Origin: a virus
Strand: one strand, 5' to 3'
Virus record (IMG/VR): IMGVR_UViG_3300042861_000129
Span: 1 to 27,413 of that record
Length of the DNA: 27,413 nt
Below the pieces are notes generated by a model, which saw only the letters and a list, made by a program, of their open reading frames with translations, was not told the origin of the DNA and made no database searches. Every line of letters starts with the position of its first letter. Within the stretch, counting starts at the first letter, position 1. Below are positions 1 to 27,413 of the stretch, piece by piece. Position numbers and translations under genes: made by a program.

Positions 1-874
1 GTGTATCTGCGTTATTCAATCCACTTGGTGAAGTAGTTGAGTTAGCTGAAATAGTTGTGGCATTTACTATCCACGAAGCATTATCAAACTCCTCGCTTCT
101 CAACGCAAGGTTAGTCCTTTGCGGCTCAAGCAATATGTTAGGGCAGCTTCCAAGTGAGTAGTCAAGGCGAGGGATGTTTAGCCGTGTTTCAGTCATTTGG
201 TAGTCAAGGGCAGAAGTGCCTTCGACAAGTTGAGCGCCCCAAATGAATACACCCGAAGTGCCGTTGCCTGTATAAATCGCGGTATTAGAAACGCAAATAC
301 CAATATCGGCACGAACCGAAGTAGCATCAGCCGTTTTTCTTGCCGTACATCTATACCAACCATCGCCAACACTTGTAATAGTTCCCGTATATCCTGCAGT
401 TTGAAGCGCAATTGTACCGCTTGACAAATCAAATACTACTCCATCAGTTGTGGCAATAGGTACAAGATTAAAAGAAAGACCTATTTGAGTTCGTTCGGCA
501 GCTTTAGCATAGCAGGATATAGTATATGTATTACCAACTAAAAAGGTAAAAAGTTGTCCCACTCGGTGTGTGTTTGTAGCTGTTGTATCTTCAACTAATT
601 TATCTGCGGTCAAAGTGCCATTTGGCGCATTTACAACATTTGCAGAAATTGTACACCTTGCTTTTGGCCACGCTGCATTCTCAAACTGCTCACTATACGT
701 CAACAAATTATAAGGCACTAACTCAACCAAGCCCGCAGCGTTGACACGAGTGGCAGTAGTCGCACGAGTGACGGAGAAATCGCCGTTGCCGTTTGTAGGA
801 ATAATCGAATATAACTTCCCTTCCTTCTCTGCGTTGGGTGTTACTAATAAAGATGCGTCATCAAGTAGGCTCAT
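1..874 (-). CDS. Tail spike/fibre-type structural protein with repeated carbohydrate-binding-like domain, C-terminus cut by window edge
   Basis: An open frame starts with ATG at 874 and runs 291 codons to the window edge without a stop, so the C-terminus is missing. It begins MSLLDDASLLVTPNAEKEGK. Around residues 54-68 it has the block NLLTYSEQFENAAW, followed by a beta-rich domain typical of jelly-roll carbohydrate-binding modules on phage fibres. A second copy, NLALRSEEFDNASW, starts near residue 257, so the domain is probably tandemly repeated. The start overlaps the stop of the 83-residue gene as TAATG, which supports it. Its position after the connector genes and its threonine/asparagine-rich beta composition suggest a receptor-binding or head/tail spike protein. 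The exact role is inferred. Confidence 0.7.
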   Translation of the reverse strand, partial: MSLLDDASLLVTPNAEKEGKLYSIIPTNGNGDFSVTRATTATRVNAAGLVELVPYNLLTYSEQFENAAWPKARCTISANVVNAPNGTLTADKLVEDTTATNTHRVGQLFTFLVGNTYTISCYAKAAERTQIGLSFNLVPIATTDGVVFDLSSGTIALQTAGYTGTITSVGDGWYRCTARKTADATSVRADIGICVSNTAIYTGNGTSGVFIWGAQLVEGTSALDYQMTETRLNIPRLDYSLGSCPNILLEPQRTNLALRSEEFDNASWIVNATTISANSTTSPSGLNNADT

Positions 875-1125
875 TAAGCGATATTTTTAAGGTTGTTCAG
901 AGTTGTAGTTAAACACGAAGATGCCTCAAAAGCACCCCCATCATTTGCTACTCTCGTTTGGAAGTTTGAAATTAATGAAGGTACAGGAGAACCTACGATG
1001 TCAGTCAATCCTGCCCAAGATACAAAGTGAGAATACCCCCAAGATATCAAGTTGTTGACTGCGCCTTGCCCCCAACCTATTGCGTTGTTTGCTGCGCCAT
1101 CTCCCCATCCGTTGCTATTTGCCAT
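874..1125 (-). CDS. Small structural protein with GWG repeats
   Basis: This 83-residue protein begins with two near-identical units of the form GWGxGAxNNxI (residues about 6-16 and 17-28), followed by a third shorter ISWG unit. After that comes a serine/threonine-rich segment. The W/G/N periodicity suggests a small beta or collagen-like structural element rather than an enzyme. I have seen such motifs next to tail or spike genes of Bacteroidetes phages, but no function is established. It is coupled to the spike-type gene by a TAATG overlap, and its start lies inside the end of the 31-codon gene. It may be a virion accessory or trimerisation peptide. The coding call is good; the function is unknown. 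Confidence 0.65.
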   Translation of the reverse strand: MANSNGWGDGAANNAIGWGQGAVNNLISWGYSHFVSWAGLTDIVGSPVPSLISNFQTRVANDGGAFEASSCLTTTLNNLKNIA

Positions 1126-1210
1126 TTTCTTGTTTCTTTAAGTATGTGATCAGTTTTTCTACGTTCTCCTTTCGCGGTTTGTAGCTTCCTACCTTTGTTC
1201 TTTTTTTCAT
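1115..1210 (-). CDS. 31-residue basic peptide (tiny gene)
   Basis: The ATG at 1210 overlaps the TGA of the connector gene as ATGA, and the frame runs 31 codons to TAG at 1115-1117, 11 bases into the next gene. The peptide MKKRTKVGSYKPRKENVEKL... is strongly basic, with a predicted short helix at the C-terminal half. It fills what would otherwise be an 81-base gap in an otherwise gapless operon. No homologue is recognised. Its fit to the operon's overlap pattern is the main support; the length makes it uncertain. Confidence 0.5.
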   Translation of the reverse strand: MKKRTKVGSYKPRKENVEKLITYLKKQENGK

Positions 1211-1707
1211 ATATACCAGCTCGTATAGTTGTTCATTCTATCCGGGTACATATCATCGTTTGAGTTATTATTATACTCCGGAAATAAGTTATTGTTAAAA
1301 CACATATAATTGATAAAACGCTCGGTGTAATGCTGGGCAATTGAGCGCTCCTTTTCAGTCAAGAAATCAACTTCGTTTTTATCTACGTTCTGGCTATTCT
1401 CAGACGAATGTTTATAAACTCCTTTGTTAGCGATGGTATAGGCCGCAAAAGGCAAGTATTCGACCATAGCCCAATGGATCAACATCGGCTTAACGTAGGT
1501 ATTTACCAAACTTAGATAGTTGCCTGAGAGCGTTCCTGCGATAATATCCGCTTCAATCTTTTCTAGTAACTTGGTACCTAAGTAATTTTGTATGTGAATA
1601 TCCTGCGCGATTTTGATAAACTGCACGAATTTATCCACGTCCACGTTACCGTTGGTAGCAGTAAACTTCTTGAGATCTGTATCTGTAATTAATAGTGCCT
1701 GCGCCAT
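1207..1707 (-). CDS. Head-tail connector-like protein (DUF6712-type)
   Basis: This 166-residue, mostly helical protein contains an IQNYLGTKLLEKI segment near residue 40 and a long helical stretch around VKPMLIHWAMVEYLPFAAY (about 92-110). This pattern belongs to the DUF6712 group of Bacteroidetes phage proteins, usually encoded immediately after the portal and thought to be gp6-like head-completion/adaptor proteins. Its start codon overlaps the portal stop at base 1707 (TAATG), so it is translated with the portal. The C-terminal 25 residues are asparagine-rich and low complexity. The adaptor role is inferred from size, helicity and position. Confidence 0.7.
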   Translation of the reverse strand: MAQALLITDTDLKKFTATNGNVDVDKFVQFIKIAQDIHIQNYLGTKLLEKIEADIIAGTLSGNYLSLVNTYVKPMLIHWAMVEYLPFAAYTIANKGVYKHSSENSQNVDKNEVDFLTEKERSIAQHYTERFINYMCFNNNLFPEYNNNSNDDMYPDRMNNYTSWYI

Positions 1708-3503
1708 TATTTTGCGTCTTTAGGTAAGTTAGGGTTATTAGGCGAAAAGCCTTTCAACGGAAGGTTATTAGGATAAATAGAAACCTCAAAAGGGTTTGTA
1801 ACTTTGTAGCCTTTAATCTCAGCAGCTCGGGTACCTACTTGTTCAAACTTTCTGTTTTGTCCTTTTACGTTACGCATAAAAGTAACGCGCTCCCATTTGT
1901 GGTGGCATCTAGGGCCGCCCTTGTATTTGAAAATGTCGTATGTATTTGCACCGCCTTCACCAAAGCCCGGATTGACTGCGCGCTGGCTCATTGCATCTAT
2001 ATCTTCTTTGCGAAACAAACGATCTTGTTTGGCCATCATAGCTTTACAGAAAGCGCGATCAGGTGCTGAGTTGCCTGTATACCTGTAGCGAACTTTAAAA
2101 AACTTCAAAGAATCTACGCGGCTAACTTCTTTATCCTGCGATGAGCGAGCGGTTGCGTTGGCTGAACCTGCAGAAACAAATTTATAAACCTTGCTTAAAA
2201 GGCTCTCTGGCTGCATTTCTGCGTCCTTCTGATATAATACCTCATCTAACGCCTCATCTTCGTCTGTAGCCTCGCGAGAATCAACCTCAACCCATTCATC
2301 GGAAAGGTTCGCGGAATCAACTTCCGAAAGGATAGCCTCAAGTTCTGCGTTTTGGCTGCTTAACTCGGTTCCGGTTTCTTCCTGTACCTGTTCTTCAGTC
2401 ATTGCGTTTTCTAGGTCTGTAAACTCTAGAGGTTGTAAAGTTCTAAAGAATAGTTTAACCGTAATTCCGTTAAAATGCAGGATCTGATCAAAAGCAGATA
2501 TCAACTCATCCTGTACCGGACGGATAACCATATTGTCAAACAAGATAGCCGAGTTTTTAAGTTCATCAGCATTGGAGCTAAATCCGGTTGTAGAAGCCAC
2601 TCCAAAAAGCAAAGGAGAGGTAACGTTATGCCCAAGCATAATTTTGCGCATACATTCCTCAGATAAATATTGATAGTGCTCCGGTGCATCGTTTAAAGCA
2701 ATAGGTTCAACAGTAGTTCTTTGCTCAGCGTTGTCATTAAAAGACGTTACAATCTTTTTGCCTCTGGCGCCTGTTAGTTGAGATTTAATTTTAGAATCAA
2801 TAATACTCATCTGCTCCTCAGAAGGCGTACCATTGTTAAAGTTCACGATCATCGTAGGAGAAAAGCCGTTCTGAACGTCATTGATCAGGTACTGCGCTAT
2901 TTCTTCTTCGAGCAGGCAATATGGAAGCGCGCCTTGATAGTCTGGATAAGCGTAGTATTTCATCCCTACATTATAGGGTTTAGAATACAGGATTTCGACT
3001 AATTCGTTTTTACCTCCGTAACCAAATGCAGGGTATCGCTCAGGGTTGAATTTTTTAACGTCTTCCCAATTATCCGAATAATAGTAGCCTTCAATATCGC
3101 CTTCTTTGTTGCATTTCTCAGCGCGCAGAAGGTTTACCGGCATATGATAAGCCTTGACTATTTTGGTTTTATTTGCGTTGTAGTGAACTTGGATTGAGAA
3201 TTGTCCCAATAGCTTGCGGTCCATAACGATTTTACGGATGCAATCGTCGTGAAAGAGTGTTTTGACTTGCGCGTATTCATTCGGTTTTCTATCTGCATTT
3301 AAAACGCTTAAACCTCGTCCGTAGATCAGTCGAGAAACGTTATTAATAATTGCCGCGTTGGTTGTGCTATTATTGTAGCGGTCTATAAGGAATTGGAAGA
3401 AGTTATTTTCTCCGCCAAATTCTACCCAGTTATCGCGCTTACTTTCCGTGATTATAGGTGGTTCGTATTGACTTAAATTTACAAATTGTATGTTGCTGCT
3501 CAT
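1707..3503 (-). CDS. Phage portal protein with minor-head-like C-terminal domain
   Basis: The 598-residue product has a portal-type body: an N-terminal region reading WVEFGGENNFFQFLIDRYN, then NNVSRLIYGRGL, a central helical region and an acidic linker (about 375-440). The portal forms the dodecameric DNA channel at the capsid vertex, where terminase docks. Residues from about 468 look different: FKVRYRYTGN, a cysteine, KEDI, and then GPRCHHKWERV (about 530-540). This is the pattern of the Mu F/SPP1 gp7-like minor head domain (C-R/H-H-x-W). The protein is therefore probably a portal with a fused minor-head segment, longer than an ordinary portal of about 450 residues. The start overlaps the preceding gene by four bases (ATGA). 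Confidence 0.85.
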   Translation of the reverse strand: MSSNIQFVNLSQYEPPIITESKRDNWVEFGGENNFFQFLIDRYNNSTTNAAIINNVSRLIYGRGLSVLNADRKPNEYAQVKTLFHDDCIRKIVMDRKLLGQFSIQVHYNANKTKIVKAYHMPVNLLRAEKCNKEGDIEGYYYSDNWEDVKKFNPERYPAFGYGGKNELVEILYSKPYNVGMKYYAYPDYQGALPYCLLEEEIAQYLINDVQNGFSPTMIVNFNNGTPSEEQMSIIDSKIKSQLTGARGKKIVTSFNDNAEQRTTVEPIALNDAPEHYQYLSEECMRKIMLGHNVTSPLLFGVASTTGFSSNADELKNSAILFDNMVIRPVQDELISAFDQILHFNGITVKLFFRTLQPLEFTDLENAMTEEQVQEETGTELSSQNAELEAILSEVDSANLSDEWVEVDSREATDEDEALDEVLYQKDAEMQPESLLSKVYKFVSAGSANATARSSQDKEVSRVDSLKFFKVRYRYTGNSAPDRAFCKAMMAKQDRLFRKEDIDAMSQRAVNPGFGEGGANTYDIFKYKGGPRCHHKWERVTFMRNVKGQNRKFEQVGTRAAEIKGYKVTNPFEVSIYPNNLPLKGFSPNNPNLPKDAK

Positions 3504-3829
3504 ATTACGATAAATTCGTTGTTAGACGTATGAGATACGTACTCTCCTGCGTTGATGGTGTAGTTAGTTACGGCCTGATTAGTGCAATATATCTTGTCTC
3601 TGTATATAATTTCGCTTCCCTGTTTTAAAGTTAGCAGATAGCTGCGAGATTCCTTCAAAGCAAACGCCGCGGTGATAGTATTAGTATATCCGGAAATTGC
3701 CGAGCTAACAATAGCAACGGTTATAGTTTCGTTTTCGATTTCGTCTGTAATCAGCATAGTATTGTACTGCGATTTTCTCGGTACAAAATTAAACGTTTGG
3801 TTACTTGTTGACGTGCTTAGTACAATCAT
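3500..3829 (-). CDS. Small beta-rich structural protein, function unknown
   Basis: This 109-residue protein is rich in T, S, I and V in alternating patterns (TITVAIVSSAI, YLLTLKQGSEIIYRDKIY), which suggests an all-beta fold. There are no catalytic-looking residues, signal peptide or membrane segment. It is the first gene after the terminator at 3867-3895 and ends in an ATGA overlap with the portal start, so it may couple portal translation. It could be a tail or head accessory protein. Proteins of this type occur at this place in Bacteroidetes phages, but I cannot name the family. Confidence 0.7.
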   Translation of the reverse strand: MIVLSTSTSNQTFNFVPRKSQYNTMLITDEIENETITVAIVSSAISGYTNTITAAFALKESRSYLLTLKQGSEIIYRDKIYCTNQAVTNYTINAGEYVSHTSNNEFIVI

Positions 3830-3866
3830 ACTTCAATAACTTAAAACGCCGGATTTTGTTGCAAAT

Positions 3867-3895
3867 AAAAAAGCCACCCCGTTAGAGATGGCTTT
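3867..3895 (-). terminator. Rho-independent terminator after the probable tail-tube gene
   Basis: Read on the minus strand, AAAGCCATC (3895-3887) pairs over nine positions, with one G-T pair, with GGTGGCTTT (3878-3870). The loop is eight bases, followed by a run of T residues. It lies 33 bases past the stop of the 180-residue gene, in the direction of transcription. Confidence 0.85.
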
Positions 3896-3927
3896 GGCTT
3901 ACAACGCTAATTGTAAGGTTGTGCTAA

Positions 3928-4470
3928 TTAGTTGTCATCAATCGTAGCGTTACCGAAAGCAGTTGCTAAGGCAGTTTCAGAAGATACGTCAATGAAATTG
4001 GCGAGCAGTTTCTCTTGACCAACCATTGTGAAGGTGTAACCGTTTAGGTCTCCCATCGCAGTACCATTTGATACGTTTGAAGTTGTTACTTCCATTCCGT
4101 GTTGAAGGCCAGCAAAAAAGTAAGAACCATTGCGTGAACGGATAACAACGTGCGGACGTCCGTAAGCTAATAACTTAGCCGTTTTATGCGTTGCAATATC
4201 TTGGTTTTTCAAAGTGAAAGTCAAAGTTTGCTCAGCAAATGTAGTTCCGTTTTCGCGGCTTGATGTCAAAACCTGATCAAAAGAGTTTGTACCTTTCAAT
4301 TCAAATTTGTAAAGGGTAGTAACGCCTGCAACTGCATCAATAACATCTGTATTTGTTGCATCGTAAGTAATTCCTGTGTAGTCTCCGTAGTTCACGAAGT
4401 AAATGGCATCAATACCACCTACTGCCGTTTTACATACTTCAAGTCTACCGTTAGCTAAATCGCAGCTCAT
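3928..4470 (-). CDS. Probable major tail (tube) protein
   Basis: This 180-residue protein begins MSCDLANGRLEVCKTAVGGI and carries an IYFVNYGDYTG segment and a C-terminal YTFTMVGQEK motif, followed by an alanine/threonine-rich tail. It is predicted to be mainly beta. This pattern matches tail-tube-type proteins of Bacteroidetes phages, though I rely on recall of the family. It is the only gene between two strong terminators (4495-4524 upstream, 3867-3895 downstream), which fits an abundantly made virion protein with its own transcript dosage. A capsid accessory role is the main alternative. Confidence 0.6.
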   Translation of the reverse strand: MSCDLANGRLEVCKTAVGGIDAIYFVNYGDYTGITYDATNTDVIDAVAGVTTLYKFELKGTNSFDQVLTSSRENGTTFAEQTLTFTLKNQDIATHKTAKLLAYGRPHVVIRSRNGSYFFAGLQHGMEVTTSNVSNGTAMGDLNGYTFTMVGQEKLLANFIDVSSETALATAFGNATIDDN

Positions 4471-4494
4471 ATCGTATATTTTTTTGGGTTAAAC

Positions 4495-4524
4495 AAAAAA
4501 GGGAAGGCATTTGACCTCCCCTTT
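4495..4524 (-). terminator. Rho-independent terminator after the major capsid gene
   Basis: On the minus strand, AAAGGGGAGG (4524-4515) pairs over ten positions, with one G-T pair, with CCTTCCCTTT (4507-4498). The loop is seven bases, followed by six T residues. It begins 17 bases after the capsid stop codon. The long GC-rich stem and T tract make this a convincing intrinsic terminator. Confidence 0.9.
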
Positions 4525-4541
4525 CTATAAGTTAGTTAAAA

Positions 4542-5492
4542 TTAGTTAGCAGAGTTTGTGATACCGTAAGTAACCATATCCTCAGCAAAACCATACTTAG
4601 CATCTGCGGTGAAACGCATTACGAATCTAGCGTTCTGAGATCCGTCAACTGGACTCATATCAATAACCTGTACTTCGTTCATATCGTTTAATAGACCGGT
4701 AGCAAAGTGAAGGTTGCTAGATGGAGTAGCAATAGCTGTGTTAGCAGCCATACCGTTAGCCATAAATACAGGAATACCATCAAAGAATACATCGCCTAAA
4801 ACTTGGTTTGTACCTTTGTTATCGTAACCGTTAGCGCCAACTCCAGAAGCAGCAAAACCACCCAATGCGCGTACATACGCCTTGTAGATGTTTTGAGCTA
4901 CGTAAAGTTTAAGATCAGGATGTCCGTAAAGGCGAGCAGGAATTGCGTCTACCAATTTACCGAGCTCTACAACCACATCGCTCGCATCTACAGTTGTACC
5001 GGCTACTTCTTGCGCTGCAGGCAAAGCTGCATCCAAAGCAATTTGTGTAGAGATACCTGCAAATTGACCGTTAGTTGCATTAACGCCTGTCCAGATGTTT
5101 GCTTCCATTGCAGAAGCAACTTGAGCAGATAATTGGCCGATAACGAAATCAACAAATGATTTTGGCATTACGTCAAAAGCAGAGAAGCCCATCTCAGCAG
5201 CTTGCCAAGTCGAACGGAATGTTTTTTTACAGAACTCAAGGTTTACTTGAAATTCCTCCGGTTGCAAAATGCGCTCAGTAAGGGTTACTGTAGTGCTGGC
5301 ATCGAAGTCGCAAGTTGCGTTCTTGATGATGTCAGTATTAGCATATTTCTGAATTACCTCTTTGAATTTCACGTTAGGGTGGATAGTAAATCCGCCTTTT
5401 TCGAGGGTTGGCGCAGACAATAAAGCTGCAGCAATATACTTACCGGCAAACTCGCCTGCGTAAGTAGTTGTAATTGAAGTTGTTGTACTCAT
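4542..5492 (-). CDS. Major capsid protein
   Basis: This 316-residue protein has an HK97-type capsid organisation. A threonine-rich N-terminus is followed by an extended arm (about 30-60) and a conserved FRSTWQAAEMGFSAFD segment (about 93-108). A helical stretch, VIGQLSAQVASAMEANIWTG, comes next, and the P-domain has a long helix. The C-terminal part reads FFDGIPVFMANGM and ends in strands (ARFVMRFTADAKYGF). It assembles the icosahedral shell. Support comes from its place after scaffold and decoration genes and immediately before a strong terminator. Codons are regular and G/C-richer than in the early genes. No maturation cleavage site can be seen with certainty. Confidence 0.85.
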   Translation of the reverse strand: MSTTTSITTTYAGEFAGKYIAAALLSAPTLEKGGFTIHPNVKFKEVIQKYANTDIIKNATCDFDASTTVTLTERILQPEEFQVNLEFCKKTFRSTWQAAEMGFSAFDVMPKSFVDFVIGQLSAQVASAMEANIWTGVNATNGQFAGISTQIALDAALPAAQEVAGTTVDASDVVVELGKLVDAIPARLYGHPDLKLYVAQNIYKAYVRALGGFAASGVGANGYDNKGTNQVLGDVFFDGIPVFMANGMAANTAIATPSSNLHFATGLLNDMNEVQVIDMSPVDGSQNARFVMRFTADAKYGFAEDMVTYGITNSAN

Positions 5493-5515
5493 TTTATTTA
5501 ATTATTTAAGTTCGT

Positions 5516-5938
5516 TTATACTACGGTTAAAGTAATTGCTCCTGCAGCAGTTCCCATACCTGAAACATACCAGTTTGTACCGTCACATTTTAATTCTACG
5601 AAATCGCCAACTGTATCAGCAGAAGCAGAGAAAGTGATCGTGTTTTCATCAGCTCCCGGTACAAGCGTGCTATTTACAATAACGCCGCCTTGAATTTTGT
5701 TAGAAGCAGCTTTGATAGTCCAAGCAGTAGTTGCGAACAATGCGCCTACAACAAAACTATATTTTTGACCAGCAGCATCAGCAACGGCAGGAAGCGTAAT
5801 TTGAGCGCCTGCTGCAGCATTAAGAATAAATGTTTTGCCGCTATCTTCAGCAGTTAAGGTTGCTGCACCTGTCAATGTTTCGATTACATCTAATTGACGT
5901 AGAACGTCGTTAGATACAAAGTTTGTAGTTGTACTCAT
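5516..5938 (-). CDS. Probable head decoration protein
   Basis: This 140-residue, alanine/threonine/valine-rich beta protein contains the segment TLTAEDSGKTFILN followed by ITLPAVADAAGQKYSFVV (about 26-65). That is the pattern of small beta-sandwich domains often seen in phage capsid decoration and tail accessory proteins. It lies directly upstream of the major capsid gene and shares with it the N-terminal pentapeptide MSTTT and a similar A/T-rich leader. It probably binds the capsid lattice from outside. The assignment rests on position and fold-like pattern. Confidence 0.6.
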   Translation of the reverse strand: MSTTTNFVSNDVLRQLDVIETLTGAATLTAEDSGKTFILNAAAGAQITLPAVADAAGQKYSFVVGALFATTAWTIKAASNKIQGGVIVNSTLVPGADENTITFSASADTVGDFVELKCDGTNWYVSGMGTAAGAITLTVV

Positions 5939-5945
5939 TTTTTAG

Positions 5946-6563
5946 TTATTTATTTAATTTTTCAAAAATTGAATCAATAGTTGTGCGCGTTTTTCTTGGT
6001 GCTAATTTGAACAATTCAACCGGCTGCGCATTCTCCGGATTGTGTTGTATAGGTTTAGGCTCTACTTCTTCAGCTGCCAATTCAACCGGTGCCGCTTCTT
6101 CTGCAACTACTTCGGGTGTTTGCGCTGTGAATTTTGCCAATTCTGCTTTCAATGCATCGTTTTCAGCTTGCAATTTTTCCATTGAACTAAAGAACGTTTC
6201 TTTGATGATGCTTTCGATAGTTTTTTTAGGAGCTGCATCCGCTGCCATTTCTTCTTCGATTTTACCGCCGCCTTCTACTTCAACTTCCACTTCTGGAGCT
6301 TCTTCTTCTTCGATTTCTTTTTCTTTGATTTCAGCAATCATACCTTCTTCAGCTACGATCAAAATCATTCCGTTTTCTAAATCGTATTCTCCTACAGGAA
6401 CCGCAATACGCTGATCATCTTCTGCAACAATAAATACTTCGTTACCTGCTTCAAACGCATCTGCTTCTAAAATAGAAACGCCATCCGTTAGTTTCATTTG
6501 TTCGAGCTTTACTTCCATTCCGAGAAGCGCGCGAACTTTGTTTAAAATTTTGTTTTCGTTCAT
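5946..6563 (-). CDS. Probable capsid scaffolding protein
   Basis: This 205-residue protein is very acidic. A small N-terminal domain (about 1-78) is followed by a glutamate-rich low-complexity stretch (about 82-106), a coiled coil (about 120-145, SSMEKLQAENDALKAELAKF), an alanine/glutamate/proline linker and a basic C-terminal helix (RKTRTTIDSIFEKLNK). A coiled coil plus a basic C-terminal helix just before the capsid gene is the classic layout of phage scaffolds, whose C-terminus binds the capsid protein inside the procapsid. No protease motif is visible here; the neighbouring XkdF-like gene is the protease candidate. Confidence 0.65.
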   Translation of the reverse strand: MNENKILNKVRALLGMEVKLEQMKLTDGVSILEADAFEAGNEVFIVAEDDQRIAVPVGEYDLENGMILIVAEEGMIAEIKEKEIEEEEAPEVEVEVEGGGKIEEEMAADAAPKKTIESIIKETFFSSMEKLQAENDALKAELAKFTAQTPEVVAEEAAPVELAAEEVEPKPIQHNPENAQPVELFKLAPRKTRTTIDSIFEKLNK

Positions 6564-6576
6564 TTTTTTTTATTTA

Positions 6577-6948
6577 TTAAAATTTAGCAGCATTAATAGC
6601 CGCTGATAAACTTTTTAAATTCCCTAGTTCTCTGACTGCAGAGTCTTTAGATCTCCTTGCTTCAGTAGGAAGCCCTATGCCTAAGTCTTTCGCTTGTTTT
6701 TCTAAAATGTCCACTTCAGCAACTACTTTTTCAAATGCTGAAATCGTGTCGGATATTGCGTTTGAAGCATTAATTAACGCATCTTTTGCTTTTTTTACGT
6801 TAACTTGAGATTTGTCTCTCAATTTAAATGCGTTAACATCAAGTTTGTCTATTGATTGAACTGTAGCTAATTCAATGTTGTGTATTGATAACTCAGTTGC
6901 TTCATTTTTAATACCGGCAATCTTTGCCATTATGCTATTTCCGTTCAT
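6577..6948 (-). CDS. Helical head-region protein, function unknown
   Basis: This 123-residue protein is nearly all helix with heptad-like spacing (about 40-95, e.g. AKDALINASNAISDTISAFEKVV), followed by a short basic stretch and an alanine-rich end. ATG codons at residues 1 and 7 are both possible; the first sits after an AAAAA leader like those of its neighbours. It stands between the SEC-C peptide and the scaffold gene, in the place where scaffold or internal virion proteins are often found. It has no enzyme-like motif. It could be a second scaffold component or an internal head protein. Confidence 0.65.
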   Translation of the reverse strand: MNGNSIMAKIAGIKNEATELSIHNIELATVQSIDKLDVNAFKLRDKSQVNVKKAKDALINASNAISDTISAFEKVVAEVDILEKQAKDLGIGLPTEARRSKDSAVRELGNLKSLSAAINAAKF

Positions 6949-7002
6949 TTTTTAGCTTTTATATTTCCTTAACTTAATTAATATAATTCTGTTGCACTTT
7001 TA

Positions 7003-7188
7003 TTAGCTAACGCTAGTAATTGTTCTTGTCCCGTTGTTATCTGTAACTGTATATGTTCCTTGTTTCGATACAGAGCCTACGCCTTGATTTTGCAGGTCTC
7101 CGTTACAACATTCTTTTAAATACTTACCGTTACCGCACAGGCAACCGCGCTTACCGCCTCTTGGGCTTGATTTGCTTGGTGTTTTCAT
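7003..7188 (-). CDS. SEC-C motif zinc-binding peptide
   Basis: This 61-residue peptide has a basic N-terminus (MKTPSKSSPRGGKRG), then CLCGNGKYLKECC (about 16-28), which fits the SEC-C zinc motif CxCGxGxxxxxCC known from SecA and many small proteins. A threonine/asparagine-rich tail follows. The ATG overlaps the stop of the protease-like gene as ATGA. Zinc binding is inferred from the motif. Why a SEC-C peptide should sit in a head operon is unclear; it could bind nucleic acid or protein, or assist assembly. Confidence 0.75.
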   Translation of the reverse strand: MKTPSKSSPRGGKRGCLCGNGKYLKECCNGDLQNQGVGSVSKQGTYTVTDNNGTRTITSVS

Positions 7189-7763
7189 TTTAGAAGTTCT
7201 TTAAGTTGGTTAATGATTTGATTATTCTCGTTTTGCATTAATGCCATTTCGTATTTATCCGCAAAGTAACCTTCGATTGAAAAGCCTTTTACTTCGCCGG
7301 CCTTTACTTTTTTCCAAACGTCGTCGTTGTTTACCTTCATTAAAATCATCCAAGTTCCCTTAGGTAGATCAAAACCGTATAAATTAGCCTTGTCCATTTT
7401 AGGATCGTCAATTATCCACGTTTCAACTACAGACATATCGTCAAGATCAGTAGCGTGCTCTAAGGTTGCGTTGTTTTGGTTTGACTTCATCTGGAATAAA
7501 TGCGAAGCCTTGCGTACTGTATCTTCAGAAAAGTAAATTTCCCACTCGCGTTTTGTCTTTTCGTTTTTGCGGTAAATCTTTTTGTTAGGCGTTAAAGCTG
7601 GGCCCATCAAAATACGCTTCTCTTGATCAATCTCTTTGAGTTGTACTTCGTGTTTTGCTAAAGCGATAAAGTTTTCCTCAATAGCCGGATATTCTACAAC
7701 AGAAACCGCCTCAATGCCGTGCATCGGATCTTTCTCGTCAATTATTAGTTCTATTAGTTCCAT
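7185..7763 (-). CDS. XkdF-like head maturation protease candidate
   Basis: This 192-residue protein opens with ELIIDEKDPMHGIEAVSVVEYPAIEENF and contains GPALTPNKKIYR, ATLEHATDLDDMSVVETWIID and a C-terminal VKAGEVKGFSIEGYFADK. These are landmarks of the PBSX XkdF family, which replaces the HK97-type serine protease in many phages and is thought to process scaffold and capsid. The histidine in LEH (about residue 102) and the serine in GFSIEG (about 165) are plausible catalytic residues by analogy with prohead proteases. It is upstream of scaffold and capsid as expected. Family assignment is good; protease activity is inferred. Confidence 0.8.
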   Translation of the reverse strand: MELIELIIDEKDPMHGIEAVSVVEYPAIEENFIALAKHEVQLKEIDQEKRILMGPALTPNKKIYRKNEKTKREWEIYFSEDTVRKASHLFQMKSNQNNATLEHATDLDDMSVVETWIIDDPKMDKANLYGFDLPKGTWMILMKVNNDDVWKKVKAGEVKGFSIEGYFADKYEMALMQNENNQIINQLKELLK

Positions 7764-7784
7764 AGCCTATAAACTTGTTTTGTT

Positions 7785-9737
7785 TTATAACGTTGCGTTT
7801 TTAATACGGTTCCTATCTAACGCCTGTGCAGAAGTTACCTCACCGCTGACAACATACGCCTGAATTGGTTGCTGCTGAATTTGCGCGAGCTGATTAATAC
7901 CTGAGTTACCTACAACATTGAAAGATGGCGCCTGTACTCCGGTTCCGCCTCCAGAAGATTCGCCGCCGCCAACTGATCCAGAAGGAGCTGCGCCGCCGCC
8001 TAAAGTTTTTAATGCTTTGGCAGTTGCCGCAATATTTGCCGCAATACCTATCCCTGTACTGATATTATTTAGTTTAGTTTCTACTGCTGCTAAAGCTGCT
8101 CCACCCGGAATAGCTGCGTACTTTAATTTTACTGCAGCGTTTGCTGCTTTGTTAGATATAATCATTTTAGCAATACCAATAGCGCTCTCAGCAACCAATG
8201 CCGCCTTCTGCAATCCTTTTTGTTTTTCGAATAAGCTGGCAATTAACTGCAGGCCCTGTGAAGCTACATCTAACTGCTGCATCTGAATTGCAATAATAGC
8301 TTCTGACTTTACTTTTTCGTATTCTACTAATTTATCGTCGCTTTCTTTTTTCTTTCGCTGTTGCTCTTTTAAAAGCTGATCTTCTAACTGCGCCTGCTGA
8401 ATATCCAAAGCCTGTTTGGTAGTATTATATTCAATCTCTGCTTCAAGCCTTGCCGCCGTTCCCTCTTTATGTATATCAATTTGCTCTTGAAGTCTTGCTA
8501 ATTGCAATTCTTTTTCCTGCCCAGAAATATCAATTAGCGTTTGTAGTTTTTGTTCTTCGTCTTTTATAAATTCAGCAGTAGCTTTGTTTTTTTCAATTGC
8601 TAAAGTAGTTTCGCTTTCGGTTCGTGTTTTGGTAAGCTCGTCAGCTTCACGCTGCAGCGCAAGATCATTTGCTAACTGCTCAGATCGCAAGCCTTCAATT
8701 TGAGCTAATACCCCCTGCTTGTTTGCTTGGGCATCTAATAGCGCAACTTGGTTTTCTGTATTTTTGTTTTTATCGTATTCTAACTGAGCAGCTTGAATTT
8801 GTAAAGTTGCCTGAGCTAGCATTGCTTTCTCTTGATCGTCTAAAACATTTTTAAGATCTTCATTAGCCTTCATTCTTTCGCTAATGGAATTGCGTTCTTC
8901 ATCGCGAACTTGGCGTAATTTCTCTGCTGCCCTGTCGTACTTTTCAATTAATACGCCTTGAGCTGCCGCAGCAACTTGAGCTGCGTTTCTTGCATCTACT
9001 AATGCGCTTGCTTGCTCAATAGCTCCTGAAATAGATATCTTGCTGATTTGTTCAACACCCTTAACGCCTAGCGTAACCATTTCTCCAACGGCTTCGCCAA
9101 AGTTTTCGTAGATATCTTTACCTGACTTCATAAAGTCCTTACCTACTTGGTCAATATCTTTTTGAGTTTCTTTAATATTCTTACGGAGTTCCTTTATGGT
9201 CTTCGGGTCTTTGTCTCCCAAGAAAGATTTTTCCCAAGCTAACTGCAATTCTTGAACGCCTAATTTTATTCCATAGAAAGAAAGTTTTAGCGGAGTTAAT
9301 GCAATATTTAATAAACCGCCTAATACTTTACCTAACGCGTTAAAACCTCCGGTTGCTTCATAAGCTGCCTTTACTGCCTGAGAAATTGCGCCAACAGTTT
9401 GATTAAAAAGAATTGATATTGTTTCTAATACTATAGAAAAACCGCGGGCAGTTTCCGAATTGCTTTCAAATGCAGATTTTAGACCAGCTAACGCGCCAAT
9501 GATTAAACCGATGCCCGAAGCCTTTAATGCGGTTCCGATACCCTTAGCTGCAGAACTTAATTTTTTAAAACCTCCGGAGGCGCCATCAGTAGCTGAATCA
9601 GTTTTTTTGATCTCTTTGTTTAACTGCTTAACCCTATCGGTTGAATCGTCTACGTTATTAGCAACTTTTTCGAAATCGTTTGCGACCTGATCAGCATTTG
9701 ATTCTACGTCTATCTTAATTTTTCTTGTCTCGGCCAT
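7785..9737 (-). CDS. Tail tape measure protein
   Basis: The 650-residue product has the typical tape measure layout. A charged N-terminal helix (VANDFEKVANNVDDSTDRVKQLNK) is followed by a hydrophobic glycine/alanine segment (about 60-150, ALKASGIGLIIGALAGLKSAF). Very long coiled-coil regions rich in Q, E, K and A (about 240-480) come next, then a second hydrophobic helix region (about 510-570) and a glycine/serine-rich tail. It sets tail length and is ejected with DNA. By the usual rule of about 1.5 angstrom per residue, 650 residues would give a tail near 100 nm, consistent with a siphovirus. It overlaps the 54-codon gene upstream by 23 bases. Confidence 0.9.
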   Translation of the reverse strand: MAETRKIKIDVESNADQVANDFEKVANNVDDSTDRVKQLNKEIKKTDSATDGASGGFKKLSSAAKGIGTALKASGIGLIIGALAGLKSAFESNSETARGFSIVLETISILFNQTVGAISQAVKAAYEATGGFNALGKVLGGLLNIALTPLKLSFYGIKLGVQELQLAWEKSFLGDKDPKTIKELRKNIKETQKDIDQVGKDFMKSGKDIYENFGEAVGEMVTLGVKGVEQISKISISGAIEQASALVDARNAAQVAAAAQGVLIEKYDRAAEKLRQVRDEERNSISERMKANEDLKNVLDDQEKAMLAQATLQIQAAQLEYDKNKNTENQVALLDAQANKQGVLAQIEGLRSEQLANDLALQREADELTKTRTESETTLAIEKNKATAEFIKDEEQKLQTLIDISGQEKELQLARLQEQIDIHKEGTAARLEAEIEYNTTKQALDIQQAQLEDQLLKEQQRKKKESDDKLVEYEKVKSEAIIAIQMQQLDVASQGLQLIASLFEKQKGLQKAALVAESAIGIAKMIISNKAANAAVKLKYAAIPGGAALAAVETKLNNISTGIGIAANIAATAKALKTLGGGAAPSGSVGGGESSGGGTGVQAPSFNVVGNSGINQLAQIQQQPIQAYVVSGEVTSAQALDRNRIKNATL

Positions 9738-9879
9738 TATATAGTTTTTTTCTTAGTTCTTGTTTCCAGATCTTTTTTGTTGATCCTGTTAATTCGTATT
9801 TACCTTTGGCGATGTCAATCAACTCGGATTCTCCGTAAAAGTCGCTAAGTTGTAGCATTGAAATTATTTGCTTTATCAT
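9715..9879 (-). CDS. 54-residue basic peptide between baseplate and tape measure genes
   Basis: The ATG at 9879 overlaps the TGA of the 755-residue tail gene as ATGA, and the frame runs 54 codons to TAA at 9715-9717, inside the tape measure start. The peptide (MIKQIISMLQLSDFYGESEL...) has an amphipathic helix, a central turn and a basic C-terminus (KKIWKQELRKKLYNGRDKKN). It accounts for the otherwise empty 138 bases here. It looks like a small tail assembly or structural factor, but no family is recognised. Confidence 0.65.
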   Translation of the reverse strand: MIKQIISMLQLSDFYGESELIDIAKGKYELTGSTKKIWKQELRKKLYNGRDKKN

Positions 9880-12143
9880 TGTATAATATAAAAAGATTCA
9901 GTTGTTGTGCTTCCGTCTAAATACGTATATGTAACTACGATAGTGTAAACCGTACCTGCTGCGCCACTCGGTAAGCCTATCGTCAATGAACCGCTTGCAG
10001 TCATCGGATTCGGTGAGAAAGTTACGTCACTATCAGAACACGAAAAAGATGCTTGTACTGCGTTGTTTGGTAGGTTGATCAGGTACTTAACGCTGCCACC
10101 TTCAGTAGATACTTTCGGGTTTGGATTCGTAGAGTTGACAATCGGTCTAAAATCCAAGATGAGTTGTAAGTCTGCGTCTCCTGTAGTTAGGTTCGTTTTC
10201 ATCTCGTTGATGATATACCGCCTGTCTCTGATTACAAGCCTATCGTTTAGCTGCAATCCTGTTAGTAAGCTCACAGGTAGTTTGGCTTTGATGTTAACCA
10301 AACGCTGCTTTAAATTGTAAAGGTTGTACAGGTAGCTAAAATAGTAATTAGCAAATAGCGTGTTTTGTACAGGGTAGTCAAGTATCGCGCTTGTTTCAGG
10401 CGCAAAGTTCAAAGTATAGTCCGTGTTATTGTAGAGCAAATCCTGCCCAAATGGAGTATAATTTACAACTGTCGAATGCCCTCCGCCATCGTTAGCCCAT
10501 TTAAAATCGCAATCTAAAACGCGATACTGATAAAGTAAAACAGGTTTAGGTATGTATGGCGTAAATTCAGAGTTCAAAGAGTAACCTACCTGCAGTTGCT
10601 GCGTTCCGTTAAACTTTTGTTGTAGCAGGTTTTCAAAAGGCAACTCAACCGTAAATTCACCACCGTCGTAGTTATATTGGTAACTTGTATCTCCGTAGCT
10701 TCTGCTGAAAGTCTGCGAAAAGTTTTTGTTTAGAAAGCACTCGGAATCTTGGTACTTAAATGCAATCTTTTTGTAGAGCGGCATCCTTGCGTGTTCAATC
10801 GTATTTACGTCAACATATTCAGAAACGTCTACAACTGCGCCTTTGCTATACCAGTCATCTAATGGCTCAACCCAATACTCACCGTCCGTGATTGAGTAAA
10901 CAGTCATATTGAATACCTTGAGAATCCCTGCGAAGAAATCCGCTATTTTCATTACAGGCGCATTTGCTGAAAGGTCAACTGTTAGCGTTACTGTTAGATC
11001 ATCATAAACTACCGTTAAATAATCCGTGTTTAATGAACCTGCCGTAATATAATCAACCTCGTATCTTAATTCCGAATCAATAACGTTTGCGCCTTCCGTT
11101 CTAATATTGAAAGTATACGCAACATTTAAGCCCGTAGTTTGGTTTATAGCGTCAAGCGTATAAGTTCCCGTTCCAAAACCTGTGATAGTGTTGTATAGGT
11201 TTCCGTTTTGGTAAATATCAATGCTATAATTAGCCGAAGTTGTCGTTGCCGTTACCTCGTAAACCAATCGGTGAGTAATAACACCTGCTAGTTCTTGAAC
11301 TTGTATTGTGTTTGTAGCTGATGTGTAAGCGTTCGTTAAATCGTAGTTTGTAAACGTAGGCGTAATTGTATCAGCAGTCAATCCGTATGCAAGGGAATAC
11401 TGAACTAAAACCTCCTTGCCTTTGTACCACAAAAACAAATCAGTGAACCGCTCATCTTGTAAGAAAGCGCCCGAAAATGTTATTCCGTACTTTGCTGCAA
11501 TTAAATCAAATATTCTTGCAACTCGGAATGCAGGGAATAATTCGTTTTTATTTATAGCCCCCGAATTTGTATGGATATCGTTTTGAGTTAATACCGCAGT
11601 AAGCCAGTTTGGTAGCGGTGCGTTTGGAGGCACTGCCTGATACTCCCAAATGCGATTTGAAGTGATTAGCGGGTACTTTACATCGTAGGTATTACTTCCA
11701 TCCTCAATGCGCGCTAAAACCTCCGCAGAAGTAAATTCGTGAGCGTAATCAGTATAGTCTAAATCCGAAAGCAAATCCTCGCCAAAGGTATCTTTAAGCG
11801 TTACTCCTTCTCCGTAAAATGTTAGCTTGTACGAACTCGGTTTTCCGTTGGTTAGTGTTGCTCCGTCTAATTGTACTTTTCCCTTACGAAATGTAGTTAG
11901 GTTGATTTCTATATATGCGTCTTTTCGTAGGTTATTGTCCGTTGTGAAATCAATATCTGAATTATACCAATGTTGAAAGCATACGTTATTGTGATCAGAA
12001 GCCGGAACCGTGAAGCCTTGAGAAAAATCAGTAAATGTCTTTGAGATGTCTTGGACATTTTGGATAGAGCTTGTTACCTGTATCTGCTCGTCATTGAATA
12101 ACTCAATGCGGTTGCCTTCTATGTAGAGTTGTACCTTTCTCAT
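9876..12143 (-). CDS. Large baseplate/distal tail protein
   Basis: The 755-residue protein begins MRKVQLYIEGNRIELFNDEQ and contains ISKTFTDFSQGFTVPASDHNN (about 33-53) and LKDTFGEDLLSDLDY (about 115-129), signatures of a large tail protein common in Bacteroidetes phages. The middle (about 240-400) is beta-rich. Residues 400-660 resemble a hub-like region ending in RLVIRDRRYIINEMKTNLTTGDADLQL. The last 70 residues look like an Ig-like domain (FSPNPMTASGSLTIGLPSGA). It probably sits at the tail tip as distal tail/hub protein. Its start overlaps the preceding gene's stop as TAATG. Confidence 0.75.
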   Translation of the reverse strand: MRKVQLYIEGNRIELFNDEQIQVTSSIQNVQDISKTFTDFSQGFTVPASDHNNVCFQHWYNSDIDFTTDNNLRKDAYIEINLTTFRKGKVQLDGATLTNGKPSSYKLTFYGEGVTLKDTFGEDLLSDLDYTDYAHEFTSAEVLARIEDGSNTYDVKYPLITSNRIWEYQAVPPNAPLPNWLTAVLTQNDIHTNSGAINKNELFPAFRVARIFDLIAAKYGITFSGAFLQDERFTDLFLWYKGKEVLVQYSLAYGLTADTITPTFTNYDLTNAYTSATNTIQVQELAGVITHRLVYEVTATTTSANYSIDIYQNGNLYNTITGFGTGTYTLDAINQTTGLNVAYTFNIRTEGANVIDSELRYEVDYITAGSLNTDYLTVVYDDLTVTLTVDLSANAPVMKIADFFAGILKVFNMTVYSITDGEYWVEPLDDWYSKGAVVDVSEYVDVNTIEHARMPLYKKIAFKYQDSECFLNKNFSQTFSRSYGDTSYQYNYDGGEFTVELPFENLLQQKFNGTQQLQVGYSLNSEFTPYIPKPVLLYQYRVLDCDFKWANDGGGHSTVVNYTPFGQDLLYNNTDYTLNFAPETSAILDYPVQNTLFANYYFSYLYNLYNLKQRLVNIKAKLPVSLLTGLQLNDRLVIRDRRYIINEMKTNLTTGDADLQLILDFRPIVNSTNPNPKVSTEGGSVKYLINLPNNAVQASFSCSDSDVTFSPNPMTASGSLTIGLPSGAAGTVYTIVVTYTYLDGSTTTESFYIIQ

Positions 12144-13192
12144 TAGACTACTGAATTGATAACGTCATAAGCAAATTCAAACTCTAGTTGGTAATTGATC
12201 AGCTTAGTATTTATGCTTTTGAATAACTCCGTGTTTTTGGTGTTTAGTTTAGCAGGCATTTTGTTGATCAGGATTCTTTCAGATAGCATCAACTGCTGAA
12301 TAACCTCCTTAAAACTTTCGCTTACCCAATCCGTATTCACGCGAATCATCTTCTTTCCGTTGGCATTAAAGACCGCTCTCTGGCCTTCTAAAGTTGAGTA
12401 GTTAGGGTAGCGAGTTTGCATCAAATTATACTCCGTGTTTTCAATTCCCAAGCTATCGTTGCTTGCTTTAAAAAACCATTCACGTTGCCAAGCTCCAAAC
12501 TTGTTGACAAAGTCTAATTGAACCGGAGTATACTTACATTCAATTTTAGGTTGAAACGTAGCCGTAAACAATACCGCTGCGCTGCCGTCAATGATTTCTA
12601 ACTTATTCCCTACTGCAGCATAGGCTGATAGAACTCTTGGAATGTCTCTCCACACGTTATTAGTAAGACCTGTAGTTGTTGTAGCTCCTGTTGCAAGGTT
12701 CGTGTATTTGGCAGAGTTTCCGCTACCTGTGTATAGCGTTAGCCATCCGTACTCACCGCTTAAATCATAGTTGTAGGTATATGTGCCTGATGAAAGTAAA
12801 TAGTTTCCTAGCGCAGGATTGTAGCCTTCTTCATAGTATCCGTAGCCGTCAACACCAAAATGCGTTTGAGTAGAACCTACCTGAACAAAAGACGTGCTGA
12901 TTTTCTTGAATAGCTTTAAGCCTACGTTGCACCATTGCGTTGAAGGAGTAGCCGTAAATACGTTTGTAATGGTTTGTAGTGTGTCGTGGTCTATGTATTC
13001 GCGGATATAAGGCGAAACATCGTAGTAAGTCGCAGGATTGTTTGAGCTTGGTATCTTCTTGCTTAAAGTGTAAGTAGGTGAAGCAGGCATTGAACCTGTA
13101 CCATTCCAAAGGAATATTTGCAGCTTGGTTTCTATCTGCGAGGTTTCGTTTATTGTAACTATGTACGGATTCCGTGCGTTAATTGTTGCCAT
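12143..13192 (-). CDS. Tail/baseplate protein
   Basis: This 349-residue protein starts MATINARNPYIVTIN. Its N-terminal half (about 1-120) has beta strands and YDVSPYIREYID; the middle is rich in Y, G, T and S. A conserved-looking C-terminal part includes KYTPVQLDFVNKFGAWQREWFF (about 225-246) and YQLEFEFAYD. Such proteins accompany the large distal tail protein in Bacteroidetes phages and are probably baseplate or tail-tip components. There is no signal peptide or membrane segment. It is coupled at both ends by TAATG overlaps, suggesting stoichiometric production with its neighbours. Confidence 0.7.
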   Translation of the reverse strand: MATINARNPYIVTINETSQIETKLQIFLWNGTGSMPASPTYTLSKKIPSSNNPATYYDVSPYIREYIDHDTLQTITNVFTATPSTQWCNVGLKLFKKISTSFVQVGSTQTHFGVDGYGYYEEGYNPALGNYLLSSGTYTYNYDLSGEYGWLTLYTGSGNSAKYTNLATGATTTTGLTNNVWRDIPRVLSAYAAVGNKLEIIDGSAAVLFTATFQPKIECKYTPVQLDFVNKFGAWQREWFFKASNDSLGIENTEYNLMQTRYPNYSTLEGQRAVFNANGKKMIRVNTDWVSESFKEVIQQLMLSERILINKMPAKLNTKNTELFKSINTKLINYQLEFEFAYDVINSVV

Positions 13193-13731
13193 TATTTCTT
13201 AAGTATATTGTCAATTTGTTGATCAAATAGTTTTTCTGCATCCAGAGCGAAAGATTGCACTAACTCATCCGGAAGGTTTTTATAAGCAGCTTCAAAAGGT
13301 TTAGTAAAAAACATACTGGGCCTGATTCCTTTATTGTAAATTCCGCGAGCGATTAGAAACGCAGTTGATTCGTAGCTTAAAAACTTACCTGTCTTTTTAT
13401 CCTTGAATTGAAATCTGCGCTTTCGTACCCATTCTTTAATACCTTCAGTTAGTCCGCCTTTTTTTCCGGTACCTGATCCGAATTTAAACGGTGAGTTAGG
13501 AGCTTTTTCAGAACTAGATTTACCTTTGACGCCTAGATCTTGATAGGCGCCGTAATCTTCCATATAAAACTGCAGCGAGAAACTGTTAGGCATTGCTTTA
13601 ACATCTCCTTTAATGGAGTTATAAAGCTTCTTTGATACATTCCTATTCTTGTTTGTTAAATTGCGCTTAGAAACGCTAACAACGTGGTTACGGAATCTTT
13701 CAAGCGCCTTCTGTACCTCCTGCTTTTCCAT
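13192..13731 (-). CDS. HK97 gp10-like tail-completion/neck protein
   Basis: This 179-residue basic protein has an N-terminal helix, then SKKLYNSIKGDV and a strand followed by YGAYQDLGVKGK (about 61-72), matching the HK97 gp10 pattern (YAxxxExGT). Next come a glycine/serine-rich loop, a helical IKEWVRKRRFQF segment and AFLIARGIYNKGIRPSMFF (about 124-142), typical of the family (ar.I...G..p.pF). Gp10-like proteins lie at the head-tail interface. Linked by TAATG to both neighbours. Good family fit; precise location in the virion inferred. Confidence 0.8.
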   Translation of the reverse strand: MEKQEVQKALERFRNHVVSVSKRNLTNKNRNVSKKLYNSIKGDVKAMPNSFSLQFYMEDYGAYQDLGVKGKSSSEKAPNSPFKFGSGTGKKGGLTEGIKEWVRKRRFQFKDKKTGKFLSYESTAFLIARGIYNKGIRPSMFFTKPFEAAYKNLPDELVQSFALDAEKLFDQQIDNILKK

Positions 13732-14183
13732 TAGCAGATAGTCATTTCATTAGGTACCACTAAATCGAAAGTCATTGCCCAACCTGCAAGGTTATTCTCA
13801 AAGCGTTCAGCAAAAGGTTCTAACGTTACCGCTTCTTCAATCTGTACTTTCTGATCCCAAATGCTACCTGCCTTCATTAGTTTGTAGGCTCTGATCAATA
13901 CGGAATGCATTGCGTTTAAAGCATCCGTTTCATTATCCATACCATAAAACAGATCTGTATCGTTTTCCTTTGTTATGTCGACTATATCCATAGCCATAAT
14001 AGTAACATTGTAACGTATTACAAATTCCTCAGCAGTTGAACTGTTTACCATTATGTGAACTAACGGAAAGATTGTTTTCTTGTCCAGATCAATACCGAAT
14101 ATATCTCCCTGAGAAATTTGGTTTACTATTGGATCGCCATTAAAATGCAGGCGCAAAGTTTCTAATGTTTGGTAGTAGTTCAT
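13731..14183 (-). CDS. Tail terminator-like protein
   Basis: This 150-residue protein begins MNYYQTLETLRLHFNGDPIV, with IFGIDLDKKTIFPLVHIMVNSS (about 28-49), a strand-rich middle (VIRYNVTIMAMDIVDI) and a helix near LNAMHSVLIRAYKLM. The order helix, beta hairpin, helix and size suit tail terminator or neck proteins of the gpU/gp17 type, which cap the tail tube. It lies next to the gp10-like gene and right after the chaperone, where such genes are common. Its ATG overlaps the -1 frame stop of the chaperone as ATGA. The family is inferred, not recognised with certainty. Confidence 0.6.
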   Translation of the reverse strand: MNYYQTLETLRLHFNGDPIVNQISQGDIFGIDLDKKTIFPLVHIMVNSSTAEEFVIRYNVTIMAMDIVDITKENDTDLFYGMDNETDALNAMHSVLIRAYKLMKAGSIWDQKVQIEEAVTLEPFAERFENNLAGWAMTFDLVVPNEMTIC

Positions 14184-14943
14184 CGTCTTAGTTGGCGTTC
14201 AAAGATTCTTTTTTCAATTTCGTTTTTTTGGTGTTCAAACGTGAGATACGTGAGACATTTAAGTAGTCCGAGCTTGGTAACTTCATCGAATTTAGTAACG
14301 TCTCCCTTAGCGATTCCATATATACTTTGATACCATCCCCATTGTTTTGCAAATTGAGCTGTTTCGCTAAAGTCGTTGACAGGCTCGGATCCTTCTTGAT
14401 TTCCTTCTCCAAATAGTTCAGGGTAGCCGCTAGTAATTCGTTGCTTAAATTGTAAAAAAAAACCGATGCTGCTATACAAACATCAAGCGGAGCGTACTGC
14501 ATCAACTCCTGATATTCTTTTGTTCCGGAGTATTCCTGTATCTCGTACTTGTCTTTGATTCGTTTTTTGATAGGCCTGTACATTACTGCCATTGCCTTGT
14601 TAAAACTATCCCAGCTTTGCAAATGATTTTCTAAATCTACGTACTCGCCAAAAGTAATATCTTCAAGGTTAGGTATAAATCCAAACTCAATATCTCCAAT
14701 TTTAAAGGTCTGCTGAAATTTAGGCTTCTGTTCGAATAGCTGCGTGAAGTGCGCTACCATTTCGTTTAGTGAAGTAAGCTTTATTTTGGCTACATCAATC
14801 AACCGGATTCCGCAAAAGATTTCGATCATCTTCTGGGCTACAAATTCCTCATCGTTGGAACCTTCCTGTACTTTTAGGAAATCTACGTAATTCTTTAACG
14901 GAATTTCGTTTAATGAAGTAGGTACGTTTATTTGCAATTCCAT
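14180..14943 (-). CDS. Tail assembly chaperone, -1 frameshift product (GT-like)
   Basis: Shared residues 1-163 are followed, after a -1 slip at the T run (14462-14454), by 91 residues read from 14455 to the stop at 14180-14182, giving 254 residues. The -1 part contains QWGWYQSIYGIAKGDVTKFDEV and LGLLKCLTYLTFEHQKNEIE in two consecutive stretches, characteristic of the T domain of tail chaperones in Bacteroidetes phages. G and GT proteins bind the tape measure and recruit tail tube subunits. Codon third positions in this frame are A/T-biased like the rest of the phage. The stop is fused to the next start as ATGA. An ATG at 14479 exists but would waste the shared N-terminus. Confidence 0.7.
14188..14943 (-). 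CDS. Tail assembly chaperone, zero-frame product (G-like)
   Basis: The unshifted reading gives 251 residues. Residues 1-163 hold the chaperone-like body (ELQINVPTSLNEIPLKNYVDF at the start, IGDIEFGFIPNLEDITFGEYVDLENHL in mid-part). After the slip site it continues 88 residues (YNLSNELLAATLNYLEKE..., ending ISRLNTKKTKLKKESLNAN) to TAA at 14188-14190. In this part third positions are much richer in G/C than is usual for this phage, so this tail may be an overprinted frame rather than the conserved one. It is still open over the full overlap, so a stable long G form is possible. Confidence 0.65.
   Translation of the reverse strand: MELQINVPTSLNEIPLKNYVDFLKVQEGSNDEEFVAQKMIEIFCGIRLIDVAKIKLTSLNEMVAHFTQLFEQKPKFQQTFKIGDIEFGFIPNLEDITFGEYVDLENHLQSWDSFNKAMAVMYRPIKKRIKDKYEIQEYSGTKEYQELMQYAPLDVCIAASVFFYNLSNELLAATLNYLEKEIKKDPSLSTTLAKQLNLQNNGDGIKVYMESLRETLLNSMKLPSSDYLNVSRISRLNTKKTKLKKESLNAN
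14455..14461 (-). promoter_or_regulatory. -1 ribosomal frameshift slippery heptamer T_TTT_TTT
   Basis: Codons 161-163 of the chaperone read GTT TTT TTT within nine consecutive T residues (14462-14454). This gives a perfect X_XXY_YYZ slippery heptamer in the zero frame, followed by TAC. Slipping back one base joins the two chaperone frames exactly. The same nine-T run could also cause transcriptional slippage. I did not find a clear downstream stem by eye. Confidence 0.7.
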
Positions 14944-14954
14944 ATCTGTATAAC

Positions 14955-15122
14955 TTATTTTTTGTTTTGTTGTTGCACGTAATTAAATGCTTCCCTGAGC
15001 ATTGTTAAATGTTCCCTTAATCTGTTAGGGTTATTGAAAACTATTTTAATCCGTCTTCCTGTATGCTTCTGTATATAAAGCTCTACCAAATGGCACATTG
15101 CTTCTGTATAGTTCTCTGACAT
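14955..15122 (-). CDS. 55-residue peptide between terminase and tail chaperone
   Basis: The ATG at 15122 is fused to the terminase stop as TAATG, and the frame runs 55 codons to TAA at 14955-14957, ending 11 bases before the chaperone start. The product (MSENYTEAMCHLVELYIQKH...) is helical and basic, with a short TGRRIKIVFNNPNRL strand-loop in the middle and a glutamine/lysine-rich end. No family is recognised. The start context and the way it fills the gap support a real gene. Confidence 0.65.
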   Translation of the reverse strand: MSENYTEAMCHLVELYIQKHTGRRIKIVFNNPNRLREHLTMLREAFNYVQQQNKK

Positions 15123-16282
15123 TAGCGTATGTTATAGTTACCGTAGTTTTTCTTTAAGCCGAGCGTTTCCATCTCGTGGTATCTCAGCGCATCAATTCCG
15201 TGATCCAATCCGCCTGCAGGATTTCTACCTCTGTTTCCTGATCTGTCAACATCCCAGCAGTAAGCGCGAAGCTCTTTGATTAGGTTGGTACTTTGCTTTG
15301 TTACTAGGTATTCCTGTTGCTGCATAACATCAATACCGTAGTTAATTGAATCCTTGCCTTTCGTTACTCCTTTGATCGTCTTTCCGTAGCGTTTGATCTC
15401 GTCAATTGATTTCGGCTCTGAGCTATCGGCATAAATAATAACGCCTGACGGAAGTACCTTTGCAATATCAGAATTTAACATCCCTGTACGGTAAACTAAT
15501 TCGTTTACTATTCGTTTTCCGTTCCAGTTATAGATCTCTATCGCTGCCGTTGGGTCATTAGTATACCCGAAGTCTAAGCCTATGCCTACCAATCGAGCAT
15601 CTTCCGGAACCTTATCAATCTCTTTCCAATTCTCAAAGATTACGCCTTCAAGCATTCCTACTTCGCCTAAACCATAAACTCGCCACCAATTTGCCCAATA
15701 ATTAGAAGTATCTGCTTTGTCGCGATTCTTCTCAATTTGTGTGACAATACTCTGATCTAACGCCTCGTTATCTTTGTACGTTAAGATGATAAAATCAGCA
15801 TCAGGTTCGTGTTTTAATTCCTTATGTACCCAGAACTCATTTGCTGGGTTGAAATCTAAATAGATCTCGCGCTTAGTACGTATAGCTAGCTCATTGTAAG
15901 ATTCAAACGTAATATTGTTACATTCGTTTATATACAGAACGTCGCGCCTTGCGCCTCGCAATTTGCTGGAGTCATCAGCAGAAAAGAACTCAATGTAAGA
16001 TCCGTTTTTAAACGTGTAGGTTAACAGTGATTTGTTGAACTGCGATTCTACGTACCGGTTAGTCCAGCGCATAATTTTCAAGAAATCTTTAAGGGCTCCC
16101 CTACGCAAATGCGGTATACTTTCAGCAACTACGCTGATCTCTACGTTAGGTTGTTTGATTGCTCGGTCTATAAGGATTGGCAATATACCAAAAGTCTTGC
16201 CTGCTGAGGTTCCTCCTTGTATAATCTTTATCCGTTTTTTTAACGAAAGGATTTTGTTAATTGACGTCGTCCGTTTGAACAT
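15122..16282 (-). CDS. terL: Terminase large subunit
   Basis: The 386-residue packaging motor and nuclease shows all expected motifs. Walker A is GGTSAGKT (23-30) and Walker B is VLYINE (115-120), the glutamate being catalytic. The C-terminal RNase-H-like nuclease has acidic residues at D237 (GLDFGYTNDP), D286 (IYADSS) and D360/D364 (GLDHGIDALRYHEM). It belongs to the PBSX/Terminase_3 type. It cuts concatemers and pumps DNA through the portal. The gene overlaps the small subunit by 26 bases. The ATG at 16282 is the only early start that keeps the full ATPase domain. Confidence 0.95.
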   Translation of the reverse strand: MFKRTTSINKILSLKKRIKIIQGGTSAGKTFGILPILIDRAIKQPNVEISVVAESIPHLRRGALKDFLKIMRWTNRYVESQFNKSLLTYTFKNGSYIEFFSADDSSKLRGARRDVLYINECNNITFESYNELAIRTKREIYLDFNPANEFWVHKELKHEPDADFIILTYKDNEALDQSIVTQIEKNRDKADTSNYWANWWRVYGLGEVGMLEGVIFENWKEIDKVPEDARLVGIGLDFGYTNDPTAAIEIYNWNGKRIVNELVYRTGMLNSDIAKVLPSGVIIYADSSEPKSIDEIKRYGKTIKGVTKGKDSINYGIDVMQQQEYLVTKQSTNLIKELRAYCWDVDRSGNRGRNPAGGLDHGIDALRYHEMETLGLKKNYGNYNIR

Positions 16283-16586
16283 CTGGAAATAAAGGTTGCT
16301 CTATGTTTGTTTGTTCTATCTGTTGAAGCGGTGCGCCATATCCGGAATCCATCAAAGCCTTGTATGCCGTTACGTCTCCTTCGCGAGCTTTCTTGATCAG
16401 CGCTAAAGTCATTAGATCTTCTTGGCTCATCGTTTCGCTTTCTCCTGTCAATGGGTTCTTAAGCGATTGATTAACTTCTAACCATTTACGTGCTATTGTG
16501 CTGCGGTTCTTTGCGCCCTTAGGCCTTCCGTTTGGATTCCTGATCTCTCCTTTTTTAGCAGGTATTAAATTTTGTTCGTTTGCCAT
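16257..16586 (-). CDS. terS: Probable terminase small subunit (DUF5681-like)
   Basis: This 109-residue protein has GEIRNPNGRPKGAKNRSTIARKW near its N-terminus (about 14-36), the glycine/arginine/proline-rich DNA-binding signature of DUF5681-type small terminase candidates. Next come helices with EDLMTLALIKKAREGDVTAYKALMDSGYG (about 55-83), resembling small-subunit helices, and an acidic glutamine-rich tail. It would bind the packaging site and load the large subunit. It lies just upstream of, and overlapping, terL. Family recognition is moderate; position makes it strong. Confidence 0.75.
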   Translation of the reverse strand: MANEQNLIPAKKGEIRNPNGRPKGAKNRSTIARKWLEVNQSLKNPLTGESETMSQEDLMTLALIKKAREGDVTAYKALMDSGYGAPLQQIEQTNIEQPLFPDVQTDDVN

Positions 16587-16605
16587 TGTTCTAATTTTAT
16601 TCTAA

Positions 16606-17445
16606 TTATTTTAAATCTTGACTAATTATTTTAGGTACTGCTAAATCCCATTGTATAGCGTGATGCAATCTTTTGTGTTTATCGCCCATAGGTTTTATAA
16701 AACAAGACGAAGGATTAATTATAACTGTATAGAAACTTTTAACATAAGTTCCAGCATCTAAATATAGATCAGTCATTCCTCCTTTATTTTTTTGTGTTGT
16801 TTTTTGTCCTAGTGCAATCATTGGTATAGTACCCATTAATAAACCTAACGATTGTTTTTTTACATACGTGTTTACATCTTCATTTATTCTACCTACAAAT
16901 TGAAACGACCTATCTGTTGAACAAATAAAAGAGTTCATACATTTTCTGTAAATAGTAGGCCTTTTAGCCATTTTATTTTCTTTACCACCTATAAAATCTC
17001 CACCTTGTGCCATTGATATTGATGCAAATGGAGTTTGTTTATAAAATTCAAGTAATGCTAATAATACTGAATCTAAACTATATATATTTTTAGGTTTCGT
17101 GTTTTCTGAATTATAAATACGGTATTCAAAATAAGTATAATCGTCATCCATTTGGATAAAATATTTATACCCTAATTTTTTAGCAATTTGAAAACAGGCG
17201 TTTCTAGCATATATAATAGCCCTGCGATCCTCAAAATTATCTGCCTCATCAAACGTAGATGCGATTTCTTTTTTATTAAACATCTCCACATTTTCGTATT
17301 GATCATAATATTGATCTGCCGAACTATCTTCGTTGTCTATGACTATAATAATCTTTCCAGTATATCCGTGTTTACGAAGTGATTTAACGGTAAATATATT
17401 ATTAGCTCTACCGTGTGTTAAAATAAATATTACAAACTCATTCAT
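16606..17445 (-). CDS. GT-A-fold glycosyltransferase, possibly TAGT-like (nucleic acid or surface glycosylation)
   Basis: This 279-residue protein has an N-terminal nucleotide-sugar-type start, FVIFILTHGRANN (4-16), followed by KIIIVIDNEDS (31-41). It then has RNACFQIAKKLGYKYF (81-96), the metal-binding QMDDDY (98-103), GGDFIGG (148-154), NED (188-190) and HH (261-262) near the end. The FILTHGR and DDD pattern resembles the TET/JBP-associated glycosyltransferase (TAGT) type, predicted to decorate modified DNA bases in phages; I am not certain of that subfamily. No hydroxylase is present in this window. It overlaps the ParB-domain gene by eight bases, and both are unusually AT-rich, so the pair probably moves as a cassette. 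Confidence 0.65.
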   Translation of the reverse strand: MNEFVIFILTHGRANNIFTVKSLRKHGYTGKIIIVIDNEDSSADQYYDQYENVEMFNKKEIASTFDEADNFEDRRAIIYARNACFQIAKKLGYKYFIQMDDDYTYFEYRIYNSENTKPKNIYSLDSVLLALLEFYKQTPFASISMAQGGDFIGGKENKMAKRPTIYRKCMNSFICSTDRSFQFVGRINEDVNTYVKKQSLGLLMGTIPMIALGQKTTQKNKGGMTDLYLDAGTYVKSFYTVIINPSSCFIKPMGDKHKRLHHAIQWDLAVPKIISQDLK

Positions 17446-18163
17446 CTATTTGAGCTAAATTTTCTAAGGTGTTATATAATTTAACAAATCCAAGTTCTAT
17501 AGCCTTGTCGTAATCAATAATTACTAATGCTGAACTTTCAGCTAATTCTTTAAATTTATCAGAACTATGCGCATAGTATTCAGCAATATTTTTGTAATTA
17601 AATTCAATGTGCCTATATGCAGCTATTTTTAAAAATTCTTTTTCTGATATATCAAGTTCACTTTTATCTATTTCTTTAATTAAATTTTCACAATTACTTT
17701 TATTATATAGTTCTTGTAACTTTGGTTTATCTCCTTTTGGAGTATAAATCGGGCTTTCAATTTTGGTAGTATAAATTTCTTCTTGATCATTTATTTCTTT
17801 AACAGGTAAATCCAATCCCCATTTATCAAGTAATTTAGTATCCCATTCATTAGCTAACATATCCCAATCCCATTCTCCAAAGCCTACGTTATCCTTAACT
17901 ATAAATTCGTCTTTTTGTAGCTCCGTTAAACCTTCAGCCTTTACAATATACACTTCTTTTAATCCCGCTTCTTTACAGGCCTTTAAACGCATATTCCCAC
18001 CTAAGACAATATTGTTCTCATCCACAACAATAGGTCTGAGCTCCAGCATTTGCGGAAACTCCTGTATTGACTTGACTAACTTTTTAAACTTATCGTCTTT
18101 GATTAGTCTCGGGTTCTTTGGGTTATTTTTTACCTCTGATATTTTTACTTTGTTGACTTGCAT
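17438..18163 (-). CDS. ParB-like domain protein paired with the glycosyltransferase
   Basis: In this 241-residue protein, residues about 1-90 form a ParB/Srx-fold domain, with VKNNPKNPRLI (11-21) and the box VLGGNMRLKA (53-62). The next part, DNVGFGEWDWDMLANEWD (91-108), is the linker commonly found after ParB domains that precede phage DNA methyltransferases, but no methyltransferase follows. Residues 130-241 form a separate helical domain with AAYRHIEFNYKNIAEYYAHS (181-200) and ALVIIDYDKAIELGF. It may recognise DNA and guide the partner glycosyltransferase or another modifier; nuclease activity is possible. The base composition is much more AT-rich than in the flanking genes. Confidence 0.7.
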   Translation of the reverse strand: MQVNKVKISEVKNNPKNPRLIKDDKFKKLVKSIQEFPQMLELRPIVVDENNIVLGGNMRLKACKEAGLKEVYIVKAEGLTELQKDEFIVKDNVGFGEWDWDMLANEWDTKLLDKWGLDLPVKEINDQEEIYTTKIESPIYTPKGDKPKLQELYNKSNCENLIKEIDKSELDISEKEFLKIAAYRHIEFNYKNIAEYYAHSSDKFKELAESSALVIIDYDKAIELGFVKLYNTLENLAQIDE

Positions 18164-18299
18164 TTTCTGTTATTTGGTTTCTACAAACTGCTATTCTTTG
18201 GTCTATGTTTGGGTATTCGCGCACCATTACCGGATCCATTATACATCTCTGCATAAATTCTCCTTCCTGTTCTTTTGGTAATCGTTTAGGTATCGGCAT
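18123..18299 (-). CDS. 58-residue phage peptide with C-x-YP-x-QR-x-C motif
   Basis: The ATG at 18299 is fused to the metallophosphoesterase stop (TAATG), and 58 codons run to TAA at 18123-18125, overlapping the ParB-domain gene by 41 bases. The peptide MPIPKRLPKEQEGEFMQRC... contains EFMQRCIMDPVMVREYPNIDQRIAVC (about 14-39, quoted as two adjoining halves). Short motifs of this kind, two cysteines around YP and QR, occur in phage head-gene neighbourhoods. The cysteines may bind metal or form a bridge. Function unknown. Confidence 0.65.
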   Translation of the reverse strand: MPIPKRLPKEQEGEFMQRCIMDPVMVREYPNIDQRIAVCRNQITENASQQSKNIRGKK

Positions 18300-19174
18300 T
18301 AGATATTGAATTGATGTGAATCTACTTTGTTGTAATAGTGGCTTTGTCCGTCTTTTTGTCGGCGTACCATCTTGATTGTTAGCAACCTACCGCCTAAAGG
18401 TTTTGCAGGAGCTCCGCGTTCAACGTGCCAGCCGTGATCTCCATCTCCGTATTCTTCTTTGTAGGTTCCGGTTAGCATCATATGTAACGGTCTTTGAGCG
18501 CTTGAATATCCGCTTTTGGTGCTATGTTTAATCATTTCCCTTACGTCATTACGCGCGGCATTTTCGTGAATATGTCCCATCGTAAATACGTCAAAATCCT
18601 CATACATTTCAATAGCTCGCGTTAAGTTCAAAGCGCCTTTTGTAACTACTCCGCCACCTCCTGATCCGTGATAATATTTTACTTTGGTAGTTAAGTTCGT
18701 GTTTGAGTAGCTATTGCGAATAATCAACCAACCACCGTAGCCTCCTGTCATTACATTTGAACCGCATTTGTAGTTCAGAAGATCAACAAACCTGCGCAGC
18801 ATATCCGTTTCCTGCCATTTAATTATTCCGGTCTCGTGGTTTCCGTAGCCAATAACAGTCAAGATGCTAGCGTAAGGCGCAAACCATTCAACAGCCGTTT
18901 CTACAACTGAATCCAAATAGCGTGCATTGTTATGCTCTGGTCTAATATCCGACTTATTGCGGCGATTATCTCCGCGCCCCTGCATTAGGCAAAAGGTATC
19001 TCCGTTTAAAAAAACTTTGATATCGTGCTTTAAGCAGTAGTCTAGATGCTGTTTTAAGAGCTCCTGATCGCATTTAGGGTTATCCCAATGTATGTCGCTT
19101 AGGAAAGCAATTTTAACGTCCTTAGAATCAAAATTTAATTCGTGGACATTTCGGCCGTGTTTTATTAGCTTCAT
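18299..19174 (-). CDS. Metallophosphoesterase (calcineurin-like)
   Basis: With the start at 19174, fused as ATGA to the preceding stop, the protein has 291 residues. The family motifs are in order: SDIHWD (26-31), NGD (57-59), GNHE (111-114), a YHGSGGG stretch (168-174) and GHIHE (200-204), which together ligate two metal ions. An in-frame ATG 54 bases upstream (19228) lies inside the previous gene and is less likely. Substrates could be DNA ends, nucleotides or phosphoproteins. SbcD/Mre11-like proteins share the motifs, but no SbcC partner is seen. It lies between the sigma factor group and the ParB/glycosyltransferase pair. Confidence 0.85.
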   Translation of the reverse strand: MKLIKHGRNVHELNFDSKDVKIAFLSDIHWDNPKCDQELLKQHLDYCLKHDIKVFLNGDTFCLMQGRGDNRRNKSDIRPEHNNARYLDSVVETAVEWFAPYASILTVIGYGNHETGIIKWQETDMLRRFVDLLNYKCGSNVMTGGYGGWLIIRNSYSNTNLTTKVKYYHGSGGGGVVTKGALNLTRAIEMYEDFDVFTMGHIHENAARNDVREMIKHSTKSGYSSAQRPLHMMLTGTYKEEYGDGDHGWHVERGAPAKPLGGRLLTIKMVRRQKDGQSHYYNKVDSHQFNI

Positions 19175-19527
19175 CCTTCGTAAGAGTTGTATACCTCTCT
19201 TATATCGTTTATAATACCAACCCAGCAACTAGAACAAGTTGTAGGAGATTTTCTTTTGTTAAATACGCGCTGATACATTGAAAGGATAGTTGCCTGTTCT
19301 GTTGGCGTTAGGCTATACTTTTTATTTATATCCATTTCTGTAAGGTAGTTATATTCGTCTTCCGTTAGGCAGTTGAAATAAGGGAACCTTTGGTTTAGTT
19401 TCTCCTTACGCTCCTCGCATCCGCAGTCATCTCCTGCGATAAATTTAACTACTGCAGCTATTCCGGTTGCTTCTAATACATTTTCTACCGTATCGCCTAG
19501 TCCTTTTGCTTTTCTTGGTCTTCCCAT
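19171..19527 (-). CDS. Small cysteine-containing protein, function unknown
   Basis: This 118-residue protein starts MGRPRKAKGLGDTVENVLEA, a basic then hydrophobic segment (TGIAAVVKFIAG, about 21-32). It then has DDCGCEERKEKLN (33-45), a middle NCLTEDEYNYLTEMD and a late CSSC pair (about 97-100). The two C-x-C/CxxC groups could bind one zinc. Such proteins accompany terminase-proximal genes in Bacteroidetes phages, but I know of no activity. It lies just before, and overlaps, the metallophosphoesterase gene. The start follows the 57-codon gene after five bases. Confidence 0.65.
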   Translation of the reverse strand: MGRPRKAKGLGDTVENVLEATGIAAVVKFIAGDDCGCEERKEKLNQRFPYFNCLTEDEYNYLTEMDINKKYSLTPTEQATILSMYQRVFNKRKSPTTCSSCWVGIINDIREVYNSYEG

Positions 19528-19532
19528 TTTGT

Positions 19533-19706
19533 TTACTTTTTACAGTGTTCTCTACTTAAATTAATTAATTCGCGTTTTAGCGTTTCATTTTCTTTTTCTA
19601 ATATTCTATTTTCATCATTAAGCTCTTGGATTCTTTCATCCTTATACTTTAATTGCTTTACAGTGCTTTCAATGTAAGCATTTAATACTTCTAAAATGTG
19701 CTTCAT
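19533..19706 (-). CDS. 57-residue coiled-coil peptide
   Basis: The ATG at 19706 overlaps the sigma-factor stop as ATGA, and 57 codons reach TAA at 19533-19535. Residues about 15-52 form a perfect-looking coiled coil with leucine/isoleucine heptads (ERIQELNDENRILEKENETL), and the end is HCKK. A free leucine zipper right after the sigma factor could bind it, for example as a co-activator or anti-sigma factor. It could equally be a structural dimeriser. Function not known. Confidence 0.65.
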   Translation of the reverse strand: MKHILEVLNAYIESTVKQLKYKDERIQELNDENRILEKENETLKRELINLSREHCKK

Positions 19707-20242
19707 ATTAATTCAAAATCGTTATTATTATAATCCTGCCAATCTTCGCCTAAGGCTTCGTTGAGTTTTTCCTTGCATTTCTTGATAGTGTAGAATATAC
19801 TGCGCGTTCCTATCCCAACTTCTTTGCTTAACTTCCGGAAGGAATACCCTGTGTCTCGGTAAAGCATAAATATTTGCCTATCGTAATACTCCCAGCTTTT
19901 CATTTCCTCTTTGATCTTATCCTCAAAGCGTTCTAATGCTTCCCATTTTTCCGTGTTTTCCTGCGTTCTAACGGTGTTTTGTATGCTATCGTATGGAATT
20001 ATATCGCTGGCTTCTTTTTTCGTTATGTCGTAAAACATATTGCGAAGCGTTACCCACATCAAAGCGCGGTTTATCTGTCCGTTTTCAAAGTATTTTTGCG
20101 GATCTCCAATCTTCATTAGCTTAATGTAGCACTCCTGTACTATGTCGTCCGGGTAATCGGCACCGAAAGAACGCACAATGGCCACCCATTCGTTATGATG
20201 AGCGGCCATTACCTGAATCCAATTATGTTTTGTTACTTCCAA
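19703..20242 (-). CDS. Sigma-70-like (ECF-type) transcription factor
   Basis: This 179-residue protein has a region-2-like segment, DDIVQECYIKLMKIGDPQKY (32-51), then NRALMWVTLRNMFYDITKK with the helix that normally melts and reads the -10 element. The C-terminal region-4-like part is YYDRQIFMLYRDTGYSFRKL (119-138) with SKEVGIGTRSIFYTIKKCKEKL as the recognition helix-turn-helix. An acidic/aromatic tail follows. The protein probably redirects host RNA polymerase to later phage promoters. It is preceded by, and overlaps by ten bases, the 42-codon gene. Typical ECF proteins are of similar length, so it looks complete. Confidence 0.75.
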   Translation of the reverse strand: MEVTKHNWIQVMAAHHNEWVAIVRSFGADYPDDIVQECYIKLMKIGDPQKYFENGQINRALMWVTLRNMFYDITKKEASDIIPYDSIQNTVRTQENTEKWEALERFEDKIKEEMKSWEYYDRQIFMLYRDTGYSFRKLSKEVGIGTRSIFYTIKKCKEKLNEALGEDWQDYNNNDFELI

Positions 20243-20361
20243 TCTAATTCAAAAATAACGTTTAAAATCATTAAACCAATACCTCCGGTGCTGATCAACA
20301 ATCCAAAGCCAAAGTTATCATCTATGTGAACTTTAGCCTTTAGTTTAGTAAGTCGCTTCAT
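20233..20361 (-). CDS. 42-residue peptide with one membrane segment
   Basis: The ATG at 20361 lies 17 bases inside the preceding gene; 42 codons reach TAA at 20233-20235, ten bases inside the sigma gene. A basic N-terminus (MKRLTKLKAKVHIDD) precedes a hydrophobic stretch of about 20 residues (FGFGLLISTGGIGLMILNVI), ending FELDWK. The layout suits a small inner-membrane protein with the N-terminus inside. The otherwise empty stretch between genes is fully filled. Function unknown. Confidence 0.65.
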   Translation of the reverse strand: MKRLTKLKAKVHIDDNFGFGLLISTGGIGLMILNVIFELDWK

Positions 20362-20758
20362 ACGTCTCTAATATTTCTTTATACTTTTTTACTCTTTCAA
20401 TGCTTCTGTTAACGGAATCTAACCGCTTTGCATACATTGTGTATAGCTCATCCATCAGCCCCATCATTTTTAAAGCATTGATTGAATACAAAATTACTTC
20501 CTTTCTTTGTTTAAAACCGCTTAAATACCTATCTGTTGCAGATATAATATCATTAACGTCTGTAAAATTAACTCCGTACTCGTAATTAATCTTCATTAAC
20601 ATATCATCCAGATCAATAAAACGGCCTTTAGAACAACAGCCATCGCAGGCTCTATCTTTCCAATCCTGCGCCCAAGGTTCGTAATTCCCTGTAACTTCTT
20701 CCATATAACAGCCCTCGCCGTTACACATTTCGCATTTTAAATAACTAATTGCAATCAT
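20345..20758 (-). CDS. DnaJ-type zinc-motif protein
   Basis: With ATG at 20758 the protein has 137 residues. Near its start are CEMCNGEG (about 9-16) and CDGCCSKG (about 38-45), matching two CxxCxGxG zinc knuckles as in the DnaJ central domain. The rest is helical (INYEYGVNFTDVNDIISATD, then a basic coiled C-terminus, SVNRSIERVKKYKEILETY). A TTG 27 bases upstream (20785) could extend it, but that TTG lies inside the promoter-like element, so ATG is favoured. It is the first gene behind the 20783 promoter. Possibly a small assembly or transcription cofactor. Confidence 0.65.
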   Translation of the reverse strand: MIAISYLKCEMCNGEGCYMEEVTGNYEPWAQDWKDRACDGCCSKGRFIDLDDMLMKINYEYGVNFTDVNDIISATDRYLSGFKQRKEVILYSINALKMMGLMDELYTMYAKRLDSVNRSIERVKKYKEILETYEATY

Positions 20759-20782
20759 TGTTTCGTGTTTTAATTGTTTGAA

Positions 20783-20812
20783 CAAATATAATAATAATTT
20801 TAATTATACTAA
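20783..20812 (-). promoter_or_regulatory. Bacteroidetes-type promoter, start of the sigma-factor transcript
   Basis: On the minus strand TATATTTG (20790-20783) matches the Bacteroidetes -7 element TAnnTTTG exactly. A TTAG (20812-20809), one mismatch from TTTG, stands 18 bases upstream. The ATG follows 24 bases after the -7 element. The leader resembles that behind the 24479 promoter, which strengthens both. Confidence 0.6.
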
Positions 20813-21013
20813 TCTTTTTAAAATATTTGCTAATCGCTGCAGGGTTGGCGTTGATAGGTTTTTGCCGCGTACAAATAAATAAATGTTTGACTGATAAAGC
20901 TGGTTCTCTACGCAGAATGACGTTAGGCTCCTTCCAGATAGTTCTAAGTGCTTAATAAGGGCAGCGCGAACAATATCCGCGCCGCTCCCGATTATTTCTA
21001 ATTCTCTATTCAT
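20804..21013 (-). CDS. HTH (Xre/Cro-like) DNA-binding protein
   Basis: Starting at ATG 21013, one base after the previous stop, the product has 69 residues. Residues about 29-66 read as a Cro/C1-type helix-turn-helix: SLTSFCVENQLYQSNIYLFV, then RGKNLSTPTLQRLANILK. The serine before the recognition helix, and the R-G-x-x-x-S-T/P-x-x-x-x-L end of the motif, are typical. It ends just upstream of the promoter-like element at 20783, so it may control that transcript or the upstream operon. An ATG at 21085 would only add residues overlapping the preceding gene. Confidence 0.75.
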   Translation of the reverse strand: MNRELEIIGSGADIVRAALIKHLELSGRSLTSFCVENQLYQSNIYLFVRGKNLSTPTLQRLANILKRLV

Positions 21014-21014
21014 A

Positions 21015-21248
21015 TCAGAATGGCAGATCAGAATCAATACTATCTCCAATAGGAGCGCGTTCAACTGGCGCAACATATGGCTCACTAAATGAAGCAGAAA
21101 AGAAACTTCCGTTTTTACCTTGCTTTACCCATAGAGCTACTTCCATCTCTTTGCCGTTTACGTTTACCTTTCCTTTGTAGTCTGGGTGGTTCTCCGCTTT
21201 CTTTTTGTCGTTCTTAAAGATTGCTCCTGTGTTTGTTTTGTTTTCCAT
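21015..21248 (-). CDS. Small protein with SSB-like C-terminal tip
   Basis: This 77-residue protein has the pattern GAIFKNDKKKAENHPDYKGK, a strand with VNGKEMEVALWVKQGKNG and SFFSASFSEPY, all beta and glycine-rich, as expected for a small OB-like fold. The last six residues, DSDLPF, closely match the acidic SSB tip DDDIPF that recruits replication and recombination proteins. It may be a ssDNA-associated or SSB-mimicking adaptor of the recombination group (ERF, exonuclease). The OB-fold assignment is inference. The ATG is fused to the tiny upstream gene as TAATG. Confidence 0.7.
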   Translation of the reverse strand: MENKTNTGAIFKNDKKKAENHPDYKGKVNVNGKEMEVALWVKQGKNGSFFSASFSEPYVAPVERAPIGDSIDSDLPF

Positions 21249-21346
21249 TATAAATTATAGATTAAATTGATTACTAAAATAATTGCTACTGCCGTTACAA
21301 GTAGCATTGTGCAGATAGCTGCGAGGTATTCTTTTTCAGGGCTCAT
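21248..21346 (-). CDS. 32-residue single-membrane-segment peptide
   Basis: The ATG at 21346 is fused to the upstream TGA as ATGA, and the TAA (21248-21250) to the next ATG as TAATG, so the gene fills its gap exactly. After MSPEKEY the peptide is one continuous hydrophobic stretch (LAAICTMLLVTAVAIILVIN) ending LIYNL. It should insert as one transmembrane helix. A role in the membrane, such as superinfection exclusion or lysis timing, is possible but unproven. Confidence 0.7.
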   Translation of the reverse strand: MSPEKEYLAAICTMLLVTAVAIILVINLIYNL

Positions 21347-21570
21347 AAGTTTAAGTTATCTTCGTTTATTAATTCGCGCAGTTTATCTCTCCAGTAGTGA
21401 GTGACATCGATTTCCACGTCTGTAGCCTCTCGGTTGCCCCATATTCCGTGTTTCACCACCGAGCGCATTTCTTGGTCAAGCTCGTGACAAATTTGCTTCC
21501 ATTTCCACGCATTTATCGCGTCTTGTAGCTCGTCCCTCTCATCGTGGTCAAAGTGTAGCGTTGCTTTCAT
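21343..21570 (-). CDS. Small phage protein of unknown function
   Basis: This 75-residue acidic protein begins MKATLHFDHDERDELQDAIN, followed by AWKWKQICHELDQEMRSVVKHG (about 21-42) and an acidic end. I recognise the pattern KATLxF...E...DAxNxWKWK as one recurring in early regions of phages, without a known function. It has no membrane segment, zinc motif or enzyme signature. The ATG follows a 48-base A/T-rich gap after the MazG-like gene, and its TGA is fused with the next ATG. Confidence 0.65.
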   Translation of the reverse strand: MKATLHFDHDERDELQDAINAWKWKQICHELDQEMRSVVKHGIWGNREATDVEIDVTHYWRDKLRELINEDNLNL

Positions 21571-21618
21571 TGTTCTTGTTGTTTAGTTTACATTTCGTGT
21601 TTAGATATGTGGCAATTT

Positions 21619-21870
21619 TTACCCCTTATACTTGTCCATATTGCTCAACTCAATTAAAGCTGCTTTTTGCTTCGCTTTGTATTCGTCTTTTAGTCGTTCT
21701 AAGTAAAGTACAAAGTCCATTGCTTCTTCTTGTGCGTGTGTAAGCCATTCTAAGGTGCTTAGGTCGGTTCTTTCTAGCGTTGTGTTGTACTTCTTTATTC
21801 CTACTTGAGAACGTTCGCTGAAGCGGCTTAAAACGCGCAATACTATTTTGTCTTCTATTTGCTGGTTCAT
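21619..21870 (-). CDS. MazG-like / NTP pyrophosphohydrolase-related small protein
   Basis: This 83-residue protein shows RFSERSQVGIKKYNTTLERT (about 16-35), then LEWLTHAQEEAMDFVLYLERL (about 40-60). The EExxD-type stretch, with leucine/aromatic spacing, is seen in small phage proteins related to all-alpha NTP pyrophosphohydrolases such as MazG, where acidic residues bind magnesium and a nucleotide. It is shorter than MazG and has only one clear EE..D block, so it may be a half-domain that works as an oligomer, or inactive. Activity is inferred. Confidence 0.6.
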   Translation of the reverse strand: MNQQIEDKIVLRVLSRFSERSQVGIKKYNTTLERTDLSTLEWLTHAQEEAMDFVLYLERLKDEYKAKQKAALIELSNMDKYKG

Positions 21871-21871
21871 A

Positions 21872-22072
21872 TTAGTTAAATTGTGAAAGTTCGTCTTTAA
21901 ATACCAGCTCGGTTACCTCTTGAATTAAAACCTGATCCTGATTACTGTAATTAATTATGTAGTGTACTCGCATTTCCTGCAGCAGGTCTTTTATACGTTC
22001 TTCTAATAATTCGAAATTGTCATCGTGAATATTTATCGTAGCTATAAAATACCGGTTTACTTTCTTTCTCAT
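21872..22072 (-). CDS. Small hypothetical protein after the exonuclease
   Basis: I place the start at ATG 22072, which overlaps the exonuclease TGA as ATGA, giving 66 residues; an ATG 30 bases upstream lies inside the nuclease gene. The product begins MRKKVNRYFIATINIHDDNF and has a ferredoxin-like pattern: strand, helix (ELLEERIKDLLQEMRV), strand (HYIINYS), strand, helix. It may help the recombination proteins, but no family is recognised. Confidence 0.65.
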   Translation of the reverse strand: MRKKVNRYFIATINIHDDNFELLEERIKDLLQEMRVHYIINYSNQDQVLIQEVTELVFKDELSQFN

Positions 22073-22737
22073 TGGTTCATTAGTTGGTTGTATAATGCAC
22101 ATCCTATTTGTATTTTTTCTTTAGCGCGTTCAATATCCTGCTCATTATAATCTACATAAAATAGCTTTACTCTTTCGTGTTTTGGTATGTGATCAAAATT
22201 GTGCTGAGCTTCTACGTATGCGCGTATCTCGTCGCTTTCTCCGATTACGTTCTGCTTCCAATGCTCGCGGCGTATCTCATCCTCCAGAATCAAATAAGGC
22301 GTATTGATCAGGCAATAAGCTACAACGGCTTGGCGCTTGCCTGTCATCCACATATAAGCCTGCATCTGCCAATAGTAGTCGGAATTAGGTAGCTCATCTT
22401 CAAAGAATGGAAACGTAGCAGCGGACCAACTAACCTTAGTATCTATAATTAGGTTTTCTGTAATTACGTCCGGAGTTCCTTTGATAAATTCGTTTTCAAA
22501 CTTTTCTTCGTTTTTTAGTACGAATCCTAAATCCATAAATTCAGAAACCAACTGTATTGCTTCATCTTCTGTTTGGTTGCCTTTGTCCGTATATCTGGAG
22601 TTGAACTCTTTGTAAATTCCGTACTTGTCCTGCAACACAACTTCCTTAATGTAGCTTTTTGCAGTTTGAGAAAGCAACTCCCCTTTTGATCGGGGAGTAG
22701 CCATCATTTTTGCTAGGGCGCTTGCTCTTACTTTCAT
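22069..22737 (-). CDS. YqaJ/lambda-exonuclease-like recombinase nuclease
   Basis: This 222-residue protein is of the PD-(D/E)XK alkaline exonuclease type. It has GNQTEDEAIQL (glutamate 57-59 region), KGTPDVI with D90, IIDTKVSW with D99 and K101, and YYWQMQAYMW (121-130) with Q124, in family order. Such 5'-3' exonucleases produce single-stranded tails that the annealing protein, here ERF, pairs. It is one gene away from the ERF gene and coupled to the ParB-domain gene by TAATG. Length and motifs fit the YqaJ viral recombinase group. The N-terminus looks intact. Confidence 0.8.
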   Translation of the reverse strand: MKVRASALAKMMATPRSKGELLSQTAKSYIKEVVLQDKYGIYKEFNSRYTDKGNQTEDEAIQLVSEFMDLGFVLKNEEKFENEFIKGTPDVITENLIIDTKVSWSAATFPFFEDELPNSDYYWQMQAYMWMTGKRQAVVAYCLINTPYLILEDEIRREHWKQNVIGESDEIRAYVEAQHNFDHIPKHERVKLFYVDYNEQDIERAKEKIQIGCALYNQLMNQ

Positions 22738-23519
22738 TAGTAACGTAGGCTTATTTTGTTTCTACTCTTGTAATTATAGATATCTTCAATCAGCGTCTTA
22801 TACTGATCTCTATTAGCGCAGTCAACTAATGCCGTAGGTTGTAATCTTACTTTGTGCATAAACTCGCTAAAATCAAACAATTCGTGTTTAAATAGCATTG
22901 CCATAGTACCTACAAATCCAGACCTATTATATCCAGAGTAATAAGGTTTCAACATTCTAAGCTTATTAGCCCATTCCTGCGCTATTTCTAAATCTTTGCA
23001 TTTCCAATAACCATTTTCAAAAGGCTTCTGTCCGTTGTTAGTTGTTCCGCTATTTACTGAATTGTTAGAACAAAGAGCAATGCAGTCATTTAAACCAAAG
23101 TCATCATTTTTTTCAGTAAACTTTTTGATCATAATATAATCTTTAATTCCGATGCTTGCGTAGCCTTCCATAAAGTCTTTTTTTCCCCAATTCTTTTGGT
23201 TTAGGTTTAGCGTATGAACGTCATCTAATTTATATCCGCTTACAATAATGTAGTAAACAAAACTCTGAGTTTCCTTAGCTGCAAGTAATCTGTGTTGTCC
23301 ATCAATTACCTCCATATTCTCGTTAACTAAAATAGGGTTGCATTTCATTCCGTAAACGCGTATGCTATCAGATAGCCTTTTGACGTGTTGCAAGTTTGGT
23401 ACTCGGTTACCTTCGATTGTTTTAAAGATTGAAAGATCCGTTGTTTTGTAAACTTTGTTTACTTCTGTTTGCGCTTGACGAACTCGGTTCGACATTGGCG
23501 CGGTTGCTGTGTTAAACAT
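22737..23519 (-). CDS. ParB/Srx-fold domain protein in the recombination operon
   Basis: This 260-residue protein has an N-terminal ParB/sulfiredoxin-fold domain. VPNLQHVKRLSDSIRVYGM (40-58) is followed by NPILVNENMEVIDGQHRLLA (61-80), the DGQHR box being typical. Residues 100-250 form a helical part with KFTEKNDDFGLN and a cysteine-containing stretch. In phages such proteins often lie in recombination and replication operons, perhaps acting as DNA-binding nucleases. It stands between the ERF and exonuclease genes. A start at residue 9 is possible. Confidence 0.75.
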   Translation of the reverse strand: MFNTATAPMSNRVRQAQTEVNKVYKTTDLSIFKTIEGNRVPNLQHVKRLSDSIRVYGMKCNPILVNENMEVIDGQHRLLAAKETQSFVYYIIVSGYKLDDVHTLNLNQKNWGKKDFMEGYASIGIKDYIMIKKFTEKNDDFGLNDCIALCSNNSVNSGTTNNGQKPFENGYWKCKDLEIAQEWANKLRMLKPYYSGYNRSGFVGTMAMLFKHELFDFSEFMHKVRLQPTALVDCANRDQYKTLIEDIYNYKSRNKISLRY

Positions 23520-23545
23520 TTTATTTTGATTTTAATTGTTACGTG

Positions 23546-24073
23546 TTATAGTGAATTGAGTATTTCAACCTGCTCAGCAGTTAGGCTAAAATGCTTCTCT
23601 AGGTTTGCCCTATTGAACATTCCGGTACCAATTGCTTTAACGGCCTCTTGAAAGCGCTTAGAATCAATAGCAGGTAGCTTCTTTTCGCTTTTTACTTGCT
23701 CGCCTGATCCGTCTGTATCTTTGTCCGTTACTAAACCGAGTGCAGCGCTCAATGCGTATCTACGGTAATAAGTTACCCCAGAGCCAAAGCCTTGATAGTC
23801 ATTCATACCTTTAAGCTGAACGTAAGGAATCAAAACGCTGCTTACCAACGTTTCTCCTGTTTCAGCGTGGTATACGATAGTTTTAATGTAGTTAGCTCCT
23901 TCAATAGTTTCAATCAACTGCGTGAATCCTAGTCCGTGTTTAGCTAACAACGGATTGATTTTTTCAAAGATAGCCGGAAGGTCAGCGTAAGAATAGCCAA
24001 AGCCCTGAGTAGCTTTGTGAATTACAGGTACTTCTTGTTGGAAGGCTGCTAAATGTTTGAATAGATTTTTCAT
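23546..24073 (-). CDS. ERF-family single-strand annealing protein
   Basis: This 175-residue protein has the ERF core. FGYSYADLPAIFEKINPLLA (25-44) is followed by GFTQLIETIEG, an extended strand region and the signature YQGFGSGVTYYRRYALSAALG (93-113 in two parts), with TDKDTDG at 116-122. ERF proteins anneal ssDNA in phage recombination and circularisation. A linker (about 125-140) and a C-terminal helical domain (SKRFQEAVKAIGTGMFNRAN) follow. It overlaps the 76-residue gene upstream as ATGA. It works with the YqaJ-like nuclease two genes downstream. Confidence 0.9.
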   Translation of the reverse strand: MKNLFKHLAAFQQEVPVIHKATQGFGYSYADLPAIFEKINPLLAKHGLGFTQLIETIEGANYIKTIVYHAETGETLVSSVLIPYVQLKGMNDYQGFGSGVTYYRRYALSAALGLVTDKDTDGSGEQVKSEKKLPAIDSKRFQEAVKAIGTGMFNRANLEKHFSLTAEQVEILNSL

Positions 24074-24300
24074 TGCATTTTTGTTTTTAGGGTTATTACT
24101 TTAATTAATTCTTTTTCGATTAGTTCGGTTCTTTCTGCTCTAGCCTTTAATACTAACTCAATAATAAAAGGAAGGTCATTGTAAAGCGTTTCGCAGTCAA
24201 TAATTACGGTTCTGTTTTCTGATACTAAATGAAGCTCGCCATTGGCTTCAAATATCGTATGCGTGTCGGGAAGGTATGTATATTTCATTGCTCCAAACAT
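24070..24300 (-). CDS. Small hypothetical protein upstream of ERF
   Basis: This 76-residue protein begins MFGAMKYTYLPDTHTIFEAN, with strands (GELHLVSENRTVIIDCETLY) and a C-terminal helix (LKARAERTELIEKELIKVI). The start at 24300 shares its base with the upstream stop (TAATG), favouring the first ATG over the one at residue 5. It could be a recombination cofactor, being sandwiched between the coiled-coil peptide and ERF, but no family is recognised. Confidence 0.6.
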   Translation of the reverse strand: MFGAMKYTYLPDTHTIFEANGELHLVSENRTVIIDCETLYNDLPFIIELVLKARAERTELIEKELIKVITLKTKMQ

Positions 24301-24455
24301 TAATAATTTAACTTGAGCGCTTCGATTTGAATTTTGTAGCTTTCAATCGCTTTTTTGCAATTATCTACATAACCTTTTTGAAATGTAAAAGCTGCTGAAA
24401 TTTGATCTTCTAATCTCTTGATGTTTTCCTGTAATAATGTAATTTGATTTTGCAT
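24300..24455 (-). CDS. 51-residue coiled-coil peptide, first gene after the early promoter
   Basis: The ATG at 24455 lies 23 bases behind the TATATTTG element; the frame runs 51 codons to a TAA (24300-24302) fused to the next start as TAATG. The peptide (MQNQITLLQENIKRLEDQIS...) is helical with heptad spacing, interrupted by AAFTFQKGYVDNC. It is the leading gene of the recombination operon (ERF, ParB-like, exonuclease) and may be a small regulator or adaptor. Function unknown. Confidence 0.7.
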   Translation of the reverse strand: MQNQITLLQENIKRLEDQISAAFTFQKGYVDNCKKAIESYKIQIEALKLNY

Positions 24456-24478
24456 ATTGTTTTGTTTAAATGTTTCAA

Positions 24479-24510
24479 CAAATATAATATATTTTTTTAA
24501 TATAAAACAA
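24479..24510 (-). promoter_or_regulatory. Bacteroidetes-type promoter for the recombination operon
   Basis: On the minus strand TATATTTG (24486-24479) matches TAnnTTTG exactly, and a TTG (24510-24508) is spaced 21 bases upstream, within the range used by Flavobacterium promoters. The ATG of the 51-codon gene follows after 23 bases. The stretch 24456-24528 is the only sizeable non-coding gap in the early region and is strongly A/T-rich. Confidence 0.75.
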
Positions 24511-24528
24511 GTCCGAATAAAAAATATT

Positions 24529-24912
24529 TTAAATTTTTTTAGCCGAGAATAAAGAAAGCATTGCGTAGGTCTTTTGTACTCTATCTGTTTTGTTAAACTC
24601 AGTTGTTTGCGGCATTCTTTCGTCTGTTTGCCATTTCGGTGTTATTTCTCTAAGATCAAAGCAGTAGATTCCTTTTGGTGTTGAATTTATATAAAGTGGT
24701 ATGTAATCTTTAAATATGTAGTATGAAATTAAGGCCCAGTATTTATCCTGTTCGATCATTAACTCTGAGTAGTGGGTTTTTCTGCATTTTAGTTCTATTC
24801 GTGTTTTGTACTGATTACTAAAACAATCCCACCTGCTGAATGGATCTTCTGACATTTCCAAGTCTTTGAAGTATTCTTGCTTTAGATAATCAAATAGCTG
24901 CTGCTCTTTCAT
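24529..24912 (-). CDS. Possible PD-(D/E)XK nuclease
   Basis: This 127-residue protein contains SRWDCFSNQYKTRIELKCRK (26-45). The aspartate at 29 and the E-L-K at 40-42, about ten residues apart on two strands, fit the PD-(D/E)XK nuclease core, and helices plus YWALISYYIF (about 58-67) follow. It may cut branched or damaged DNA. It is coupled by ATGA to the NinG-like gene, so both may act in recombination. It is short and the residue spacing is permissive, so an inactive or unrelated fold is possible. Confidence 0.6.
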   Translation of the reverse strand: MKEQQLFDYLKQEYFKDLEMSEDPFSRWDCFSNQYKTRIELKCRKTHYSELMIEQDKYWALISYYIFKDYIPLYINSTPKGIYCFDLREITPKWQTDERMPQTTEFNKTDRVQKTYAMLSLFSAKKI

Positions 24913-25427
24913 AATTGTTTTATTTTTTGTTTGTATGTAGTGATTAGTTCGCGTAGTTCTTCTCTGGTGTACTTCCGTGTCTCGTTAGCTTTTTCGTGAA
25001 GCTGCAGTAATCTATCTGCTCCGATGCGCTCTTGTATTCCTAATTGGTAGTTGATCAGGTTTCCGTGTTTCCATTGGTTGCAGGCTACGCATTGTCCGTG
25101 TACGTTATCCTCATCAAATGTAACTGCTTTATGGCCTCCAGAACTAAAATAGTGGCCGGCATCAAATTTATCGCCTAGCTTAGAACCGCAACTAACGCAG
25201 GGCTGATCCTTGTCTCTGATCCGGATATACTTATTGAAAACTATTTGCGCTGCCTTCATCAGTTCCTGTACGGTTTCAATTTCTGATTGCATTTTCTTTT
25301 TCGTCTTTTTCCAACTCTGATCTTTAGCCTCAGATACCCAAACTTTAACGCATTCCGGATCTAAACAAAACTTTTGATTGAAGCGGACCGGCTCAAACTT
25401 CTCTTTGCAGTTTTTACATCTGGGCAT
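24909..25427 (-). CDS. ninG: NinG/Rap-like recombination protein
   Basis: I choose ATG 25427 (MPRCKNCKEKF...), giving 172 residues; a start 42 bases upstream (25469) would lie deep inside the upstream small gene. Zinc-type cysteines occur at C4, C7, C21, C26, then C77/C80, H92 and C113/C116. Between them is a basic helical region (QSWKKTKKKMQSEIETVQEL). The second group (CVSCG, DAGHYFSSGGHKAVTFDEDN, GQCVACN) is the hallmark of lambda NinG (Rap), a Holliday junction endonuclease supporting recombination. It suits the ERF/exonuclease system downstream. Confidence 0.85.
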   Translation of the reverse strand: MPRCKNCKEKFEPVRFNQKFCLDPECVKVWVSEAKDQSWKKTKKKMQSEIETVQELMKAAQIVFNKYIRIRDKDQPCVSCGSKLGDKFDAGHYFSSGGHKAVTFDEDNVHGQCVACNQWKHGNLINYQLGIQERIGADRLLQLHEKANETRKYTREELRELITTYKQKIKQL

Positions 25428-25593
25428 TTTTTGCGTTTTTAAATAATTTTTCTCTTTGTTCTTTAGCATACTTTTCCCAATATTCTTTACATAAAGTAAC
25501 TTTAAATGCCATAGGTTTTGAATCTTTAAAATCTTCTATATTAAAAGTTTGTTCACCTATTGTTACGCTTACTATGCCCCCTATTTTTTTCAT
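25414..25593 (-). CDS. 59-residue hypothetical protein
   Basis: The ATG at 25593 overlaps the preceding TGA as ATGA, and 59 codons reach TAA at 25414-25416, 14 bases inside the NinG-like gene. The product begins MKKIGGIVSVTIGEQTFNIE and is a small strand-strand-helix protein with a basic, lysine/glutamate-rich helix at the end (EYWEKYAKEQREKLFKNAK). It fills an otherwise unexplained gap of about 120 bases. No family is recognised. Confidence 0.65.
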   Translation of the reverse strand: MKKIGGIVSVTIGEQTFNIEDFKDSKPMAFKVTLCKEYWEKYAKEQREKLFKNAKNAQM

Positions 25594-25886
25594 AGTTCAA
25601 TATCTTTAAATTTTAGTTCGCTTTTAAGTTCATCGTAAGCTACCCGTAGCTGCGCGTTTCTTCTGGCTAGCTGATTGAGTTCTCGGTTTAGGCTTGTTAT
25701 CTCATCCTCTAGCAGATTGATTACGTTTAGCGTTTCAAGTAAATACTGCTCGCTTTCCTTTCCGCCTTGTATGTAATCTTTTGCGTTAGGCTTTTCTTGT
25801 TCGAGTTTTTCTCTGACGTTTTTGATTCGTTGGGCTACCGTCCAAACGGTTGTTTTAGCCCATAATAACTTTAATGATAAATCCAT
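25590..25886 (-). CDS. Coiled-coil protein, function unknown
   Basis: This 98-residue protein has an N-terminal helix (LKLLWAKTTVWTVAQRIKNV) and then a long coiled coil (about 45-98) with regular leucines: LETLNVINLLEDEITSLNREL, split by a basic QLARRNAQL stretch. It starts one base after the ATPase stop, so it probably belongs to the same transcript and may bind the ATPase or DNA. It contains no enzyme motif and no cysteines. Confidence 0.65.
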   Translation of the reverse strand: MDLSLKLLWAKTTVWTVAQRIKNVREKLEQEKPNAKDYIQGGKESEQYLLETLNVINLLEDEITSLNRELNQLARRNAQLRVAYDELKSELKFKDIEL

Positions 25887-25887
25887 T

Positions 25888-26922
25888 TTAAAAAGGGTTT
25901 TGTGTTGCTAATCTACGGAGCTTTTCCGAAGTGGTTTCCATCTGTCCGTCTCTTGGTATTTGTATTTTCTTCTGCGCTTCAGGTTTATAGGTTTTGCCGC
26001 GATCAGCATAAATGCGGTTGCCTTTAAAATCCAGCATATAATATTGGTAACGTTCTACGTCTAAAAACATTTTATATACTCCGTTTTTTGATACGCCTTT
26101 CGGTTTACTTTTGGCTACCTTCAAATGTACTTCATTCTTTTCAGCTCCGGTACCGTCTGCATCTGGAAGCCCATACGGTGGGCGCCAAGGTATTAATACG
26201 CTGAGACCTTTTCTAAACCATACCTGCCCTCCTGCAAAGTCTCTAGCGCTTGGCATTGGAAAATAGCTTATATCGGTTCCTGCTATTGTTTTAGCGCTTA
26301 CCATTGGTTGATCTCTAACGTGATTAATAACGCAATTGTGTCGGCCTGTTTTACGCGCGTTCTTGCGAACTAATCCCAAAATCCTGCTCAGGTATTTATC
26401 TTCGCGGCCCAGATCAGAAGGTAAAAATTCTTCTGTTAATTCGTTCCAAGGGTCAATAGTTGTTGTGTGTATTCTGATTCCTTCCTTGCGTTCTATCTGA
26501 TCAACAAGTTGGTAGAATTTAGTTATAGTCAAATCCTCATCAATCGGATCTATTACAATGAAGTGTTCGTTAACAAACATCTCAGCGCTGATCTGCTCGC
26601 CGTTGGTCATTGAGTTTTTACCTTGTACGTATGGCTTACCGATATACTTGTAGCAAAGCTCTGCGAATATTTCTGCGCTGCTTCCGGTCTCAGGTGAAAA
26701 TACTACGTGATTCCAACCGTGCAAACAGGAAAGGTTTATAAGAAACTCAAACCATAGTTCCGTCTTTCCTGATGCAGGCGCTGCGCCTATGTAAGTTGTA
26801 GCTCCTTCTTTAATTGTAAACGGAAGCATATCCCAATCCCAACCGATTGACTTTCCTTTGACGTCTACCTGTTGACGTACTGAAAACATTTCGGCGTTTA
26901 GGTCTTTAAGTCGTTTGTACAT
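25888..26922 (-). CDS. RecA/DnaB-type replicative ATPase
   Basis: This 344-residue protein carries Walker A GAAPASGKT (46-54), then FSPETGSSAEIFAEL (75-89), Walker B with TTTIDPWNEL (153-162) and a later H201-containing sensor (NCVINHVRDQP), all in the order of DnaB/RecA-type helicases. The C-terminal part has FAGGQVWFRKGLSVLIPW (229-246) and basic segments. The enzyme probably unwinds DNA or loads proteins as a hexamer. It has no separate N-terminal DnaB domain, so it resembles a stand-alone RecA-core ATPase. It follows the DUF6291-like gene by a TGATG overlap. Confidence 0.8.
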   Translation of the reverse strand: MYKRLKDLNAEMFSVRQQVDVKGKSIGWDWDMLPFTIKEGATTYIGAAPASGKTELWFEFLINLSCLHGWNHVVFSPETGSSAEIFAELCYKYIGKPYVQGKNSMTNGEQISAEMFVNEHFIVIDPIDEDLTITKFYQLVDQIERKEGIRIHTTTIDPWNELTEEFLPSDLGREDKYLSRILGLVRKNARKTGRHNCVINHVRDQPMVSAKTIAGTDISYFPMPSARDFAGGQVWFRKGLSVLIPWRPPYGLPDADGTGAEKNEVHLKVAKSKPKGVSKNGVYKMFLDVERYQYYMLDFKGNRIYADRGKTYKPEAQKKIQIPRDGQMETTSEKLRRLATQNPF

Positions 26923-27413
26923 CAGTCGATAATTGTTGTAGGTGCATTGAATTTAGGTTTGTTGCGTTCCTGTACGTTTTTATTCCAACGAACTAAACGG
27001 GCTTCTAAATTAAAACTTGTTTGCTTTTCAAATCGCATCTTTTTATCTTTTTCTCCGTGTTCCGTCCAATAATCGTAAAATTCCCTAATCATTGCTTTAC
27101 CGTAAGTATCTACAAAAGAAGTTAAATCCCAAGCAAACTCCTGTTTGCGCTTATTAATATCTTTAGATATTACATTAACAGTATCAGTTACAGCTATTTT
27201 TGCTACGCTTTGCTTCTCTTTGCTATCATTTGATGGCATTTGCCATCGTTTGCTAGCTCCTGCTTTACCTGCTTCGCTTCGCTTTACTTTGACATCTTCA
27301 AACTTTACAAGGTCTCGTTTGAGCTGCTGCTTTATAGGTTCAAAAGCAATATCTACTAACGGGTTATCTGTTACAGGGTTCTGATCATTAACGTAACGCA
27401 TCAGGTGTTTTAA
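26922..27413 (-). CDS. DUF6291-like protein, N-terminus cut by window edge
   Basis: The frame is open to the window edge upstream of ATG 27401 (the codons before it encode LKHL), so the true start probably lies outside. The visible part has DNPLVDIAFEPIKQQLKRDL, then a basic SEAGKAGASKRWQ segment. This is the pattern of DUF6291 proteins, which have a helical domain followed by a glycine/lysine-rich stretch and are linked to phage replication. The C-terminal half (FVDTYGKAMIREFYDYWTEH and RFEKQTSFNLEARLVRWNK) resembles the tails of replication initiation helpers. It precedes and overlaps the ATPase gene. Confidence 0.7.
   Translation of the reverse strand, partial: LKHLMRYVNDQNPVTDNPLVDIAFEPIKQQLKRDLVKFEDVKVKRSEAGKAGASKRWQMPSNDSKEKQSVAKIAVTDTVNVISKDINKRKQEFAWDLTSFVDTYGKAMIREFYDYWTEHGEKDKKMRFEKQTSFNLEARLVRWNKNVQERNKPKFNAPTTIID

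Follow-up and report, generated by a model that had tools for sequence, protein, structure and literature searches.

The gene on the minus strand at positions 14943→14180 of the stretch analysed here (the window, 27,413 nucleotides, positions 1 to 27,413 of the viral record IMGVR_UViG_3300042861_000129) is very probably a frame-switch gene, in which a shared N-terminal part is followed by two alternative C-terminal tails encoded by the same DNA, both of them under selection. At the switch the minus strand reads ...GCA TCG GTT TTT TTT TAC AAT..., and the heptamer T_TTT_TTT at 14461-14455, part of a run of nine T, lies exactly where an earlier note on this DNA had placed it, at the junction of two long open frames (Table 1). 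Reading along the minus strand gives a zero-frame product of 251 aa, with its stop codon at 14190-14188, and a -1 fusion product of 254 aa, with its stop codon at 14182-14180, which are the lengths that the note had given. The note was equally right that the zero frame stops five bases earlier and that the -1 frame is fused to the next gene by an ATGA: exactly five bases separate the two stop codons, the frame ends lie 8 nt apart, and the -1 stop overlaps the ATG of the next gene (14183) in an arrangement present in 102 of 102 relatives checked. About 265 bases of the window's gene thereby encode both tails. The contrast in third-position composition between the tails also holds, with G+C at 0.42 in the shared part, higher in the zero-frame tail (0.53) and lower in the -1 tail (0.30); taken alone, this contrast says only that the -1 frame carries the usual codon bias.

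Table 1. Features of the slip-site gene and its neighbourhood in the window.
Feature	Position	Strand	Evidence and remarks
Large terminase subunit, upstream neighbour	15122..16282	-	Pfam PF04466 and PF17288
N-terminal part common to the two products, about 160 residues	14463..14943	-	phrog_32199 match; AF2 model
T9 slippery run	14454..14462	-	In-phase heptamer T_TTT_TTT at 14461-14455; T9 in 170/173 listed relatives
Third (+1) frame stop TAA	14445..14447	-	Two codons past T9; same place in 171/173 listed relatives
Zero-frame tail, 88 codons and stop	14188..14454	-	Helices to about residue 219, then predicted disorder; openness and selection tests
-1 frame tail, T-like helical domain, 91 codons and stop	14180..14455	-	Without a conserved start of its own
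Next gene, single-coding control for the synonymous rate	13731..14183	-	ATGA overlap with the -1 stop
Probable tape-measure protein	7785..9737	-	Weak PHROG match phrog_1538, E 0.0017; several genes from the slip-site gene

An independent start for the T-like frame was considered and ruled out, as no start codon is conserved across the 172 listed relatives: none of ATG, GTG or TTG occurs in the -1 frame in 66 of them, and ATG occurs in just 8. The -1 frame is therefore reachable only through a frame switch that yields the fusion. Elsewhere in the window, another nine-base homopolymer (A9 on the coding strand, 6563-6571) is intergenic and lies just upstream of the gene starting at 6563, and a 61-aa ORF at 7003-7188, between the gene ending at 7185 and the gene starting at 6948, carries a cysteine-rich CxCGxGxxxxxCC motif that by eye is SEC-C-like.

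Relatives of the slip-site gene were gathered by scans of viral contigs using as queries the part upstream of the run, the -1 tail, the Nonlabens protein and a distant relative; the set also includes one Flavobacterium MAG locus. At least 173 distinct relatives were recovered, and the family, a large and diverse one of viruses infecting aquatic Flavobacteria, is larger than this sample. Among the matches listed, the run is T9 throughout except for three sequences with T10, and 172 of 173 need a -1 step to enter the frame of the T-like tail, which is open for 80-92 codons in these 172. The sole exception (L024) has a T10 that fuses the two frames permanently, and represents either an error or a real constitutive-fusion phage. 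A scan with the upstream part alone, a query that excludes the run and both tails, gave the same picture, so that the conservation is not an artefact of how the relatives were found. When the collection of phage records was searched for relatives, only Nonlabens phages P12024L (NC_018272) and P12024S (NC_018271) were found, and both the T9 and the -1 frame are present in these isolated, sequenced phages, which therefore argues against an assembly artefact. Homopolymer indels are common errors and L024 does carry a T10 with a fused frame, yet explaining the T9 by faulty sequencing or assembly, or by a frameshift in a pseudogene, is hardly credible in the face of an identical run in 170 listed distinct genes from many metagenomes; an error in the reads or the assembly is refuted by the two isolate genomes.

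Two further observations concern the bases just downstream of the run. About 20 bases right after it (14453-14430 in the window; ATCATTTAGGGAACGACTTA type) are nearly identical in DNA among relatives L164-L226, even where the phage proteins are less than 35% identical. Two codons past the T9 the third frame is closed, so that slips in the other direction would end at once. Conservation of this third-frame stop was rejected as a separate line of evidence, because a Leu in frame 0 together with Phe-Lys/Arg in frame -1 dictates the stop and so keeps it in place.

The zero-frame tail is open for 54-88 codons in 168 of the 172 listed relatives, which form 20 protein clusters below 65% identity, and a zero-frame stop falls within the first 50 codons in just 4 of the 172. 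If the -1 protein is held fixed and its codons are redrawn from those of the window's genes, the zero frame of the window's tail should contain about 5 stops, and none is found (P(open) < 0.001). Shuffling the synonymous codons within the gene, a procedure that retains whatever bias dual coding has produced, gives 2.6 expected stops and P about 0.004-0.008. Summed over the 20 clusters, the ORF-length P values reach a log10 P of about -44, an index and not a strict probability since the clusters share ancestry. These ORF-length P values are the proper test, as the corresponding count of zero stops observed against 67 expected is partly circular, the region ending at its first stop. Two controls lie at expectation, namely the third frame, with 143 stops where 132 are expected, and the zero frame past its own stop, with 57 where 53 are expected, and the deficit of stops is hence specific to the zero frame and ends at its own stop. 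Chance openness of the zero frame is excluded.

Selection on both frames was assessed from pairs of moderate divergence, in which amino-acid divergence is similar between the overlap and its flanks. The synonymous-substitution comparison among relatives that the earlier note had proposed gives a -1 frame rate in the overlap that is 0.31-0.47 of that in flanking coding sequence: 0.47 (95% bootstrap 0.34-0.62) and 0.41 (0.32-0.51) relative to the shared upstream part, and 0.31 and 0.38 relative to the next gene. Splitting the changes by their effect in both frames shows that doubly silent changes are fastest and changes silent in one frame slow (dSN/dSS 0.06-0.22 for silent in -1 only versus both), with no stop gained between close pairs; as dSN/dSS is based on about 100 weighted doubly silent sites, a small number, the comparison with flanking synonymous rates is the main evidence for selection. 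The depression of synonymous change extends along the whole overlap, peaks directly past the run and fades in the 3' direction, a gradient that fits a strongly constrained core followed by a weakly constrained extension. On these comparative grounds, the overlap is truly dual-coding, with both frames open beyond chance and both under purifying selection.

An alternative would be that only the -1 tail is functional and that the zero frame stays open through composition or a constraint at the RNA level. The variable length of the zero-frame tail (15-88 codons), its near absence in the Nonlabens clade and the fact that the first 11 codons past the run, which could form an RNA signal, are the most conserved at silent sites would all suit this explanation. 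We consider it very improbable, as it leaves unexplained why none of the roughly 5 stops expected in the window's tail is found, why the stop deficit is limited to the zero frame and why silent change is depressed over the entire overlap.

The two selected tails also bear on the age of the arrangement. Outside the Nonlabens clade, in which the zero-frame tail has 15-24 codons, its lengths fall into classes of 54, 58-63, 66-73, 78-83 and 86-88 codons, and a core of 54-61 codons occurs in every non-Nonlabens lineage among the matches listed, down to about 25-35% identity. In the protein tree, which is midpoint-rooted and whose root is an assumption, the 54-61 codon class is spread over all other deep branches, with the longer classes nested around the window's clade. 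The last ~27 zero-frame codons are confined to that clade and are predicted to be disordered. Of the earlier suggestion that the zero-frame extension is overprinted and possibly newly functional, the overprinting and the function are borne out by the selection analysis, whereas the novelty is not: dual coding is old and conserved, and only the last ~27 codons may be a recent addition. Relatives with one frame closed soon after the T run, which would have spoken against a functional second tail, are confined to the small clade of Nonlabens phages, and the other 168 listed keep the frame open.

The predicted structures agree with this division. In the AF2 model the shared N part mostly has a pLDDT of 70-92, and in the zero-frame product the slip site lies inside a helix (153-183) that is followed by helices at 186-195 and 201-219 and by disorder after about residue 222, in keeping with the gradient in synonymous change. 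Helices are predicted for the -1 tail as well, with modest confidence. The N part matches PHROG phrog_32199, labelled function unknown (E 5e-17, residues 4-176), as do all six distant relatives tested. Searches of Pfam, PHROG and PDB assigned a named function to neither tail.

As to what slips on the run, RNA polymerase may add one U on the T9 in a fraction of the mRNAs, a U10 mRNA then giving the -1 product while U8 or U11 mRNAs would stop within two codons; we give this about an even chance. In many bacteria, nine is the length at which selection acts against slippage-prone A/T runs, and runs of 9T are exploited for expression (PMC1088944); homopolymer insertions occur only in A/T runs, are mostly of one nucleotide and rise steeply with run length (PMC5574713). 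The window's run is an A/T run of about nine, conserved in length and atypical for coding sequence, as described for transcriptional slippage (PMC1088944). A single extra U yields exactly the -1 frame, run length is constant at nine, and the T9 lacks flanking RNA structure (mean z about 0). Position 8 of the run is T in all 172 listed relatives (P about 0.002 from Phe codon use); a C there would be silent in both proteins and acceptable to the ribosomal heptamer rule. T runs of at least 8 are avoided elsewhere in the coding sequence of these genomes (6 seen against 28 expected), as are runs of at least 9 (1 against 9.6), but this avoidance may reflect replication slippage, and the slip propensity of the flavobacterial polymerase is assumed. 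A run of nine A/T is shared with Thermus dnaX, Shigella mxiE, in which one inserted nucleotide at a U run joins two frames, and IS elements (PMC1088944). The off-frame products of Thermus dnaX terminate early, like the third frame here. Unlike in these 9A/9T genes (PMC1088944), both alternative tails of the window's gene are long and conserved, and its polymerase slippage is putative.

Classical -1 ribosomal frameshifting on U_UUU_UUU comes just short of even odds in our assessment. All listed relatives except L024 have the heptamer in the phase that a -1 slip requires, E. coli shifts efficiently on several heptamer classes that include H_HHU_UUY (PMC4066793), and ribosomal frameshifting is the rule in the well-studied tail chaperones (PMC5009743), which also counts against the polymerase. 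Against the ribosome, a stem-loop or other flanking structure was looked for at the slip site and none was detected, and frameshifting leaves the T at position 8 and the constant length of nine unexplained. We place the polymerase slightly ahead of the ribosome, with four local signs pointing to it and none of them decisive. The programmed frame switch joining two long frames under purifying selection that the earlier note had proposed is upheld, with ribosomal slippage as just one of two possible mechanisms.

In tail chaperones of the lambda G/GT type, the G part binds the tape measure and the T part binds the tail tube. Lambda G/GT and its widespread counterparts have in common with the window's gene a single gene, a slippery site and a -1 fusion with a T-like C-terminal domain, as well as a location among late structural genes (PMC5009743). 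This anatomy, by which one gene yields a short product and a fused one, is predicted for 172 listed relatives and makes the earlier label of tail chaperone plausible, whereas neither the location of the gene nor the searches with profile HMMs and folds confirm that it belongs to this family. The gene adjoins the terminase and does not lie between the major tail protein or tail tube gene and the tape measure gene. Searches of the slip-site products in Pfam, against PDB sequences and against PDB folds gave no match to known chaperones, and BFVD gave one weak match to an annotated 'tail assembly chaperone' (E 0.43). In contrast to lambda, where the site is near the 3' end of G, the window's slip site lies about 90 codons before the zero-frame stop (88 codons remain; among the matches listed it is nearer only in the Nonlabens clade), the T9 is without a detected RNA structure, and the long dual-coding overlap is under selection in both frames. 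In Nonlabens P12024L/S, gp40 (phrog_32199) shares the homologous N part, the same T9 and a -1 frame with a T-like tail, and differs from the window's gene in its zero-frame tail of just 24 codons. The gp41 annotated after it (NC_018272 24473-24640) overlaps the -1 T-like frame. A 191-aa protein of Flavobacterium phage 6H (NC_021867 10352-10927) has weak structural similarity and ends in FFYSTR, and a similar slip site, followed by a short tail in the zero frame, may lie at the end of its gene.

Taken together, the gene resembles a lambda-type G/GT tail chaperone, and action as a G/GT-like pair is the most likely reading and one that we hold probable, but with an unslipped form that seems to have a real tail domain. 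We infer that both proteins are made and that they serve at a fixed ratio as chaperones of tail assembly, as we infer which machine slips. Unslipped decoding would give a long G-like protein whose tail prolongs the helix through the slip site and adds two helices. A slip on the T9, either by the ribosome moving to -1 or by RNA polymerase adding one extra U, would shift a fraction of the product into the -1 frame, giving a GT-like protein that ends in the helical T-like domain, while slips into the third frame would be stopped within two codons. The more specific proposal, in which slippage of RNA polymerase on the exactly conserved T9, and not of the ribosome, sets the ratio in a tail-chaperone-like gene with two conserved tails, the outcomes being a long G tail, a T tail or an immediate stop, is a tentative one that we rate a little under evens.

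In tailed phages it is uncommon for a long stretch to code in two frames of the same strand with selection demonstrable on each. Overlaps with a +1 shift have a median length of 14 nt in virus reference genomes (PMC8903798), and the present overlap is kept open over 54 to 88 codons, as against a few codons in classic examples. Annotation misses the fusion, as in the P12024L/S records, where it is given as separate short ORFs. The occurrence of one architecture across a large and diverse family, in well over a hundred distinct genes, provides deep comparative power and opens a clean way to test whether a phage can set an assembly ratio through polymerase slippage. It also suggests that the unslipped protein carries its own structured tail, in which case the switch would choose between two C-terminal domains and not merely add one.
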